Positions 1-64,000 of a stretch of 64,000 nucleotides of DNA are shown here, in pieces. The translations under genes were made by a program, and so were the position numbers. The stretch spans positions 62,001 to 126,000 of the forward strand of contig DASXGW010000001.1 in assembly GCA_036488875.1 (NCBI GenBank), given 5' to 3'. Position 1 is the first letter of the stretch; the number at the start of each line of letters is the position of its first letter. Source of the stretch: Candidatus Baltobacteraceae bacterium. GTDB taxonomy: Bacteria > Vulcanimicrobiota > Vulcanimicrobiia > Vulcanimicrobiales > Vulcanimicrobiaceae. Under the pieces are notes generated by a model. The model was not told the DNA's origin and ran no database searches. It was given only the letters and a program-made list of their open reading frames with translations.

Positions 1-156
1 GGCGGGAACAAGTGCGACGTCGGCGCGTACGAACTCTCGGGCTCGCCATACGCCATCAAGGTTCGTCCGCACGCGAAGCTTCGGCCGGATCCGCGTAAGC
101 CTCGCCCTCATCCGCACGCGCGGCACATTCCACCGCACGAACGCGGAAAATCGTAA
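1..156 (+). CDS. C-terminal end of a choice-of-anchor Q / beta-helix type protein (partial)
   Basis: The gene enters from the left edge; 51 codons remain before TAA. A CDVGAYEL segment close to the edge resembles the closing D-[IV]-G-A-[YF]-E strand of choice-of-anchor Q and parallel beta-helix surface proteins. It is followed by a short basic tail rich in Pro, His, Arg and Lys. That motif is the only basis for the assignment; the catalytic or binding part lies outside the window. A strong hairpin terminator follows 16 bases after the stop, so this is the last gene of its transcript. The basic tail could be a cell-surface retention segment, which is inference. Confidence 0.55.
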   Translation, partial: GGNKCDVGAYELSGSPYAIKVRPHAKLRPDPRKPRPHPHARHIPPHERGKS

Positions 157-171
157 ACCGACGATAGAGAA

Positions 172-198
172 GCCCCGGGCAGCGCCCGGGGTTTCTTT
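172..198 (+). terminator. Rho-independent terminator
   Basis: CCCCGGGC (173-180) pairs with GCCCGGGG (184-191) across the loop AGC, followed by TTTCTTT. It ends the plus-strand gene upstream. The hairpin also lies just beyond the stop of the minus-strand formate dehydrogenase operon (stop at 197-199), so it probably serves both convergent transcripts, although the T-run is good only on the plus strand. Confidence 0.85.
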
Positions 199-1069
199 AT
201 GTTTGCGCGGCGATGATGTATTTCGGATCTTTGGCGGATTGCTTTCCGGCGTGGTACACCGCGAAGCGTTCGGCTAGGCCGCCCGCGAGAAGAAGCGCAC
301 CGCCCGCCTTCGCCAACCCTTTGCCGCGGGCGGCGGCAATCGTGCCCGCGATGTTGAGTGCTCCAGCTAGGAATGCGAGCATTCCCGCCCGACCTTTTTC
401 ATACGGCTCCGCTTGGGTTTTTCCGAGCTCGTGATGCAGGCGCTTGAGCGCGAACCGAACGGCGATCGCGCCCACCAACGCCAGCCGTCGTGCAGCGCCG
501 TTCTCGTCGGGCGGCGCGCAGCAAAGGCCGACCGCGCCTGCCGTCGACGCCGACGTTGCGGCGAACAGCAGTGGAAGCGATTCCCGGCCGTGGAGCCACG
601 CAGGCATAGCCGTATCGCTGATGAGCACGGACGTGTAGACCGACATCACCGGTCCGACGAGTCCCGCGATCGTTTCGAACGCGCGTCCCAGCGGCGTTGC
701 GATGCCCGTGAGCTCGGAGGCGGCCGCAGCCATGGACGATCCGCCGAATATCGAGAACACGTACACGCCGACGCTCATTGGCGACGTGGGCTTGAAGACG
801 CGCAGCATGTTCGCAAAGCGCGACGGTTTCTTGAGGTCGGCAATTAAGCAGAAACCGCTAAGCGCGCTGCCCGCGGCCGCGGCGAGTGTCATCGTGCGTG
901 CGAGCCCATGCTTTTTGCGAACGCGCGAAACGAGTCCCAGCGCCGCACACGCGCCGGCCAAGCCGCCGGCCCAAAAGTACGTTGGAATCAGCGGCGTCCA
1001 CTCCGGCGGCTTGACGATCGGCTTGCCGTAATAGCCGCCGATCGCGCCGTTTGCTGATGCGGTCTTCAC
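197..1069 (-). CDS. NrfD/PsrC-type membrane subunit of formate dehydrogenase
   Basis: Integral membrane protein of 290 aa, third gene of the formate dehydrogenase operon. NrfD/PsrC proteins anchor the catalytic and Fe-S subunits and exchange electrons with the quinone pool. The sequence shows a typical NrfD opening (GYYG..IVKPPEW..LIPTYFW.GG) and about eight hydrophobic stretches to the C-terminus. The GTG start at 1069 overlaps the TGA of the Fe-S subunit in a GTGA junction, indicating translational coupling. A longer reading frame upstream lies inside the Fe-S gene and is rejected. NrfD takes the place of the haem-b FdnI subunit of E. coli formate dehydrogenase-N. The family is clear; quinone coupling is from family knowledge. 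Confidence 0.88.
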   Translation of the reverse strand: MKTASANGAIGGYYGKPIVKPPEWTPLIPTYFWAGGLAGACAALGLVSRVRKKHGLARTMTLAAAAGSALSGFCLIADLKKPSRFANMLRVFKPTSPMSVGVYVFSIFGGSSMAAAASELTGIATPLGRAFETIAGLVGPVMSVYTSVLISDTAMPAWLHGRESLPLLFAATSASTAGAVGLCCAPPDENGAARRLALVGAIAVRFALKRLHHELGKTQAEPYEKGRAGMLAFLAGALNIAGTIAAARGKGLAKAGGALLLAGGLAERFAVYHAGKQSAKDPKYIIAAQT

Positions 1070-1914
1070 GGTCCGATACTCGCTGCGATGATCGCCGCCA
1101 GCAGTGCCGCCGCTGCTACGCCGGCGGCGCGCCACATCTGCGGGAGATATTTCGTCGGCACGACGGGATTCGGCGGCAATCCATAGACCTCGGGACGATC
1201 GAGAAGAAGAAATATCGAGCCTCCGCCGCCGATGCCGTCCTTCGGATCGTCGAGATACAATCGCGCGTCCGGAAAGCGATCCACGACGTCTTGCACGCGC
1301 GCCTGCGCTCGCTCGCGCAGCTCTTCGACGTTCCCGTATTGGATCGAGTGCGTCGGGCAAGCTTTGGCGCACGCAGGCTCGTCACCCACCTTCAACCGGT
1401 CGTAACAAAGCGTGCATTTGCCCATCGTTCCGCGGCCGCTCGTCTCGCCCCGAGGAGAAACTTCGTCGACGCGCTGGCTGATGACGCCGAAGGGACAAGC
1501 CACCACGCAGTAGCCGCAGCCGTTGCAGACGTCATCCTGCAAAACGACCGTGCCGAACTCGGTGCGAACCAGGGCGCCCGTCGGACAAACGTCGAGGCAG
1601 GCCGCATGCGTGCAGTGTTTACAGACGTCCGATTCCATGAGCCACCGGTTGTCGTCCATCTGCTCGACGAACGCGACGTGCCGCCACGTCGAACCGCTGA
1701 GTTCGCCGGTGTTGTCGTACGACATGCCGGTAAACGTATAGCCGTCTTGCGGCAGCTCGTTCCATTCCTTGCACGCCACCTCGCAGGCTTTGCAGCCGAT
1801 GCAGAGCGTCGTGTCGGTGAAGAAACCTTTGCGATCGCGCTCGGAGGAACCGTAGGTCGCGGCTTGTGCGGCCGCCGACGTTTGGGCGATCAAGTCCACA
1901 AAAAACGTACTCAC
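1066..1914 (-). CDS. fdhB: Formate dehydrogenase iron-sulfur subunit, four [4Fe-4S] clusters
   Basis: Electron-transfer subunit of 282 aa (FdnH/HybA type) that carries electrons from the molybdenum subunit to the membrane anchor. Four ferredoxin-like Cys clusters are visible: C38/C41/C44/C48 (CIGCKACEVAC), a second at CKHCTHAACLDVC, a third at CNGCGYCVVAC and a fourth at CTLC...CAKAC. A single C-terminal hydrophobic helix (AAAALLAAIIAASI) anchors it, as in FdnH. The GTG start at 1914 overlaps the fdhA TGA (GTGA), and its own stop overlaps the NrfD start, so the three genes are one coupled unit. Length and cluster order match the family. Formate as substrate is inferred from the selenocysteine-containing partner. 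Confidence 0.93.
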   Translation of the reverse strand: MSTFFVDLIAQTSAAAQAATYGSSERDRKGFFTDTTLCIGCKACEVACKEWNELPQDGYTFTGMSYDNTGELSGSTWRHVAFVEQMDDNRWLMESDVCKHCTHAACLDVCPTGALVRTEFGTVVLQDDVCNGCGYCVVACPFGVISQRVDEVSPRGETSGRGTMGKCTLCYDRLKVGDEPACAKACPTHSIQYGNVEELRERAQARVQDVVDRFPDARLYLDDPKDGIGGGGSIFLLLDRPEVYGLPPNPVVPTKYLPQMWRAAGVAAAALLAAIIAASIGP

Positions 1915-4900
1915 GATCGCTCCTTTGCGCGCGCCCGGCCCTGCACGGCCGACAGATACTCGCGCATCTCAACGCCGTGCGGCCGGCGGCCTGGCTGAAT
2001 GTCGCACGTCAAACCTTTGGTCTCCTGAATGTGCACGTTGGGATCCAGCGCGACGTGCAAGAGGTCGTTGGCGGAGTCTCCGGTGACCAAGCCCTTGCGT
2101 CCCCAATGGTAAGGCAGGCCGACCGTATGGATGACCTTGCCGTCGACGCGCATTGGCCGCACGCGATCGGTAACCATGACGCGCGCTTCGACGACCGCAC
2201 GCATCGTCGTAATCGTCGCCCACTTTCCGTGACGCAGCCCGCGCAGCTGCGCCAGCTCGCGACTTACTTCGCAGAAAAACTCGGGCTGCAGCTCGCTCAG
2301 GTGCGGAACGCTGCGCGACATGCCGCCGGCGGTGTGATGCTCCGTAAGACGATACGTATAAAGCACGAACGGAAACAGATCGCCGTGTTCGCTGCTCGGC
2401 GACGGATTGTATTCGTTGAACTTCCGCGGAAACTGCTGACGCGCCGGGTTGGATTGTTGTGCGTAGAGCGGATTGCGAACCGGCGACTCCTGCGGTTCGT
2501 AATACGTCGGGAGCGGCCCGTCGACGACGCCGTTTGGGACGAAGATCCAGCCTAAACCGTCATCTTGTAGAATGAACGGGTGCCAGCCGGCGATCGCCTC
2601 TTCGCGCTTGGCGCCGCTGGGCGGCGTATAGTCTGGACGTTTGGTCTTCTGGAAGTCCGGGGAATCGTGGCCCGTCCACTGCGCGCTCGCTTCGTCCCAC
2701 CAGACGTAGCGCTTGCGTTCGCTCCACGGATTGCCGTCGGGATCGGCCGACGCGCGGTTGTAGAGAATTCGCCGGTTTGACGGCCACGCCCATCCCCATT
2801 GCGGCGCTACCCAGCTTTGCTCGCTTCTCGGTGTGCGGTTTGCCGTTTGATTCTTTTCATCTTTGAAACAACCGCAGTAGATCCAGCAGCCGCAAGCCGT
2901 GGAGCCGTCGGCTTTGAGTTCCGTATACGACGAAAGCGCCTTTCCTTCGGCGTCCCAGCCGTTGACTTCGCGCAACACGGCGTGGGCGTCGGGTTCGGCA
3001 ATCTCTCCCAGCTCGGGATACTCCCACGTCAGTTCGCGGATCAAATCGCCGTGCGGATCCCGGCTGGAATCCAACTTTGCCTTGATGCGCTTGCCGAGAT
3101 GGTAATAGAACCATAGGTCGGATCGGGCTTCGCCTTGGGGCTCGACCGCCTTGTGATGCCACTGCAGCAGCCGTTGAGTATTGGTGTACGATCCATCCTT
3201 TTCCGTATGCGCGGCGGCCGGCATCCAAAAGATTTCGGTGGGAATGGCTTCGGTGCGCAGCTCGCCGCTTTCGATCTCGGGGCAGTCGTACCAAAATGAC
3301 GCGCTTTCGATTTCGTTGAAATCGCGCACGACTAGCCATTGTAGGTTGGCCAGCGCGCGGCGATGCAAGCCGGCGTTGGCCGATCCGACCGCCGGGTTTT
3401 CGCCGCAGATGAAGAAGCCTTTGACTTTTCCGTCGACCATGCCCATTATGCTGCGATAGGTGGAATGATCGCCGCTGATGCGCGGCAGCAGGTCGAAGCA
3501 GAACTGATTGGCGTCCGTCGCATACTCGCCGAACCACGCCTTGAGCAAGCTGACCACGTACTTGTCGAGGTTACCCCAAAAGCCGGTTTTCGCGCCTTCG
3601 GATTCAACGAAGTGCTGCAGATTGCTGTGCGCCTTCGCGTGCGGCATCGGAATGTACCCCGGCAACAGATCGAACAGCGTGGGAATGTCGGTCGAGCCTT
3701 GAATTGAGGCATGTCCGCGTAACGCGAGAATGCCGCCGCCCGGGCGGCCGATATTTCCAAGCAACAGTTGAACGATGGCGGCCGCGCGAATCATTTGCAC
3801 GCCGAACGTGTGCTGCGTCCAGGCGACCGAATACGCGATGGCCGACGTGCGCTCGCGCCCGCTGTTTTGGCAGAGCGCTTCGGCGACGGCTACGACCTGC
3901 GCGGGCTCGATGCCGCAAATCTTCGCCACCGTTTCGGGCGTGTAGCGGCTGTAGTGGCGTTTGAGCACTTGGTAGATACACCGCGGATGCTGCAGCGTTT
4001 TATCCAAGTACGGCGGCTCGCCACGCTTCAAGGCATCCATCGTGTCGGCTTTCGTGCTTTCCTGTTTTTCGAGCCCTTCTTCGCTCTCGCGCTGGCCCGA
4101 CGCCCCGTGAAGATCCATGCCCTCGTACATCCAGCTATGGAAGACGTAGCCGTTCTTATCGGGCTGCCAGCCGGAAAAGAAGCCGTCGAGATCTTCGGTG
4201 TCGAGAAACTCGTTGCGAAGGATCACCGGCGCGTTGGTGTAGTTGACGACGTATTCCGTAAACGCGCGGTCGTTTTCGAGAATGTATCTGATGACGCCGC
4301 CCAGGAAGGCGATATCGGTTCCAGGGCGGATTGGTACGTGCATGGTCGCCATCGCGCTGGTGCGCGTGAAGCGCGGATCGACGTGGATGAACGTCGCGCC
4401 GCGCTCGCGCGCTTCCATGACCCATTGAAAGCCGACCGGGTGATTTTCGGCCATGTTCGAGCCCATGATCAAGATACAGTCGGAGTTCTGCAGGTCTTGC
4501 TGAAACGTCGTGGCGCCGCCGCGGCCGAACGAGGTTCCCAAACTGGGAACCGTCGAGCTATGTCATATTCGAGCCTGGTTCTCTACCTGCACGATGCCCA
4601 GCGCAGTGTAGAGCTTTTTCATTAAGTAGTTCTCTTCGTTGTCGAGCGTCGCGCCGCCCAGGCTCGCGATGCCATAGCAGCGGTTGATCGCCTTTGCTTC
4701 CTCGTCCGTGGATTCCCACGTCTCGCGGCGCGTCTGCAGCACGCGGTCGGCGATCATGTCCATCGCGCGATCCAGCGGAAGCTCTTCCCATCGCATCCCG
4801 TACGGGCGGCGGTATTTTACCTTGTACTCGCGCAGCGGGCTCTGTACCATCGTGCGGGTGGCGGCTCCCTTGGGACAGAGATGGCCGCGCGAAATCGGGC

Positions 4901-5120
4901 TGTCCGGATCGCCCTCGATCTGAATCACTTTTTCGTCTTTGACGTAGACGTTCTGTCCGCAGCCGACGGCGCAATAGGGACAAACGCTTTTAACGACTTT
5001 GGCGTCTTCTATGCGCGCGCGCCAGTCGCGCGTTTTGTCCGACAGGACGGACGGACCAAAGGCGAGCTTATCGCCTCCCTCTGCCTGACGGACAAGCGGC
5101 CATGAGAACTCACCGTGCAT
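1911..5120 (-). CDS. fdhA: Selenocysteine-containing formate dehydrogenase, catalytic subunit
   Basis: Molybdenum/tungsten bis-MGD oxidoreductase of 1069 aa that oxidises formate to CO2. The reading frame is continuous from 5120 to 1911 except for one in-frame TGA (4565-4563), codon 186. That TGA sits exactly where FdnG-type enzymes carry selenocysteine: QARI-Sec-HSSTVPS, then GTSFGRGG. A SECIS-like hairpin follows at the correct distance. The N-terminal [4Fe-4S] ligands C47, C50, C54 and C82 are present (VCPYCAVGC...LCPKG). The start at 5120 was chosen because MHGEFSWPLVRQ resembles the N-terminus of related enzymes; an ATG further upstream would add non-conserved sequence. No twin-arginine signal is visible, unlike E. 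coli FdnG. Standard gene calling would give two fragments (4563-5120 and 1911-4541). selA, selB, selC, selD and fdhD are not in the window. Confidence 0.93.
4533..4565 (-). promoter_or_regulatory. UGA selenocysteine codon with bacterial SECIS hairpin
   Basis: On the minus strand the TGA at 4565-4563 is followed by 11 nt and then a perfect 7-bp stem GGTTCCC / GGGAACC (4551-4545 and 4539-4533) with apical loop AGTTT. The spacing from UGA to stem and the GGUU at the stem base match the E. coli fdhF/fdnG SECIS arrangement as I recall it. The apical loop carries GU, the feature SelB recognises in E. coli. The hairpin is translated as part of fdhA, as is usual for bacterial SECIS elements. Confidence 0.87.
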
Positions 5121-5226
5121 AACAGCGTCATTCCTTCGTCGCGTGCGAGCCAAACGCGGCGACGGACCTGTTGCACCGTTGCTTACGATCGCAGCGTGCG
5201 GTTGCATTTGTGGGTAGAAATTTAAG

Positions 5227-6270
5227 ATGCAAGATCGATTATCGAAAGAAATTCGTTCCGAAGTCGTCGTAATAACGGGCGCATCCGGCGGAATCGGGCG
5301 TGCGGCCGTTGGTGAGTTTGCCAAGCAACCGAACGTCAAGCTCGCGCTGCTCGCCCGCGGTGAAGAGGGACTCGATGCCGCAGTAGCCGATGCGCAGAGT
5401 CTCGGCGCCGAAGCGATCGGCATTCCCGTCGACGTCGCCGATCCGGACGAAGTCGAGCGTGCCGCGCAGCGCGTCGAGGACGAGCTCGGCCCAATCGATA
5501 CCTGGGTCAACGTCGCGTTTACCAACGTGTTTTCGGAGTTCTGGGACGTGACGCCGCAGGAATGGAAGCGTCTCACCGACGTCACGTACCTCGGCTACGT
5601 TTGGGGCACGATGGCGGCGTTACGGCGAATGCGCCGGCGCAATCGTGGAACGATCGTGCAGGTGGGCTCCGCGCTGTGCTACCGAAGCATCCCGCTGCAG
5701 TCGCCGTACTGTGGATCGAAAAGCGCAATCCGCGGCTTTACGGATTCGTTGCGTTGCGAGTTGATTCACCATCGTAGCAAGGTTCGTCTGACGATGGTTC
5801 ACATGCCGGCGGTCAATACGCCGCAGTTCACCTGGAACCGCGTCAAGAGTGGTCTACGGCATCCGCAGCCGCTGCCGCCGATCTTCCAGCCCGAAGTCGC
5901 GGGACGCGCCATCTATTGGGCGGCGCATAAAAAACCGCGCGAGATGTGGGTCGGCTTCTCGACGGTGCTGGCAATTCTCGTTCAAAAGTTCGCGCCGCGC
6001 ATCGCTGACCTGTACCTCGCAATGACCGGTTACAAATCTCAGCAGACGCAGGAGCCGCTGCATCCCGGCCGCCCCGACAATCTGTTCCAACCCGCCGATC
6101 GCACGAAGGACTTCGGCGCCCACGGAGAGTTTGACGACATGGCGAAGCCCCGCAGTTGGGAGACCGAGCTGATCATGAATCGCCAATGGATTATCGGAGG
6201 ACTGGCGTTGGCCGGAGCCGCGGCCGGCGCATACCTCGTCAAGAGCGGACGCAACGGGAACGGAGGTTAG
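5227..6270 (+). CDS. SDR family oxidoreductase with C-terminal membrane segment
   Basis: Short-chain dehydrogenase of 347 aa, longer than the classical 250 aa. TGASGGIG at residues 17-24 is the Rossmann dinucleotide motif, and YCGSK (YxxxK), preceded by the VGSALCYRS stretch, gives the Ser-Tyr-Lys catalytic set. After the SDR fold (about 1-245) there is a linker and a final hydrophobic helix (WIIGGLALAGAAAGAYLV) followed by a short basic tail, so the enzyme is probably tethered to the inner membrane. It is transcribed divergently from fdhA across a 106-bp gap. A small gene starts 1 nt after its stop. Substrate unknown; SDRs with this tail are often annotated only as SDR family oxidoreductase. 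Confidence 0.88.
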   Translation: MQDRLSKEIRSEVVVITGASGGIGRAAVGEFAKQPNVKLALLARGEEGLDAAVADAQSLGAEAIGIPVDVADPDEVERAAQRVEDELGPIDTWVNVAFTNVFSEFWDVTPQEWKRLTDVTYLGYVWGTMAALRRMRRRNRGTIVQVGSALCYRSIPLQSPYCGSKSAIRGFTDSLRCELIHHRSKVRLTMVHMPAVNTPQFTWNRVKSGLRHPQPLPPIFQPEVAGRAIYWAAHKKPREMWVGFSTVLAILVQKFAPRIADLYLAMTGYKSQQTQEPLHPGRPDNLFQPADRTKDFGAHGEFDDMAKPRSWETELIMNRQWIIGGLALAGAAAGAYLVKSGRNGNGG

Positions 6271-6271
6271 C

Positions 6272-6520
6272 ATGGCGATCTGGCACGTCTGGGGCGATTA
6301 CGTGCACACGCTTCCCGAGCATATCGGCGACGCATCGGTCGTTCGCGGCCAAGAAAAGGCGGCGAAGAAGACGGCCGAAGGCCGCGGATTCGATTTCACT
6401 CACCGGCTTCGCAACGGTTTCGAGCCGTGGGCCGCGGCGTTTGCCGCCGACGGCGACGAGGGCGACGTCGAGTTCGAATTCGCCAGCTACCCAATCGTCC
6501 GCGGCTGGCAGAAAATCTAG
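6272..6520 (+). CDS. Small hypothetical protein (82 aa), coupled to the SDR gene
   Basis: I do not recognise this protein. The ATG at 6272 follows the SDR stop by 1 nt and has a good ribosome site (CGGAGG) inside the end of the SDR gene, so the two are translationally linked. The product is soluble with no signal peptide: a central lysine/glutamate segment (RGQEKAAKKTAEG), then a Trp/Phe-containing acidic C-terminal half (DGDEGDVEFEF). It ends shortly before the repeat array. Coupling suggests it works with the SDR enzyme, but nothing in the sequence gives a function. Confidence 0.7.
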   Translation: MAIWHVWGDYVHTLPEHIGDASVVRGQEKAAKKTAEGRGFDFTHRLRNGFEPWAAAFAADGDEGDVEFEFASYPIVRGWQKI

Positions 6521-6532
6521 CCGCGCCGCCTC

Positions 6533-7052
6533 TCTCATCCTGAGCGTAGGCGCGCAGCGCCGAAGTCGAAGGGCAAGCGCATCTCCGGCACTGTCATCCT
6601 GAGCGTAGGCGCGCAGCGCCGAAGTCGAAGGGCAGGCGCATCTCCGGCACTGTCATCCTGAGCGTAGGCGCGCAGCGCCGAAGTCGAAGGGCAAGCGCAT
6701 CTCCGGCACTGTCATCCTGAGCGTAGGCGCGCAGCGCCGAAGTCGAAGGGCAGGCGTATCTCCGGCACTGTCATCCTGAGCGTAGGTCGCAGCGCCGAAG
6801 TCGAAGGCAGGCGCATCTCCGGCACTGTCATCCTGAGCGTAGGCGCGCAGCGCCGAAGTCGAAGGGCAGGCGCATCTCTGGCACTGTCATCCTGAGCGTA
6901 GGCGCGCAGCGCCGAAGTCGAAGGGCAGGCGTATCTCCGGCACTGTCATCCTGAGCGTAGGTCGCAGCGCCGAAGTCGAAGGGCAGGCGCATCTCCGGCA
7001 CTGTCATCCTGAGCGTAGGCGCGCAGCGCCGAAGTCGAAGGGCAGGCGCATC
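6533..7052 (+). repeat. Nine-copy tandem array of a 59-bp REP-like repeat (left array)
   Basis: Nine near-identical units, with TGAGCGTAGG beginning at 6541, 6600, 6659, 6718, 6777, 6834, 6893, 6952 and 7010 (period 57-59 bp). Each unit reads TCATCCTGAGCGTAGG, a GC-rich core GCGCGCAGCGCC able to form GGCGC-GCA-GCGCC, then GAAGTCGAAGGGCA, then a short spacer (GCGCATCTCCGGCACTG). The units starting at 6777 and 6952 carry GGTCGCAGCGCC in the core instead. The array ends exactly at the stop of the minus-strand GIY-YIG gene. No ORF here looks real. An oppositely oriented array lies on the other side of that gene. Confidence 0.95.
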
Positions 7053-7364
7053 TCAGCGGTTGCTGGAGCGCTCGTGCTTATGCGAACCTCTGGCAAACTT
7101 ACCGATCATCTTCCAGTCGCCGCGAATCAGAGCCGCCTTCTTGCGGCGACTCCATCTCTTAAGCTTCTTCTCCCAGTCGATAGCATCGCCAACGTAATCG
7201 AAAGCCGTAGAGTACACCAATACGACGGGACGTCGAGAAAACGTATAGCTGTCCTCATCGAAGCCTTCGTTGTGCTCCCATACCCTCCGCTCGACGTCGT
7301 TCGTTATACCGACGTAGTAGCTGCCATCGCGGCAGAACAGCATATAGACGAAATACCCTTCCAT
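7053..7364 (-). CDS. GIY-YIG nuclease domain protein
   Basis: Single-domain GIY-YIG protein of 103 aa (UPF0213/YhbQ-like size). The N-terminal strand pair reads YFVYML...YYVGIT, followed by the catalytic-Arg helix VERRVWEHN and a conserved Glu in AIDWEKKLKRW; the C-terminus is basic (WSRRKKAALI, SHKHERSSNR). The fold cuts DNA with one divalent metal, but the role of small stand-alone members is mostly unknown. The gene sits between two arrays of the same repeat in opposite orientations, and its TGA lies at the edge of the left array. That layout recalls REP-associated transposase (RAYT) genes between REP elements, though RAYTs are Y1 enzymes. A role in moving or copying the repeat is inference. 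Confidence 0.9.
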   Translation of the reverse strand: MEGYFVYMLFCRDGSYYVGITNDVERRVWEHNEGFDEDSYTFSRRPVVLVYSTAFDYVGDAIDWEKKLKRWSRRKKAALIRGDWKMIGKFARGSHKHERSSNR

Positions 7365-7407
7365 ACCGGCACAACTGCGCAGTGCCGCGCATTTGTCTAG
7401 TCTGCGC

Positions 7408-7636
7408 CTGCCCTTCGACTTCGCGCCCTGCGGGCGCTACGCTCAGGATGACAAGAGGTGAGACGCCCTGCCCTTCGACTTCGCGCCCTTCGGGCGCTAC
7501 GCTCAGGATGACAAGAGGTGAGATGCGCCTGCCCTTCGACTTCGCGCCCTGCGGGCGCTACGCTCAGGATGACAAGAGGTGAGATGCGCCTGCCCTTCGA
7601 CTTCGCGCCTTCGGGCGCTACGCTCAGGATGACAGT
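7408..7636 (-). repeat. Four-copy array of the same REP-like repeat, inverted (right array)
   Basis: CCCTTCGACTT starts at 7411, 7471, 7532 and 7593 (period 60-61 bp). Read on the minus strand each unit is TCATCCTGAGCGTAG, a GC-rich core, then GAAGTCGAAGGGCA, the same unit as the left array in opposite orientation. The core stem differs from the left array: GCGCCC-GCA-GGGCGC in two units, GCGCCC with a TTC/GAA loop in the second, and a one-base-shortened version in the fourth. Spacers read AAGAGGTGAGATGCGC on the plus strand. The outermost unit supplies the last codons and stop of the adjacent isomerase gene. Confidence 0.95.
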
Positions 7637-8490
7637 GGGGGTGCGGACGCTGACCAGAGTTGTTCGAAGGTTCGTTTGTTGTCTTCGAGCAGGTTGTCGA
7701 GGTTCGATTTCCAGAGCGAACCCGGCAAGTGCATCGATGAGAGGATTTCGACGACCCACGCGCCGTTGTAGCCGGTCGAGCGGATCGCTCGCATGAGCGA
7801 CGCCAGCGGAATCTCGCCGGTGCCGAGCGAGTAGCGGTCCGCCGTCGAGCGCGGCGTCTTCCAATCGCTGAGCTGAACGGCGAAGATGCGGTTACGGCAT
7901 TGACGAATCAGCTCTTCGACATCCGAAGCTTGCCAGATGTTCCACGTGTCGATGCAGATGCCGACGGCGGGATGGTTGACGCGATCGACGAGCTCGAGTC
8001 CGCGCTCGAGCGACCAGACCGCGGTGTCGGTATGCACGTTGATCGGGTTGAGAGGCTCGAATGCGATACGCATGTTGAGCCCGGCCGCGAACTCGCCGAG
8101 CTCTTTGAGCGCCTCGACCGTGCGGTCGAACGCCTCGCGCACGTTGCCTTTGGGCGCGACTCCGGTAATGGCGATGAACGGCGTGCCAAGCGGCAAATGC
8201 GGCGCGCTCATCGCGATGCCTTGCTTCATCGCCTTCACGCGGTCGTCGGGATCCTCGGGCTTGTTCGCCATCGAATCGACGAAGACGGAGTGAACCTGCA
8301 TCTGAACCGATGACGGCATGAGACCGTTCCCGAGCAGCGACAAGTGATCGCCGTAGTCGTTGTACGGCAGCTTGAACTCGCAAACTTCGATAGCGGTAGC
8401 TCCGTGGTGCCGGTAGCGTTCGACGTCTTTCTTAAACGGCCACGGCCACGTGGTGAACTCGCTGTATCCGAAGCGGGGTAGGTCGGTCAT
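7624..8490 (-). CDS. Sugar phosphate isomerase/epimerase (AP endonuclease family 2 TIM barrel)
   Basis: Xylose-isomerase-like TIM barrel of 288 aa. Barrel landmarks include AIEVCEFKLPYND, RIAFEPLNPINVHTDT (metal-binding Glu), VGICIDTWNIW (metal-binding Asp/His region), IFAVQLSDWK and a late VVEILSS strand carrying the last Glu ligand. Such enzymes isomerise or epimerise keto-sugars or process inositol derivatives using a divalent metal. The ATG at 8490 overlaps the upstream glycoside hydrolase stop (ATGA), so it is the last gene of a four-gene operon; an alternative ATG 15 nt upstream is less likely. The final Leu-Ser-Ser and stop codon come from a unit of the right repeat array, so the C-terminus may have been reshaped by repeat insertion. 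Substrate not predictable. Confidence 0.85.
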   Translation of the reverse strand: MTDLPRFGYSEFTTWPWPFKKDVERYRHHGATAIEVCEFKLPYNDYGDHLSLLGNGLMPSSVQMQVHSVFVDSMANKPEDPDDRVKAMKQGIAMSAPHLPLGTPFIAITGVAPKGNVREAFDRTVEALKELGEFAAGLNMRIAFEPLNPINVHTDTAVWSLERGLELVDRVNHPAVGICIDTWNIWQASDVEELIRQCRNRIFAVQLSDWKTPRSTADRYSLGTGEIPLASLMRAIRSTGYNGAWVVEILSSMHLPGSLWKSNLDNLLEDNKRTFEQLWSASAPPLSS

Positions 8491-10931
8491 GATGTTTTCT
8501 CGCAAACCTCAAGAAGGCAAAAGCCGTGGCGCGAAACTTGTACGGGGAAGCCATCGTGAAGCCGCGACGGCTCGAAATCGGAAAACTCCCGCCACTCGCC
8601 CACTAAGCTGTCGTACAGTCGCAGCGTGCACCGCTGGGGGAGGTGACGCGAGGGAACGGCCAGCGACGTCGTGATCGTGCGATCGAGCGTGTTTCCGATT
8701 AAGATCGCCATGTCGCCGTCGCGGCGCAACGCGATGCTCATGGCGTGGTCGCCGCCGACGAGAACGTCGTCGGAGACGTCGGAGTCGTACTGTCGATCGG
8801 CGTTGATTTCGAGTTTCGCTGAGTTGGCGTACGTCGTCAGCTTCTCTAACCGTACCGTGAACCACGCGACGTCGCGGCCGCGAACCATCACCTTGCGAAC
8901 GCCTAACCACGCCCAACCCGGCGGTAGCCGGCCGTGCAGCTTGGGTGGTCGTGACGTCACCTCGAGGCCGGCCGCGCCTTCCATCGCCGCCCACAAGTAC
9001 TTAGGCGGAAACCAGGGCGAGAGCATCATGCCGCGATTGTTGAGCGTCTCGCCGTGCAGCCATTCGGAAAACTGCCCCGGGACGGTATTGTAACGCCGCG
9101 GATCTTGCGCGTAATGTTTGAAGCTCGACGTCAGGGCCGAAGCCATGAACTCGGCGTTGAATGCCGACGCAGCCGCCGCAAACCAAAAGGTTGGACCGCC
9201 CCACACTCCGCCGAGCAGACCTTCGCCGTGCGCCGGGCCGTAGTCGATGGCCGTACGCGCAACGGTATGCAGTCCCGCGTCGGTCCAAAACTCCGCACGG
9301 CTCAAGGTCGCCACGATGTTCGTCGCGACTTCGTGCTCGGCGACCCCGAACAGCACCGGAAAGACGAGGTCGCAGGTAACGTCGGTCCGTTTGCGGCCCT
9401 CCCAGTCGATCGTGAGGTAGTAGAGATTGCGCGAGCGATCGAGCAGGTGCTCGTTGATTGCCGCGCGCAGGTCGCTGGCCGAATCGTCGAAATGGCGAGC
9501 GGCTTCGTCGTCGCCGAGCTCGGCGGCGATCTTGCCAAGGGCCTGCAGCGCAGCGTGACACTCGGAGTTGATCTCGGTCGTAGCGCCGTCGAGGCGATAC
9601 CCTTGAATCACGTTGCGCCAGCCGACGATGCCGTAATTTCCGGTGCCGTCCGCGCGAGACCACACTAGCCCGTGGTCGCCGCGCTGCGAAAGGATGTATT
9701 CGGCTGCGCGACGCGCGTTGGGGTAAACGGCTTCGAGAAACGAGCGATCGCCGGTAACGCAGTACTGGTGCCACAACGCCAGGACGAGCAGCGGCGTGTT
9801 GTCGTTCATAGTGAGTCCGTACGTCTCGGTCTTGCCGTTGCGAATATCGAAGTACTCGACCACCATGCCGTCGGGCGTTAGGTGATTGGCGTACCAGAGG
9901 AGCGACTCGCGCGTGAACTGCGGCGTCACGAAATCGCCGCCGTAGGCGAACCACGCGGTGTCTCGCGCAACGCTGTTGTTGGAACGCGTTGGGTCGTTGA
10001 CGAAGCACCATCCCTGTTGCGCCAGGAGTTGGACGCGCAGCATGTTGGCTTTGGCCCACAGGACGCCGCGGTTCACTTCGGCCTCCGGCGTCATCAACAC
10101 CGCACGCCCGAGCGCCTGGTGGTAGTGCTCGCGAGTGCGTTCGAGCGCCGCCTCCGCATCGGGCAGCGAGCTCAGCGTCTTACGTGCTGCGTCGGCGCCT
10201 TCGACCGAAAATGTCAAGGTGAAGAAGAAGGACGCGCGTTCACCGGGCTTGAGGCGGTGGTTCAAATGGAAGATGCCCAATGGATCGTGACCGCGCTCGA
10301 TGACTTCATCGCTGAGTTTACCCGGAAACTGCGCGGCGTTGGTCTTCGCGATGTCGACCGTAACCTCGTAACTATCGGGTTCGACCGAGCATGCCGCCAT
10401 ACGCACGACGTCGGGCGCCTCTTCGTTGTAGGCGACGAACGCGCGCCGGCGTTTGTCGTACGACGTGTGTGTGGGGCTCTCGTATCCGCCTGCCAAGCGA
10501 ACCGACGAGAAAGTACACATCTCTACCGTTTGGTCGCCGTCATTGCGCAGCTCTACGGTGTAATAGGCGGCGGGCGGATCGACCTTGCGCTTGCCGTTTC
10601 CGGTCGGTGCGCCGTTGAGCATGAAGATTTTTTCAGCGACCGTAGCGCCGTTAGCGAGTTCGAAAAGGTGCTCTTGATGGTCGGGATGGATGATGAACTC
10701 GCCCGGGCTCGGCAGGAGCGGTATCCCGCTGCGCAGATCCCAGTGATGGACGACGAGCGAACGAAAGACGTCGACACCCGCCTCGCAGGAAAAAATCTTC
10801 TCCAGCGCGCCCGTCGCTTTGATGATAAGGGCGCCCTTCGGCGCGCCCAGCGTGCTGCCGACGGACATTTCGCGGTCCGAAATCGCGTACTCGGAGATTT
10901 CGTGGCCCGGCCCGGAGATTTTCGCGATCAT
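8487..10931 (-). CDS. Glycoside hydrolase with (alpha/alpha)6 barrel (GH63/debranching-enzyme-like)
   Basis: Protein of 814 aa with a beta-rich N-terminal domain (about 1-280), an (alpha/alpha)6 toroid (about 290-690) and a C-terminal beta domain. The toroid shows ARDTAWFAYGGDF near residue 321 (likely catalytic-acid region), MNDNTPLLVLALW, TTEINSECHAALQAL and GGVWGGPTFWFAAAA, the pattern of clan GH-G/GH-L enzymes such as amylo-1,6-glucosidase, GH63 and related families. No signal peptide, so it probably acts on an oligosaccharide or glycoside in the cytoplasm. The start overlaps the FAD/Fe-S gene stop (ATGA) and the stop overlaps the isomerase start. The fold is confident; the family and substrate are not. 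Its partners suggest the released sugar or acid is then oxidised, dehydrated or isomerised. Confidence 0.75.
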   Translation of the reverse strand: MIAKISGPGHEISEYAISDREMSVGSTLGAPKGALIIKATGALEKIFSCEAGVDVFRSLVVHHWDLRSGIPLLPSPGEFIIHPDHQEHLFELANGATVAEKIFMLNGAPTGNGKRKVDPPAAYYTVELRNDGDQTVEMCTFSSVRLAGGYESPTHTSYDKRRRAFVAYNEEAPDVVRMAACSVEPDSYEVTVDIAKTNAAQFPGKLSDEVIERGHDPLGIFHLNHRLKPGERASFFFTLTFSVEGADAARKTLSSLPDAEAALERTREHYHQALGRAVLMTPEAEVNRGVLWAKANMLRVQLLAQQGWCFVNDPTRSNNSVARDTAWFAYGGDFVTPQFTRESLLWYANHLTPDGMVVEYFDIRNGKTETYGLTMNDNTPLLVLALWHQYCVTGDRSFLEAVYPNARRAAEYILSQRGDHGLVWSRADGTGNYGIVGWRNVIQGYRLDGATTEINSECHAALQALGKIAAELGDDEAARHFDDSASDLRAAINEHLLDRSRNLYYLTIDWEGRKRTDVTCDLVFPVLFGVAEHEVATNIVATLSRAEFWTDAGLHTVARTAIDYGPAHGEGLLGGVWGGPTFWFAAAASAFNAEFMASALTSSFKHYAQDPRRYNTVPGQFSEWLHGETLNNRGMMLSPWFPPKYLWAAMEGAAGLEVTSRPPKLHGRLPPGWAWLGVRKVMVRGRDVAWFTVRLEKLTTYANSAKLEINADRQYDSDVSDDVLVGGDHAMSIALRRDGDMAILIGNTLDRTITTSLAVPSRHLPQRCTLRLYDSLVGEWREFSDFEPSRLHDGFPVQVSRHGFCLLEVCEKTS

Positions 10932-13900
10932 CGTTTGCGTTGCCGCAGCACGATCGCCGCGGCGGCTCCAACGCCGAGCGCGCCGATCGCAAGGAGTACC
11001 GCGTACCCTCGGCGCACGATGCGCCGCCGGCGCACGTGCGGATCTTCGTGGAAGCGCCGCTCGGGTTTGGGATCATTGCGGGTCGCACCACGGTCGGCCA
11101 AGCCCATGCGCAGGACCTCCGCGGGGTGCAGCGCCTGGCGCCCCGTCGTCTGGGCGATCTGCTCGCGGCAGCTGAATCCGTCGGCAACGACGATCGTCTG
11201 CGGAGCAGCCTCGCGAACCTTCGGCAGCAGCACGCGCTCGCCGCACGCCACCGACATCTCATAATGATGCGCCTCGAACCCGAACGCACCAGCCATCCCG
11301 CAGCAGCCGCTGTTGAGCTTCTCGTGCGGGAGGTGCATTTTTTCGAAGACGTGTTCTTCGGCGAGCGGATCGAGAACCGATTTCTTGTGGCAATGCTCGT
11401 GTACGATTGCGTTCCGGTCAAGCTCGGGCGGACGGTACGACGTCTTGTTATTGAGAAACGTTTCGAGCGTGAAGGTCTGCTGAGCCAGCCGCATCGCGTC
11501 GACGTCGCGGCCGAGCATTTGCTGCATCTCGTCTTTGAGGACGGAAAGACAGCTGGGCTCTAGGCCGACCACGGGAACGCCTTCGCGAACGAGCGGGCGC
11601 AACTGGTCGAGGACGGCCAGCAGATGGCGCTTCGCCGGATTGAGCAGCCCGTAATCGTAGAGCGGTCTGCCGCAGCAGATCTGCTTGGGAGAGACGAGCA
11701 CGCGATAGCCGGCGTCCTCGAGCACTTCGACGGCGGCCTGCGCGGTTTGCGGATGAAAATGATTGTTCCACGTGTCCACCCACAGCAGCACCCGCTCGCC
11801 CTGCGGATTGCGCGGCGCGCGCGAATCGAACCATTGCCGGAACGTACGATCGGCAAAGAGGGGCACGTGACGCTGCGGAGCGATACCCGCTAATCGCTTG
11901 AGGACCGTTGAGAACGGCGGTGCTGACGCAAAGAAATTGGCAATCGCGGGAGCCCGTGACGCGACCTTCGCCCACACGAACATGTAACCGAAGAGCCACA
12001 TGTACAGCGGCCGAACGCGTCCCTCGAAGTAGTGGTGGAGGAACTCGGATTTGTACGTCGCCATGTCGACGTTGACGGGACACTCGTGCTTGCAGCCTTT
12101 ACAGGCCAGGCAATAGTCGAGCGACTCCTTGACCTCCTCGCTCTTCCAGCCGCGATCGATCGGTGCGCCTTGGAGCATTTCGAAGAGCAGACGCGCGCGC
12201 CCGCGGGTCGAGTAGCGCTCTTCTTTTGAAACCATGTAGCTCGGGCACATCGTGCCTTTGTCGTGTTTGCGGCAGACGCCGGCGCCGACGCAGCGGTTCG
12301 CTGCCTCGGCGAAGCTGCCGCGATCCTCGAGAAACTGAAACTTCGTCGGCGGATTCCAAGGCTCGTACTGCGTACCCCACCGCAAATCTTCGTCGAGTTT
12401 GCGCGGTTTGACCACCTTGCCGGGGTTCATTTTGTTCTGGGGATCGAAGACCGTCTTGAACTCCCAAAACGCGTGCACCAGCTCGTTTCCGTACATGATA
12501 GGCAGCAGCTCGCCGCGGCTCTGCCCGTCCCCGTGTTCGCCCGAGATCGAGCCGCCGTATTTGACGACCTCATGCGCCATCTCGGTGACGAAACGGCGGT
12601 AATTTTCGATGCCTTCGGCGGTGAAGAGATCGAAGTTGATGCTGCAGTGGACGCAGCCCTGACCGAAGTGGCCGTAGACCGACGCCCAATAGCCGTACTG
12701 CTCCATCTTCTTTTGAAAGACGCGCAGATACTTACCGAGATGCTCGGGAGCGACGGCGGCGTCTTCCCAACCCGGATAGAAATCCGGCTGGTTCGGAACC
12801 TTGGACGTCACGCCTAAGCCGGCTTCGCGAATCTCAAAAATCTCGTTCATCGACTTGTCGTCGCTCACGACGCGCGTGCCGCGCACGGCGTGGCTGCCTT
12901 TGTGCAAGTCCTCGACCAGCGCGTGCGCTTTACGCTCGGCTTCGGCGCTGGTGTCGCCGCCGAACTGAAGGACTAGCCACGCGTGACCGTTGGGAAAGAG
13001 CTCGTGACGCGCCGACGGGTTCTTGCCTTTTTCGTGCATGTTCTCAAAGAGCGTCTCGTCCATGCCTTCGAGCGCGTGCGGAACGTGTTCGTTGCAGCGC
13101 GCGACGTGATCGCCTGCCGTCGCGATGTCGTCGAATCCGATCAAGGCCAGTGCGGTCTTTTTGGGTACCGGCACGAGACGCAGGGTGAGCTCGAGGGCGT
13201 GGACGATCGTACCTTCGGTCCCGTTGAGCGCGCGCGCGACGTTGAAGCCGTTTTCGGCAAAGAGCTGGTTGAGCGGATAACCGGAGACGCGGCGAGGGAC
13301 TTCCGGAAACCGCTCGCGCACGAGACCGCTATAGCGTTGGGCGATGTCGCGCAGTCTCGAGTAGATTTCCCCGCGACGGCCGCCCTCGGCAATGATGGCT
13401 TCCAGCTCCCGGGGGCTGGTCGACCCGACACGCAAACGCGTTGCGTCGTGCAGCAGCACCTCGGCCTCGAGCACGTTCTCTTCCATGCGTCCGGCAAACT
13501 GGGCCGGCATCCCGCACGAGTTGTTACCGAACATTCCGCCGATCGAGCAGCGGTTGTGCGTTGCGGGCGCGGGGCCCACCGTCAGGCCGAACTGCTCGGC
13601 CCGCGAGCGGATGTCGTCGAGGACCGTTCCCGGCTCGACGCGGACGATACGACGCTCGGCATCCAGCTCCAGGATACGGTTCATGTATTTGCTGTAGTCG
13701 AAGATCGCCGCCACGTTGCAGCTCGCGCCGGTCAAACACGTTCCGCCGCCGCGGGGCGTGACCGGGGTTCCGTGACGGTGGCAGACGGCCATGGCTGCGG
13801 TCGCGTCGTCGGCGTCGCGCGGCAGAACGACGCAGATCGGTACCTGCCGGTAGTTGGCCGCGTCGGTCGAGTACATCGCGCGATAGCCGTCGTCAAAATG

Positions 13901-13972
13901 CACTTCACCGCGAACGACCTCACGCAGTTCGCGTTCGAGACGGAGGGCGTCGGAGTCGACGACGGATATCAC
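10928..13972 (-). CDS. FAD-linked oxidase fused to Fe-S/CCG-domain subunit (GlcD-GlcF/Dld-like)
   Basis: One 1014-aa chain joins two functions that are separate subunits in glycolate oxidase. The N-terminal FAD-binding PCMH domain (about 45-230) has TPRGGGTCLTGAS and NRCSIGGMFGNNSCG, followed by a FAD-oxidase C-terminal domain (to about 540; YGHFGQGCVHCSINFD, SGEHGDGQSRGE). Then come ferredoxin-type clusters (CVGAGVCRKHDKGTMCP and CLACKGCKHECP) and two CCG motifs (QICCGRP, GCCGMAGAFG). A C-terminal hydrophobic helix with an RQRKR tail suggests membrane attachment and electron delivery to quinone. Family members oxidise 2-hydroxy acids such as D-lactate, glycolate or sugar-derived acids. The GTG start overlaps the dehydratase stop (GTGA). 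The substrate here may be a sugar acid, by inference from its neighbours. Confidence 0.88.
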   Translation of the reverse strand: MISVVDSDALRLERELREVVRGEVHFDDGYRAMYSTDAANYRQVPICVVLPRDADDATAAMAVCHRHGTPVTPRGGGTCLTGASCNVAAIFDYSKYMNRILELDAERRIVRVEPGTVLDDIRSRAEQFGLTVGPAPATHNRCSIGGMFGNNSCGMPAQFAGRMEENVLEAEVLLHDATRLRVGSTSPRELEAIIAEGGRRGEIYSRLRDIAQRYSGLVRERFPEVPRRVSGYPLNQLFAENGFNVARALNGTEGTIVHALELTLRLVPVPKKTALALIGFDDIATAGDHVARCNEHVPHALEGMDETLFENMHEKGKNPSARHELFPNGHAWLVLQFGGDTSAEAERKAHALVEDLHKGSHAVRGTRVVSDDKSMNEIFEIREAGLGVTSKVPNQPDFYPGWEDAAVAPEHLGKYLRVFQKKMEQYGYWASVYGHFGQGCVHCSINFDLFTAEGIENYRRFVTEMAHEVVKYGGSISGEHGDGQSRGELLPIMYGNELVHAFWEFKTVFDPQNKMNPGKVVKPRKLDEDLRWGTQYEPWNPPTKFQFLEDRGSFAEAANRCVGAGVCRKHDKGTMCPSYMVSKEERYSTRGRARLLFEMLQGAPIDRGWKSEEVKESLDYCLACKGCKHECPVNVDMATYKSEFLHHYFEGRVRPLYMWLFGYMFVWAKVASRAPAIANFFASAPPFSTVLKRLAGIAPQRHVPLFADRTFRQWFDSRAPRNPQGERVLLWVDTWNNHFHPQTAQAAVEVLEDAGYRVLVSPKQICCGRPLYDYGLLNPAKRHLLAVLDQLRPLVREGVPVVGLEPSCLSVLKDEMQQMLGRDVDAMRLAQQTFTLETFLNNKTSYRPPELDRNAIVHEHCHKKSVLDPLAEEHVFEKMHLPHEKLNSGCCGMAGAFGFEAHHYEMSVACGERVLLPKVREAAPQTIVVADGFSCREQIAQTTGRQALHPAEVLRMGLADRGATRNDPKPERRFHEDPHVRRRRIVRRGYAVLLAIGALGVGAAAAIVLRQRKR

Positions 13973-15054
13973 TGTGCGTACCTTTCTGCGTCTTGGCGTT
14001 TGAGTTCCAAACCGATCCCGGGGCGGCTCAAATCGGGAGCGAGCGCACCGTCCTTCGGATCGCTCGCGCCGTCGAAGAAGATCCGTTCGATGCGGACGTG
14101 ATCGAAAAAATACTCGACGTGACGCATCCGCTTGGCGGCGAGCGCCGCGGGGAGCGTCACGTATGGGGCGCAGTGGCTCGAGAGCGGGATCGAGTGCGCT
14201 TCACAGATGGCATCGACGATGGCAAATCCCGTGTACCCGCCGCAGCGCGTGACGTCCGCTTGCATGACGTCGGCAGATCGAGTTTCGGCGATACGCTCGA
14301 AATCGTCGGGCGCGTAGCCGTATTCGCCGTTGCTGACCTCCATGGAAGCGGGCGCACGCGCGCAGACTGCTGCATTGCCGGCGAGATCGCGGTGGTACAC
14401 CGGTTCTTCGAACCATGAGACGCCGTGGCGTTCGAAACACCGGGCCATTGCGAGCGCCTGTTTGACGGAATACGCGCCGTTTGCGTCGACGAAGAGTTCG
14501 GCGTCGCGTCCGATGGCATGCCGCGCCGCCGCGACGCGATCGTCGTCGCACTGCGGCTGGCGCCCAACTTTCATTTTGACGCGTGGAATGCCCATCGCGG
14601 TCCAGTGCGACATGTGCTTGGCAAGCTGGTGCACGTCGTATGACGTGAAGCCGCCGCTTCCATACAGCGGTACGGAATCGCGCGCAGCTCCGAGCAGCAC
14701 GCACACCGGAGCGCCGAGCAGCTTCCCTTTGAGATCCCACAGCGCGATGTCGAGGGCGGAGATCGCCATCGCGGTGATGCCCTCACGCCCGTTATTGCGC
14801 ACTTTCGCGACGAGATCGGCCCAGCGGGCTTGGGTCTGCAGCGGGTCGGCGCCGCGAAGAACCGGTGCGAGGTCGGCCTCGATAAAGCTAGCGACCGCTG
14901 CGCTGCCGTACGTGTATCCCATTCCGGTCTTCCCGGAAGCGCGGATCTCGACGTATATCATGGTCGTCGAGGCCCACTCGAGCGTCCCGTCCGATTCGGG
15001 CGTCTCGGTGGGCACTTTATAGGTGCGGACGGAGACAGCCTCAATCGGAGTCAT
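13969..15054 (-). CDS. Mandelate racemase/muconate lactonizing enzyme family protein (acid-sugar dehydratase-like)
   Basis: Enolase-superfamily enzyme of 361 aa, first gene of the operon. Visible signatures are the KxK catalytic lysines (VKMKVG), metal ligands in FVDANGAY (Asp), WFEEPVYH (Glu) and SNGEYGY (Glu), and a late SSHCAPY with the catalytic His. This is the layout of mandelate racemase-type acid-sugar dehydratases. They abstract the proton next to a carboxylate and usually dehydrate aldonic or aldaric acids. The ATG at 15054 (MTPIEAV) was preferred over an upstream start that adds nine non-conserved residues. The stop overlaps the FAD/Fe-S gene start (GTGA). A sugar-acid substrate fits the operon, but the specific sugar cannot be read from sequence. 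Confidence 0.87.
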   Translation of the reverse strand: MTPIEAVSVRTYKVPTETPESDGTLEWASTTMIYVEIRASGKTGMGYTYGSAAVASFIEADLAPVLRGADPLQTQARWADLVAKVRNNGREGITAMAISALDIALWDLKGKLLGAPVCVLLGAARDSVPLYGSGGFTSYDVHQLAKHMSHWTAMGIPRVKMKVGRQPQCDDDRVAAARHAIGRDAELFVDANGAYSVKQALAMARCFERHGVSWFEEPVYHRDLAGNAAVCARAPASMEVSNGEYGYAPDDFERIAETRSADVMQADVTRCGGYTGFAIVDAICEAHSIPLSSHCAPYVTLPAALAAKRMRHVEYFFDHVRIERIFFDGASDPKDGALAPDLSRPGIGLELKRQDAERYAQ

Positions 15055-15122
15055 ATAAGAAAACTGTTTCCAGGACCTCAACCGGACAAACGATTTCGCC
15101 TCGTTAACGCATAAGCAGATCG

Positions 15123-15160
15123 TTACATTAAGGCGCTTTTGCCGAAAATGTAAGGCTTTT
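15123..15160 (+). other. Stem-loop followed by T-run (possible attenuator or operator)
   Basis: TTACATT (15123-15129) can pair with AATGTAA (15147-15153), with an inner GGC/GCC pair, and is followed by GGCTTTTTAAG. It lies in the 237-bp gap between the dehydratase gene (minus) and the small ORF at 15292 (plus). The rest of this gap shows no gene I can support and no riboswitch I recognise. The AT-rich stem is weak for a terminator; an operator is equally possible. Confidence 0.35.
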
Positions 15161-15291
15161 TAAGCTCGGTCGGTCTGCTTTCCAGAGGAGGGTCGTCTGG
15201 GGACCTGCGAACGGCCATTAGCAACTGGGGCTTTGCTTCAGCCTTTCACCATCTACTTGCGCACTAAGATGATATAGGGAGAGCGAACATC

Positions 15292-15432
15292 ATGAACATC
15301 CTTGCAACACCCGGCGACGTGCATGTCGATCCCAAAAACCACCTTCAAGAAGAGCTGCAGTCATTTCTCGAAGCGTTCGCGCTTCTCGAGCACGGCGTAC
15401 TTCCGCTCGAAATCCTGAAGAAAATCGCCTAA
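15292..15432 (+). CDS. Small ORF, 46 aa, acidic amphipathic peptide
   Basis: ATG at 15292 preceded by AGGGAGAG at good distance; TAA at 15430-15432. The peptide begins MNILATPGDVHVDPKN and continues as a probable amphipathic helix rich in Leu and Glu (LQEELQSFLEAFALLEHG), ending LPLEILKKIA. No signal peptide, no Cys, no family recognised. It is tail-to-tail with the large ATPase/TPR regulator, the two stops overlapping by 3 nt. The ribosome site and the long leader support a real gene, but at this length chance cannot be excluded. A regulatory or partner peptide for the neighbouring protein is only a guess. Confidence 0.5.
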   Translation: MNILATPGDVHVDPKNHLQEELQSFLEAFALLEHGVLPLEILKKIA

Positions 15433-18080
15433 GAAGCTGCAGACGGTTGTTTGGGGGCCGATCCCAATGCGGAGATCAGCCCCTCAATCGCTTGTTCTTG
15501 CAAAATGCCGCCGTCGCTCGCCAGACGGTCGGCCGCCAGCGCACCGAGCGTTTGGCGAAGTCGCTGATTCCAAGACTCCATCGCGTTGTGCTCGAGCGGC
15601 TGCAGCGGCACACGCACGACGTTTCTGAATCGCACCGCGAAGCCATAGATTTTCGCCGCGGATTCGCGAGCTTCGAGCGCGACGGCGACCTTGAATGCGG
15701 CCTCGAAGTAGCACGCCAGAAAGAGGCGATTGGGCCGCTCGCCCATCGTTTCGCGCGCCGCTTTCAATGCCGAAAGTGCCTCGTCTACCCGGTCGCACTC
15801 GAGCAGCATCTCCACGACATTGAGATATTGATTGCTGGCGTCGGCGTCGTTGCCGAGCTTGCGATAGAGCAGCAAGCTCTGCTGCGCGTACGTCAGCGCT
15901 TGTTTTGGATCGCCCGCTCGCAAACACGCGATACCGAGATTCCCGAGGACGAGCGCGCAGTTAGGGGCGGACCCAAGTTCTTTAAATAACTCGAAGCTGT
16001 GTTGAAGCAGCTGCCGCGCGGCACTGTGATTGAGGTGCAGCTCTTCCTCGAGCAGCCCCAGATTGCAGAGCGCGACGGCAATACCTTTACGATCGTTCTG
16101 AACGCGAAACAACTCAAGCGCCCTGCGCAGAAGCGGTTCGGCTTCCGCGCCGTTACCAAGCCCTTGTTTCGCATTTGCCAGCAGCTGCAGCGCGTTTGCC
16201 AGAGCCGCGGCATCGCCCGCTCGTTCGTGAATCTCGACGAGAAGCTTCGCAAGCGGATCTAACGCCCGGTAGTCCTGCCGAACGGAGGCAATCTGAGCGG
16301 CTCGCTGCAGTAACTCCGTCCGCAGATGGGGTGCAACGTCCATTCCTTCGAGCGCGCGGTTGATCCAATACCATCCCTCGGCCGTGCGTCCGGTGCTCCT
16401 CCAAAATTCGAAGAGCCCGTGGACGGCTAAACGGCCGCCCTCGGGATCCATGCGCTGTTCGAGTGCCAGATGGAGCGCGCTTCGGATATTGCTCCATTCG
16501 GTCGCGATAACGGGAACACCGGTGTCGGCCCTATCGCGTGCCGGCGCAGCCGCAAGAACGAACCTCGTGTAATAGGCGCAGTGACGCCGAAGCGTGTCGT
16601 CGACTTCGTTAGATTCGCGCAACGGAACCATCGCAAAATCTCTGACTGCCTCGAGCAGGCTGTAGCGCGCGCCCTCCACCGTAGTCAACTGAAAGACCAG
16701 CGATTTGTCGACCAGCGATGCGAGCAGCGCTAAGCCGTCGGCAGCGGACCCCTCGTCGAGGGCGATCTTTTGGGCCGCGTCGGACGAAAACGATCCTTCG
16801 AAAACGGCGAGGCGGCGGAAGAAGCGCTGTTCGTCGCGGGCTAAGAGGCCGTAACTCCAATCGATCGTCGCGTCGAGCGGATGACCCGCAAACGACAGCA
16901 ACTCGTCGAGCTGCGTCATCGACGGGTCCGCTAGTCGCGCAGCGGCCAGCTCGATGGCCAGCGGAATACCTTGGAGTTTCCCGCAGATCGTCGCGACGGT
17001 CGCATCGGAGAGTGTGACGTCGGACCGCACGGAGCGCGCACGATCCAAAAACAGCTGCTCGCCCTCTTCGATGCCGCCGATGCGCAGAACGTGCTCGCCG
17101 CCGACGTGCAGCGGCTCGCGGCTGGTGACGATGATGCGTATGCCGGGAGCGGCTTTGAGCAGACGGCGGGTAAAGTTCGTGACTTCGTAGAGCATATGCT
17201 CGGCGTTGTCGATGACGATGAGGCACTTCTTTTTGAAGAGCGCTTCGAACAAGGTCGTCTCGATCGGTTCGCCGGGTACCGGACTCACGCGCATTCCGTC
17301 GGCGGCAACCTGCGCGATGAGCGCCGGATCCTCGACTTCTTTGAGAGCGACGAACCAGCAGCCGTCTTTGTAGCTGCGCAAGAGTTTCGCGGCGGCGTGT
17401 AACGCGAGCCGCGTTTTGCCGATACCGCCCATGCCGGCGATCGTGACCAGCGGATAGAGCGTGATGAGATCGCGCACTCGCTTGAGCTCTTCGGAGCGCC
17501 CGACGAACGCGGAGGCCTGCGTCGGAAGATTATTGGGCGCGACGTCGACGAGCGCGGCGCTCGGCATCTCGCGCAGTCCGGGACCGACAATTTCGAAGAC
17601 GACTTCGGGTTCGTTGAGCTCCTTGAACCGGTGCTTGCCGAGATCGCGCAACGCGACGTCGCCGAGATCGCCTGCCAGCAGCGACGCTGTCACCGACGAG
17701 ACGAGTATCTGTCCGCCCAACGACGCGCCGGCAAGCGACGCTACGCGATTGATCGACGGACCGCAGTACTCGCCGCGCCGCAGGACCGCGTCGCCGGTGT
17801 GCAGCCCCATCCGAACCCGTAGCTGGCCGATTCCGTTCGGCCACGGTTCCATCGACAGCGCACGCTGCGCGTCGACGGCCGCGCGCACTGCATCGTGCGG
17901 ATATTCGAAGACGCAGCAAAACGCGTCACCGACCGTCTTGAGGGCTTTGCCGCCGTGGCGCTGCGTGGCCTTGTGAAGGAGCTCGTCGTGGCGTCCCATC
18001 GCGCGCCGCATCGTTCCTTCGGCCCGCTCCCACAGGCGCGTTCCGTCCTCGACGTCCGTGAACAGAAACGTCAAGTTCAT
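15429..18080 (-). CDS. Class III cyclase-like domain fused to NB-ATPase and TPR repeats
   Basis: Protein of 883 aa with three parts. A class III nucleotide cyclase homology domain (1-165) has FTDVEDGTRLWE (Asp9) and KTVGDAFCCVF (Asp52). An NB-ARC/AfsR-type ATPase follows, with P-loop GMGGIGKT near 216-223, a Walker-B-like LIVIDNAEH and IIVTSREPL, then a GIPLAIELAAARL motif. A helical TPR-like C-terminal half (about 560-860) completes it. The cyclase domain keeps both metal Asp residues, but the expected N-x-x-A-R reads NRVAS, so the transition-state Arg is replaced by Ser and activity may be low or lost. Related proteins are annotated as adenylate/guanylate cyclase with ATPase and TPR regions and probably work as STAND-type switches. 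The ATG at 18080 fits the conserved domain start; the open frame further upstream runs through the adjacent oxygenase gene and is rejected. Confidence 0.88.
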   Translation of the reverse strand: MNLTFLFTDVEDGTRLWERAEGTMRRAMGRHDELLHKATQRHGGKALKTVGDAFCCVFEYPHDAVRAAVDAQRALSMEPWPNGIGQLRVRMGLHTGDAVLRRGEYCGPSINRVASLAGASLGGQILVSSVTASLLAGDLGDVALRDLGKHRFKELNEPEVVFEIVGPGLREMPSAALVDVAPNNLPTQASAFVGRSEELKRVRDLITLYPLVTIAGMGGIGKTRLALHAAAKLLRSYKDGCWFVALKEVEDPALIAQVAADGMRVSPVPGEPIETTLFEALFKKKCLIVIDNAEHMLYEVTNFTRRLLKAAPGIRIIVTSREPLHVGGEHVLRIGGIEEGEQLFLDRARSVRSDVTLSDATVATICGKLQGIPLAIELAAARLADPSMTQLDELLSFAGHPLDATIDWSYGLLARDEQRFFRRLAVFEGSFSSDAAQKIALDEGSAADGLALLASLVDKSLVFQLTTVEGARYSLLEAVRDFAMVPLRESNEVDDTLRRHCAYYTRFVLAAAPARDRADTGVPVIATEWSNIRSALHLALEQRMDPEGGRLAVHGLFEFWRSTGRTAEGWYWINRALEGMDVAPHLRTELLQRAAQIASVRQDYRALDPLAKLLVEIHERAGDAAALANALQLLANAKQGLGNGAEAEPLLRRALELFRVQNDRKGIAVALCNLGLLEEELHLNHSAARQLLQHSFELFKELGSAPNCALVLGNLGIACLRAGDPKQALTYAQQSLLLYRKLGNDADASNQYLNVVEMLLECDRVDEALSALKAARETMGERPNRLFLACYFEAAFKVAVALEARESAAKIYGFAVRFRNVVRVPLQPLEHNAMESWNQRLRQTLGALAADRLASDGGILQEQAIEGLISALGSAPKQPSAAS

Positions 18081-18115
18081 CGAAGCTCGCACTTCGCCCG
18101 GCCCGGGGCGGCGGC

Positions 18116-18787
18116 CTACAGCGCCTCGTGAAAAACGACGCCTAACGCGTACCGCGTGCCCCAGTGCACCGTGCCGACGCCGTGCTTGAACTGCGCGCGG
18201 TAGGTGCCGCGCGTGCCGTCGCGCGGCACGCTCCGGCTGGGCAGTACGAGCATATCGCCCTGCTGCGGCTGCAGTACGTGCACGCGGGTTTGGGCTCGGG
18301 GGCGATTTTCGCTCAACACGACCTCCCCGCCGCCGAACTCCTCGCCGGCCCGGCTGAGATAGACCGTGGCCTGCAGCGGAAATGCGACCGGGCCGTAGAG
18401 GTCTTGGTGCAGACAGTTGTAGTCGCCGGTCCCGTATTTGAGCAGCAGCGGCGTCGGCCGGCGTTGATCCGAAGCGAAGCAGCGTTCGACGAACTCGCGG
18501 TGCGTCGACGGGAAAGTCATGTCGAGATGCAAGCGTGACGCCCACGCATTGGCGAACGGAACCAGCGCGGCGTACAGCCGTTCGCGTAAACCGGCAATCG
18601 CTTGCGGAATCGGATTGGCGAAATATTTGTACTCGCCGCGGCCGAACGCGTGCCGCTGCATCACGACGCGGCTGCGAAAGCGGGCATCGTCGTCGTACAT
18701 CGCTCGTAGATCGTTTGCGACGTCCGGATCGATGAACGATGGAACCAGCGCGAAGCCATCCGTGTCTAGAGTTGAAAGATCGATCAC
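18116..18787 (-). CDS. 2-oxoglutarate/Fe(II)-dependent oxygenase
   Basis: Cupin-fold dioxygenase of 223 aa. The facial triad can be seen as CLHQDLYG (HxD) and a distal His in AQFKHGVGTVHWG, with an Arg (GTRYALG) in the place that binds 2-oxoglutarate. Such enzymes hydroxylate proteins, small molecules or damaged bases. The strand pattern (ATVYLSRAGEEFGGGEVVLSE, QQGDMLVLPSRS) matches 2OG-Fe(II) oxygenases of the prolyl-hydroxylase-like group. The GTG start at 18787 overlaps the stop of the upstream epimerase (GTGA), so they form a two-gene unit. Substrate unknown. The cyclase/ATPase gene begins 35 nt downstream and may share the transcript. Confidence 0.85.
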   Translation of the reverse strand: MIDLSTLDTDGFALVPSFIDPDVANDLRAMYDDDARFRSRVVMQRHAFGRGEYKYFANPIPQAIAGLRERLYAALVPFANAWASRLHLDMTFPSTHREFVERCFASDQRRPTPLLLKYGTGDYNCLHQDLYGPVAFPLQATVYLSRAGEEFGGGEVVLSENRPRAQTRVHVLQPQQGDMLVLPSRSVPRDGTRGTYRAQFKHGVGTVHWGTRYALGVVFHEAL

Positions 18788-19761
18788 GCTTGGACTGCTT
18801 CCCGTAACAGCTCGGCCTCACGTTCGGGGGTTAAGCCGCCCCGCGCCAGAAACTCCGGATGTGCGGTGAGAAAAGCCATCGTGCGCCGCACCGTTTCGAG
18901 GCCCGTGCGCAGTTCGAGACCGGCGGCATCTGCTCTACTGCGATCGGTTTGCAATATGCCTTGCAACTCGTCGCCGGGAAGCCACAGCGGAAGATCGGAC
19001 CACGGCTTGACGCCGCGTTCGAGCAGAAAGGAAGACTCGAGCCAAACGGGCTTGCCGGAGGGCGCGCCGCGCTCGCCGGCCGCCTTCGCACACAGCGCGA
19101 GCAGATCGCCCATCGTCGTCGTTTCCTTCGGACCGATCACGTTGAACGTTCCGCCGATGTCGTGCGAGATCGCACGCTCGACGAAACCCGCGACGTCACT
19201 GGCGTCGACGAACTGCACCTTTTGATCGGCGGGCAACGGAGCGACGAAAGCGCCGCCGCGCATCGCGCGTTCGCACCAGTAGGAGAAGCGGCCGGTGTGA
19301 TCCCAAGGTCCTACGATCAGCCCCGGACGAAGAATCGTTGCTCGATCGCCGAAGCGTTCGCGAACGAGGCGCTCGCAGGCAACTTTGTTGCCGCCATACC
19401 GCTGCGCTTCGTCATTTGGATCGAACGTTTCGCATACGGGCCCGTCTTCGGTCATTCCGATCGTCGCAGAATCGGTGTAGACGCTGACGGTCGAGATAAA
19501 GACGTAACGCTTGCATCGCAATTCGAGCGTGCGCTCGAGGTTAGCCGGCTCCATCGCTGCGACATCGACGACGGCGTCCCAAGACTCGTCGACGATCGCG
19601 CTGACGTCGGCGTTGCGGTCGCCGAGTCGCTCCTCGACACCGGCCGGAAGCTCGCATTGCGTCTGCCCGCGATGGAAACGAACGGTGGGGTGGCCGGCGG
19701 CTGCCAGCACTTCGACGATATGGCGTCCAAGGAACTTCGTACCGCCCAAAACCAGAATCAC
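18784..19761 (-). CDS. NAD-dependent epimerase/dehydratase family protein
   Basis: Extended SDR of 325 aa. The N-terminus LVLGGTKFLGRHIVE is the Rossmann GGTxFLG motif; the catalytic YxxxK appears as YGGNK. The C-terminal part resembles chloroplast-CSP41-like or nucleotide-sugar reductases (TFNVIGPKETTTMGDLLALC). The start is GTG at 19761, since the nearby ATG at 19769 is out of frame. It lies head-to-head with the haem-motif cyclase gene across 61 bp, so promoters must lie in or near that gap. The stop overlaps the oxygenase start. Substrate not predictable; a nucleotide sugar or a lipid-like ketone are options. Confidence 0.85.
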   Translation of the reverse strand: MILVLGGTKFLGRHIVEVLAAAGHPTVRFHRGQTQCELPAGVEERLGDRNADVSAIVDESWDAVVDVAAMEPANLERTLELRCKRYVFISTVSVYTDSATIGMTEDGPVCETFDPNDEAQRYGGNKVACERLVRERFGDRATILRPGLIVGPWDHTGRFSYWCERAMRGGAFVAPLPADQKVQFVDASDVAGFVERAISHDIGGTFNVIGPKETTTMGDLLALCAKAAGERGAPSGKPVWLESSFLLERGVKPWSDLPLWLPGDELQGILQTDRSRADAAGLELRTGLETVRRTMAFLTAHPEFLARGGLTPEREAELLREAVQA

Positions 19762-19822
19762 GATCTCATTGTAGCGCCCGCCGGAAGCAGGCGCCATCCG
19801 ATTCTTGCCTGAAGGCACCAGA

Positions 19823-21331
19823 ATGGCTGCGATGACCAGTCTGCGCGTTATTATTGGCGTCGTCGTTTTGCTGCTTATCGGGCTGCCCGTTGCTGTGTGG
19901 CTCGATCTGCGCGACGTGAGCGCCACTGCCATGTTGCTGCAGGCCAACGACTTCGACTCAGTGATCAGCGGTATCCGCGGCTACTACGCTGACAAGGTCG
20001 TTCGCAATGTGCTCGACGCTCCGGCCGGCACGAAGGTCAGCGTCACCCCGAACTTCCTCCATCATCCCGGTGCCATACCGATTCCGGCGACGTTCTCGCT
20101 GGCGTTAGGCAACGTCGTGAGCAGCGGGCAGTCGAGGGTGGAATACCGCTTCATCTCGCACTTCCCGTTCAAGGGTCGTCCGGAGCATCACTTCGATGCG
20201 TTCGAAGACGCGGCGTTGACCGCGCTGCAGAAGAGTCCCAAAACACCGATCAGCGCCGTCTCCTGGCACGGATTCTCAACGCAGGCGCGCTTCGCGACGC
20301 CGATCATCATGGGCCCGACGTGCGTTGCCTGCCACAACTCCGATCCCGACTCTCCCAAACGGGATTGGAAAGTGGGCGACGTCCGCGGGATTCAAGAGCT
20401 GGTCGTGACGCAGCCGCTCGCGGCGAACATCTTTTCCTTTAAGTTCTTGGTCGTGTACTTCATCGTCGCCGGTTTGCTAGGCTTGGGATTGATCCTGAGC
20501 CAGTACCGGCAGAAAACGTTCCTGGGATCGATCTCGCAGAAGCTGTCGCGCTACCTGTCCCCGCAGATCTACCGCAGCATCTTCAGCGGCGAGACCGCGA
20601 CCGAGATCGAAACGAAACGCAAGAAGCTGACGATCTTCTTTTCCGACATCAAAGATTTTACGTCGAGTTCAGAGCGGCTGCAGCCTGAGACGTTGACCGA
20701 GCTGCTTAACGAGTACTTCACGGCGATGTCGATCATTGCGCTCAAGCACGGCGGAACGATCGACAAGTTCGTCGGCGACGCGATCCTCATCTTTTTCGGC
20801 GACCCGGAAACCCGCGGCGAGGCAGAAGATGCCAAAGCCGCGCTGCGCATGGCCGACGAGATGCAGCGAAAGATCGCCGAGCTGCGCGTGACGTGGCGCA
20901 AACGCGGGATCGAGCAGCCGTTCCACGTGCGCATGGGCATTAACACCGGCTTCTGCAACGTCGGTAATTTCGGCTCGGCCGACCGCATGGACTACACGAT
21001 CATCGGCGCCGAAGCGAACCTTGCAGCGCGGCTGCAAACCATCGCCGAGCCCGACACGATCGTCGTCAGCTACGAAACGTACGCGCTGGTCCGCGACATC
21101 GCGCACGCGCGTCCGCTCGATCCGATTCACGTCAAGGGCATCAGCCGCGAAGTCTGCCCGTACGCCGTCGAGGGAGTACTCGACGAAACGGGCGCGACGT
21201 CGCAAATCTTCAGCGAGCACGCGACCGGACTCGATCTCTTCCTGGACGTCGGAATGCTCGACGAGCAGGGCGCGCAGCGCGCGCGGTCGCTGCTGCAGCG
21301 TGCGCTCGATGCGTTAGGAAAACGCACCTAA
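19823..21331 (+). CDS. Adenylate cyclase with N-terminal haem-motif (DUF3365-like) sensor
   Basis: Membrane-bound class III cyclase of 502 aa. An N-terminal helix (about 10-30) precedes an extracytoplasmic sensor that carries a c-type haem motif, CVACH (C167, C170, H171), as in DUF3365/Tll0287-like domains. A second helix (FKFLVVYFIVAGLLGLGLIL, about 205-225) leads to the cyclase domain. All catalytic residues are present: FFSDIKDFT and KFVGDAILIF metal Asp residues, and ANLAAR with transition-state Asn/Arg. The Lys before FVGD and the Asp in DYTIIG favour ATP over GTP. The product is therefore predicted to be cAMP, controlled by redox or gas binding at haem. The ATG at 19823 has GAAGG upstream; a TTG 18 nt earlier is less likely. 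The stop overlaps the convergent lipoprotein gene by 4 nt. Confidence 0.9.
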   Translation: MAAMTSLRVIIGVVVLLLIGLPVAVWLDLRDVSATAMLLQANDFDSVISGIRGYYADKVVRNVLDAPAGTKVSVTPNFLHHPGAIPIPATFSLALGNVVSSGQSRVEYRFISHFPFKGRPEHHFDAFEDAALTALQKSPKTPISAVSWHGFSTQARFATPIIMGPTCVACHNSDPDSPKRDWKVGDVRGIQELVVTQPLAANIFSFKFLVVYFIVAGLLGLGLILSQYRQKTFLGSISQKLSRYLSPQIYRSIFSGETATEIETKRKKLTIFFSDIKDFTSSSERLQPETLTELLNEYFTAMSIIALKHGGTIDKFVGDAILIFFGDPETRGEAEDAKAALRMADEMQRKIAELRVTWRKRGIEQPFHVRMGINTGFCNVGNFGSADRMDYTIIGAEANLAARLQTIAEPDTIVVSYETYALVRDIAHARPLDPIHVKGISREVCPYAVEGVLDETGATSQIFSEHATGLDLFLDVGMLDEQGAQRARSLLQRALDALGKRT

Positions 21332-24300
21332 GGCGCGAGGAACAGGTGCTCGGGCTTCTCGTTGCAGTGTTTCACGCCGGCCAAACACCGCAGCGTGAGG
21401 TTCGGCTTTCCGCCTGGAACGAGCGGCAGCGGATAGACCGAAAGATGTCCGTTGGCAGCGTCTAAGGCGAAGACGCTCCGTGCCGGCGCATCCGCCGCAA
21501 CCGCTCCGACGACTTCCTCGACGATAGCGTTGGGAAAGAGTCCCTGCACCGGCATGAGCGGCAGCGGGAATTGCGCGAGCACGTTGTGCGGCTGGGGCGG
21601 AGGCTGCTGCGGCGGAGGCGTTGCGAGCGGTCCGAAGTACTGTCCGACGATCACCGAAACCGGATTGGGATCCGTCGGTAAAAACTGGCTCGAATCGACG
21701 AACGCCGCTTGGGCGATGTTGAGGCCGTCGAGCGGCGACATCGACTTGGCGTACGGGAAGCTCGTTTTGAACAGCGATGCCGACGTCGCCGACTGACCGT
21801 AGACGTACAGGGTCGAGTTGACGTCGAAGCGTCCTTGCACGACACCGTACGCCGCCGTCTTCGTCCCCGGCGCGCCGAACGGAATCACGACCGATGCGAC
21901 GCTCGTCTTGGAAAGGGGAGCGCGCAGCTCGGTGATCTCGCCGCCCAGCCCGCTAAAGAGCCACAGATTGTTGAATGGATCGTACTCGACGTCGACGAGA
22001 TCGGCGCCGGACGGTCCGATCTCGGTCATCGCCGGCGTTAGCGCGACGGTGCGGTGCGCTCGGTTCGGCGCAAACGAAACGATCGGCTTCCTAAAGAACC
22101 GAATTTGCGATGCAGTAACGATCGCGACGTTCCCGTATTGATCGGTGGCGATCTGCGGCGCAAATGCCGACCCGGGCTCCTCGACGAGTGCTTTTAACGG
22201 GCGCGACGACGACGACAGCGGCAGCTTGTACTCGTAGAACGTCCCGTTGTGATCGACGTAGAGGTGTTCCGGCGGCGGCGTGAGCGTCGCAACCGGAGCC
22301 GGCTGCTGCACGGCTTGCCTATCGGGCGCTGGAGTCTCGCTCGCGTTCGCACCGTCCAAAACCCCGAAGACCGGCCCCAGCAGCGAACCGGAAAGCGGGT
22401 CGAGCACGAAGAGCGAGAGACGCGACACGTTGTGAAACGGCAAGAGGTTACGGCGGTCGAAGCTGTCGACGCTCTGCAGCGCGATCGTGCCGCCGGTCAT
22501 CGGCGTCGTGCCCGTTCCGACGTAGGCCCCGGTACCCGATACGCGTTTGCCGAGCGATCGCACTTCCAGCGCGCCCACACGTGCGCTTCCGAGCTCCCAA
22601 TAGCCCGTGTTGCCCTTGACGTTGAACGTGCCGAAATCGACTTTCGGTGCGGCCGGCGACGCTTCGTAGACGGCCAGCGACGCGCCTCCCGTTGACGGCG
22701 CCGCATCGGCAAACGTCAGCAGCTTATAGTGCGGATACGTTCCGACCAGCGCGATTGAATACGATTTTCCCGAGGCGAGCGACGCCGTTTTAAAGGGACC
22801 GATCGAGTAGCCGAGGCTGTCGAGTACCCGAACGCTCAATACGCCGGCGGGATAACCCGAGTACGCCGAAATCCATCCGTATGGGAAGTACGACGCGACG
22901 GTTGTTTTGTTGACCTGTAGGAACGACGTTCCGAGGCCGACGGGCGCGCCGCCGACTCGAGTCTCCAGCAACGGAGCGCCTTCGATGAAACGTACTTGTG
23001 CCGGACCCGAAGCAACGTCCGCGTGCGTCTTACCCGGTGGAAGCACGAACACGCCGATCGGCACGTCGAGCGCGGTTGCCGAGCCGGCGATCGTCGCGCT
23101 CGGCTTTACCGAGCCGCTCGCGTTTGCATCGAAGGTGTCGACCGCGTTGCCGAACTCGTCCGCGACGAAGATCGAGTCGCTGTACGCGGTAACGAAGGGA
23201 TAGAATCCCGCGAGCGGATAGGATGGAGCGTAGCACCCGGAGTTGGTCGTGGTGACGCCGTCGAGCGTGAGGACGCGCAGCGGCGCATTGTCGGTCGTTC
23301 CGCCTCCCGATCCGCCCGCGAAGACGTTGACGCGCGCCTGACACGACGTCTGCGCCCCGCGATTGATGACGTAATTTCCCGTAAAGATTTCACCGCTGGT
23401 ATCGAGCGCGATGCCGGCGACTTGCCCCGACGTGAGCTGCGTCCGGTTATCCCACGGAATCGTTCGCGACGGGGTCGAGCTCGCGTTGGATTGGTTCGCG
23501 CTCGCGTTGACGAAGATGCCGGGAGCGGGCGCGAGGGCCGTGTGCAGGATGCCGTCGACATACGCGTTGTTCGCGAGGTCGAGCGCCAGGCCGGTCGGGC
23601 CCGAATAGCGGATCGACGGTGAGGCAAATGCCCACGCACGCAGCGGCGCCGCCGGCCCGCTACTGTTGGGCGCAAACGTCAAAACGGCGTCGCTTACGGT
23701 GCCGCCGAGGTTCGTCGCGCCGTACGTGACGAGATTTCCCGACGAATCGAGCGCCATCGCGATCGGAAAGAGCGACGTCCCGTGCGCTTTGTCGGCGCCC
23801 AGCACGTAGGCCGGTGCGTCGTTGTCGTGCGCACCCGGTGAATAGACGGCAATCTCGTTGCCTTCATCGGGCGTGCCCGCGACGGTGGAAAATCCTTGTT
23901 CGTTGTCCAGGTAACCCACGTACACGTTTCCGGCAGCGTCGACGGTGATGCTGCGCGCGTACAACGTGCCGTTCAGTTGAAGCGTGCGCTCCGGCGCGAC
24001 GTTTCCGCTGTGCGAGCCGTCGTAGACGGTGAGGGTCGCTCCGCGGCCCCCCTTCTTGCCGGCGTTGAGCACGTAGATCGTGCCCGGCGCCAGCGGCGGC
24101 GGTGTGCCGGAAACGGCGAGCGAGGCCGTTGCACTGACGGCGTCGGGCTGTGTGACGCTAGCCTGCAGGCTGATCGACGACGATGCCTGGCGGTTGCCGT
24201 CGTACACCAACTCGAGCGAAGAAACGGGACGCGCGACGGAAATGACGCTCCCGCTCGCGTGGCCGTCGTGCAGGTGAAACGCGCCGATGCCGTCGCCTTG

Positions 24301-24960
24301 AATCGACAGCGACACCGGCGACAAGAACGCACTCGCGCCGACGATCTGCGCTCCGCTTGGATCGAATGCGTCCAACGCGACCGGAACGGCGGCAGACCGT
24401 CCGCGTGCGATCGACGTCTGCGCGACGTGCATCGACAACTTGGCGATCACGCCGCCGATGGAGAGCGAGAGCGCACTGTCGAGACGCACCGCGCCGGCGC
24501 CGCGCGCGATGTGCGCCGGCACCGTGCCGGCCGACAACACGTCACCGGTCGCGTTTTTCCACGCATACGTCGTGACGTTGAACGTATCGTCGCCCGCTGC
24601 CGCGTCGACCTTTGCCGAACATTTCAGCTCGCCGTCTTGAAGCGTGCATCCCGGGGCGTTCGCTTCGGTATTGACGACCGTCGTACGCGCACCGCTGACC
24701 GGGCCCCCGTCGACACTTGCCAAACCGATCGAGATCGAGTGCGTGTTGGGAGAGAGATACGACGGTTTGCGTCGCGCGCGCGAGCGGCGTTGCCGCGGCA
24801 GCGTTATCGTGACTTTTGCACTCACGAGCGACGGCGGCGGCGGTAGCGGGCCTCCGGGTGACCCCACCGTCGAGCCGTTCGGCGTATTGGGAGAACCGCC
24901 GCATCCGGCCAGCGCCAACGCGAGCAGGAAGCCGGTGACGGTCGCGCGCGTGCGAAGCAC
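21328..24960 (-). CDS. Large secreted lipoprotein with beta-propeller repeats
   Basis: Lipoprotein of 1210 aa: signal peptide MLRTRATVTGFLLALALAGCGG with lipobox LAGC, then a Pro/Gly-rich linker (GSPGGPLPPPP). About 40-290 is a beta-sandwich-like region. From about 290 there are NHL/SMP30-type propeller repeats (GTIYVLNAG, SITVDAAGNVYVGYLDN, GLALDLANNAYVDG, GIALDTSGEIFTG). A stretch near 660-780 (VRFIEGAPLLETRVGG...) resembles DUF4397, and a second propeller-like half follows (ATDQYGNVAIV, VDVEYDPFNNLWLFSG). No catalytic residues are evident; it may bind a ligand or polymer at the outer surface. GTG start with 1-3 nt overlap to the upstream lipoprotein (TAGTG), last gene of the PstS-TonB operon. 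Function unknown. Confidence 0.75.
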   Translation of the reverse strand: MLRTRATVTGFLLALALAGCGGSPNTPNGSTVGSPGGPLPPPPSLVSAKVTITLPRQRRSRARRKPSYLSPNTHSISIGLASVDGGPVSGARTTVVNTEANAPGCTLQDGELKCSAKVDAAAGDDTFNVTTYAWKNATGDVLSAGTVPAHIARGAGAVRLDSALSLSIGGVIAKLSMHVAQTSIARGRSAAVPVALDAFDPSGAQIVGASAFLSPVSLSIQGDGIGAFHLHDGHASGSVISVARPVSSLELVYDGNRQASSSISLQASVTQPDAVSATASLAVSGTPPPLAPGTIYVLNAGKKGGRGATLTVYDGSHSGNVAPERTLQLNGTLYARSITVDAAGNVYVGYLDNEQGFSTVAGTPDEGNEIAVYSPGAHDNDAPAYVLGADKAHGTSLFPIAMALDSSGNLVTYGATNLGGTVSDAVLTFAPNSSGPAAPLRAWAFASPSIRYSGPTGLALDLANNAYVDGILHTALAPAPGIFVNASANQSNASSTPSRTIPWDNRTQLTSGQVAGIALDTSGEIFTGNYVINRGAQTSCQARVNVFAGGSGGGTTDNAPLRVLTLDGVTTTNSGCYAPSYPLAGFYPFVTAYSDSIFVADEFGNAVDTFDANASGSVKPSATIAGSATALDVPIGVFVLPPGKTHADVASGPAQVRFIEGAPLLETRVGGAPVGLGTSFLQVNKTTVASYFPYGWISAYSGYPAGVLSVRVLDSLGYSIGPFKTASLASGKSYSIALVGTYPHYKLLTFADAAPSTGGASLAVYEASPAAPKVDFGTFNVKGNTGYWELGSARVGALEVRSLGKRVSGTGAYVGTGTTPMTGGTIALQSVDSFDRRNLLPFHNVSRLSLFVLDPLSGSLLGPVFGVLDGANASETPAPDRQAVQQPAPVATLTPPPEHLYVDHNGTFYEYKLPLSSSSRPLKALVEEPGSAFAPQIATDQYGNVAIVTASQIRFFRKPIVSFAPNRAHRTVALTPAMTEIGPSGADLVDVEYDPFNNLWLFSGLGGEITELRAPLSKTSVASVVIPFGAPGTKTAAYGVVQGRFDVNSTLYVYGQSATSASLFKTSFPYAKSMSPLDGLNIAQAAFVDSSQFLPTDPNPVSVIVGQYFGPLATPPPQQPPPQPHNVLAQFPLPLMPVQGLFPNAIVEEVVGAVAADAPARSVFALDAANGHLSVYPLPLVPGGKPNLTLRCLAGVKHCNEKPEHLFLAP

Positions 24961-26147
24961 TAGGGATACGTCCCCGTGAACAGGTCCGAGGTGCTGATGT
25001 CGGCTTGGCCGTTGTTCCCGCTAATCTTCGGCAACTGGCTCAAGTTACTCGGATACGCCGATTCGAAGATCGGATAGTTTGCCGCGACGGCGTAAAGCTC
25101 GTACGTTCCTCGCGGACAAATCGTTGGGGTGGCTTTTCCGGACTGCGTCTGCGGGCCGAGCGAATCCGGCAAACTGACGCTGTGTTTCCCGGTGCCGTGC
25201 GCGAGCACGGCGTAATACGTGTCGGTCGTGTGCGACGTCACGCAGTTGCCGACGCCGCTCGCGCCAAAAGCCAGCACGACTGCGAGCGCCTCACGCGATC
25301 CGCGCGGAAGCGTCATGTGAATCGTGCCGCCGCCTTTTCCGTCGGGCGTGAACGCCGGCGTCGAAAACGGCGGAAGACCGGTGGTTGCAACGAGTTGCGC
25401 ATTCGAGGAAAGAACGCCGGGCGGCGGCGTCGCCGTGCCATCGGGTCCCGGACTCGGCGTCGGATTCGCCGGCGTCGTGAACGCCGGCGGAACGGCAGCG
25501 TAGAGATGGTACGTTCCGATGACTGGTTTCACGGCAAAATCGGTAAAGCCGAGCGAGTATCCTTGAAATCCCAGCGCGGCGACGCTTGGATCGATGGCTG
25601 GGAACGCCGGCGGTCCGCCGTAGAATCGCTCGAGATTGTTGCCGAAGACGGGAAGATTGAAGGCTTCGTAGAGCGATGCCGTGCCGTTGACCGGTGCCGC
25701 ATCGGAGTTGCACGGACAGAAGCCGTAGCCGAACGCACCCGTCGTCGCAGCCTTGAGGCCGCGCGGCGGTCCCGTCCACTGCGATTGGTTGAGCGTCGCC
25801 CAGGTGATGTGATTGGTGCCGAGATCGGCTCCGGCAAACTGCACCTGATTTCCGGTCTGCGTCGAGGTCAAGACGTTGAAGCTCGACGGGCCGATGATTT
25901 GCGGCTGGTTATAGAGCGTGCCGGACAATCCGTCTTGCTGGCGCAGCGTGACGACCGTGTTCAATCCGTAGGCGACGCTCTGCCCGTTGTTGGAAGCGAT
26001 CGTGGCGACACCAACCGCAAACTGCAGCTTGCTCACCGAACTTGGATCGACGGAGGTAACGGGCGGCTCGGAGGCCCCGCCGTTTCCGCATGCGGAAAGC
26101 GCGGCGGGCGCTAAGACGGCGACGAACGCCAAGAGTAAACGGCGCAT
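24960..26147 (-). CDS. Lipoprotein of unknown function in the TonB receptor operon
   Basis: Lipoprotein of 395 aa. The signal peptide MRRLLLAFVAVLAPAALSACGNGG ends in lipobox LSAC. The mature part is rich in Gly, Thr, Pro and Asn with beta-strand character, and has a CPCNSD pair, a Pro-rich hinge (TPANPTPSPGPDG) and further Cys residues. I do not recognise a family. The ATG at 26147 shares its A with the TAA of the TonB-dependent receptor gene (TAATG), so its synthesis is coupled to the receptor. In Bacteroidota SusCD systems a lipoprotein next to the receptor captures the ligand; a similar job is possible here, but no SusD signature is visible. Confidence 0.75.
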   Translation of the reverse strand: MRRLLLAFVAVLAPAALSACGNGGASEPPVTSVDPSSVSKLQFAVGVATIASNNGQSVAYGLNTVVTLRQQDGLSGTLYNQPQIIGPSSFNVLTSTQTGNQVQFAGADLGTNHITWATLNQSQWTGPPRGLKAATTGAFGYGFCPCNSDAAPVNGTASLYEAFNLPVFGNNLERFYGGPPAFPAIDPSVAALGFQGYSLGFTDFAVKPVIGTYHLYAAVPPAFTTPANPTPSPGPDGTATPPPGVLSSNAQLVATTGLPPFSTPAFTPDGKGGGTIHMTLPRGSREALAVVLAFGASGVGNCVTSHTTDTYYAVLAHGTGKHSVSLPDSLGPQTQSGKATPTICPRGTYELYAVAANYPIFESAYPSNLSQLPKISGNNGQADISTSDLFTGTYP

Positions 26148-29100
26148 TACAACTTCACCTGATAGTAGAAGCGGAACGTGATCGGCGTGAGATTGGGATA
26201 CGTAAGGTACGGCGCGGATCCGTGCGCCGAAAGATCGGGCGGCTGGAACTGCGGAGCCGCCAGCGAGTACGTACACGGCGCGGTTCCGTTGGTGAGGCCC
26301 GTCGAGACCGGCGAGCCGTAACAGCCGTTGAAAATCGGAACGTTATAGACTTCATTGAACAGGTTCTTCACTTGCATGCCGAACGTCGAGCGCGAACGGT
26401 CGGGCGTATATTCGAACGTGACGTCGACGTTGACGCGCGGCGTGGTGAGAAACCCGCCGGCCAACCCGGGTTCGTGAATGCCGCGCGTCGCGGCGATGTT
26501 TGGCGCCGTGCACGTTCCCGGATCGAGCGGATCGATGAATCCGGGAGTCTGGGAGAAGATCGTCGCGAGCGCCGTGCTGGGTACGATCACCGGCTTGCCG
26601 TTGCAGTACACCGCGGTATAATAGCCCTCGCCGTACGGATAGCCGCTATTGACGGCGATGACCGGATTGATGCGAAAACCGTGCTTGCTCTTCCAGTCCA
26701 GGGCCGCGTTGAGCTGGAACGGTGACAGATCCGGCGAGCGATACGTTACGCCGAGTGCCAGCGCGGCCGGCACGAGGAACGCGCCCGGGGGCTCGTTTCC
26801 GAACTGGCTAATGTACGTGGCGCCGACCTGCATCGAAACGCCTTGCGCGAGGTCGCGGTTGTAGAGCGCCTCGATGCCGGCGGCCTTCTGAATGCCGAGG
26901 TTCGAATACTGAACGTCGCCGTACACCGGCGTGCCCGTTTGGTAACTAAAGCCGATGATCTGCGCCGTTTGCTCGATGACGTCGTAGCCGCGGCGATAGA
27001 ACGGCGTGACCTTCAACGCCGATCCGTCGCGGAACTCGTGCGCCCACGAAAGATCGACGTTCGTAAACGTCGCGCCTTTGAGCGGCGCTTCCAAGGTCGA
27101 GCTGCCGAACCGGTAGTCGCGAGCGAGCCAGTACAGTTGTTGGGCGTAGTTAGCGCAGACTTGATTGGCAAGCGGCCCGCAGTAGGTCGCCGCTTTTCCC
27201 GTCGAGTTGTCGTACGACGGAACGCTCTCGTAGGGGAGATACGGCGTCATGCTGACGTCCGCGCCGACCTGGCTCGGGAGCGGGATCGAAAGCGTGTGAC
27301 CGAAGCCCAGGCGAATCGTGTCGCGCGGATCGGGGCTATATGATAGATCGAAGTGCGGTTCGTAGAGGCGCTGGTGCGCGACCGCTCCGATCGTCGGTGG
27401 AGCGCCGGGCGACGAGGGGATGTGGAAGTTATAACCGTCGAGCCGTAGGCCGAGCTCGGTCTTCCAGCGCGTCGACATCTCGACGGTATCTTGCAGATAT
27501 GCGCCGTAGACTTGCTGGCCGACCGTCGGCACGTCTTCCTCGTACGGAAACCGATGGCCGTTGGGAAAGTACGAGTTCAGATAGCCGCAGCCGGCGGTAA
27601 TGCTCAACTGAGCGCAGAGCTGGGGCGAGAAGAAGTCTTGCTCGAGCCCTTGCTGCGCCGACGGATTGTTATTGGGCAAGAGCCCTTGATACGTATACGG
27701 CAGCGGCAACGGCTGGTTCGGGTGCGTGATGGCGTAGGTGTCGATGTAGGCCGGCACCGTGTACGCCGTGTACGACGTGAAATCGTATCGGTCGCCGAAC
27801 GGCCGCGCGTACTGATAGAGCAGGCCGGCTTTCAAGAGATGCTTGAGCCCGAGCGCGGTCACGAAGTCGAGCTGGCCGGTCGTGCGCGACCCGCCGTACG
27901 GCGAAGCGAAGATGCCCTGCGCCGGCATCGTCTGCGATTGCTCGAGAAACGTGCGGTCGTAGCGGGCCGTCAGCTCCGACGTCGAGCCGATGCTGGTTCC
28001 GTATTCGAACTTATACGCCAGAAACGGGCTGCTCTGCTGATCCGGCTGCGAGACGTACGAGTAACTTGTGGGTTGACCGGGATAGTGTGGAATGAGCCGG
28101 TCGCAGGCGTAGTTCTGCTGCGGCGTATTGATTGGACCGTTGGGCCCGACGATCGGATACGACCAGCACTGCCCGGGGTTCGTGCCACCCGAGATGTACG
28201 GCAATAGCGCAAATCCGCCATAGTCGAGATCCTGGTCGATCGCCTGGTTCTGAATGAAGAACTGCAGCCGCTGCGATTGGTTCTTGCCGAACCGCCAGAT
28301 GAGATTGTCGACGAAGTCGTTCGATTTCAGATACGACGGCGCGTAGTAGACGAGATTTGGGTCGATGGTGCTGCCGAGCGTCGCCGCATTGGTTCCGAGG
28401 GTGCCCAGCGAAGCCGCCGCCACTCCCGGCACGCCGTATTGAAAGTTGCGGCGCACTCCGATGAACCCCGCGTAGTTCGAGAGCCGCTGCTTGGGATCGG
28501 CCCAGCCCCATTCGAGTCCCAATTGATGCAGATACGGGAACATCAGTGCTTCCGCATCGACGTTGAAAAACCCCGGATACGTGCCGTGCTTGGCGGTAAA
28601 GAGCACCAATCCGGTGCCGGTGTTGCCGTGCGTCGCGTCGCCGCCGCCGGGGATGAGCTGAACGCTGCCCACACCGTTGAGCAACCCGAAGTTGCCGATG
28701 TTCTGCAGCGTATTTTGCAGGTTTGCCGAGGGGGTCGTGTAGTCGATGCCTTCGAACTCGTACGCGGCCTCGAACGCAAAACCGCCGCGGATCGAAACGG
28801 TTCCGGATTTATCGATGGTCACGCTGGGAATGCTGCGCAGCAGCTGGTTCTCGTCGGTGTTGAACGTTTTCCCTTGAACCATCGCGATCTGATTGCCGGT
28901 CACCGTGTAGGTGTCGATCGTCATGCCGCGCTGAAACGCGCTCCCGCCCGAGCGCGCGTGGGTGACTGCGATGACTTTGAGCACTTTTGAGAGGGCCATA
29001 TCGACGGTTTGCTGCGATCCGTTGAGCACCACGATGACCGTCGATGCCGGCTGATAGGCGTTCGCGCGGAACGAAATGGCGTAGTTGTCCGGCAGCACGG

Positions 29101-29368
29101 TCAAAAACGTGTAGCGCCCTTGCGCGTCGGTGACCGTGTGATACGTCGCGCTCGGCGACGAAGCGGTCACGGCGACACCGGCCAGCGGCGCGTGGGTATG
29201 GTCGTCGGTGACCGCGCCCTTGACGATGCCGGCGGTTTCCGCAAGCGCCGAAATGCTGGGCAACATTGCGGCGATCAGCCACAGCGTCAGGAACCCACAC
29301 AGAATCACGCGCCGCAGAAGCGGCGCGTGATCGTGCGAGGAGGGAACGAGTGTGGTTACTTGACGCAC
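26147..29368 (-). CDS. TonB-dependent receptor with N-terminal carboxypeptidase-regulatory-like domain
   Basis: Outer-membrane receptor of 1073 aa. A signal sequence (VILCGFLTLWLIAAMLPSISALA) is followed by a carboxypeptidase D regulatory-like domain (GIVKGAVTDDHTHAPLAGVAV...DAQGRYTFLTVLPDNY). The plug domain has LLRSIPSVTIDKSGTVSIRGG and SVQLIPGGGDATHGN, and a long beta-barrel ends FRFYYQVKL. Energised by TonB-ExbBD (not in the window), it would import a ligand too large or scarce for porins. The gene overlaps the end of the PstS-like gene by 13 nt, and its start region contains a strong hairpin. GTG at 29368 was taken because no in-frame ATG precedes the signal core; the exact start is uncertain. 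Pairing with a PstS-like protein suggests a phosphorus-containing ligand, which is inference. Confidence 0.9.
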   Translation of the reverse strand: MRQVTTLVPSSHDHAPLLRRVILCGFLTLWLIAAMLPSISALAETAGIVKGAVTDDHTHAPLAGVAVTASSPSATYHTVTDAQGRYTFLTVLPDNYAISFRANAYQPASTVIVVLNGSQQTVDMALSKVLKVIAVTHARSGGSAFQRGMTIDTYTVTGNQIAMVQGKTFNTDENQLLRSIPSVTIDKSGTVSIRGGFAFEAAYEFEGIDYTTPSANLQNTLQNIGNFGLLNGVGSVQLIPGGGDATHGNTGTGLVLFTAKHGTYPGFFNVDAEALMFPYLHQLGLEWGWADPKQRLSNYAGFIGVRRNFQYGVPGVAAASLGTLGTNAATLGSTIDPNLVYYAPSYLKSNDFVDNLIWRFGKNQSQRLQFFIQNQAIDQDLDYGGFALLPYISGGTNPGQCWSYPIVGPNGPINTPQQNYACDRLIPHYPGQPTSYSYVSQPDQQSSPFLAYKFEYGTSIGSTSELTARYDRTFLEQSQTMPAQGIFASPYGGSRTTGQLDFVTALGLKHLLKAGLLYQYARPFGDRYDFTSYTAYTVPAYIDTYAITHPNQPLPLPYTYQGLLPNNNPSAQQGLEQDFFSPQLCAQLSITAGCGYLNSYFPNGHRFPYEEDVPTVGQQVYGAYLQDTVEMSTRWKTELGLRLDGYNFHIPSSPGAPPTIGAVAHQRLYEPHFDLSYSPDPRDTIRLGFGHTLSIPLPSQVGADVSMTPYLPYESVPSYDNSTGKAATYCGPLANQVCANYAQQLYWLARDYRFGSSTLEAPLKGATFTNVDLSWAHEFRDGSALKVTPFYRRGYDVIEQTAQIIGFSYQTGTPVYGDVQYSNLGIQKAAGIEALYNRDLAQGVSMQVGATYISQFGNEPPGAFLVPAALALGVTYRSPDLSPFQLNAALDWKSKHGFRINPVIAVNSGYPYGEGYYTAVYCNGKPVIVPSTALATIFSQTPGFIDPLDPGTCTAPNIAATRGIHEPGLAGGFLTTPRVNVDVTFEYTPDRSRSTFGMQVKNLFNEVYNVPIFNGCYGSPVSTGLTNGTAPCTYSLAAPQFQPPDLSAHGSAPYLTYPNLTPITFRFYYQVKL
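29304..29331 (-). other. Perfect 12-bp inverted repeat at the pstS-like/TonB-receptor junction
   Basis: ATCACGCGCCGC (29304-29315) and GCGGCGCGTGAT (29320-29331) pair perfectly around a 4-nt loop (TTCT on the transcript). The stem begins 25 nt after the PstS-like stop and lies in codons 13-22 of the receptor gene. There is no following T-run, so it is not a plain terminator. It could protect the upstream mRNA from 3' decay or reduce receptor translation relative to the binding protein. Confidence 0.6.
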
Positions 29369-30855
29369 GGACCTTTGCCGTCGCCGGGATCCTTCAGGGC
29401 GGCATCCTTGGCGGCCGTGAGAATCGCCTTGCTGAGCGGCGTGTATTCGAGGTTGGCCCAGATCTTCGCGGCCTTGCCACCGGCCATGAACGCGATGATC
29501 TTCTTCTTGGAGACGATGTGGAAGTTGTTGTTGTTACCGTAGAACAACAGGTAGCTCGCGGCCATGATCGGATACGCATCGCGCCCGGCTTTTCCGCGGA
29601 CGATCGGTCCGTTCCAAACCGCCGGATCGAGATACAGCTGGCAATCCGGACGCGACGAACCGAGCGGAATTCCGTCCGATCCCATACCGCGCTGGATGCT
29701 CGCCGCGCTCACGTTCGCGAACGATGCGTTCGTGTTGGCGGCGACGGTCGGATCGACGAAGACGAACTTGCCGCCCGACTTCTTGCCGTTGCCGAGCCAC
29801 GCTTGCGCGACCGCCGGATTTGCCGACTTCGCCCACGCGCCTTCCAGATAGCCGGTCGAGTACGGCGAGCTTTGCACTGCCGCGAGCACGCCCGGATTAC
29901 CGCTCTCGCCGACGAAGTGCGAGTTGGGAACCGCCAAGGAACCGGGGCCGGGCCAGTTCTGGCTCACGCCGTAGCTCCACTTCGCGCTGTGACCTGAGCT
30001 CTCGTAAGGAGCCGCGTTGTACGGCTTTTTGAAGGCGGCGTTGCACGCGAGGGTGAGGTGCGAGGTGAAGTTGAATCCCGTGCCGCTGCCGTCGCTGCGG
30101 AAGTAGAACGTGACCGGGCGGCTGGCGCCGTTGGTGACGGACTTGCCGCCGTTGTCCGCCGTGATCGCGGCGTCGTTCCAGTTACTGACGGTGCCGTTGG
30201 CCATCGCGCAGTACGTCCAGCGCGAGAGGTGGAGCGGCGCTCCGAACTTCTTGAAATCCTGCGGACGATAAGCGTAGATGATGGGTCCGCCAATGACGGG
30301 GAACTCGAACGGCTCGCCCCAATTCGTTCCGGTCGAAGGCTCGCGCGTCGTCTTGTACGTCGGATACTCAGTCGATGCCATCGCTACGTCGGTTCCGGCA
30401 AAGTCTGGGGGATCGACGCGGGCGCCGAAGCCGCTGGGGGTCGCACCGAGCGGACCGCAAGCGCCGGTCGTCGTCGCCGTCGAACCGTCGCTCTGGCCTT
30501 TCGAGCCCGTTTCGAAGATGCCGCGACCCGTGCCGCTTCCGGTCAAGCAGTAGTAGATGGTTGCATTCGCGCCGAGTTTGATCGATGCGAAGATCGAGCC
30601 GGTTCCCGGCGGTGCTTGCGGTTTGGTCGCAAGGCCGGCCGGTTCCGATCCGAGGTTGTAGCCGTACGCCGGAAACGTCGCACCGCCGGCGTGGAGGTCG
30701 TTTGAACTGAAATCGTTCGGGCGAAGTTTCGCGTGCCCAACCGTCGTATTCGGCAAGGCGGAGACTCCGGAGGCCCCGTTGGACGGTCCGTTGCACGCGC
30801 TCAGCGCGATTGCCGGGACTGTCGCCAGGGCCAACGTAGCAAGGACCTTTCGCAT
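29356..30855 (-). CDS. PstS-like phosphate-binding lipoprotein
   Basis: Lipoprotein of 499 aa with signal peptide and lipobox (ALATVPAIALSAC). PstS hallmarks appear in order: GGATFPAYGY (cf. GAGATFP), a GSGTGRGIF phosphate-loop-like segment, FAGTDVAMAS, FPVIGGPIIYAY, WTYCAMANGTVSNWND and FRSDGSGTGFNFTSHL. A C-terminal GYLEGAWAKSANP segment follows. It is longer than typical PstS (about 350 aa), with extra loops containing Cys. No pstC, pstA, pstB or phoU follows; a TonB-dependent receptor and two lipoproteins do. It may therefore act as a surface or periplasmic ligand catcher for the receptor. The ATG at 30855 has a GAGGGG ribosome site. I saw no PHO-box repeat upstream. Confidence 0.87.
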   Translation of the reverse strand: MRKVLATLALATVPAIALSACNGPSNGASGVSALPNTTVGHAKLRPNDFSSNDLHAGGATFPAYGYNLGSEPAGLATKPQAPPGTGSIFASIKLGANATIYYCLTGSGTGRGIFETGSKGQSDGSTATTTGACGPLGATPSGFGARVDPPDFAGTDVAMASTEYPTYKTTREPSTGTNWGEPFEFPVIGGPIIYAYRPQDFKKFGAPLHLSRWTYCAMANGTVSNWNDAAITADNGGKSVTNGASRPVTFYFRSDGSGTGFNFTSHLTLACNAAFKKPYNAAPYESSGHSAKWSYGVSQNWPGPGSLAVPNSHFVGESGNPGVLAAVQSSPYSTGYLEGAWAKSANPAVAQAWLGNGKKSGGKFVFVDPTVAANTNASFANVSAASIQRGMGSDGIPLGSSRPDCQLYLDPAVWNGPIVRGKAGRDAYPIMAASYLLFYGNNNNFHIVSKKKIIAFMAGGKAAKIWANLEYTPLSKAILTAAKDAALKDPGDGKGPCVK

Positions 30856-30992
30856 AAGTCGAATCCCCTCGTTGTAAGTAGAGTTTGGGACGATGGTAAC
30901 CAAAGGGGCGACGCTCTGCATCCCGGGTTAGTCCAGATGCGTTAATCCGCTAGCGAGTCTGATTACGCAATCATAAGGATCTTCGGCGAACG

Positions 30993-32324
30993 TTAATGTT
31001 CGGCGCCCGAGATTCGCACGTCCACGATCTGCCATCGCGAGCGCAGACCCAACCGGGAAAGGATCGAGCTCACGTGGCGCTCCACGGTGTGCTCGCTGAT
31101 CTGCAGCGTGTGGGCGACCTCGCGGTTCGAAGCGCCGCGCCGGATGAGGTGTGCGACTTGCTGTTCGCGGCGCGTGAGCGAAACCGCACTCGGCCGCCGT
31201 CGCAGCGGGCGCTCCGTCAACTCGTCGTGGCGGACCAGTAATAGCATCGCTTCGTTGGCCCAGTGTCGCATGCTCATCGCGTCGAACGCGCGAGCGGCGT
31301 CGCCGGCCGAATCGATCGCGGCGGACCGGTCGTCACCGCGGAGTAGCTGGTATGCGCGCGCGAGCCGGTAGTGCGCTTCGAGGTACCGGCGTTGGGGCGC
31401 GAACGTCGCGCGCAGCATCGACGTAGCGACGCGCGCTTCTTCGGCGTCGCCGGCGCGTGCGGCCAGAGTCAAAAACTCCACGTGGCTCGAGGGCGTGTCG
31501 ATCGCGAGCAGCGCACGCCGCAGCGCACGCGCAGAAGAAGACTGCAACGGCGCCGCCGTTCCCGCGGCGAGAAGCGAGGACGTGGCGGCGGCGACTACGA
31601 TGCGAGGATCGCTGGCGGTGAAGGCGAGCGCCAAAATCTCCGGCGACGACCACCGTTCGCATTGGACGGTATCGTTGTTGCGCAGGGCCAAGCGGATCGC
31701 CGTCGGTGCAAAAAGGGCGAGCGTTTCAGCGTCGCGTGGAAGGCCCGCGGCGACGCTCACCGCATCGCCGGCTGCGACGTAGTCGTCGGTATTGACGGCA
31801 AGTGCCGCCAGGCGGGAGCTGCAGTACGTTCGCCAGTCGATCAACTCGTACGATGCGGCCATGATGAGCGACTCGTCGAGCGCGGTACGCGCATACGAGG
31901 TGTCGCCGAAGAGGACGGCGTGGTGCGCCAGCCGCTCGCGCGCGGCGACGGCGAAGTGAAACCGCCGCTCGTAGAGTGCCCGGTCGTGCGCCTCGCGCAA
32001 CAGGTCGTAGACGGCTTCGCGATCGCCGGACCACGCGAGCACGACGGCGGCCGTCAGGTAGTCGTGACTTTGCGCGCCGCCTTCGATGCCCGAACACCAC
32101 GCGACCGCGTCGGCTACCGTACGGCATCCCTGCACGCTGAGATCGGCAACCGCCGCGAGACGGTGATCGCGCCCGTCCGCTGCGAAAACGCCGGCCGCCA
32201 GGCGACGAAGCGGTTCGTCTGCGCCGCGCGTGTCGGCATGCGTCGCCGCCACGACCCGCGCAGCTTCTTCGAAGCGGGCTTCCTTAAAAAAGGCCTCAAT
32301 CGCATCGGCCGCCGTGCAAGACAT
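30993..32324 (-). CDS. LuxR-type transcriptional regulator with helical N-terminal region
   Basis: Regulator of 443 aa. The C-terminal 60 residues are a GerE/LuxR helix-turn-helix (LTRREQQVAHLIRRGASNRE, EHTVERHVSSILSRLGL). The remainder is an Ala/Leu-rich helical, TPR-like array as in MalT/LAL regulators, but without the P-loop ATPase domain and without a receiver domain. It should bind DNA as a dimer and sense either a protein partner or an effector through the helical part. It lies upstream of, and in the same direction as, the PstS-TonB operon (137-bp gap), and downstream of the ThDP enzyme gene. A 14-bp palindrome lies 22 nt before its start. Control of the PstS operon is a reasonable guess. 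Confidence 0.85.
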   Translation of the reverse strand: MSCTAADAIEAFFKEARFEEAARVVAATHADTRGADEPLRRLAAGVFAADGRDHRLAAVADLSVQGCRTVADAVAWCSGIEGGAQSHDYLTAAVVLAWSGDREAVYDLLREAHDRALYERRFHFAVAARERLAHHAVLFGDTSYARTALDESLIMAASYELIDWRTYCSSRLAALAVNTDDYVAAGDAVSVAAGLPRDAETLALFAPTAIRLALRNNDTVQCERWSSPEILALAFTASDPRIVVAAATSSLLAAGTAAPLQSSSARALRRALLAIDTPSSHVEFLTLAARAGDAEEARVATSMLRATFAPQRRYLEAHYRLARAYQLLRGDDRSAAIDSAGDAARAFDAMSMRHWANEAMLLLVRHDELTERPLRRRPSAVSLTRREQQVAHLIRRGASNREVAHTLQISEHTVERHVSSILSRLGLRSRWQIVDVRISGAEH

Positions 32325-32345
32325 GCTGCGGCGATGCTAGCAAGC

Positions 32346-32359
32346 GACTCTTAAGAGTC
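32346..32359. promoter_or_regulatory. Perfect 14-bp palindrome, possible operator
   Basis: GACTCTTAAGAGTC, fully self-complementary, lies between the stop of the ThDP enzyme gene and the start of the LuxR-type regulator (22 nt from its ATG). Position and symmetry suit a dimeric repressor or autoregulation by the adjacent regulator. As a hairpin it has no usable loop, so terminator function is unlikely. Confidence 0.35.
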
Positions 32360-32372
32360 TATTACGAGCGGT

Positions 32373-34157
32373 TTATGCTTTCTCGCGGTGCGGCACTATT
32401 CCGGAGATGATCTGCTTGATCGACTCCTTCACGGCGCCAGCGGCGTTCGGATCGCCTTTGCGGATCGACTGGAAGAAGTGAATGGCCTGTTCGCGTGAGA
32501 TATGGGGCGGCAAGGTGGCAACGTTGCCGTCGACCATCGCTTCGAAGACCACGGGCCGGTCGGCACTGAGCGCGCGATCCCACGCGGCGTCGACGTCCTC
32601 CGGTTGGTCGATGCGAATCCCCAAAAAACCCAGCGATTCGCCGAACCGGGCGTAGGCGAAGTCGGGCAGCGGCTGCGTCTCCATGTTGCGCGGCGAGCCG
32701 GAAAGGATTCGCTGCTCCCACGTGACCTGATTGAGATCGGCATTGTTGAGCACGAGGAAGATCAAGCGCGGGTCGCTCCACTTTTTCCAATGCTGGAAAA
32801 CGGTGATGAGTTCGTTGATGCCGTTCATTTGCATCGCACCGTCGCCCGGAAGTGAGATGACGCAGCGATCGGGATAGGCGAACTTCGCGGCGATGGCATA
32901 AGGTACCGCCGAGCCCATCGTCGCGAGATTTCCCGAAAGCGACATTTTCATGCCGCGGCGCACCATCAGGTGGCGCGCCATCCAGTTGGTCGGCGTGCCT
33001 GCGTCGCCGGTGACGATTGCGCGATCCGGCAGACGCTGATTGAGCGAGTGGAAGAGCAGTTGCGGATTGATCGGCTCGGCGGCGATCTGCGCGCGATCCG
33101 CTTCAATCTTATACCACTCTGCCTTGTTCTTGGCGATGCTCTCGCGCCAGGACGTGTCGGTTTTGGGCTGCAGGTATGGCAGCAGCGCGCGCAGCGTGTC
33201 GCCGGCGTCGCCTTCCAGGTTGCAATCCACGGGGTAACGTAAACCCAAATAGCGAGGATCGATGTCGATCTGTACCGCCGGTACGGAGCCGTCCTTCGGC
33301 AGAAACTCGGAGTACGGGAAGTTCGTTCCGATCATGAGCAGCGCGTCGCACTGGTTCATGATGTCGGAGCTCGGCCGCGTCCCCAGAAGACCGATGGTGC
33401 CGGTCACCCAGGGCAGATCGTCGGGGAGCACGTCTTTTCCAAGCAGCGCTTTGGCGCAGCACGCTTGGAGCGCGTCGGCTACGTCGATAACGTCGTCGGC
33501 CGCTTTGCGCGCGCCGGCGCCGATCAGTATGGCGACCTTCGAAGCCCCGTTGAGAATCTCGGCGGCATCCTGTAGATCGACGGCGCGCGGGACGACTTCA
33601 GGCTTACTGTAGCCGACGCCGCTGTGCAGCGTATTGTGCTTGCGCGGCGGCTCGGTGTAGTCTTCCTCCTGCAGATCCTTCGGAAAGATAACGGTTGCCA
33701 CGCCGCGCAATCCCATTGCAACGCGGAACGCGCGATCGACGATGTGGCGCGTCGCCATCGGGCTGGTAATGGTGGCGTTGTACTCGCTCACGTCTTTGAA
33801 GAGCGTTTGCAGGTCGACCTCTTGCTGGTACGATCCGCCCAGCGCCATCGTCGCTGCTTGACCCACGATAGCGACGACCGGCATGTGATCCATCTTCGCA
33901 TCGTAGAGACCGTTGAGTAGGTGAATCGCGCCCGGTCCGGAGGTGGCCATACACACGCCGATCTCTCCGGTAAACTTCGCGTGCGCGCAGGCCATGAACG
34001 CCGCCATTTCCTCGTGACGCACTTGAATGAACTCGATCTTGTCCTCGAACTTTTCGAGCGCAGCCAGCAAACCGTTGATTCCGTCACCGGGGTAACCGTA
34101 AATCCGGCTGACCTTCCAATCGACCAAGCGCTGCAGCAAGAATGCACTGGTGTTCAC
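32373..34157 (-). CDS. Thiamine-pyrophosphate-requiring enzyme (pyruvate oxidase/acetolactate synthase family)
   Basis: ThDP enzyme of 594 aa with the three standard domains. The Pyr domain holds the catalytic Glu (QVRHEEMAAFMACAHAK). The middle domain follows (KVAILIGAGARKAADDV). The PP domain carries the ThDP/Mg site (SLPGDGAMQMNGINEL..., ending LVLNNADLNQVTWEQ). Its closest general match is PoxB-like pyruvate dehydrogenase (quinone)/oxidase, often annotated only as a thiamine-pyrophosphate-requiring protein. PoxB makes acetate and CO2 from pyruvate and is typically a stationary-phase or stress enzyme. GTG start with AGAAAGGGA upstream. The SDR gene lies 22 nt upstream on the same strand, so the two are probably co-transcribed. 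The exact reaction cannot be decided from sequence. Confidence 0.88.
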   Translation of the reverse strand: MNTSAFLLQRLVDWKVSRIYGYPGDGINGLLAALEKFEDKIEFIQVRHEEMAAFMACAHAKFTGEIGVCMATSGPGAIHLLNGLYDAKMDHMPVVAIVGQAATMALGGSYQQEVDLQTLFKDVSEYNATITSPMATRHIVDRAFRVAMGLRGVATVIFPKDLQEEDYTEPPRKHNTLHSGVGYSKPEVVPRAVDLQDAAEILNGASKVAILIGAGARKAADDVIDVADALQACCAKALLGKDVLPDDLPWVTGTIGLLGTRPSSDIMNQCDALLMIGTNFPYSEFLPKDGSVPAVQIDIDPRYLGLRYPVDCNLEGDAGDTLRALLPYLQPKTDTSWRESIAKNKAEWYKIEADRAQIAAEPINPQLLFHSLNQRLPDRAIVTGDAGTPTNWMARHLMVRRGMKMSLSGNLATMGSAVPYAIAAKFAYPDRCVISLPGDGAMQMNGINELITVFQHWKKWSDPRLIFLVLNNADLNQVTWEQRILSGSPRNMETQPLPDFAYARFGESLGFLGIRIDQPEDVDAAWDRALSADRPVVFEAMVDGNVATLPPHISREQAIHFFQSIRKGDPNAAGAVKESIKQIISGIVPHREKA

Positions 34158-34179
34158 GTGCTAACGTCCCTTTCTCAAC

Positions 34180-35034
34180 TCACGTATTGCCCACGTCGCC
34201 GCCGTTGACGTGGAGAACCTCACCGGAAATGTACGATGCCTCGTTGGAAGCCAGGAAGAGGATCGCTGAGGCGACCTCATCGGGCTGACCGGGGCGCCCC
34301 ATCGGCGTATCCTTACCGAACTCCGCGATACGCTTGTCGTCGTACGACGCGGGAATCAGCGGCGTCCAAATCGGCCCGGGGGCGACCGCGTTGACGCGAA
34401 TGCCGCGCTTGACGACGGAACTGGAGAGCGAACGCGTAAACGCTACAATCGCGCCTTTGGTCGACGAATAGTCGAGCAGGTGCGGACTGCCGTGGAATGC
34501 CGTCGCGGAGGCGGTGTTGACGATCGCACTGCCTTCGCGCATGTGCGGCAACGCGGCTTTCGTCAGGAAAAAATGCGAGAAGATGTTCGTGCGAAACGTT
34601 CGCTCGAGCTGCGCTTCGTCAACGAGCGCGATATCCTCTTTAACGTGCTGCTCGCCGGCGTTATTGACCAGAACGTCGATACGTTGGAACTGCTGGTAAA
34701 TCCGATCGATCGCCGATCGGCAAAACGCTTCGTCTCCGACGTCGCCGGCAATGCTGACGAACTCGCCGCCGTATTCCTTGACGCCGTGACCGGTCGTCTC
34801 CGCGTCGCCGTGCTCGTCCAGATAGAGAATCGCGACGTCGGCGCCCTCTTTGGCAGCACCGACGGCGACCGCTCGGCCGATGCCGCTATCGCCGCCGGAA
34901 ACCACGAACACGCGGTCGATGAAGCGGTCGCTGCGCGGATGTTCTTCGCGATCGCTGCGCGGCTGCGGCGACATTGCCGATTGCAGGCCGGGCTGGCGAG
35001 CCTGCGTTTGGCTCGGAAGAATCGTGTTCTCCAT
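34180..35034 (-). CDS. SDR family oxidoreductase (YghA/YhdF-like stress type)
   Basis: Classical SDR of 284 aa with an N-terminal extension (about 40 residues rich in Gln, Ser and Arg). This extension is typical of the YghA/YhdF-like group associated with general stress. The cofactor motif is VVSGGDSGIGRAVA, the structural NNAG is in VLVNNAGEQH, and the active site is NTASATAFHGS...YSSTK (Ser, YxxxK). An APGPIWTPLIP segment and ISGEVLHVNGG close the fold. The ATG at 35034 starts just before the conserved extension; the open frame further upstream overlaps the divergent Lys-rich gene and is rejected. Probably one transcript with the ThDP enzyme. Confidence 0.9.
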   Translation of the reverse strand: MENTILPSQTQARQPGLQSAMSPQPRSDREEHPRSDRFIDRVFVVSGGDSGIGRAVAVGAAKEGADVAILYLDEHGDAETTGHGVKEYGGEFVSIAGDVGDEAFCRSAIDRIYQQFQRIDVLVNNAGEQHVKEDIALVDEAQLERTFRTNIFSHFFLTKAALPHMREGSAIVNTASATAFHGSPHLLDYSSTKGAIVAFTRSLSSSVVKRGIRVNAVAPGPIWTPLIPASYDDKRIAEFGKDTPMGRPGQPDEVASAILFLASNEASYISGEVLHVNGGDVGNT

Positions 35035-35101
35035 TCCAGTCTTGTACCCGCGGGTTTCACGCGCAAAAGGCCGGGTAGGCTCGCAATAGGGAGGGCACGG
35101 A

Positions 35102-35449
35102 ATGGCAGCAACCAAGAAATCCCGCAAGAAGTCGACGCGCCGCAAAGGCTCGACGCGAAAAAAGAGCTCCAGTCGCAAAAAGAGCTCCAGTCGCAAAAAG
35201 AGCTCCGGTCGCAAAAAGAGTTCGGGCCGAAAAAAGAGCTCCGGGCGTAAGAAGAAGAGCTCGAAGCGAAAGTACGGCGCCAAGGCCGGAAAGAAAGTCA
35301 AACGCGCCATGCACGAGATGAAACATGGGGAGTTGCGTTCGGGGCGTTCGGGCAAAAAAGTCAAGAGCCGTAAACAAGCGATCGCCATCGGTTTGAGCGA
35401 GGCGCGTCGCGAGGGCGGTAAGGTTCCGTCTCGCAAAAAGCCGAGATAG
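35102..35449 (+). CDS. Lysine/serine-rich basic protein with DUF6496-like C-terminus
   Basis: Highly basic protein of 115 aa. Residues about 15-60 are short repeats of the form SRKKSS / GRKKSS; the C-terminal 55 residues (KYGAKAGKKVKRAMHEMKHG, then SGRSGKKVKSRKQAIAIG, then LSEAR) match DUF6496, a domain common in soil bacteria. The N-terminal part resembles the tails of eukaryotic histone H1 and bacterial HC1/AlgP-like proteins, so a DNA-binding or compacting role is likely but inferred. It is divergent from the SDR gene (67-bp gap) and 15 nt upstream of the DUF4337 gene. The repeats are matched by 18-bp DNA repeats, so copy number could change by slippage. Confidence 0.85.
   Translation: MAATKKSRKKSTRRKGSTRKKSSSRKKSSSRKKSSGRKKSSGRKKSSGRKKKSSKRKYGAKAGKKVKRAMHEMKHGELRSGRSGKKVKSRKQAIAIGLSEARREGGKVPSRKKPR
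35155..35255 (+). repeat. In-frame 18-bp tandem repeats in the Lys-rich gene
   Basis: AAAAAGAGCTCCAGTCGC and close variants (CCGG for CAGT, TTCGGG for CTCCGG) recur about six times with an 18-bp period. Each encodes KKSSSR or KKSSGR. The three-codon-multiple period keeps the frame whatever the copy number. Confidence 0.9.
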
Positions 35450-35464
35450 CGCAAAGGCGCGCCG

Positions 35465-36049
35465 ATGCCCGGGCACCTTGAGGTCGATACGAAGGAGCTC
35501 CAGGAGGCTATTTCTGAGGCGCGCGAAGAGCGCCGCGAACTCCAACTCGAACGCAAGCGCGCGGGGTGGCTCGACTACGTTGGGCTGACCACTGCGCTGC
35601 TTGCGGTGTTTGCCGCGATAGCGGCGGTACAAGCGACGTCACTCGTTAACGAAGGGATGATTAGCCAAATTAAGGCCTCCGACACGTGGGCAGAGTTTCA
35701 AGCGTCGCGCGAAAAATATCATCTCTACGCGGTGGCCCTCGACGGAATGCTCGATACCCAAGGCGTTGTTTCCCCACGCGTGACGTCTCGCGCGAAGCAG
35801 TATCGCGCCAAGATTGCCGACGAAATAGGAAAACAACTCGAGCGTTCGGCCGCAGCGCGACGGCTCGAACGCGAATCCGCGGAGCAGCTTTACAAGCAGC
35901 ACTATTTCGAATATTCGGTCGGGCTCATTCAGGTCGCAATTGCGCTGAGCGCGATTGCCGCCCTGTCGAAAGTCAAACCCGTGTGGTACGTCGGGTTGCT
36001 GGCCGGTGCCGGCGGCATCGCGCTCTTCGTCGAGGGATTCCTCGCCTAG
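35465..36049 (+). CDS. DUF4337 family membrane protein
   Basis: Protein of 194 aa matching DUF4337. A charged N-terminal coiled-coil (KELQEAISEAREERRELQLERKR region) leads to one transmembrane helix (YVGLTTALLAVFAAIAAVQA). A helical middle with ASDTWAEFQASREKYHLY follows. Two hydrophobic helices close it (VGLIQVAIALSAIAALSKV and WYVGLLAGAGGIALFVEGFL). The family has no known function and is widespread in Proteobacteria, Acidobacteria and allied phyla. It starts 15 nt after the Lys-rich gene and probably shares its transcript, so a stress or envelope role may be shared. It is convergent with the next gene, with 3 nt between stops. Confidence 0.85.
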   Translation: MPGHLEVDTKELQEAISEAREERRELQLERKRAGWLDYVGLTTALLAVFAAIAAVQATSLVNEGMISQIKASDTWAEFQASREKYHLYAVALDGMLDTQGVVSPRVTSRAKQYRAKIADEIGKQLERSAAARRLERESAEQLYKQHYFEYSVGLIQVAIALSAIAALSKVKPVWYVGLLAGAGGIALFVEGFLA

Positions 36050-36052
36050 AAT

Positions 36053-36481
36053 TTATCCGGGGCGGATCTCACCGCAGGCGACCGGCGTCGGATCGCTGCT
36101 GCTGCGTTCGACGACGACCGCGTAGTGAGCGTCGGGCGCTTGACCCGAAACGCGTCCGTCGAGCGTGTTGAGCTGCACGCCCTGCAGCACGGTCGTCGAC
36201 TTTCCGCCGGCAAGCGGCTGCAGCGTGTACGCGGGCCCAGGGCCGAGATTGTCGCAGGTGCCGGTTGCAATGCGCGCCTGCTGGCCGTCGGTGCTCCCGG
36301 CGAAGATGTGAACGAACACCTTCGTTCCGTCGGTCTGTTGCATCAAATCCACGGTGCCGCTCGCGCTGCTTCCGCTGACGGGGGACAGCTTGACGGTGTC
36401 GCCGTTGGGTCCGGCATTCGCGGCAAGGGGAGAAATTGTTCCGGCGGCAAGCGCCAGGATGGCAATCAACGTGCGTATCAT
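36053..36481 (-). CDS. Exported small beta-sandwich-like protein, unknown function
   Basis: Protein of 142 aa with a clear signal peptide (MIRTLIAILALAAGTISPLAANA). The mature domain has regular beta strands (VDLMQQTDGTKVFVHIFAG, TTVLQGVQLNTLDG, AHYAVVVERS) and two Cys (GTCDNLG, VACGEI) that could form a disulfide, recalling CHRD- or Cu/Zn-SOD-like folds. No metal-binding His cluster is visible, so superoxide dismutase activity is not supported. It is divergent from the aminotransferase-like gene across a 103-bp gap that should contain both promoters. Confidence 0.72.
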   Translation of the reverse strand: MIRTLIAILALAAGTISPLAANAGPNGDTVKLSPVSGSSASGTVDLMQQTDGTKVFVHIFAGSTDGQQARIATGTCDNLGPGPAYTLQPLAGGKSTTVLQGVQLNTLDGRVSGQAPDAHYAVVVERSSSDPTPVACGEIRPG

Positions 36482-36584
36482 GCCGACGTTTTTCCCAAAA
36501 CCGCCGCGTCGGTCAGCGCCGGATACTCCTCTCGGTCGCCAGACGCCATGAGCTCGGCTGCCTGAGCGCGAACACGCGCAGGCG

Positions 36585-37838
36585 ATGCAGGTAGAATCGT
36601 TTCCTATTGCTGCCGTCCGGCGAGCGTTTCCGGCCCTGTCGCTGCGCGACGGGGACGCAGCGCGCGTCTACCTGGACAACCCGGCCGGAACGCAGGTTCC
36701 CGCTTCGGTCGCCGATGCGATTGCCCGTTGCTTGCTGGAGACCAACGCCAATCTCGGCGGCTACTTCACAACGAGCGTCGCCGCCGGCGCAATCGTCGCC
36801 GACGGGTACCGCGCCGCGGCGGATCTCGTCGGAGCGGCTTCCGAGCGCGAAATCCTCGTCGGTCCCAGCATGACCGCGTTGACGTTTACGCTCTCGCGCA
36901 GTCTCGCGCACGCAATCGAGCCCGGCGACGAGATCGTCGTGACGAAGATGGACCACGACGGCAACATCGCGCCGTGGCTGGCGATCGCGCAGGAGCGTGG
37001 CGCGATCGTGCGTTGGGTGCCGTTCGACCGTTCGACGTGGCGCATCGAGCCCGCAGCGCTCGCGCAAACGTTATCGTCCAAGACCCGCATCGTTGCTTTG
37101 AATCACGCCAGCAACTTGACCGGTTCGATCAACGACGTGGCGGCGTTGTGTAAGCTGGTTCGAGAAGCGGGGGCGATCAGTTACGTCGACTCCGTGCAGT
37201 ACGCGCCCCACGGATTCGTCGACGTGGCGGCGTTGGGCTGCGATTTCCTGGCCTGCTCGGCCTACAAGTTCTTCGGTCCCCACGTGGGAATCGTGTGGGG
37301 ACGCGAGGAGCTGCTCCAACGGCTACACCCTTATAAGGTACGGCCGCAGGTCGACGAACTGCCCGCGAAGTTCGAGACCGGTACGCCGCAAATCGAGCTT
37401 TACTCCGGACTGACCGCGACCGTCGAATACCTCGCCTGGCTTGGAACGCAAAATGGCGCCGCGGGCGACCGGCGCAGCCGCATTCGCGCGGCCTTTGAGG
37501 CGAGTATCGCGTGGGAAGCACGGCTTGCGCGCCGGCTGATCGACGGACTGCAGCGTTACGACGGCGTCGCGGTCTGTGGTTTGACGGATCCGTCCGACGG
37601 GCGTTCTCGCGTGCCGACGGTTTCGTTTACGCACGACCGCGTCGCCTCGGCCGAGATCGCGAAAGCGCTCGCCCGCGTGAACGTGTTCGTATGGTCGGGG
37701 CACAACTTCGCGTTAGAGGTCGTGCGCAGTCTTGGCATCGCGGAGGATGACGGCGTCGTTCGCATCGGCGCCGCGCACTACAATACACTCGAAGAGATCG
37801 ATACCGCGCTCGAAGCGCTCAAAGGAGCCATCGGATGA
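36585..37838 (+). CDS. Cysteine desulfurase-like protein (class V aminotransferase fold)
   Basis: PLP-dependent enzyme of 417 aa of the TIGR01976-like family. N-terminal YLDNPAGTQVP, VTKMDHDGNIAPW (Asp/His contacts to PLP) and the PLP lysine in ACSAYKFFGPHVGI are visible. The C-terminal domain is present (VPTVSFTHDRVAS, VFVWSGHNFALEVV). There is no catalytic Cys loop in the position of true NifS/IscS desulfurases, so desulfurase activity is doubtful; members are of unsettled function (lyase or desulfurase). The ATG at 36585 fits the family. The next gene starts within its stop (ATGA), so the two are translationally coupled. Confidence 0.87.
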   Translation: MQVESFPIAAVRRAFPALSLRDGDAARVYLDNPAGTQVPASVADAIARCLLETNANLGGYFTTSVAAGAIVADGYRAAADLVGAASEREILVGPSMTALTFTLSRSLAHAIEPGDEIVVTKMDHDGNIAPWLAIAQERGAIVRWVPFDRSTWRIEPAALAQTLSSKTRIVALNHASNLTGSINDVAALCKLVREAGAISYVDSVQYAPHGFVDVAALGCDFLACSAYKFFGPHVGIVWGREELLQRLHPYKVRPQVDELPAKFETGTPQIELYSGLTATVEYLAWLGTQNGAAGDRRSRIRAAFEASIAWEARLARRLIDGLQRYDGVAVCGLTDPSDGRSRVPTVSFTHDRVASAEIAKALARVNVFVWSGHNFALEVVRSLGIAEDDGVVRIGAAHYNTLEEIDTALEALKGAIG

Positions 37839-38629
37839 TCCGTCGATTTGCTCAAACGCTTCTCTCCGTCGCAGTGCTTTGCGCGATTCCCTACGCCGCC
37901 GGCGCGGTCGAGACGATTCCCTTCACTTACGAAGACGGGTTGATCAAGCTCAACGCATCGATCGACGGAAGGCCGCCGACGCCAATGCTGCTCGACCTGG
38001 GGTCGGGCATCGACGTGCTTTCGGAACGGTTGGCGCCCTGGGTATCGCTGCAAGGAAAGTACGCCACCTTGCGCCTTACCGGCCAACGACTCGACCTGCC
38101 GATGGGGAAGATCGTCTCGCTGCAGCTCGGTGACGCTCGCATCGGCGATACGACCGTCGGCGTGTGGAACGGACTGTTCGCCGCGCGCGGCGTCGACGGA
38201 CTGATCTCGGCCGAAGCGTTTCGCGATACCGACGCTACGGTCGACTTCGGCGCGCACCAAATCATCATCGAAGACGCGGTCTCGTTTCCGGAGCGCCGGC
38301 GAACGGCCACTCGCGTTCCGCTGGTCCTTCAAGACGATCTCGGCACGGCGTTAGCCGTCTTCGCGCGATTCGATTTCGGCAACGGACGCAGCGGCTTATG
38401 CCTGATCGACACCGCCCGCAAGGATATCGTTCTCGATAACGTCTTTAAAAAAGACGGCGTCCCTTCCATAGCACTCGAGGACGCACCTCAAACGAAGTTG
38501 ACCCGGCCGCCGGTTAAGTACGATAATCTGATCTACGACTGTCTGGTGGGCAACGATTTTTGGCAAGGCCGCAGCTTTACGCTCGACGTCGTCAACCGAG
38601 CGCTCTGGGTGCAGCAACAGAATCAGTAG
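37835..38629 (+). CDS. Exported retropepsin-like protein with altered active-site motif
   Basis: Exported protein of 264 aa: signal peptide RRFAQTLLSVAVLCAIPYAAGA, then two related beta-rich halves. The first half carries PPTPMLLDLGSGIDVLS, the place where retropepsin-like aspartic proteases have D-[TS]-G. Here the triplet reads DLG(S), so protease activity is questionable. A psi-loop-like GVDGLISAEAF and a second half with GLCLIDTARKDIVLD follow. It is coupled to the upstream PLP enzyme through an ATGA overlap. Its stop abuts the stop of the convergent esterase gene. The fold assignment is moderate, and a binding role is possible. Confidence 0.65.
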   Translation: MIRRFAQTLLSVAVLCAIPYAAGAVETIPFTYEDGLIKLNASIDGRPPTPMLLDLGSGIDVLSERLAPWVSLQGKYATLRLTGQRLDLPMGKIVSLQLGDARIGDTTVGVWNGLFAARGVDGLISAEAFRDTDATVDFGAHQIIIEDAVSFPERRRTATRVPLVLQDDLGTALAVFARFDFGNGRSGLCLIDTARKDIVLDNVFKKDGVPSIALEDAPQTKLTRPPVKYDNLIYDCLVGNDFWQGRSFTLDVVNRALWVQQQNQ

Positions 38630-39478
38630 CTATTTCTTATTGCCCGACGCTACTTGGTCGGTGTCGTGCAGCACGCCTTGGATCGAGTCGAACCAGATGC
38701 GGGCGATGGCGTCGTACCCTTGGGGCCCGTCGACCGGATGGATACCGTCGGGGAAGTGTTCGGTATCCCGCGCAACGGCGTGGAGCAATCCGCTCGCGTA
38801 GGAGATCGCGTAGCCGCGCGCGGCGTATTGCCCGACCAAACCGGCGAGGCTGGGGTGCGAGCCCGTATCGCAGCTGCTGTGCCCGGTATCGAAGCGCTCC
38901 ACGTAACAGGCATCGACCTTGGGGCTGTCGACGATCGCGCCGACGATCACGTGCGTCTTGGGCGCGGCAGAGTAAATATCGGTCAACAGCATGTCCATGC
39001 TGTGTACCATCTCGTCGACGGAGTACGTTCCATGCGTCGCTTCGTAGCGAAGGAAGTCGTTCGTTCCTACCATCAGCAGCACGATGTCGGGATGAGTCTC
39101 TGCGACGACGCCTTTGGCGAGGCCGCCGTACAGTTCACCCGGCGCACCGGGACTCGTACTGCGGATCACGTAGCCGGGCCATCCGTCGTGCCACGGATCG
39201 GTCATCTCCGGCGACATGTCGTCGCGCGAACCGACCAGAACGGCCTTGCGCGGCAGCTGTGCCAGCAAGCGTTCCAGCAGCGTCCGATAACCGCCCGTAC
39301 CGGGATGTCCGCCGGCAACGATTCCGGCGGTAATGGAGTCGCCCAGCGGGAGCACGCGCAGCGGCGCTTGTGCCGTTTGTTGGGCTTGCAAGGGGATTGC
39401 TCCGAAGCCGAGCAGAGCAAAGGCGGTCGCGCAAAAGAAAGCGCGCCGCAATAATGACCGTAGCGAGAGAGTGTTCAC
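38630..39478 (-). CDS. Secreted GDSL/SGNH-family esterase
   Basis: SGNH hydrolase of 282 aa with signal peptide (AFFCATAFALLGFGAIPLQAQ). The four blocks are visible: LGDSITAG (nucleophile Ser), a Gly in the ELYGGLAKG region, VGTNDFLR (Asn) and FPDGIHPVDG (catalytic Asp and His). Such enzymes deacylate lipids, polysaccharides or acylated sugars in the periplasm or outside the cell. GTG start. An acyltransferase-3 gene lies 60 nt upstream on the same strand, so an acylation/deacylation pair acting on a surface glycan is plausible. Confidence 0.9.
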   Translation of the reverse strand: MNTLSLRSLLRRAFFCATAFALLGFGAIPLQAQQTAQAPLRVLPLGDSITAGIVAGGHPGTGGYRTLLERLLAQLPRKAVLVGSRDDMSPEMTDPWHDGWPGYVIRSTSPGAPGELYGGLAKGVVAETHPDIVLLMVGTNDFLRYEATHGTYSVDEMVHSMDMLLTDIYSAAPKTHVIVGAIVDSPKVDACYVERFDTGHSSCDTGSHPSLAGLVGQYAARGYAISYASGLLHAVARDTEHFPDGIHPVDGPQGYDAIARIWFDSIQGVLHDTDQVASGNKK

Positions 39479-39538
39479 CGGCGCCCTGACTTCGACGCCT
39501 GCAGGAGTGCACTCTGTTGCTACGCTGTAATGATTACA

Positions 39539-40615
39539 TCAAGCCGTCTGCACGGATTGCTGCCGAGCGGGCGCGGGATGCCGGCGTCCGCCCATCAGCG
39601 GGCGTTCCACCGCATAGGTCACCAGCGCGGCAACCGCGAGCGCGCATAGCAGGGCGACGGGCAAGGGCAGCGAGACGTGCTGCGCGAGCGACAGAACCTC
39701 CAGGTGCCACAGATACAGATTGTACGAAATGATCGCAAGGAAACCCGTCACGGGATTGGCGATGACGCGCCGGATCGCCGGCAGCGAAAGCGTCGTCGCC
39801 GCGACGAGCACGAACAGGAGTGCGGCGATGCCGAGGCGCCAGTGCATCTGCCACAAGAAGAAATCGCCGTTGTCGTTCATCGCGCTCGAATGTGTGAATG
39901 CGATCATCCCGGCGATGCCGCAGGCGATTGCGGCCACGGCTCCGGCGGTTGCGATGGCCGGAAGTGCGACAGTTCGCGGACGCGTCTGCGCCCACGCGAC
40001 CACGTACGCGGCCAGCATGCCCGCGGCAAAGAGATCGAGGAACGCGAAGACTTGATTGCTGATGAAAAACCCCGGGTCGGTGTGGGTGATTACGACGAAG
40101 CCGCGATACGCGGCGGAGAAGCCCGCGACGAGCAGCGCGCCGTAGAGCGGGCGGCGCATAAATAGGCCGCACAGAGCCGGGAAGATGAGGTAGAACTGCA
40201 CCTCGACGCCGATCGTCCACAGCGGTCCGCTGATCGCTTGAAACTCGTGGGGCAGAAACGGGTGGACGAAGAGCAGGTGCGCCGCGTATGCGTACGCCGT
40301 TTGCTGGAGACCGTCGCGATGCGAATACGCGAGTGCGAAGACCGTTAGCGCAAGAAGATACGACGGAAGAATCTTGATCGCACGCCGGTATGCGTAGGAG
40401 CCCCACGACGGCGCAGCGTGGCCCGTGAACCGCGAGCGCGCGAACGGATAGAACATGCAAAAACCGCTCAACGCGAAGAAGAGCTCGACCCCCAGGAAGC
40501 CCCCCTGGGAAACGACGCCTGCACTGAAGCCGTAGACCAGCCACGAGTGATACGCAACGACCAGGGCGATAGCGATGCCCCGCAGGCCGTCGATTGCGTC
40601 GAGATGCCGCTCCAT
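39539..40615 (-). CDS. Acyltransferase 3 (OafA/YrhL family)
   Basis: Integral membrane acyltransferase of 358 aa with about ten hydrophobic helices. N-terminal DAIDGLRGIAIALVVAYHSW holds the catalytic-region His; FLGVELFFALSGFCMFYPF and SYAYRRAIKILPSYL are family blocks, as is the late FLAIISYNLYLWHLEVLSL. These proteins transfer O-acetyl or other acyl groups to sugars of O-antigen, exopolysaccharide or peptidoglycan on the outer face of the inner membrane. A longer opposite-phase reading across the same bases has no family features. It is divergent from the phosphoesterase gene across 107 bp. Confidence 0.92.
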   Translation of the reverse strand: MERHLDAIDGLRGIAIALVVAYHSWLVYGFSAGVVSQGGFLGVELFFALSGFCMFYPFARSRFTGHAAPSWGSYAYRRAIKILPSYLLALTVFALAYSHRDGLQQTAYAYAAHLLFVHPFLPHEFQAISGPLWTIGVEVQFYLIFPALCGLFMRRPLYGALLVAGFSAAYRGFVVITHTDPGFFISNQVFAFLDLFAAGMLAAYVVAWAQTRPRTVALPAIATAGAVAAIACGIAGMIAFTHSSAMNDNGDFFLWQMHWRLGIAALLFVLVAATTLSLPAIRRVIANPVTGFLAIISYNLYLWHLEVLSLAQHVSLPLPVALLCALAVAALVTYAVERPLMGGRRHPAPARQQSVQTA

Positions 40616-40722
40616 CGCCAGGTCTTTGCCCGAAAGCCGTTCGACCGACGCCGGTCGTCCGCGTGCTTGTTAGGGTTGCGATTTTAAGGGGTACGCTCGT
40701 TACCTGCCGGTCGGAGGGTAGC

Positions 40723-42072
40723 GTGCGGTCCAGGATTTCCGCGAGCGTTCTTGCGGCTCTTTGCTTAGCGATGTCGGGGTGCGGGGCGCAGCCGCCGGCC
40801 GCACTACCGTTGCCCAATGCGTCCGCACAGGTAGCTTTCGCGCGCGGCCCGGGGCGATACATCAAACATATCGTCATCGCCGTACAGGAAAACCGCAGTT
40901 TCGATAACGTCTTCGACGGTTTTCCGGGAGCCGATACGCTGCCCTACGGCTACATGTCGAACGGAACGAAGCAGACGCTTACGCCGATTCCTTTCGAAGT
41001 CCACGACATGGATCACGGGTTCGCCGCGGGCGTCATGGATTGGAATAATGGCAAGATGAACCAGTTCGACTTGAACGGGACGTCGGCCGGACATACCATC
41101 GGTGCGTTTGCGTATTCGCATCTCGAGCGCAGCGCGGTCAAACCGTATTGGGCGATTGCCAAGCGCTACGTTCTGGCCGATCGCATGTTTCCGACGATGT
41201 TCGGGCCGAGCTTTACCGCGCATTTGACGCTGGTTGCCGGCAATGCAGATTTGAATCCTAGCCAGTCCGAAGTCGACTTTCCTACGCAATCGCCGTGGGG
41301 ATGCGACGCGCCGTCGAACACCACCACGGCGACGGTCAACACGCAGCGCGCGATCTCCTACGGCGGACCGAAGCCGTGCTTTACGCAGTTTCACACGATG
41401 GCCGACACGCTCGACGCAGCGGGCGTATCGTGGAAGTATTACGCGCCCGTCATCGGCGGCGGCGACTCGGGCGACCTCTGGTCGTCGTTCGATGCAATAT
41501 CGTCCGTGCGCTACGGGGCCGATTGGTCGAAGGTCGTCTCGCCTCCGGGGCAGATTCTCGTCGACGCGGCGCGCGGCAACCTCGCAAACGTTTCGTGGGT
41601 CGTGCCCGACTTCGACTGGTCGGATCATCCGTATTCGGGGTCGCCGTACGGACCGTCGTGGATCGCTTCCCTCGTCAACACAATCGGCAAGTCGCCGGAA
41701 TGGAGTTCGACGGCGATCGTTATCGTGTGGGACGACTGGGGCGGCTTTTACGACAATGTGCCGCCCCCTCAAAAGGACTTTCGCGGGCTCGGGATTCGCG
41801 TGGGTTGTCTCATCGTTTCGCCGTACGTGCGCCCGCACGTATCGCACACCGAGTACGAGTTCGGCAGCATCTTGAAGTTCGTCGAGGAAACGTTTGGGCT
41901 GCCCAAGCTGGGTCCGCAAAGCGGAGGCTATACCGATCGGCGAGCTAACAGCATCGCCGACAGTTTCGACTTTTCGATGCGGCCGCGTGCGTTCAAGAAG
42001 ATTCCGGCGCCGTATCCGCCGTCGTTCTTCATTACCCGCAAACCGTCGCTGCGGGCCCCCGACGACGAATAA
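40723..42072 (+). CDS. Phosphoesterase / phospholipase C family lipoprotein
   Basis: Lipoprotein of 449 aa (signal peptide with lipobox MSGC) of the PF04185 phosphoesterase family, which includes non-haemolytic phospholipase C and acid phosphatases. Typical blocks: IKHIVIAVQENRSFDNVFDG (metal-binding Glu-Asn), MFPTMFGPSFTAHL, SWVVPDFDWSDHP, VIVWDDWGGFYDNVPPP and LGIRVGCLIVSPYVRPHVSH. It should release phosphate or phosphodiester head-groups outside the inner membrane, which may feed phosphate uptake. GTG at 40723 was chosen for its GGAGGG ribosome site at the right distance; earlier in-frame starts would add a long non-secretory leader. Confidence 0.9.
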   Translation: MRSRISASVLAALCLAMSGCGAQPPAALPLPNASAQVAFARGPGRYIKHIVIAVQENRSFDNVFDGFPGADTLPYGYMSNGTKQTLTPIPFEVHDMDHGFAAGVMDWNNGKMNQFDLNGTSAGHTIGAFAYSHLERSAVKPYWAIAKRYVLADRMFPTMFGPSFTAHLTLVAGNADLNPSQSEVDFPTQSPWGCDAPSNTTTATVNTQRAISYGGPKPCFTQFHTMADTLDAAGVSWKYYAPVIGGGDSGDLWSSFDAISSVRYGADWSKVVSPPGQILVDAARGNLANVSWVVPDFDWSDHPYSGSPYGPSWIASLVNTIGKSPEWSSTAIVIVWDDWGGFYDNVPPPQKDFRGLGIRVGCLIVSPYVRPHVSHTEYEFGSILKFVEETFGLPKLGPQSGGYTDRRANSIADSFDFSMRPRAFKKIPAPYPPSFFITRKPSLRAPDDE

Positions 42073-42086
42073 CGAATAGCGTCGAC

Positions 42087-42350
42087 ATGATCGATTCTAA
42101 AACCGTAGCGACCTCGATCGCCGACGGGCTCAACGGCATCGCCAAAGCGACGCAGAGCGTTCTCGTGCAGAGTTCGACGCCGGAGATGGAACGGTGGAAA
42201 AGCGAGATGGGGGAGGCGTCAAAGCACGTGCTGATGGCGTTCGGCATCGACCCCGGCCAACTGGAAAAACCCGCCTTTCCTTGCGGAGGCGGTTGGTTCG
42301 TGGAGTGGGTGGACGGTCCGGGCGGAGGCTGGCGGGCGGTTCAGCGATAG
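42087..42350 (+). CDS. Small hypothetical protein (87 aa)
   Basis: Starts 14 nt after the phosphoesterase stop and is likely on its transcript. No signal peptide. An amphipathic N-terminal helix (TVATSIADGLNGIAKATQSV) and SEMGEASKHVLMAFGID are followed by a Gly/Trp-rich end (CGGGWFVEWVDGPGGGWR). Family not recognised. Its 3' end overlaps the end of a small minus-strand ORF by 10 nt. Confidence 0.65.
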   Translation: MIDSKTVATSIADGLNGIAKATQSVLVQSSTPEMERWKSEMGEASKHVLMAFGIDPGQLEKPAFPCGGGWFVEWVDGPGGGWRAVQR

Positions 42351-42538
42351 GCGCGCTGTTCCGCGCGACTCTCTTTAGCGAAATCGACCGGGAGCACGCC
42401 GTGCAGCATCGTGTGATGCGGGCACCACTGCACCGCAAAGGCGTCGTCTTTCGTAACGGCAACGCAGCCGCACGGCAGCGTGAATCGCCGCTCTTCGTTT
42501 TCGATGGGTGACTTCAAAGCGTTCATCGTCACAGCCAT
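42341..42538 (-). CDS. Small Cys/His-containing protein (about 65 aa)
   Basis: I do not recognise a family. The sequence has a compact Cys/His set, LPCGCVAVT then VQWCPHHTMLHG, which could bind one zinc. Two ATG starts are possible (42538 or 42526), neither with a strong ribosome site. It is tail-to-tail with the 87-aa gene, overlapping by 10 nt. It is kept because the metal-binding pattern is unlikely to be chance, but the evidence is limited. Confidence 0.5.
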   Translation of the reverse strand: MAVTMNALKSPIENEERRFTLPCGCVAVTKDDAFAVQWCPHHTMLHGVLPVDFAKESRAEQRAYR

Positions 42539-42571
42539 TTCCAAGGGAAGCTGGTGAGGGACTGCTCTGAT

Positions 42572-43267
42572 TTATTCCGTGGTGTAGGCGTACTTAAACC
42601 GGCTTTGCAGAATTCCAACGGTCGCTACCATTGAGGGGACGACGCTTGCTCCCGGTACGATATTGGCGAGCAGGTCGCGCAGTACGTCACCCGGTGACGT
42701 GGATTGCGGTGCGGCGCCGGCGCCGACGAGCGAGCGCGCTTGCTCGGCCGCCGCCGTATGGCACACGAGCACGATCAGCCCGCGCCGCTGCAACGCCTCG
42801 AGCGTCCCGTCCTGATACATCGAGGCGGGGTCGTTGGCATCGGCGTTCGGATCGTTCTTAGAGCGGGCATGAAAAAAGATGTTCGTGCTCACGACGTCGC
42901 CGCTGGGATCCTTGAAGCCGAAGGCTTCGCCCAGCTTGTACTTCGTCCACATCGCGTCGTTGTAAGCGAACGCGGTAGCGGTTCCGTGGAGGCAGGCGGC
43001 AATGCCGATGCGCTCCGCGGGAATGGCGTAGCCGAACTGATAGCCGTTAAAGGCGTGCTTCATCGCGCCTAACGCCGTCGGCACGTACCCGTTGACGTCC
43101 CACAACTGGCGCACGTCGAACGGACGATTGACGAGGCGCACGAAAGCCGGGTAATCGAACTCGGCTTTCGTCTCGACCATTTCCAGTGCCGAGGCGCTTT
43201 TGGCGCAGGCATCCGTTGCCAGCGCCGCAACGACGGCCGACGCGGCTATAAAGGCCTTTCGTTCCAC
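42572..43267 (-). CDS. DsrE-like exported protein
   Basis: Protein of 231 aa. The N-terminus (AFIAASAVVAALATDACA) is a short signal-like segment. The domain resembles DsrE-like sulfur-relay folds found in exported soil-bacterial proteins: YQFGYAIPAERIGIAACLHG, a strand-helix GLIVLVCHTAAAEQARSLV with a Cys at the DsrE position, and a C-terminal VPGASVVPSMVATVGILQ. The middle carries STNIFFHARSKNDPNAD. No enzyme activity can be assigned. GTG at 43267 lies 10 nt from the stop of a truncated cupin gene on the same strand; the frame remains open upstream, but that sequence is the antisense of the cupin and is not conserved-looking. Confidence 0.68.
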   Translation of the reverse strand: MERKAFIAASAVVAALATDACAKSASALEMVETKAEFDYPAFVRLVNRPFDVRQLWDVNGYVPTALGAMKHAFNGYQFGYAIPAERIGIAACLHGTATAFAYNDAMWTKYKLGEAFGFKDPSGDVVSTNIFFHARSKNDPNADANDPASMYQDGTLEALQRRGLIVLVCHTAAAEQARSLVGAGAAPQSTSPGDVLRDLLANIVPGASVVPSMVATVGILQSRFKYAYTTE

Positions 43268-43277
43268 TCGATCTCGG

Positions 43278-43472
43278 CTACATTTTGACCATGGGCATGG
43301 ACGATGGGCCCACGCCATGTATTTGAAGGATCGTATTGGCCCTAGCGTAGTGATGCAGGCCGGCCGGGACCGAGACGAACGAACCGGCGGGTAATGCGAC
43401 CATCTTGGCCGGATCCACTTGGTCGCCGATACCGACGAGCGGCGTACCGCCAATCAAAAGGATGTTTCGCAT
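43278..43472 (-). pseudogene. Truncated cupin-domain protein (C-terminal half only)
   Basis: An ORF of 64 aa starts at ATG 43472 and reads MRNILLIGGTPLVGIGDQVD, then PAKMVALPAGSFVSVPAGLHH, then ILQIHGVGPSS. This matches only the second half of small cupins of the roughly 140-aa type, whose last metal-binding His lies at PAGxxHY. The first cupin motif (GxxxHxH...E) is absent, so the protein lacks most metal ligands. Either the gene lost its 5' half or this is a reduced single-motif variant. It lies immediately before the DsrE-like gene. Confidence 0.6.
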
Positions 43473-43497
43473 AGTGCACCTCCGAGAGGAGGGCAGT

Positions 43498-44058
43498 TTA
43501 CGGCCGAATCCAGGGCCCCCTGCGTGTGGGCGACGGCGCGGGCGAAACGGCCGGCGAGGGTGCCGCAGAGGCCGCTCCGGACGATGACGGCGACGGCGAC
43601 GGTGACGGGGACGGCGCCGGAGAAGCCGCTCGCCGCTGTGCGGCCCACGCCGGGTCGGGCCGGACCGGCACGCCGCGATGGAGCGCGTCGCGGCTCTCAT
43701 TCGCGTAACGCGTCGTGGGGAATCGCGATTTCACGAAGGTGTACAGCGTGACGGCGTGACCGCGCGCGATGGCGCCGGGCATCTCCGCATAGACCTTCGC
43801 AAACATGTAGCCGGTCGAGGCGAGCCACGAATCGTTGGGATACTTACGCGCCCAATCGTCGAACGCATCCTCGGTCAGCAGCGCGAGATGCAGCGCATCT
43901 TCGGGAAGGATCTTGTGCGTCTCGTAGCGGTCGCGAATCGACACGACTTCGTACCGGATGCGCAGCGCGCTCATTTTGAGCTTGCCGAAATACTGATCGA
44001 CGGGCGCGCTCGTCGCCGCGAGCAGCACCGTGGCGGAAAAGAGCGCCAGGATTCGCAT
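43498..44058 (-). CDS. Exported protein with Pro/Ser-rich C-terminal tail
   Basis: Protein of 186 aa. Signal peptide MRILALFSATVLLAATSAP, a helical domain (about 20-140; IRYEVVSIRDRYETHKILPE, AFDDWARKYPNDSWLASTGY) that resembles a small TPR-like unit, and a tail from about 140 made of PAPSPSPSPSPSSSG-type repeats. The tail may span the cell wall or periplasm. The start follows the diguanylate cyclase stop directly, without a gap, so both are probably co-expressed. No function can be assigned. Confidence 0.72.
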   Translation of the reverse strand: MRILALFSATVLLAATSAPVDQYFGKLKMSALRIRYEVVSIRDRYETHKILPEDALHLALLTEDAFDDWARKYPNDSWLASTGYMFAKVYAEMPGAIARGHAVTLYTFVKSRFPTTRYANESRDALHRGVPVRPDPAWAAQRRAASPAPSPSPSPSPSSSGAASAAPSPAVSPAPSPTRRGPWIRP

Positions 44059-45543
44059 CTATGCGCTTGTACCCATCTCCCCAAACCGAAACGCGCCGCG
44101 CGCGTTGGCTTTGGCGTCGTAGAGCGCTCGATCGGCCGCGGCCAACACCTCTTCGATGTTGAAACCGCAGTCGACCATCGCCGCGCCGGCGCTGATCGAA
44201 CTGCGGATCGTCTCGCCGCGAACGATCGTCGGCGACGCCGCCTCATTGGCGATCGCGGAAAGGACGCGTTCGGTACCGGGCCGGTCGATCGGCGAGTGGA
44301 GGAAGACGGCAAACTCGTCGCCGCCCAGCCGTGCGACCGCGTCGGTACTGCGCACCGACGCTTCGATGATCCGCGCGACGTTCACCAGGAGATCGTCGCC
44401 GGCAAGGTGCCCGTACGTATCGTTGATGCCTTTGAAATCGTCGAGATCGAAAAGACAGACCACGCCGCCGCTGCCGGATTCAGACGCTCGTTGCAGCACG
44501 CCCATGAACGCGCGACGGTTCAGCAAGCCGGTCAAGTGATCGTGCATTGCGGTATGTTCGTGTTCGGCGGCGGTATGCTCGGCGACTTGCTTTGCCGCAT
44601 GCTCGTAGATGAGTCGCATGGTGAGAAACGCGACGAGGACCGCAGCGACGACGCCGATAAGTCCCGGTACGAGCGCGATCAAGCGCTGACGCCCGTATTC
44701 GTCGATCCGCAGCGCGATCATCGTTCGGAAAACGGGCGTCTCTTCGTGCCAGAGCGCGTAGAGCGATGCCACCAGTGAATCGAGCGCGCGTACCGTCGCG
44801 GTGCGTTCGCGGGGCGACGTTTCGGTGACGAGCCGATCGAGACGGTCGCTCGCGATTGCAGCGTCCGCCTGCGCGCGGCGAAGCGACGACGACAAACCCG
44901 CGACGTCGCGCAGGGTGCTGTCGCGGGCGAGCGCATCGGAAACGTCTTGCGTGTTGTCGGCCATGGCCTGCTCGGCGCGCGTCTGACTTTTGACCAGCGC
45001 GACGCGCTCGGCGATGGTCATCATCGGACCTCGGGCCGTACATAACATCCGTCGCGCGCGCTGCAAGCCGTCGAGCGCGTTGGGAATGCGATAGGCGAGC
45101 GAGTCGCTCAAATCGATGCCTGCAATCGCGGGATCGAAGGTCAGTCCGGTCTGATCCGACAGCGACATCGTCGAGTCGTACAGCGACGAAAACAGATGAT
45201 CGAGCGCGGGATCCGTCGGTCCGGTCGCGCGCAACGCGCGCCATGCGCGCCGCGGACCTGGGTCTTCTATAAAAGAGAGATCCTGTTCGGTGCGCGCGTT
45301 TGCGGCGGACACCATCGCTGCCGGGACGCCCGGACACCGCACGGCTTGGGCCCACGTCGAGGCATCGGCGAAGAACGTTTGGAGACGCTCGAGCTGTCCG
45401 AGCCCTTCGCGCTCCTCTTGCGCTTTAGCGATTTGCCGTTCGATGCCGACGGTGAAGTAGACCGTTATTGAAACGATCGGGAGAACCAGCACCGCGACCA
45501 GCAACGCGACGAGCCACGGCGCGCGTGAGCCCGAGTTGGCCAT
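44059..45543 (-). CDS. Membrane-bound diguanylate cyclase (GGDEF)
   Basis: Protein of 494 aa. Two transmembrane helices (about 10-32 and 310-335) flank a periplasmic helical sensor; the cytoplasmic GGDEF domain occupies roughly the last 160 residues. The active-site motif RLGGDEFAVF is intact, and an RxxD inhibitory site (RSTD) lies five residues upstream, so the enzyme should make c-di-GMP and be limited by product binding. FDLDDFKGINDTYGHLAGD gives the metal and GTP contacts. No EAL domain is present. The ATG at 45543 is divergent from the glycosyltransferase gene (58-bp gap). It might control surface polysaccharide production, which is inference from family and neighbourhood. Confidence 0.92.
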   Translation of the reverse strand: MANSGSRAPWLVALLVAVLVLPIVSITVYFTVGIERQIAKAQEEREGLGQLERLQTFFADASTWAQAVRCPGVPAAMVSAANARTEQDLSFIEDPGPRRAWRALRATGPTDPALDHLFSSLYDSTMSLSDQTGLTFDPAIAGIDLSDSLAYRIPNALDGLQRARRMLCTARGPMMTIAERVALVKSQTRAEQAMADNTQDVSDALARDSTLRDVAGLSSSLRRAQADAAIASDRLDRLVTETSPRERTATVRALDSLVASLYALWHEETPVFRTMIALRIDEYGRQRLIALVPGLIGVVAAVLVAFLTMRLIYEHAAKQVAEHTAAEHEHTAMHDHLTGLLNRRAFMGVLQRASESGSGGVVCLFDLDDFKGINDTYGHLAGDDLLVNVARIIEASVRSTDAVARLGGDEFAVFLHSPIDRPGTERVLSAIANEAASPTIVRGETIRSSISAGAAMVDCGFNIEEVLAAADRALYDAKANARGAFRFGEMGTSA

Positions 45544-45601
45544 GTTAGAGCGGAGGTTCCCTGCGGCCGGGACGTCTCCCGCGAAGGCCGAATGGCGCGA
45601 T

Positions 45602-46846
45602 ATGGTTTCTTTACCGGAACACGTCGTACTGTTATCGTTCGAAGGCCCCGATCCGTACTCGATGGTCGGAGGCCTCGGGACGCGCGTCGCCGAGTTGAGC
45701 GCGGCGCTGGCGGATGCGGGGATCGATACGACGCTGGTCTTTGTCGGCGATCCTGCCAAACCGCCGGCGGAGCGCGTCGGGCCGCACCTCGAGTATCGGC
45801 GGTGGTGTCAGTGGATTTCGGAGTATCATCCCGGGAACGTTTACGACGGCGAGCACGGCAAGAGCGACGATTTCAAGGTGAGCGTGCCGCCGTTCGTGGT
45901 GGAATCGATCGTGCGTCCGGCGGCAGAGCGCGGCGAACGCGTGCTCGTCATCGCCGAAGATTGGCAAACGGCGCCGGCGGCGATCGAGCTCGATCGCATG
46001 CTGCGCGTCGCAGGACTGCGCAATAGCGCGATCCTGCAGTGGAACGCCAATAATACGTACGGCTTCGACGCAATGAACTGGGGCGCGCTGACGAATGCGG
46101 CTACCGTGACGACGGTGAGTCGTTACATGAAGTTCGAGCTGCGGGCGCGCGGAATCGATTCGCTGGTGATTCCCAACGGCATTCCCGAACGGCTTATCGG
46201 CGGACCGCCGCAAGACCTCATACAAGCCGCCGGCGAGGCGCTCGCGGCGCGGCCGCTCTTCGTGAAAGTCGGGCGCTACGACGAAGACAAACGGTGGATG
46301 CAGGCGCTCGAAGCGTTCGCGCTCGTTCGGCAGCGGCATCCGCGAGCGACGCTCGTCGTGCGCGGCGGACGAGAGCCGTACGGCGAAACGATTTTTGCGC
46401 GCGCGCGCGCGCTCGGGCTCGATATCGAAGACGCGCGCGCGGAGTCCCGCGAGCCGCAAGCGCTGTTGGAAAAACTTGCCGCGTCGACCGCACCGATCGT
46501 CAACATCCGCAGTTACGTTCCCGAAGAGCTGCTGTTCGCGCTGTATCATATCGCCGACGCGGTGCTGGCCAACAGCGGAAAGGAGCCGTTTGGTTTGGTC
46601 GGACTCGAAGTCATGGCGGCCGGAGGGTTAGCCGTGACGGGCTCGACCGGTGAAGACTACGCGCAGCAGTTCGAGAACGCGATCGTTTGCGATACCGGCG
46701 ACGGCCGAGAACTGGCGGCGTATCTGGACGTTATCCTGGGCGACGCCGTGCTCGCACGCTCGATTCGCATCGCCGGCGAAGCCACTGCCGAGCATTTCAC
46801 ATGGCCGATCGTCCTCGACGTCTTAGCCCGTAAACTCGAGTTTTAG
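45602..46846 (+). CDS. Glycosyltransferase family 4-like protein (glycogen synthase-like)
   Basis: GT-B glycosyltransferase of 414 aa. The N-terminal domain contains PYSMVGGLGTRVAELSAALA, the Gly-rich acceptor/ADP-glucose loop region seen in starch/glycogen synthases and GT4 enzymes. The C-terminal domain has VKVGRYDEDKRW and the EX7E motif EPFGLVGLE for nucleotide-sugar binding. It likely transfers glucose or another sugar from an NDP-sugar. The alpha-glucan operon at 50-61 kb has no synthase, so this may supply the polymer, but no ADP-glucose-specific residues could be confirmed. The ATG at 45602 was chosen; an in-frame ATG at 45536 would overlap the divergent diguanylate cyclase gene. Confidence 0.85.
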   Translation: MVSLPEHVVLLSFEGPDPYSMVGGLGTRVAELSAALADAGIDTTLVFVGDPAKPPAERVGPHLEYRRWCQWISEYHPGNVYDGEHGKSDDFKVSVPPFVVESIVRPAAERGERVLVIAEDWQTAPAAIELDRMLRVAGLRNSAILQWNANNTYGFDAMNWGALTNAATVTTVSRYMKFELRARGIDSLVIPNGIPERLIGGPPQDLIQAAGEALAARPLFVKVGRYDEDKRWMQALEAFALVRQRHPRATLVVRGGREPYGETIFARARALGLDIEDARAESREPQALLEKLAASTAPIVNIRSYVPEELLFALYHIADAVLANSGKEPFGLVGLEVMAAGGLAVTGSTGEDYAQQFENAIVCDTGDGRELAAYLDVILGDAVLARSIRIAGEATAEHFTWPIVLDVLARKLEF

Positions 46847-46879
46847 CGAGTTGCATAGCGGGCGGCTTCCCGCGTTGTC

Positions 46880-46950
46880 ATCCTGAGCCCTTCGACTCGC
46901 TTCGCTCGCTCAGGATAAACGAAGTCGAAGGGCAGGCGCATCGCAGGACT
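46880..46950 (+). repeat. Isolated copy of the REP-like repeat
   Basis: TCATCCTGAGC at 46880, then CCTTCGACTCGCTTCGC and CTCGCTCAGGA forming an inverted pair, then GAAGTCGAAGGGCAGGCGCAT as in the 6.5-7.6 kb arrays. The inner part is replaced by a different hairpin (CCTGAG...CTCAGG). It lies between the glycosyltransferase and the small exported protein gene. The 132-bp gap holds nothing else I can support. Confidence 0.85.
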
Positions 46951-46978
46951 AGTTATCGCACGGGTCAATTCTCTTTCC

Positions 46979-47431
46979 GTGGCTAACGCAACTCGCTCGA
47001 TCCTCGCCCGCATCGCCATCGGTGGAGTCACTGCGCTTCTGCTCTCGAGGGCCGTGGGCGCCGCCACTGACCAAACACAGCCTGTGAACAAGATCGAGAC
47101 TCCCCTCGGTTGTGTGGAAACGATCGTCACGCGGTCCGCTGCGCCGACGGGGAGCTCAATGGCCGAGGGCGGCCACATGGAGTTTCGCGACGCTATCGCG
47201 CCGGGGATTCGCGAACTGTATGTTGCCCCCGGCGATCACCCCGTCGCAGGTTGGCACGAGCGCGTGCGTGTGTGCCTTCTCGGTGTGCCGAAGAAACACG
47301 ATGGCTGCGATCCAGCCAAGGATGGTCGTGGACGTGAGTTCTTGGTTTACGTTTATACCAGCGATCCCGATCGTCAAAGCGATAACGCTGCGGTCTACAC
47401 GAACGCCGAGCACTGGTGCGGCGGGGCTTGA
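46979..47431 (+). CDS. Small exported protein with several Cys residues
   Basis: Protein of 150 aa, GTG start at 46979. Signal peptide ATRSILARIAIGGVTALLLSRAVGAA, then a compact domain with four Cys (LGCVETI, VCLLGV, DGCDPAK, HWCGG) that could form two disulfides. Strands such as ELYVAPGDHP and GREFLVYVYTSDPD suggest a beta fold. No family recognised. The sequence around the start has no strong ribosome site, and the gene is flanked by a repeat copy and a repeat fragment, so some caution is needed. Confidence 0.6.
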   Translation: MANATRSILARIAIGGVTALLLSRAVGAATDQTQPVNKIETPLGCVETIVTRSAAPTGSSMAEGGHMEFRDAIAPGIRELYVAPGDHPVAGWHERVRVCLLGVPKKHDGCDPAKDGRGREFLVYVYTSDPDRQSDNAAVYTNAEHWCGGA

Positions 47432-47516
47432 GCAGCCCTCCGTCGCGAGGTCGGCAACGGTGATCTCCAGCCGCCCGGACAGGCGTTTAGGGCTCAGGAT
47501 GACAAAGCTGGAGCGT

Positions 47517-50018
47517 CTAGCCGCGGGCGAGTTCTTCGATTCTCGTTGCGATCTCGTCGACGTATTTGTGCGCTTCGTCGTCGGAGCGGCCTTCGGCGTA
47601 AACGTTGAAGAGCGGATCCGACGCGTCGGGAATCACGAGCACCCAGCCGCCTTCGCGACCCACGCGAATGCCGTCGGTGAGATCGACGTTTTCACCGTCG
47701 GTTTCGTCGAGCAGCCGGCGCATGATTTGCCCTTTGCGTTCCCACGGGCAGTGATCGCGCCGCGTGGCGAGATGCCATTCGGGCAGCTCGTCGACGATCT
47801 CCGATAACGGATGCCCGGCGCTCGCGATGAGCTCCATGATCTTGGCGCTGCCGTACAGCGAATCGAAGACGGGTTGAAACTCGGGAAAGATCAGCTCGTA
47901 GTTGGCGCCGGCGGCAAACGACAGTGAGTCGCCCGCACTGGCGGCCAGCGCCATCAGCGAGCGGCGATCGGTGCGCGTGCGGATGACTGACGCGCCGTAC
48001 GCTTCGGCAACCGTCTCGATCGCCGTGGGCGCCATCACGGGGACGGCGATCCGCGCTTCGGCGACGCTGCTCGCGACGAGAACCGTCAGCAGCGCCAGCA
48101 GCCGGCTTCCTTCTATAATGCGGCCGCGGTCGTCGACGAGCGCGAGCGCCTCGCCGTGCTGGTCGAGCAGAATGCCGAGCGTCGCTCCCAAGGACGTCGT
48201 GACGTTACTGAGCTGGTCGAGGTGCTTGCGCCGGTTCTGTCCGAACGTCAACACCTTCGCGTTGTCGAAGAACGCGTTGAGCGCGACCATCTCGATCCCG
48301 AGATTGCTCAGGATGCGCGGCAGGATCAGCGACGCGTTCCCGTAGGCGTAGTCGATGACGACGCGCAGATTGGTGGCGGTTATCGCTTGAGGCTTGAGCG
48401 CGTCCAAGAAACCGCTCGTATACGCTTCGATAATGCGTTCGGGAAAACTCAACGTCCCGACCGACGCCATCGGCGTTCGGCGGAAATCTTCGCGGAAGAA
48501 AATGTTCTCGACCTTGCGCTCGGTGTTCTTGTCGATGTTGACGCCGTGCGAGTCGAAAAACTCGATCAAGAACTGATCGGGATCGTGTGGCGAGATACCG
48601 GTATGCACGCCCGCGTCGCCCGAGGTGCGCACGGCATAGCGCGAGACCGGCGTCGGATTCTCGCGCAGATCCTGCACGTTGACCCCGACCGAGAGCAATC
48701 CGGCGATGATACAGCGGTTGGTCAAGCGCGACGCCGGATGCGCGTCGCGGCTGGTCATGACGTTTTGTCCGGGACGCAATACCGATCCCAGCGCTTGTCC
48801 GAGCTTGAGCGCGAACTCCGGCGTCACTTCGATGTTGGCCAGACCCGAAACGCCGTCGGCGGCGAAGAGCGATCCCGGCCACTTGATGCCGTAGATGAGC
48901 GACATCGACACGATCGAACCGGCCGCGACCGATTTGTCGGGCCAAAGCTTGATGTTCGACGGTACCGTCGCGCCGCTTCCGAGCGTGCTGCCGCGGCCGA
49001 TGACCGCGCCCTCCATCACCGTCACGCGATCTTTGACGATGACGCGGTCGGCGAGCGTGCAGCCGGTCAGCGACGCGTTTTCGCCGACGTAAACGTCTTC
49101 CCAAGCGATCGCGCGATGCAGGCGCGCGTTTTCCGCGACGATCGACGAGGCTCCGACCGACGTCAGCTCTTCGACGACCGCGCCAGGCTCGACCGTCACG
49201 TTGCGTCCAATGCAAACGGGTCCTTGAATGTGGGCGTCCGCGGAGATGCGAGCGTTTTCACCAACCCATACGCCCGGCCGAATCTCCGTTCCGGGAATCT
49301 CAACCCGAACCGCACCTGAAAGCGCGTCGTAGTTGGCTTGCACGTACTGCTGCAGATTGCCGATATCGCTCCAGTAGCCGCTCGTAACGTGACCGTACAG
49401 CGGTTTGCCGTCGCGCAGCAAGGACGGAAAGATGTCGCGCGAGAAATCGTAGTTATTGCCGGTCTCCATGTACTCGAAGACCTCGGGCTCGAGCACGTAA
49501 ATGCCGGTATTGATCGTGTCGGAGAAGACTTCGCCCCACGACGGCTTCTCCAAGAAGCGCGTGATGCGGCCGTGCTCGTCGGTGACGACGACGCCGAACT
49601 CGAGCGGGTTGGCGACGCGCTGCAGCGCAATGGTCGCAGCCGCACCGCGCTTGACGTGATACTCGACGAGCTCGGTGAGATCGATGTCGGTAAGCGCGTC
49701 GCCCGAAATGATGAGGAAGCGATGCTTGCCCAGCAGCGGTTCGGCGAGCTTGACGGCGCCCGCGGTTCCCAGCGGTGTATCCTCGACGACGTACGACATC
49801 GCGATCCCCATCTCGGAACCGTCGCCGAAATAGTTTTCGATTTCGTCGGCGAGGTAGTGCAGGGTCGAGACGACTTCGGTGATGCCGTGCCGGCGTAGCA
49901 AATCGACGATATGATGCATCACCGGCTTGTTGGCGACCGGCGCGAGCGGCTTAGGTCTGCTCGAGGTCAGCGGCCGAAGGCGCGAACCCTCGCCACCCGC
50001 CATAACTACTGCTTTCAC
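47517..50018 (-). CDS. Mannose-1-phosphate guanylyltransferase / phosphomannomutase-like fusion
   Basis: Fused enzyme of 833 aa. Part one (1-240) is an NDP-sugar pyrophosphorylase ([38 protein letters not shown]). Part two (about 250-370) is a left-handed beta-helix of hexapeptide repeats ([18 protein letters not shown]). Part three (about 380-830) is a phosphohexomutase-like domain. The phosphoserine motif reads [11 protein letters not shown] instead of TASHNP, as in the cyanobacterial/Chloroflexi type of fused GDP-mannose proteins. It would isomerise and activate a hexose-1-phosphate. It lies on the same strand as, and 152 nt beyond, the alpha-glucan operon, with a hairpin-rich gap between. 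Sugar identity (mannose or glucose) is uncertain. Confidence 0.87.
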
Positions 50019-50044
50019 GTTTTAAGGCACTCCGGCCTAGCCGG

Positions 50045-50153
50045 AGCCTGTCCTGAGCGTAGTCGAAGGGCGCCCCCCAGCTGCGCTGGGGCCCCCGGGC
50101 CATGGGGGGCATTCAACTTGATTGGCATGCGAAAGTCTCCCCTAGGGCCCCCC
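50045..50153 (-). repeat. Hairpin-rich intergenic segment with REP-like fragment
   Basis: CCTGTCCTGAGCGTAGTCGA (50047-50066) resembles the arms of the REP-like repeat with the core removed. It is followed by a perfect stem CCCCAGC-TGC-GCTGGGG (50075-50091) and a second pair GGGGGGC (50104-50110) / GCCCCCC (50147-50153). This lies between malQ and the nucleotidyltransferase fusion gene on the same strand. It may stabilise or end the malQ transcript. No T-run was seen. Confidence 0.7.
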
Positions 50154-50170
50154 TAATTGACGGATTGCTT

Positions 50171-52177
50171 CTACATACCTGGGTCGTTGAAACCAGGCGC
50201 ACCTGGGTCGTTGAAACGCTGCGCGCTTGGGTTGTTGAAAAGTGACCCGATTTTTTTCAGGAGATTCGTTCGTTCTAGTTCTTCAAGGGTGGCGATATGC
50301 TTGCGGCGCCAGTTGGGATGCTGGTCGGTCGTGCCCGGAACGTTGATCGCATCGACCTGGCCCATCACGTCCTCGATCGCGACGACGGCCAGCCGCGACG
50401 GCGTCTTGGAGAGGAAGCGATAGACGGCCGGCATCAGCAGATCGTAGACCGCGAGCGTAGGCCCGGTCTCCGCGTCGGCGCGCAGCCGCCGGGCGGTTTC
50501 GGCGTCGGCGCAGCCGTTCTGCTCGAGCGCTTCGACGAGCATGAAGCGCGCGTGGCGCCGCTCGTCGGTCGCGTTGCGCGCGCTGGTCTCGTCGGGAAAC
50601 AGCCCAATGCGCGCGCGCAGCGCGAGATCGTCACCGGTCCACCAGCCGGCCAGCGGCGGCAGATCGTGCGTGCCGATGCTCGCGGCCGCGAGCTCGGGGT
50701 ACGACGAAGGCGGCGCAAACCGGCCCGTGTGATAATCGCGCTCGAAATACACCAATCGCGACGAGAGGATGCCAGTCTCTTGCATGCGCTCGCGAAAGCC
50801 GTCGGGGACGGTGCCGAGATCTTCGCCCACGACAGTGCAGCGATTGAGCGTGCTTTCGAGCGCGACGACGGCGAGCATCTCGTCGAACCGGTAGTTGACG
50901 TACGCTCCGTCGCGCGGAGCACGGCCGAGCGGTATCCAAAACGCTCGCCGCAACGCCATGACGTGATCGATCCGAAGAATCGTGGCGTGGCGCATGTTCG
51001 CGCGCAGCAGCCGCGCCAGCGGCGCGTATCCCTGTGCCCGCAGCGCGTGCGGCGACAGCGGCGGCAAGCCCCAGTTTTGCCCAAGGGCGTTGAGCGCGTC
51101 GGGCGGTGCGCCGAGCGATACGCTTTCCAAAATCGTTTCGCGGTCGCCCCAAACGTCGGCGCTGTTGCGGTCGACGCCGACGGCGAGGTCGCGATAGAAG
51201 CCGACACCCGACGACGCGGCGCTCGCGGCCGCGGCGCGCAGCTGTTCGTCGGCGATCCACTGCAGGTAAAGGTAGAAATCCACCCGATCGCGGCGTGCTC
51301 GGACAAACGCTCGGGCGCCGGAACTCGTGGGATCCTGGTACGACCCCGGCCACTGCAGCCAGCCGAAGCTGTTTGCGTCGAGCGCGCGAAAATGCTCGGT
51401 GAGCGCTTCGTAGAGTGCGAGCCGTTCGAGCGGTTCGCCGCCGCCCCGCACGAACGCGCGAAAGGCAGCCGCGCGGGCGTCGCCCGGGCGCTCCAAGTGC
51501 CGGCGCCGAAACGATGTGAAGCAGATTTCGAACGCCATGCGCTTCGCCCGCGCCGCGCCGCCATAGTCGACCATCGCTCCGTCGCGAAGCGGCGCGTAGT
51601 CGCCGGCTTGACCCGACTCGGCAAAATCCGCAACGGCCGCAACGTCCACGTAGAGCGAGTTAAGCCAGGAGCGGCTCGACGGCGAGTACGGACTGCACGC
51701 CAGCGGTTCGTTGGGATGGAGTTCGTGCAGGGGATTGAGCGCGATCGCGCGCGCGCCCGCATCGCCGGCGAGTCGCGCCAACGAAGCAAGATCGGTGAAG
51801 TCGCCGACGCCCCAGTTGCGCTCCGAGCGCAGGCCATAGAGCTGCGTTGCCAGTGCCCAAATGCGTCCGTCGCGCATCTCGGTGGGCAAATAACAGTGCG
51901 ACGGCGCCACGATCACGGTGCGTTGGCCGTCGCGATGGTATCCCAGCGGAAGATCGGTTTGCGATTGGTCCAGGAAGACGCAAGGGGGATTGCGTTCTTG
52001 TGCTTCGAGTTCGTCGACGGCGGCGGCGACGGAAGCGTTCGACGATACATCGAAGCCCATCGCGACCAACAACGACCGTTTGGTGTCGTCGTCGACTCCT
52101 GTAACCTTTCCGAAGTAGTCGGCGAAGCTCGATTGGATGCCCGCGAGCTCGGCGAGACGCTCGAACGCCGCGCTCAC
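50171..52177 (-). CDS. malQ: 4-alpha-glucanotransferase (GH77 amylomaltase)
   Basis: GH77 enzyme of 668 aa that transfers alpha-1,4-glucan segments to acceptors. N-terminal extension (about 1-90) as in the longer MalQ group. Conserved elements: TQLYGLRSERNWGVGDFTDL, CSPYSPSSRSWLNSLYVDV, nucleophile Asp in ILRIDHVMALRR, acid/base Glu in VVGEDLGTVP and Asp in SIGTHDLPPLAGWW. The last codons carry an in-frame repeat (PSAQRFNDPGAPGFNDPG) that normal MalQ ends lack. The GTG start at 52177 overlaps the glgX stop (GTGA). It recycles linear oligosaccharides released by GlgX and the debranching enzyme. Confidence 0.93.
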   Translation of the reverse strand: MSAAFERLAELAGIQSSFADYFGKVTGVDDDTKRSLLVAMGFDVSSNASVAAAVDELEAQERNPPCVFLDQSQTDLPLGYHRDGQRTVIVAPSHCYLPTEMRDGRIWALATQLYGLRSERNWGVGDFTDLASLARLAGDAGARAIALNPLHELHPNEPLACSPYSPSSRSWLNSLYVDVAAVADFAESGQAGDYAPLRDGAMVDYGGAARAKRMAFEICFTSFRRRHLERPGDARAAAFRAFVRGGGEPLERLALYEALTEHFRALDANSFGWLQWPGSYQDPTSSGARAFVRARRDRVDFYLYLQWIADEQLRAAAASAASSGVGFYRDLAVGVDRNSADVWGDRETILESVSLGAPPDALNALGQNWGLPPLSPHALRAQGYAPLARLLRANMRHATILRIDHVMALRRAFWIPLGRAPRDGAYVNYRFDEMLAVVALESTLNRCTVVGEDLGTVPDGFRERMQETGILSSRLVYFERDYHTGRFAPPSSYPELAAASIGTHDLPPLAGWWTGDDLALRARIGLFPDETSARNATDERRHARFMLVEALEQNGCADAETARRLRADAETGPTLAVYDLLMPAVYRFLSKTPSRLAVVAIEDVMGQVDAINVPGTTDQHPNWRRKHIATLEELERTNLLKKIGSLFNNPSAQRFNDPGAPGFNDPGM
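50175..50245 (-). repeat. Three 24-bp direct repeats forming the 3' end of malQ
   Basis: TGGGTCGTTGAAAC and near-copies recur with a 24-bp period on the plus strand (around 50180, 50204 and 50228, the last with TTGGGTTGTTGAAA). On the coding strand they encode FNDPGAP-type units, the extra C-terminal tail of malQ. There are no unique spacers, so this is not a CRISPR array. Confidence 0.75.
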
Positions 52178-54300
52178 GCGGTCAAAGCGCCGTCGCCGAC
52201 GAGCACCACCAACGAGCGGCCGATCATCGGGAGCGTTTCGGCAGGCGCGAACGTCTTACGGCGAGGCGGTATCTCCGCGACGGCTGTGTCGACGAGTGCC
52301 GTCCAGCGGGCGATGCCGGGCGTCGACGGCAACACGAACTCCGTCGGGTCCACATGGCCGTTGATGAGAATGAGGAAGGTGTCGTCGAGCTCGGGATAGC
52401 CGTGCAGGCTAATGAACCGGTCGCCGGGATCGCCGCCGAGCATTGCGCCGAAGCAGCGACGGCCGGAGTCTTCCCAGTCGCTCTGGGTCATTTCGCGGCC
52501 TTCCGGCGAGAACCAGGTGATGTCTTTGAGCGGCAGATCGGTGGCGACGCCGCGGAAGAAGCGCGGCCGCCGCAAGACCGGATGCGAGCGGCGAATCGCG
52601 ATGAGGTGGCGGACGAAGGGAACGAGCTCGTCGTCGTGCCAATCGATCCAGCTCAAGTCGTTGTCTTGGCAGTACGCGTTATTGTTGCCGTTCTGCGTGT
52701 GCGACATTTCGTCGCCCGCCAGCATCATCGGCAGACCTTGCGAGAGCAGAAGCGTTGCAAAGAAGTTTCGCTTCTGCCGTTTGCGCATCTGCAGAACCGC
52801 GTGATCGGCGGTGGCTCCTTCGGCGCCGCAGTTCCAGCTCAAATTCTCATCGGTGCCGTCGCGGTTGTCCTCGAGGTTTGCCAGGTTGTGCTTGCCGTCG
52901 TACGACACGAGGTCCGCGAGCGTGAATCCGTCGTGCGCGGTAACGAAGTTGACGCTCGCGCGCGGCCGCCGTCCGCGACGATCGAAGATGTCGCTCGAGC
53001 CGGTCAGCCGCGTCGCGAGGTCCGGAACCGAGCCGTCGCCGCGCCAGAACCGGCGCACGCCGTCGCGGAACCGGTCGTTCCACTCCGACCATCCGGCTGG
53101 AAAATCGCCGACGTGATAACCGTCGGGGCCGAGATCCCACGGTTCGGCAATGAGCTTGACGCGCGAAAGCACCGGATCTTGCTCGAGCGAGGCCAAAAAG
53201 TTGCTGTTAGGCGAGAAGTGACCGTCGCGTCGGGCGAGCGTGGTCGCCAAGTCGAAACGAAAACCGTCGACGTGCATTTCGTTGACCCAGTAGCGCAGCG
53301 AATCGGTCACCATCTTCAGAACCCGCGGATGGTCGAGGTTGAGCGAGTTTCCGCAGCCGGTATAGTCGACGTAGTAGCGTTCGTCGTGAGGCGCGAGCCG
53401 GTAGTACGATTTGTTGTCGATGCCGCGGAAACTCAACGTGGGGCCGAGCTCGTTACCTTCGCCCGTATGGTTGAACACGACGTCGAGAATGATCTCGATG
53501 CCGGCGTCGTGCATGCGGGAAACCATGGTCTTGAACTCTCCCAAGTCCGGGCGCGAGAGATAGCGCGGAACCGGCGCGAAAAACGAGATCGGACTGTAGC
53601 CCCAATAGTTGTGAAGCCCTTTTTCGACGAGGTGCCGCTCGTCAACGTAGTTGTGGACGGGCAGCAGCTCGATCGCGGTGACGCCGAGGCGGCTGAGGTA
53701 TTCAATGACCGCGGGCGACGCTAAGCCCGCGAAGGTGCCGCGCATGCCGGGGGGCACGGCGGGATGCTTCATCGTGTAGCCGCGCACGTGCATCTCGTAA
53801 ACGATCAAGTCGTGCCAGCGCGTGTGCAGCAGCCGGTCGCTGCCCCACGTGAATGCGGTGTCGACGACGACACATTTTGGCATGCCTGCCGCATTGTCGC
53901 GACGGTCGAACGAAAGATCCGCGCGCGACGATCCCACACGATACCCAAAGTTCGCGTCGCTCCACACGATGCCGCCGGTGATCATCGCGGCGTACGGATC
54001 GAGCAGCAGCTTGTGATGGTTGAAGCGGTGGCCGTTTTGCGGATCGTACGGGCCGTAGACGCGATAGCCGTACAGCAGGCCGGGCCGCGCGTCGGGCAGG
54101 TAGCCGTGCCAGACCGAATCGGTGTACTCCGGAAGCGCGATCCGTTCGACTTCGCGGCGTCCGCGCTGATCGAATAGCGAGAGCTCCACGCGTTCGGCGT
54201 GTTCGGAGAAGAGCGCGAAGTTTACGCCGGCGCCGTTCCACGTCGCGCCGAGCGGATAGGGCCGCCCGGGCAGAACCGCGGCGCGCTTACGATTCAACAC
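52174..54300 (-). CDS. glgX: Glycogen debranching protein GlgX (isoamylase type)
   Basis: GH13 enzyme of 708 aa that hydrolyses alpha-1,6 branches of glycogen or limit dextrin. N-terminal CBM48-like domain ([27 protein letters not shown]). The catalytic barrel has [19 protein letters not shown], nucleophile Asp in [16 protein letters not shown], acid/base Glu in [13 protein letters not shown] and the [14 protein letters not shown] loop. The [20 protein letters not shown] segment is typical of GlgX/TreX. GTG start at 54300; it overlaps the glgB end by 14 nt, and its stop overlaps malQ. Length and order match the family. Confidence 0.95.
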
Positions 54301-56446
54301 GAACGAAAATCACCGTTGCCAACGGCGGCAACGTAACGCCGATCGAATGCGCGCGCCCGTGCGCCGGAATCGCTTCGCTGTCCACGGTGCCCTGATTGCC
54401 CACGTTGCTGCCGCCGTAATGTTCCGAGTCGGTATTGAGCGCTTCGGCGTACCGGCCCGCTTCGGGCACGCCGATGCGGTACCCGTAGTGAACCACGGGG
54501 GTTGCGTTGAGCAACGCTACGACGGCCGGCGTTTCCGGGTCGCGTCCGAGCCGAGCGAACGCGAGTACGCTGTGGGCGGCGTCTTGAAAGTCGATCCATT
54601 CGAAACCGCGCGGCTCCGCGTCGAGCTCGTAGAGGGCGGGGGAACTGCGATACAGCCGGTTGCAGTCGCGCACGAGCCGTTGCATGCCCGCGTGCAGCGG
54701 GTCGTCCAACAGGTGCCACTCGAGCTGCGCGTCGTGATTCCATTCGCGCACCGATGCAAACTCGTCGCCCATGAAGAGCAGCTTCTTGCCGGGGTGCGCG
54801 TACATGAAGGCCAGCAGCATGCGGAGGTTGGCGAAGCGCTGCCAGCGATCGCCCGGCATCTTTTCCAGCAACGAGCGTTTGCCGTGCACGACCTCGTCGT
54901 GCGAGAACGGAAGCACGTAGTTCTCGCTGTACGCATAGACGAGCGAAAAGGTGAGATCGCTCTGATGGTAGCGCCGATAGATCGGATCGTAGCCGAAGTA
55001 ACGCAGCGTGTCGTGCATCCATCCCATGTTCCATTTGTATCCGAAGCCCAAGCCGCCTTCGTCGACCGGACGGGAGACCAGCGGCCAGGACGTCGACTCC
55101 TCCGCGATCGCCGTCGCGTCCGGCGTTACCGTCGCCAGGGTGGCGTTGAGATTTTTCAGGAAGGCGATGGCTTCGATGTTTTCGTTGCCGCCGTGCTCGT
55201 TGGGGATCCACTCGCCTTCGCGCCGGCTGTAGTCGAGGTACAGCATCGACGCCACCGCATCGACCCGCAGACCGTCGACGTGGAACTCTTCGAGCCAGTA
55301 CAGGGCGCTCGCCACCAAGAAGTTCGCGACCTCCCGCCGTCCGTGATTGTAGATGAGCGTGTTCCAGTCGGGATGAAAGCCTTTGCGCGGATCGTCGTGC
55401 TCGTACAAGTGCGTGCCGTCGAAGAACGCCAGCCCGTACTCGTCGTTGGGAAAATGTCCCGGCACCCAGTCGAGCAGCACCCCGATGTCGAGTTCGTGCG
55501 CGCGCTCGACGAAGTACCGGAAGTCCTCGGGCAAGCCGTAGCGGCTGGTCGATGCGAACATTCCGGTCGGCTGGTATCCCCACGACCCGTCGAAGGGGTG
55601 TTCCGTAATCGGCAAGAGTTCGACGTGCGTGAACCCCATGTCGGCGACGTACGGAAGCAGTTGATGCGCCAGATCGCGATACGTGAGGAACTCGCCGTTG
55701 GGACGGCGCCGCCAGGAGCCCAGATGCACTTCGTACGTCGACATGGGCGCGTCGCGGCGTTGTCGAGCGCCGCGCGACGCCATCCACGCGCCGTCTTGCC
55801 ACGGCGGCGCGTGCATCGCGTGAACGATGGACGCGTTCTGCGGCCGCAGCTGCGCATAGCGCGCGAGCGGATCGGCTTTGAGCGGCAAGAGGCCGCCGCC
55901 GGCGCGTTCGAGCTCGTACTTATAGCAGGCGCCTTCCCAGACGCCCGGGATGAAGATCTCCCAAACGCCGCACTCGACGCGTTTGCGCATTGGATGACGG
56001 CGTCCATCCCAATCGTTGAAATCGCCCACCACGCTGACGCGCAGCGCGTTGGGAGCCCACAACGCGAACGCGACGCCGTCGACGCCGTCGACGGTCCGCC
56101 GGTGCGATCCTAGCGCGCGCCACAACTGGCGATGCGTTCCTTCGCCGATGAGGTGAGCGTCGACGTCGCCGAGGATCGTGCCGAAGCGGTAAGGGTCCTC
56201 GAGCGTCGTCTTCGAGTCGCCGGACGCAATTTCGAAGGTATAGTCGAACGGCTTCGTGTTGCCAAAGCGCACTTCGAAGAGGCCGTCGTCGTCGACGCGC
56301 TGCATGGCAAATCGTTTGTCGCCACCGCGTTTGACCACGAAGGCGCGCTCGGCTTGCGGCAGCGAAGCGCGAATGACGAGCGTTCGCCCCTCGATGTGCG
56401 CTCCTAAAAACGAAAAGGGATCGGTCCAGTATCGTTCGAGAATCAC
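54287..56446 (-). CDS. glgB: 1,4-alpha-glucan branching enzyme
   Basis: GH13 enzyme of 719 aa that makes the alpha-1,6 branches of glycogen. N-terminal GlgB domain plus CBM48 ([21 protein letters not shown]). Catalytic features: nucleophile Asp in [21 protein letters not shown], acid/base Glu in [10 protein letters not shown] and transition-state Asp in [21 protein letters not shown]-terminal domain ends with [20 protein letters not shown] at 56446 overlaps the upstream debranching-enzyme stop (GTGA); earlier in-frame sequence overlaps that gene and is not GlgB-like. The length is close to other GlgB proteins (about 730 aa). Confidence 0.95.
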
Positions 56447-58440
56447 GAAATGCGAATATCCTCTTTGCAGATGTCCTCGATGTCGAACCAGGCGCGCAGG
56501 AGCTCCCCGACCGACCACGCTTGGGCGATGGCCCCGCGCGGGCGGAACGGTGCGCCGCCGTCGGCAATTTCCGAAACGCTGCCCAAACCGTAGTCGACGA
56601 GCCGATCCGCCAGCGGCACGAGAAACGAGCGTGCGAGCGCGGCATCGCGGTACGCGCGCGCGTGTGCGCAGGCGAAGGCGCCGAGCAGCCACGGCCACGC
56701 CGTTCCTTGATGGTACGCGGCGTCGCGTTCGGCCTGCGGTCCGCCGTAGCTCGGCGTAAATCTCGGATCGTTCGGACCGAGCGTGCGCACGCCGCTCGAC
56801 GTGACGAGTTGCGAAGAGCACACGTCGACGACCGCGCGATAACGATCGGCGCGCAGGATCGGATGCGCGAGCGCGATGGCGAACAGCTGATTCGGCCGCA
56901 GCGTTGGGTCGTTTCCATCCGGTCCGTCGATCACGTCGTAGCAGCAAGACCGTTCGGCGTTCCAAAAGCGCTCGAATCCGTCGCGGGTCGCAGCGGCAAG
57001 CGACGCGTACTCGCTCCCGTTCCTCGAAACTTTCGGTGCGAGCTCGGCGACGCGCATGAGCGCGTTATGCCACAAAGCTGCGATCTCGACTGGCTTCCCG
57101 GCGCGAGGCGTGATGACGCGATCGCCGACCTTTGCGTCCATCCACGTGAGTTGCAGCCCGGGGGCGCTTGCGACGATGAGGCCGTCGGTATCCATGTGAA
57201 TGCCGTAACGCGTGCCGTCGCGATACGAGCAAACGATGTGTTCGAGGGTGGGAAACAGCGCGCCCAATGTCGCCGCATCGTTCGTGGCGACGGCGTATCG
57301 CGCGACGGCCTCGACGTACCATAGCGCCGCGTCGACCGTATTGTACTCGGGCGTCGCCCCGCTTTCGGGAAAACAGTTCGGCAGCATACCGCCGTTAACG
57401 AATCGTCCGAACTCTAGGAGAAGTTTCTTCGCGATCTCCGGGCGCCCGGTTACCAGCGACAATCCCGTGAGCGAAATCGCCGTGTCGCGACCCCAATCGG
57501 CGAACCAATGATATCCGGCGATCACGCTGAGTCCGGTGTCGTCGCCGACGATCGGGCGCCTCACCACGAACTGATCGGCAGCGAGCACGCATTGTCGCGC
57601 CCACTGCGGAGCGGCGGCGGCGCGCGGCGTACCGTCCCACGCGCCGAGGACTTGAGCGTCGCGCGATTGCCGGCGCTGCAGCGCTCCGGGCGCAGCGGAC
57701 GCGGAGTGCGCGCTTGCCGTTATCGTGAGTTCGTCGCCCACGTCGAGCGTCGCAGCGATCGTACCGATCGCGAGGTTGTCGTCGCGATCGTCTAAGCCGC
57801 GCTCGGTCTCAGCGGCGAGAACGTAATCGCGATACCAAACGTTTTCGATGGTAAGGTTGCCGCGGTCCGACCACACCCAAAACGGAACGGCACCGTCGTA
57901 GGCCTGCACCACGACGCCGTCGCCGTCGCGCTCGATCGCGACGTCCCAATCGCCCGCGTGCGTGTTGCCGTGAAACCCGCGATAGTTTCCGAAGACGCGC
58001 AGCGCGAGCGCGATTGGCGCACCGGCGCGAAGCACGCGGTAGCGAACGTAGGCGGTGTTCTCGCCGTACTCCATCCAGACGCGTTTTTCGATCAACGCGT
58101 CGGCGAGCGCAAAGTGCCATACCGGCATCGTGCCGTCGAGCGTAAATCGTTCGATATTCACATAGCCGGCCGGCGAAATGAGGTCGCCGCTCCAGCGATT
58201 GGCGAACAGATCGTAGCTCGCGTCGCGATAGCGCGCCGTTTCGTCGATCTTCGTGACGAGCAGCGTGCGCTCCACCGGAGGTTTGAGCGCGGCCACGAGC
58301 AGTCCGTGGTAGCGCCGCGTCAAGATTCCGGCGACGGTACCCGACGCGTAGCCGCCGAGGCCGTTGGTCACCAGCCATTCGCGGCGCTCGCCGGACGCGA
58401 GATCGTCGCAGATTGCGCGCCCGAACGCGATGCCGTTCAC
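56443..58440 (-). CDS. Glycogen debranching enzyme, amylo-alpha-1,6-glucosidase type
   Basis: Protein of 665 aa of the archaeal/bacterial Gde type. N-terminal beta domain begins with [20 protein letters not shown] and [11 protein letters not shown]. The (alpha/alpha)6 C-terminal domain holds [20 protein letters not shown], a putative catalytic Asp region; [20 protein letters not shown] and [10 protein letters not shown]; and [14 protein letters not shown]. It removes glucose at alpha-1,6 branch points. GTG at 58440, 8 nt after the stop of the GH63-type gene, was chosen because the conserved domain starts there. Present alongside GlgX, so the cluster has two debranching activities of different folds. 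The stop overlaps glgB. Confidence 0.92.
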
Positions 58441-58448
58441 GGGAGCGT

Positions 58449-61121
58449 TTATCCCTGCGGCCGTGTGTCGAGCGGGTGCTTTCCTTGATACTCCGCGCAC
58501 TGCAGGATGAGCTTGGCGACGGTCGCCGTCCATCCGGTTTGATGGCTCGCGCCGAGCCCGGCGCCGTTGTCGCCATGGAAATACTCGTAGAACGGAATCA
58601 GATCGCGCCAGAGCGGATCGTTTTGAAACGTTTGGTTTCCGCCGAACACCGCGCGGCGCCCGGAGGCGTCGCGGGAGAAGATCCCAATGAGCCGTTCCGA
58701 GAGGTCGGTCGCCACTTCCCACAAGGTCGCGTAGCTGCCCGAGCCGGCGGGCATCTCTACCTTGAAGTCGTCCCCGTAGTAGAAGTGCAGTTTCTGCAGT
58801 GCTTCGATCAGCAAGAAGTTCGGCGAAAACCACACCGGACCGCGCCAGTTCGAGTTGCCGCCGAACGTGCCCGTGCGCGACTCGGCCGGCTCGTAGTCGA
58901 TCGAGTACTGATGGCCGGCGATGTCGAGCGTGTAGGGGTGCTCGAGATGAACGCGCGACAGCGAGCGTATTCCGTAGGGGCTGAGAAACTCGCCGGGATC
59001 GAGCATGCGGCGCAGGAGCCGCAGCATCTTATCGCCGTCGACCAGCGCGAGCAGGTACCGCTCGCCGATGCCGGCTTGCTGCATGTAGGCGATCGTCTCG
59101 ACGAGATCGGGACGGTTTGCGACGAACCAGCGGACGCGCTTGGCAAAATCGGGAAGCGTTCCGAGCGTTTTCGGATCGGCGACGGCGCACGCCACCAGCG
59201 GAAGCAAACCGACCAGCGAGCGAACGCGCAGCGGAATCGCGCTGCTTCCGTCGTGAAGCGAGTCGTAGTAGAAGCCGTCGCCCTCGTCCCAGAGGCCGTC
59301 GTCCGGATGATTCATCGCCTTTGCGATGTAGAGAAAGTGTGCGAAGAACTTCGACGCGATGTCCTCATATGCCGGACTATCGGTGGCGAGTTCGAGTGCG
59401 ATCTGCAGCATGTTCGCCGAGAAGATCGCCATCCACGCGGTGCCGTCGGACTGCTCGAGCGTGATGCCGGCCGGCAGGGTCATGTTCCGATCGAAGACGC
59501 CGATGTTGTCGAGTCCGAGAAAACCGCCTTCGAAGATGTTATTTCCGCCGGCGTCTTTGCGATTGACCCACCACGTAAACGCGAGCAGCAGCTTCTGGAA
59601 GACGCGCTCGAGGAAAAGGCGGTCCTGACGGCCGGTGCGTTTGGCTTCGATTTGATAGACGCGCATTGCCGCCCACGCCATCACCGGCGGATTGACGTCG
59701 CCGAAGGCCCACTCGTAGGCGGGAATCTGTCCGTTGGGATGCATGTACCATTCGCGGGTCAGCAGCGTGAGCTGTTTTTTGGCGTAGTCCGGATCCACCA
59801 GCGCTAAAACCACGCAGTGAAACGACGCGTCCCAGGCGGCGAACCACGGATACTCCCACGTGTCGGGCATCGAAAGCACGTCGGCGGCGTGGAAGAATTC
59901 CCAGTCGGCGTTGCGGCCGTGTTTGCGCTCCGGCGGCGGCGGAGGCATGGCTGGATCGCCGTCGAGCCACTCCTGCACGACGTAGTAATAGAATTGCTTG
60001 CTCCACAGCATTCCGGCCAGCGCTTGGCGCGCGATAGCGCGCTCGTCGTCGTCGAGCGGGCCGTCGAACGCGTCGCCGTAAAACTCGTCGGCTTCGATGC
60101 GCCGCTTTTCGACGACGTCGTCGAATCCCGCGAACGGATCGCCCGGAGGATCGCCTTTGGCCAGTCGCAGGCGAATCGAAAAGGTCTCGCCGGGGCCGAG
60201 CTCGCGCACGACGTGCGCCGATGCCTTGGTTCCCGTGCGCTGCGGATTGACGGCACCGGCGTTGGAGTTGACGACGTACTCGTTGATGCCGTCCTTCACG
60301 TACGGACTGACGTTCGGGGCGCCGAAGATCCGCTGGTAGTTCGTTTCGTTTTCGGTGAAGAGCAGATCGGCGGCGCCGTCGAGGAACAGATGAAACTCGC
60401 CGAGCGTAGCGTGCTCGGCGGCGATCGCGCGCACATCGCTCGCGCCGTTGGGGGTGACGTCGCGCAGCGATGGTTTATGCGACCCGCTGCGCCACGACCA
60501 GGTGTTGCGAAACCACAGCGTCGGCAGGAGATGGAGCGTCGCCGAGGCGGCGCCGCGATTGGTCGCGGTGATGCGAACCAACATGTCCTCGGGCGAGGCC
60601 TTGGCGTATTCGACGTCAACGTCGAAGAAACGGTTACCGTTGAAGATGCCGGTATCGATCAGCTCGAACTCGGGATCGTTTTTTGTGCGGCGCGCGTTTT
60701 CCTCGACGAGCCGTTGATACGGGTACGCGTCGTGCGGATAGCGGTAGAGCATCTTCATGTACGCGTGCGACGGCACGTTGTCGCGGTAGAAGTAGTACTC
60801 CTTAACGTCCTCGCCGTGATTGCCTTGGCTATTGGTCAGCCCAAACAGGCGCTCTTTGAGAATCGGATCGTTCCCGTTCCACAGCGTGAGCGCAAAACAG
60901 AGCAGCTGATGAAGATCGCTGATGCCGGCGATACCGTCTTCCCCCCACCGGTACGCTCGCGAACGCGCGTGGTCGTGCGGGAAGTAGTCCCATGCCGTGC
61001 CGTACGGGCTATAGTCCTCGCGGACGGTTCCCCATTGGCGCTCGCTGACGTAGGGTCCCCACCAGCTCCAGTGCTCGGTCTTCTCGCGGCGCTTCTCGAG
61101 GCGCTCCCGCTCGGCGTTCAC
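58449..61121 (-). CDS. GH63-type glucosidase (MGH1-type)
   Basis: Protein of 890 aa, first gene of the alpha-glucan operon. N-terminal beta-sandwich (EHWSWWGPYVSERQWGTVRED, GISDLHQLLCFALTLWNG), then an (alpha/alpha)6 barrel. The barrel has YPWFAAWDASFHCVVLALVD, GDVNPPVMAWAAMRVYQIE, SNWRGPVWFSPNFLLIEAL and SHQTGWTATVAKLI, which match GH63 enzymes. Members cleave glucose from alpha-linked oligosaccharides, mannosylglycerate or glucosylglycerate. No signal peptide, so cytoplasmic. GTG start at 61121 with weak ribosome site. It is upstream of the two debranching enzymes and GlgB and probably supplies glucose from the released oligosaccharides. Exact substrate unknown. Confidence 0.85.
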   Translation of the reverse strand: MNAERERLEKRREKTEHWSWWGPYVSERQWGTVREDYSPYGTAWDYFPHDHARSRAYRWGEDGIAGISDLHQLLCFALTLWNGNDPILKERLFGLTNSQGNHGEDVKEYYFYRDNVPSHAYMKMLYRYPHDAYPYQRLVEENARRTKNDPEFELIDTGIFNGNRFFDVDVEYAKASPEDMLVRITATNRGAASATLHLLPTLWFRNTWSWRSGSHKPSLRDVTPNGASDVRAIAAEHATLGEFHLFLDGAADLLFTENETNYQRIFGAPNVSPYVKDGINEYVVNSNAGAVNPQRTGTKASAHVVRELGPGETFSIRLRLAKGDPPGDPFAGFDDVVEKRRIEADEFYGDAFDGPLDDDERAIARQALAGMLWSKQFYYYVVQEWLDGDPAMPPPPPERKHGRNADWEFFHAADVLSMPDTWEYPWFAAWDASFHCVVLALVDPDYAKKQLTLLTREWYMHPNGQIPAYEWAFGDVNPPVMAWAAMRVYQIEAKRTGRQDRLFLERVFQKLLLAFTWWVNRKDAGGNNIFEGGFLGLDNIGVFDRNMTLPAGITLEQSDGTAWMAIFSANMLQIALELATDSPAYEDIASKFFAHFLYIAKAMNHPDDGLWDEGDGFYYDSLHDGSSAIPLRVRSLVGLLPLVACAVADPKTLGTLPDFAKRVRWFVANRPDLVETIAYMQQAGIGERYLLALVDGDKMLRLLRRMLDPGEFLSPYGIRSLSRVHLEHPYTLDIAGHQYSIDYEPAESRTGTFGGNSNWRGPVWFSPNFLLIEALQKLHFYYGDDFKVEMPAGSGSYATLWEVATDLSERLIGIFSRDASGRRAVFGGNQTFQNDPLWRDLIPFYEYFHGDNGAGLGASHQTGWTATVAKLILQCAEYQGKHPLDTRPQG

Positions 61122-61307
61122 GTTCTTAAGATGGGGAGTTAAGGCTTCCGAATCCTCCGGAGTGATATGGAGGTCGCGGAGCTGGCCGCCAGCCCAGCGC
61201 TGTGGAGCGTCGAGCGCATCGCATCGAACGGCGCCTTGAAGAATAAACTGAGGGCCAGGTTTTCACGCTGCCACCCTGGTGGCACTCGGCTATCGTAGGA
61301 TTGTAAC
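61122..61307. other. Intergenic region, left flank of the TnpB element
   Basis: The 186-bp gap between the GH63 gene (minus) and the TnpB gene (plus) contains a hairpin GCCAC-CCTG-GTGGC (61270-61283) about 25 nt before the TnpB start. Small imperfect hairpins near the ends are usual for IS200/IS605-type elements, so the left end may lie here, but I cannot fix a boundary. No other gene is visible. Confidence 0.4.
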
Positions 61308-62530
61308 GTGAAGCGAATCGAACGCGTGCGTCTCTACCCTACGCCGAGACAGATCGAGCGCCTCACGTTTGCACTTGACGTAACTCGCGAACTCTACAAC
61401 GCCGCGCTGCAAGAACGTCGCGACGCCTACCGGCGCAACAAGACGCGAGTCACCGGTAAACAGCAGTACGCTGAACTGACCGGTCTGCGCGACGAAGATG
61501 CACGCGTGTCTGCGGTATATCGCGAGTGTGAGGATGCGGTTTTACATCGGCTCGATCTCGCATTTGCGGCGTTCTTCCGAAGGGTCAGACTTGGGGAAAC
61601 GCCTGGTTATCCTCGGTTTAAGGCTCGCGAACGCTGGACGCAGCTCGAGTTTTCCCACGGCGATCGCGCGCTGAAGTTCGACGACCAGCAGTGCCGTGTA
61701 CGCGTACCAGGAATCGGCTGGGCTAAACTGCGCAGAGGCCGCCGGATTCCGGCGACGTATGGGCGAGCTTGGATCGTGCGCCGCTGCGACCGCTGGTACG
61801 CGGCTTTCGAGTGCGAGCGCGAGGTCAAGGAGCTGGACCCGACCGGCAGGATTGTCGGCGTGGATCGAGGGATCGCGGTGCTCGCTGCGCTCGATGACGG
61901 CACGCGCATCGCCAATCGAGCTCCGGGCGATCGCAACGCCGCCAAGGTGGCAGCGATGCGACGTAAACTCGAGGGCCTCACACAGCGTGACGCTCGTGGA
62001 CATGTGCTCAACCGGCGCGATTCTAGGCGGATAGCGGCGGCTCTGCGGTTGGCGCGAACGAAGGGAGCCGAAGCCAACGCGCGCCGGGACCACGCGCACA
62101 AGGTCGCGCGCCAGATCGTTATCGCCGCTGACGTCATCGGACTCGAGGCGCTCAACGTAGGGTACCTGACCCGCAGCGCGAGGGGAACGGTGCAAGCGCC
62201 GGGACGCAACGTGCGCGCGAAAGCCGGCTTGAACCGCGGATTTTGGATGCAGGATTTGGTCTGCTTCGGCAGATGATCGTGGCGAAGGCGGAAGAGGCCG
62301 CGCGTACGGTGGTCGAGGTAGACGCACGATATTCGTCGCAGACATGCTCGCGTTGCAGGCATGTAGCGGCGGAGAGCCGGCGAGGGAGGCGGTTTTGCTG
62401 TGTGCGGTGCGGTCATCGCGCGCACGCAGACAACGAAGCCGCGCGCGAGATTCGCCGGCGGGTCGAGTTGCGACTCTCACGGGAGCCGAATGCCGGTGTG
62501 GAACCGGTCAGGTTGCACGGCGCAGCCTAA
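61308..62530 (+). pseudogene. tnpB: TnpB/OrfB transposon-associated nuclease, frameshifted
   Basis: IS200/IS605-family TnpB (RNA-guided nuclease, RuvC fold). Reading from ATG 61308 the frame runs to a stop at 62276, while the second frame from about 62243 carries the remainder. Joining them restores LNRGF-DAGFGLLRQM and would give a protein of about 407 aa. RuvC residues appear in order: IVGVDRGIAVL (Asp), VIGLEALNVGYL (Glu) and HADNEAARE (Asp, second frame). The zinc ribbon is CSRC...CVRC. The shift sits in a TTTT run at 62241-62244, consistent with loss of one T. No TnpA gene is adjacent, so the copy is non-autonomous. A sequencing error or recoding cannot be ruled out. Confidence 0.87.
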
Positions 62531-62534
62531 GGCT
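62493..62534 (+). ncRNA. Candidate reRNA/omegaRNA 3' segment overlapping the tnpB end
   Basis: In TnpB elements the guide RNA scaffold overlaps the last part of tnpB and the right end. Here two hairpins occur: CCGGT-GTGGA-ACCGG (62493-62507) and AGCC-TAA-GGCT (62524-62534), the second across the stop codon. The position fits a scaffold; the guide would begin after the element's right end, which I could not define. Candidate only. Confidence 0.35.
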
Positions 62535-62564
62535 CTCACAACAAACGGTCGATTACGGAGGAAC

Positions 62565-63941
62565 ATGAACCGTACGGGTGCCTTCTTCGTTCTCAGCGCT
62601 TTGGCCGCGTTGGCGGCGTGCGGCCAACAGATGCCGGCGGGACCGGATCTCACGCCTGCAATCTTTCGCGCACCCGGCGTCGTCGACGCGACGAAGACGG
62701 CGCACGCGCCGTGCACGATCTCAAAGCCGCTCCACTCACCCGTAAAAGGAACGCCGCCGATCGTCGTCGCGTTCGGGGAGCTGCGCATGACCTCCGCAAA
62801 AGTGCGGTACGCGTTTCCCGGCGTCGAGTTCGCGTATCACGGCGGGAAGTACGTTTTTGCCGCCACATCCGGCAAAGCGACGTACGTCGCGAACGTCACC
62901 GGCCTCGGACAAGCGATCGTGATCCAAACGCAGAGCGGCGTCGAGACGCTCTATGCGGGTTTCGGTCACCCGGTGAAGTCGTTCCTCAAAACGCCGCACC
63001 GTCGCGTCAAGGCGGGGCAAGTCATTGCAATCGCCGGCTCGCAGCCGGTGCTCTTCGAGTACGCACTCGCGGGCAACGTGCTCGACGCCGGAACGCAAAC
63101 CAATCCGTGCGGTTCGGGCAACGACTCGGCAAGCGGGACGATGTCGGTCATGCCGCTCGACGTCGCGGTATACGCACGCTTCCATACGCTCTCGGTCGAC
63201 GGAACGCCGCTCCCGACGGTGACGTATCCGTCGCCGTCGTATCCGGCCGGATCGCCCGACGTCGCGACGCCGGCGAATCTCTCGGTCGCCAACGTTCTCG
63301 CCGCGCACGTCGGGGTACCGACGGTGTACGAGCATAGCGACGTCTTCAGCAGCTATTACGTCGTCTTGTGCGGCAACGTGGTGTTCGCGACCGGACCGGC
63401 ACGTTATCACGAGTTCGCATATCCAAATCCAACGGCGTTGCCCGTGCTGCCGCTGGTCACGCCGTCGCTGCCGCCGCTGGTCTTTTTCCGCGATGCGGGC
63501 GAGCTCGGCAAAACCCTGACCGCGCCCCTGCCTCCACCGTACAACCGCGCGTGTCCGGCGCCGCCGCCGGCCAACTTCTATACGTTTATGTCGCCGGTGT
63601 TCAACCAAGTGGGACAGACGAAATACGTCTATTACAACGCCAACACGCCGGCACCGGGCAGCACGAGCACGCCCCTCGCGGGCGACACGGTAACGTTCTC
63701 GGTGAGCGATACCGGCGTGGTCACGATAACGCCGATGAGTCCGTCGCCGCTGCCGGTGTTTCCAACGCCGCCGCCGGTGTGGCCGCCGCCGTCGCCGCAC
63801 GCCGACATGCGGGCGGCCAAGGTCGGGACCGCCACGATCACCGTGACGGACTCGTCGTGCACCTGCACTGACGCGCCGATCGCGGTCACGGTCAATCCGA
63901 CGCCGACACCGGCAGAGATACCGACCCCGATACCGAATTAA
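62565..63941 (+). CDS. Lipoprotein with degenerate LytM/M23-like domain
   Basis: Lipoprotein of 458 aa: signal peptide NRTGAFFVLSALAALAAC, then a region resembling M23 metallopeptidases (VEFAYHGGKYVFAATSGKA, QAIVIQTQSGVETLYAGFGH, RRVKAGQVIAIAGSQPVLFEY). Zinc ligands expected in HxxxD and HxH are missing (GSQPVLFEY in place of GxHLHFE), so it probably does not cut peptidoglycan. C-terminal Ser/Thr/Pro-rich low-complexity stretches (PSPLPVFPTPPPVWPPPSPH, ending PTPTPAEIPTPIPN) and two Cys (CTCTD) follow. ATG at 62565 with GGAGGAAC upstream is strong. The gene has no clear operon partner, although the next gene starts 12 nt downstream. Possible scaffold or activator of cell-wall enzymes. Confidence 0.75.
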   Translation: MNRTGAFFVLSALAALAACGQQMPAGPDLTPAIFRAPGVVDATKTAHAPCTISKPLHSPVKGTPPIVVAFGELRMTSAKVRYAFPGVEFAYHGGKYVFAATSGKATYVANVTGLGQAIVIQTQSGVETLYAGFGHPVKSFLKTPHRRVKAGQVIAIAGSQPVLFEYALAGNVLDAGTQTNPCGSGNDSASGTMSVMPLDVAVYARFHTLSVDGTPLPTVTYPSPSYPAGSPDVATPANLSVANVLAAHVGVPTVYEHSDVFSSYYVVLCGNVVFATGPARYHEFAYPNPTALPVLPLVTPSLPPLVFFRDAGELGKTLTAPLPPPYNRACPAPPPANFYTFMSPVFNQVGQTKYVYYNANTPAPGSTSTPLAGDTVTFSVSDTGVVTITPMSPSPLPVFPTPPPVWPPPSPHADMRAAKVGTATITVTDSSCTCTDAPIAVTVNPTPTPAEIPTPIPN

Positions 63942-63953
63942 GAGGTCTCGCCG

Positions 63954-64000
63954 ATGGAGACCACCCAGATCGAACGTCTTGCGCTCGACGGCGCCGAGTT
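63954..64000 (+). CDS. Start of a gene cut by the window end
   Basis: ATG at 63954, 12 nt after the lipoprotein stop, with AGAGG upstream. The 15 visible codons read METTQIERLALDGAE and continue off the edge. No family can be assigned from this fragment. Close spacing suggests it is co-transcribed with the lipoprotein gene. Confidence 0.55.
   Translation, partial: METTQIERLALDGAE

Follow-up and report, generated by a model that had tools for sequence, protein, structure and literature searches.

Evidence for a selenocysteine formate dehydrogenase with a conserved SECIS-type hairpin in the Eremiobacterota

In this work we have analysed a 64-kb stretch of DNA (the window), part of a 3.7-Mb genome estimated to be 97.6% complete, in which fdhG, a gene for a formate dehydrogenase catalytic subunit, carries an in-frame UGA. 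Judging from the sequence and its conservation, we are almost certain that fdhG is a genuine bacterial selenoprotein gene, coding for FdhG, the catalytic member of a membrane-linked formate dehydrogenase made up of FdhG, FdhB and NrfD, in which the standard machinery would place selenocysteine (Sec) at UGA 186. The gene, the codon, a hairpin with covariation, the genes of the machinery and the co-occurrence with SelA in relatives were all observed directly.

The fdhG gene and its enzyme family

The operon is encoded on the minus strand in the order fdhG (5120-1911), fdhB (1914-1066) and a gene for an NrfD-type membrane subunit (to 197). A family match identifies fdhB (1066..1914) as the iron-sulfur subunit for electron transfer, which has a hydrophobic stretch at its C-terminus, and the NrfD-type gene is placed at 197..1069, its start at about 1069 being an estimate within a frame that is open to 1372. 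When fdhG (1911..5120) is read from the ATG at 5120, the TGA at 4565-4563 (codon 186) is the sole interruption, lying in the context QARI-U-HSSTVPSLGTSFGRGG; with Sec186 the predicted product has 1069 aa and ends at a normal TGA stop. The reading of 4563..4565 as a codon for selenocysteine is based on alignment and conservation. A codon-likelihood scan of the whole window found a TGA flanked by coding-like sequence in one frame at fdhG codon 186 alone; this was the scan used for the window, and a cruder scan of third-position G+C near the sel genes proved far too noisy.

Over almost its whole length the protein matches the NCBIfam family NF041513 (formate_DH_Act), scoring 1809.2 bits where the cut-off is 1400; its score against TIGR01553 is 939 bits (cut-off 814). 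The earlier note on this DNA, made from the sequence alone, had proposed that the single in-frame TGA of the catalytic subunit aligns with a known Sec, and residue 186 does match the Sec of Desulfovibrio formate dehydrogenases, aligning with the X (selenocysteine) of D. gigas 1h0h (QARI-X-HSATV). The next-best chain, named selenocysteine-containing, has its residue opposite codon 186 given as C. The UGA is the codon of the metal-ligand residue in Sec formate dehydrogenase alpha subunits, and by these matches fdhG is a member of this already well-known enzyme type. A Sec formate dehydrogenase of Streptomyces has been described together with its SECIS and selABCD (PMC4498112). Our enzyme resembles the actinobacterial-type enzymes of NF041513 in its full-length match and in having the UGA and the hairpin in the same place, but it differs in its host, here Eremiobacterota, and is about 60-65% identical to the actinobacterial members; in contrast to the Streptomyces/NF041513 case, the sel genes of the window's genome are located away from the formate dehydrogenase gene. 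With the FdnG-type formate dehydrogenase-N (TIGR01553; 1kqf, Desulfovibrio 1h0h) it shares Sec at the same residue, whereas its membrane subunit is of the NrfD type and, as a further difference, inspection by eye of the fdhG N-terminus revealed no twin-arginine signal.

Elsewhere in the window, two repeat clusters with units of about 59-61 nt (6513-7097 and 7403-7634), in which CATCCTGAGCGTAGGCGCGCAGCGCCGAAGTCGAAGG and a sequence close to its reverse complement are found, flank a small minus-strand gene around 7060-7370. Just past the left end of the window, at C1:54997-62157 of the same genome (L137:997-8157), lie two large adjacent genes of 1227 and 1157 aa, whose products are repetitive and probably secreted, with N-terminal lipoprotein-like signals.

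The hairpin downstream of the UGA

A spacer of 11 nt, CATAGCTCGAC, separates the UGA from the hairpin GGUUCCC-AGUUU-GGGAACC (4551-4533, minus strand). Its perfect 7-bp stem and the GU in its loop are as the earlier note had described them, and an eighth pair, A-U, is possible. According to a published model of the bacterial SECIS, the apical loop has 3-9 nt with a G in its first two positions, the upper stem has 4-16 bp, the distance from UGA to loop is 16-37 nt and the MFE is at most -7.5 (PMC13188914). The fdhG hairpin falls within all four of these constraints, with a stem of 7 bp, the loop AGUUU, a distance of 18 nt and -15.8 kcal/mol over a 38-nt stretch; loop size, position of the G, spacing, stem length and energy are all shared with that consensus, from which it differs in having a stem without a bulged U.

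The hairpin forms when the transcript after the UGA is folded, as had been suggested as a check, and its single-sequence folding energy is mildly unusual (z -1.81), 128 of 2000 synonymous recodings of the region folding at least as well. With these values we dropped the folding energy of a single sequence, which is weak, as proof of a SECIS, and we hold the hairpin to be real because of its conservation. Standard pairs are formed at all six inner positions of the stem in every one of 59 distinct homologous 40-mers, and all seven pairs together reach 95% pairing, compared to 33-62% when the partner is slid by 1-3 bases; the outermost pair is formed in 64% of homologues. Two of the stem pairs connect third codon positions that are silent, and yet they covary: the pair linking Val with Gly occurs as C-G, G-C, U-A and U-G, and that linking Pro with Leu as C-G, U-A and G-C. 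On a protein tree of 68 rows, these wobble-to-wobble pairs show 16 and 9 changes with 0 mismatches. At the Ser/Gly codon from which the loop is formed, 59/59 distinct sequences have AGT or GGT, and both codons are rare in the window gene (GGT for 6 of 88 Gly, AGT for 2 of 64 Ser). Pairing is conserved in the homologues beyond what coding needs, and on this comparative evidence the hairpin is a SECIS-type element and a putative docking site for SelB. An Rfam search of the window and of the surroundings of selB gave no match, a result that says little because no general bacterial SECIS model matched anywhere.

Selenocysteine machinery and alternative readings of the UGA

A selenoprotein would imply SelA, SelB, SelD and tRNA-Sec elsewhere in the genome, as the earlier note had reasoned, and all were recovered. 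Profile searches of the window's own genome placed selA at C4:183584 (508 bits), selB, with its C-terminal SelB winged helix, at C4:200240 (309 bits), tRNA-Sec with a UCA anticodon at C4:218824 (78 bits) and two selD genes on C12 (370 and 260 bits); selA, selB, selC and selD together constitute the bacterial Sec-decoding trait. Both selD genes, selD1 at C12:160572-161618 (L017:1480-2526) and the second at about C12:115072-116088 (L025:3073-4089), themselves have an in-frame UGA at a motif position (CAG-U-ASK and CVG-U-APN), and in each case a hairpin comes after it, its loop being GUC or GUU. FdhD, which is required for the maturation of such formate dehydrogenases, was also found. A second Sec formate dehydrogenase-like gene is present on the minus strand at about C4:75412-77311 (L138:1413-3312; homologues L150 and L163-L171), with the context SCNRT-U-HAPSV, the same 11-nt spacing as in fdhG and a GGUCU loop; both in this genome and in relatives its frame starts past the usual place of the N-terminal Fe4S4 domain.

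Could fdhG be a decaying gene, its UGA the result of a nonsense mutation or of faulty assembly? One stop in an otherwise open frame of a draft genome, taken alone, could be either. However, when homologous loci were collected with a context pattern that left the residue at the UGA place free, the same codon was found in 103/103 loci with matching context (59 distinct 40-mers), from independent assemblies and isolates, and since the UGA is conserved in independent genomes, this explanation is refuted. Nor does the gene appear to be decaying, as both of its halves evolve as coding sequence, with divergence mostly at third positions both 5' and 3' of the UGA, and the hairpin is conserved in the homologues. 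We have rejected the pseudogene or assembly error as extremely improbable; the claim that this is a selenoprotein and not a broken gene stands, with the UGA in all of these loci, a covarying hairpin and the full machinery. Just as implausible, in our view, is an organism-wide reassignment of UGA (e.g. to Trp or Gly) or plain read-through of the stop. UGA is indeed found inside several genes, namely fdhG, both selD genes, a permease and the second formate dehydrogenase, but each of these internal codons occupies a catalytic or motif Cys/Sec position and is then followed by a hairpin. Moreover, fdhG itself terminates at UGA, the genes of the 64-kb window contain no other internal UGA, and the genome has the complete Sec machinery. 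A genome-wide change of the code was rejected on the grounds that UGA also serves as an ordinary stop and that the site is conserved.

Our working model for the Sec reading is built on the established biology of the enzyme family, and every gene it needs was found in the window's genome. SelA would produce selenocysteinyl-tRNA (anticodon UCA) using selenophosphate from SelD, and SelB with GTP would bring this tRNA to the ribosome and dock on the hairpin which starts 11 nt after the UGA. The UGA would then be decoded as Sec186, a ligand of the Mo or W centre oxidising formate, from which electrons would pass to FdhB and then, at the NrfD subunit, to quinone. From the family we infer the metal, the catalytic direction and the electron acceptor, as well as the insertion of Sec in living cells. 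Might CO2 reduction or formate detoxification be the main task of the selenoprotein, in place of respiratory formate oxidation? Sec formate dehydrogenases can catalyse both directions; however, its partners FdhB and NrfD agree with an enzyme linked to quinone, and we consider this alternative unlikely.

Distribution among relatives and a SelD-linked permease

Seven distant homologues in the phylum are without the UGA and all have Cys at the position, so that relatives, which the earlier note had proposed to inspect for Sec and Cys forms, show either the UGA with a covarying hairpin or, in these seven, Cys. Across 60 related genomes, the UGA-containing formate dehydrogenase and SelA were both present in 47 and both absent in 8, with SelA only in 4 and the UGA-containing enzyme only in 1, a genome which is 70% complete (Fisher p 1.6e-6). 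The genomes compared are mostly metagenome-assembled. SelA scored above the cut-off in 121 of the 149 genomes of the phylum; Sec use is therefore common in Eremiobacterota, and the idea that it would be notable there fails. Sec decoding is widespread in this phylum, and within a partial coverage of the literature we found no relevant paper stating that it is common in Eremiobacterota or WPS-2. The guess of an Eremiobacterota-like host holds, since fdhG in two genomes of the host family is identical over the compared stretch to that of Candidatus Eremiobacterota MAGs (G017 to L057 and G025 to L058). A contig titled Rhodospirillales bacterium (L060, JANYGA010000122.1) has an fdhG that is identical over the compared stretch to that of G008 from the window's Eremiobacterota family, and from this match its public title looks wrong.

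The window protein and six further Eremiobacterota sequences form one group in a quick tree, next to a single Dormibacterota sequence; the set of 45 that encloses them has full support and otherwise consists of Actinomycetota. This position suggests transfer of fdhG between Eremiobacterota and Actinomycetota/Dormibacterota, the direction being left open by a quick, unrooted tree. Most relatives in the window's family and class have a second Sec enzyme, 50-54% identical, which falls in other branches.

Outside the window, a permease of the ArsP_1 type (PF03773) is encoded directly upstream of selD1 at C12:159479-160555 (L017:387-1463; homologues L152-L160 and L173-L185). Its gene has an in-frame UGA (MM-U-TCCTGP) and also a hairpin, whose loop is GGUC. 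The protein scores 79.5 bits against SaoE (cut-off 325) and 50.3 bits against SO_0444 (cut-off 300), both under the cut-off, and it therefore belongs to neither family; a Sec form of SO_0444 with the motif UxC has already been listed (PMC13188914). Close homologues were compared from 23 genomes of the phylum: the residue is encoded by UGA in 12 and is Cys in 11, and selD is nearby in 16 of the 23 loci (roughly 4 kb each, some shorter). In the SelA-less genome G114, the homologue has Cys and no selD alongside. Prokaryotes are stated to have no known selenium transporter that is both specific and of high affinity (PMC13188914), and YedE has been proposed as a selenium transporter from genomic context (PMC5322559); the ArsP_1 permease is a comparable candidate, likewise by genomic context. 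Perhaps it represents a selenoprotein subfamily outside the SaoE and SO_0444 cut-offs, alternating between Sec and Cys beside a UGA-containing selD, and is a dedicated selenium transporter serving SelD, a proposal which we put forward tentatively and regard as rather doubtful.

With Sec at codon 186, an apparently broken fdhG becomes a correctly read gene. In Eremiobacterota, formate dehydrogenase, SelD and a permease will escape pipelines which halt at UGA, and the SelD-linked permease offers a candidate that can be tested in the search for a selenium transporter dedicated to this task in bacteria.

Follow-up and report, generated by a model that had tools for sequence, protein, structure and literature searches.

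A small GIY-YIG nuclease gene lies between two inverted arrays of a REP-like repeat in the 64,000-nucleotide stretch of Candidatus Eremiobacterota DNA analyzed here (the window, whose positions are used below). Because the same pairing of gene and repeat recurs in distant bacterial phyla, we infer that the enzyme probably spreads these repeats, with movement, cutting, and copying as the presumed steps. The association, and its specificity relative to Y1 and DUF559 genes, are about as strong as sequence comparison allows.

The GIY-YIG locus

The locus comprises the following features, with two outlying copies of the same repeat listed last.

6533-7041, plus strand: left array, nine head-to-tail TGTCA-tagged REP-like copies with a 38-bp core and a 59-bp period
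6535-6572, 6594-6631, 6653-6690, 6712-6749, and 6771-6807, plus strand: left cores 1 to 5
6828-6865, 6887-6924, 6946-6982, and 7004-7041, plus strand: left cores 6 to 9
7042-7052, no strand assigned: spacer GCAGGCGCATC, from the last left copy to the GIY-YIG stop codon
7053-7364, minus strand: intact GIY-YIG nuclease gene, 103 aa (PF01541, E = 7e-17)
7412-7634, minus strand: right array, four copies opposite in orientation to the left array, with a 60-61-bp period
7412-7451, 7472-7511, 7533-7572, and 7594-7632, minus strand: right copies
46876-46931, no strand assigned: degenerate solo or dimer copy of the repeat, TGTCATCCTGAGC...GCTCAGGATAA...CGAAGTCGAAGG
47492-47504, minus strand: half-copy of the repeat (TGTCATCCTGAGC)

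The initial annotation had described nine and four inverted copies around a small GIY-YIG gene, and our coordinates and reading frame agree with it. It also had the stop codon bordering the array; the distance to the last left copy is 12 bp, and the start codon is 48 bp from the first right copy. Its comparison with RAYT transposases and REP elements, but with another class of enzyme, fits a PF01541 protein that has copies of a dispersed REP family on both sides.

The left array turns its hairpin side toward the gene and its tags outward, with TCTCA replacing TGTCA in the first copy, and TRF delimits a 59-bp tandem array at 6535-7054 (score, 970). The inner palindromes of the two arrays differ (GGCGC-GCA-GCGCC on the left, GCGCCC-GMA-GGGCGC on the right), while the tag, the ends, and part of the spacer (GCAGGCGCATCTC) are common to both; the spacer next to the stop codon is also found between copies in both arrays. 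With up to one mismatch allowed, the core TCATCCTGAGC has 18 matches in the window against 0.67 expected, a count reached in 0 of 100 shuffles. All repeats in the window are intergenic. The locus is bordered on the left by genes for a short-chain dehydrogenase and an 82-aa open reading frame (ORF) and on the right by a gene for a xylose-isomerase-like TIM barrel protein. Elsewhere in the window, a tandem array (35144-35271) consists of about seven copies of an 18-bp unit with the consensus AAAGAGCTCCAGGCGAAA.

Repeat structure and genomic copies

The repeat reads, in order, TGTCA tag, outer arm TCCT, GAG, GTA, inner hairpin, GAAGT, CGA, and outer arm AGG; GTAG occurs inside the element, not as its terminal tag. 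The genome contains 34 distinct variants, 30 of which pair in the inner hairpin (at least 5 pairs required, tandem G.A counted); shuffles give 1.2. The outer arms covary across genomes, with 32 different 4-mers around GAG...CGA, all of them complementary (for example, TCCT/AGGA, CCCT/AGGG, GGCT/AGCC, TGGT/ACCA, and TCCC/GGGA). Based on this covariation, GAG and CGA would face each other between two stems as tandem sheared G.A pairs. The outer stem of the window variant is proposed from covariation; a standard DNA folding-energy model did not support it (z = -0.9). The TGTCA tag is present in 193 of 245 copies near GIY-YIG genes. Judged by these features, the repeat is REP-like: it carries a TGTCA tag, and its predicted hairpin has two covarying levels and conserved tandem G.A mismatches. 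The arrays are best explained as REP elements of a C/TGTC-tagged superfamily, in a variant with conserved tandem G.A in the stem.

Mapping the repeat genome-wide, as the initial annotation had proposed, gave at least 71 copies in the 3.7-Mb, 97.6% complete genome with the exact pattern, none with the reversed pattern, and 85 with a broader pattern. Most are single and dispersed, and the 13 copies in the window form the largest cluster. Related genomes and homologous contigs with names assign this genome to Candidatus Eremiobacterota.

The GIY-YIG protein

An alignment of 35 sequences shows no variation at residues Y7, Y17, G19, R27, H31, E65, and K66. The structure model (pLDDT, 90) matches the fold of UPF0213 structures and of Slx1, a nuclease for branched DNA; profile and fold matches include 1zg2, 1ywl, and Slx1 structures. 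Judging from these matches, the protein is a member of a REP-associated GIY-YIG subfamily with a UPF0213/COG2827-like fold and an intact active-site motif, and it is predicted to cleave DNA. Since the motif residues are invariant and the fold matches UPF0213 and Slx1, the protein is plausibly a structure-selective nuclease for REPs in hairpin or cruciform form. The fold and motif residues resemble those of UPF0213/COG2827 (YhbQ-like) proteins and Slx1, but the subfamily differs from UPF0213/COG2827 in a conserved C/S-Y/F-T..RRP signature and in its REP flanks; no repeats accompany the housekeeping-type UPF0213 genes of relatives.

In several proteins the repeat supplies the last codons and the stop of the GIY-YIG gene (tails such as PSTGSG and LRQAQDD). 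Such repeat-derived C-terminal tails occur at L039, L041, L042, L043, L047, L066, L086, L142, and other loci, and repeat-encoded 3' ends of this kind are a likely source of similar tails in protein databases.

Association across phyla

A homologue scan of about 85,000 species' genomes recovered 80 homologous GIY-YIG loci from Eremiobacterota, Bacteroidota, Ignavibacteria, Brocadia, Leptospiraceae, and Peribacteria. Far from never lying near repeats, which by the initial annotation would have refuted its proposal, homologues have a tagged copy within 350 bp at 78 of these 80 loci, and at 16 of 16 and 27 of 28 loci in two other sets; copies stand on both sides at 54, 11, and 25 loci of the three sets, respectively. 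Tagged hairpins reach 3.55 per kb within 300 bp of the 80 genes versus 0.22 per kb beyond 2 kb, a 16-fold difference, and ten permuted cores reach only 0.03 to 0.26 per kb near the gene. Pooled over the three sets, 160 of 211 nearest copies carry the tag outermost (TGTCA...TGACA orientation), and at 56 of 79 loci the inverted-repeat score lies above the 99th percentile of controls. Peribacteria loci have copies mostly on the 3' side only. The motif also lies beside every one of the closest homologues in 16 genomes of the window's family.

The tagged hairpin beside each gene belongs to the host genome's own sequence type. Across 12 genomes, a fraction of 0.71 of the dispersed copies among the first matches listed for each genome shared the loop type of the gene-flanking copies, versus 0.29 after permutation (reached in 0 of 20,000 permutations). 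In Bacteroidota, different TGTCA-tagged palindromes (TGTCATTTCGA...GAAATC and TGTCATTCCCGC...GCGGGAATC) flank additional small GIY-YIG genes.

CGTC-tagged perfect palindromes, enriched about 10-fold near the genes, flank GIY-YIG genes in named records from Sinorhizobium, Shinella, Rhizobium, Neorhizobium, Azospirillum, Novosphingobium, Sphingobium, Neisseria gonorrhoeae, and Aeromonas. The alphaproteobacterial copies have 8- to 9-bp stems and 4- to 5-nt loops. GIY-YIG genes of R. tumorigenes and Sinorhizobium K101 (L260 and L263) are exceptions, with no REPs beside them.

Co-occurrence of gene and repeat

An equal spread of repeats over genomes with and without the gene, which the initial annotation had named as contrary to its idea, is not what the window's family shows, although some gene-less genomes carry repeats. 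Each of the 16 gene-bearing genomes of this family reaches at least 7 copies (median, 89), against 5 of the 21 that lack the gene (median, 1), by counts made with the pattern TGTCANSCYGAGN{2,32}TCGARGS (Mann-Whitney p = 3e-6; Fisher p = 1.6e-6 at 7 or more copies). Three of these five gene-less, repeat-rich genomes are only 63 to 77% complete. Outside the family, the count is 0 in 22 of 23 genomes. The exact pattern TCATCCTGAGC...GAAGTCGAAGG badly undercounts repeats in relatives because the outer arms differ genome by genome.

Across 248 Bacteroidota genomes, the gene-repeat odds ratio is 33 to 57, an approximate range because the pattern undercounts and misses CGAG types. About half of the repeat-bearing Bacteroidota genomes have no such gene. 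One with no intact gene (G095) retains a dead GIY-YIG copy with internal stops and the motif beside it. Another, the 3.9-Mb G076, carries 235 copies of a TGTCANNNTGAGC..GTCGA repeat; we found no small GIY-YIG gene in it (only UvrC-length or other large ones), no Y1_Tnp, and a weak DUF559 match, and its mover may have been lost or may be different.

Evidence for mobility

In Azospirillum lipoferum 4B, a cassette of REP dimer, GIY-YIG gene, and REP dimer splits sufB and sufC (L259). The corresponding sites of A. oryzae, A. ramasamyi, and strain B510 contain neither the gene nor REPs, and the flanks are about 94% identical. Because all three relatives lack both, the gene and REPs arrived at this locus together. 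The filled and empty sites, examined for a target-site duplication, differ over about 30 bp at the junction. A different GIY-YIG/CGTC cassette occupies the same intergenic spot in Shinella sp. PSBB067 (L303), and the position shared by two different cassettes suggests that sufB-sufC may be a preferred insertion site for GIY-YIG/CGTC-REP cassettes. On the Sinorhizobium medicae plasmid pSU277_1 (L305), a truncated GIY-YIG gene with about 30 similar codons lies after a CGTC REP that has decayed slightly, and matches to equivalent fragments occur on nine S. medicae plasmids.

Dispersed copies in Pinibacter are often inverted pairs with a 12-bp gap, resembling REPINs (PMC3116915). A weakly informative comparison of 40 dispersed clusters in syntenic, 80 to 90% identical pairs gave 4 empty and 6 shared sites. 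One of two putative exact 24-bp gaps in such pairs proved on realignment to be a larger dimer-type insertion and was rejected.

These sites bear on the main rival explanation, in which a free-standing, homing-type selfish GIY-YIG gene inserts into preexisting REPs and has no role in spreading them. GIY-YIG domains are common in homing endonucleases, and repeats persist in genomes without the gene; in addition, insertion sequences are known to target REPs (PMC1525189). The empty Azospirillum sites weaken this explanation, since gene and REPs are both absent from them, and so do the complete inverted copies, tags outward, on both sides of the gene and a repeat abundance that tracks gene presence. 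We consider it unlikely.

Specificity for the GIY-YIG subfamily

Within the same Bacteroidota genomes, tagged hairpins occur at 30 of 30 GIY-YIG loci, 1 of 30 Y1_Tnp loci, and 2 of 30 DUF559 loci, and we rejected the DUF559 nuclease as the repeat's partner on the last count. No repeats lie beside the other small GIY-YIG gene of the window's genome, a housekeeping-like UPF0213 gene, and none of 13 loci from other GIY-YIG subfamilies in relatives has tagged hairpins.

A second small GIY-YIG gene (L002, G000:C7:40020-40280), free of repeats, adjoins a cyclophilin-type peptidyl-prolyl isomerase gene; in its relatives L060 and L061 the GIY-YIG frame runs into the isomerase as one ORF of about 270 to 280 aa. 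Another small GIY-YIG subfamily is present as three identical or near-identical tandem copies at L273 and L291 in the Bacteroidota genome G206 (C1:1733881-1734727 and C1:1384667-1385513). Their units of 317 and 323 bp each include the apparent end of the adjacent tRNA gene, an apparent tandem amplification or integration at tRNA genes.

A host nuclease that trims or resolves REP hairpins, with the repeats spreading by slippage, gene conversion, or another enzyme, would account for a fold near UPF0213 and Slx1, structure-specific nucleases on branched DNA, and unequal recombination can lengthen tandem arrays like the one at 6533-7041. However, a host repair gene need not sit among repeats in nearly every genome, and both the housekeeping-type paralogue in the same genome and the other subfamilies in relatives lack them. 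Loss of an antagonist should raise repeat numbers, yet most gene-less genomes contain few repeats or none. This explanation strikes us as improbable.

Still less credible is mobilization by RAYT (Y1/IS200-like) transposases with the GIY-YIG gene as a bystander. The layout and dispersed hairpins do resemble REP/REPIN systems (PMC3116915), and 29 of 32 repeat-bearing Bacteroidota genomes examined encode Y1 transposases. Against this, the window's genome (97.6% complete) has no Y1_Tnp (PF01797) match, nor does G076 with its 235 copies, and the repeat flanks none of the 30 Y1 loci at the gene; the single motif match at a Y1_Tnp locus is more than 1 kb from the gene and chance-like. We exclude RAYT as the partner because the window's genome lacks Y1_Tnp and Y1 loci elsewhere are not flanked by the repeat. 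That gene and repeats merely share intergenic space, where the window repeats do lie, is a negligible prospect in view of the 16-fold local enrichment, the permuted-core controls, and the matched Y1 and DUF559 controls.

Proposed mechanism and significance

We favor the reading that the small GIY-YIG nuclease is the dedicated partner of these REPs, analogous but not homologous to RAYT transposases. The nuclease would recognize the unpaired TGTCA tag together with hairpin or branched DNA formed by the repeat, a substrate proposed because the nearest characterized fold relative is the branched-DNA nuclease Slx1. It would then cut at the element, and repair or replication would place a copy of a single repeat, of a head-to-head dimer, or of the entire cassette of repeats and gene at a new site. 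The richest repeat cluster may be the autonomous cassette, which would be why the gene sits there, and solo copies elsewhere may be nonautonomous derivatives. In the initial annotation's suggestion of GIY-YIG-driven repeat copying, the association and co-occurrence have held up and a RAYT partner is excluded; the copying itself we infer.

We also lean, more cautiously, toward a broader proposal, in which small GIY-YIG nucleases would be the transposase-like enzymes of every C/TGTC-tagged palindrome, among them CGTC REPs, dRS3, and the TGTCAnnCTGAG...CGAAG repeats found in Bacteroidota and Eremiobacterota. They would then constitute a second, independent REP-mobilizing machinery in many bacterial phyla and a prokaryotic class of mobile element driven solely by a GIY-YIG nuclease. 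If true, systems of the REP/REPIN type have more than one origin and use unrelated enzymes.

Comparison with known systems

A REP with a dedicated nuclease is a known kind of system; the GIY-YIG enzyme class is not known there. Small, mobile GIY-YIG genes also encode free-standing homing endonucleases, for example the Seg proteins of phages. To our knowledge, no multicopy hairpin family accompanies them, and the window-type repeat also spreads without the gene. As in an insertion sequence, terminal inverted repeats bound the GIY-YIG gene. Within the open-licence literature, we found no publication tying GIY-YIG, COG2827, or UPF0213 to REP, RAYT, dRS3, REPIN, or the repeat strings.

CGTC REPs, a major bacterial hairpin repeat family, were defined by Di Nocera 2013, where TGTC variants and head-to-head dimers were recorded and the Neisseria and Rickettsia members were equated with dRS3 and RPE-4/6 (PMC3733652). 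There, tyrosine and other transposase classes were checked and the elements were said to "apparently lack a dedicated transposase"; the text nowhere mentions GIY-YIG and reports no associated enzyme (PMC3733652). The GIY-YIG nuclease is a candidate for this missing partner. Both kinds of repeat have a C/TGTC tag followed by a palindrome, with an A-T stem start in many copies, and head-to-head dimers, and both are hosted by Bacteroidota, Spirochaetes, and Alphaproteobacteria (PMC3733652). Sinorhizobium meliloti and Azospirillum lipoferum, on the species list of that study, have GIY-YIG genes flanked by CGTC REPs. The window copies have an unpaired C/TGTC tag at one end. Their anatomy departs from the simple, uninterrupted 8- to 9-bp stem, 4- to 5-nt loop, and CCA-like tail of CGTC REPs: the outer stem is short, tandem G.A mismatches are conserved, and there is a second, inner hairpin. 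Head-to-head dimers, the predominant arrangement in that superfamily, were seen in Pinibacter and Azospirillum; the window arrays are head-to-tail.

A close parallel in organization is RAYT (TnpA-REP) with its GTAG REPs and REPINs. Both systems join a short unpaired tag to a hairpin and occur as dispersed copies and inverted dimers; in both, tandem clusters adjoin a single small enzyme gene, and the sequence type is genome-specific (PMC3116915, PMC2817692, PMC3733652). The two differ in the tag, T/CGTC(A) here and GTAG there, and in the enzyme, a GIY-YIG nuclease here and an HUH/Y1 tyrosine transposase there.
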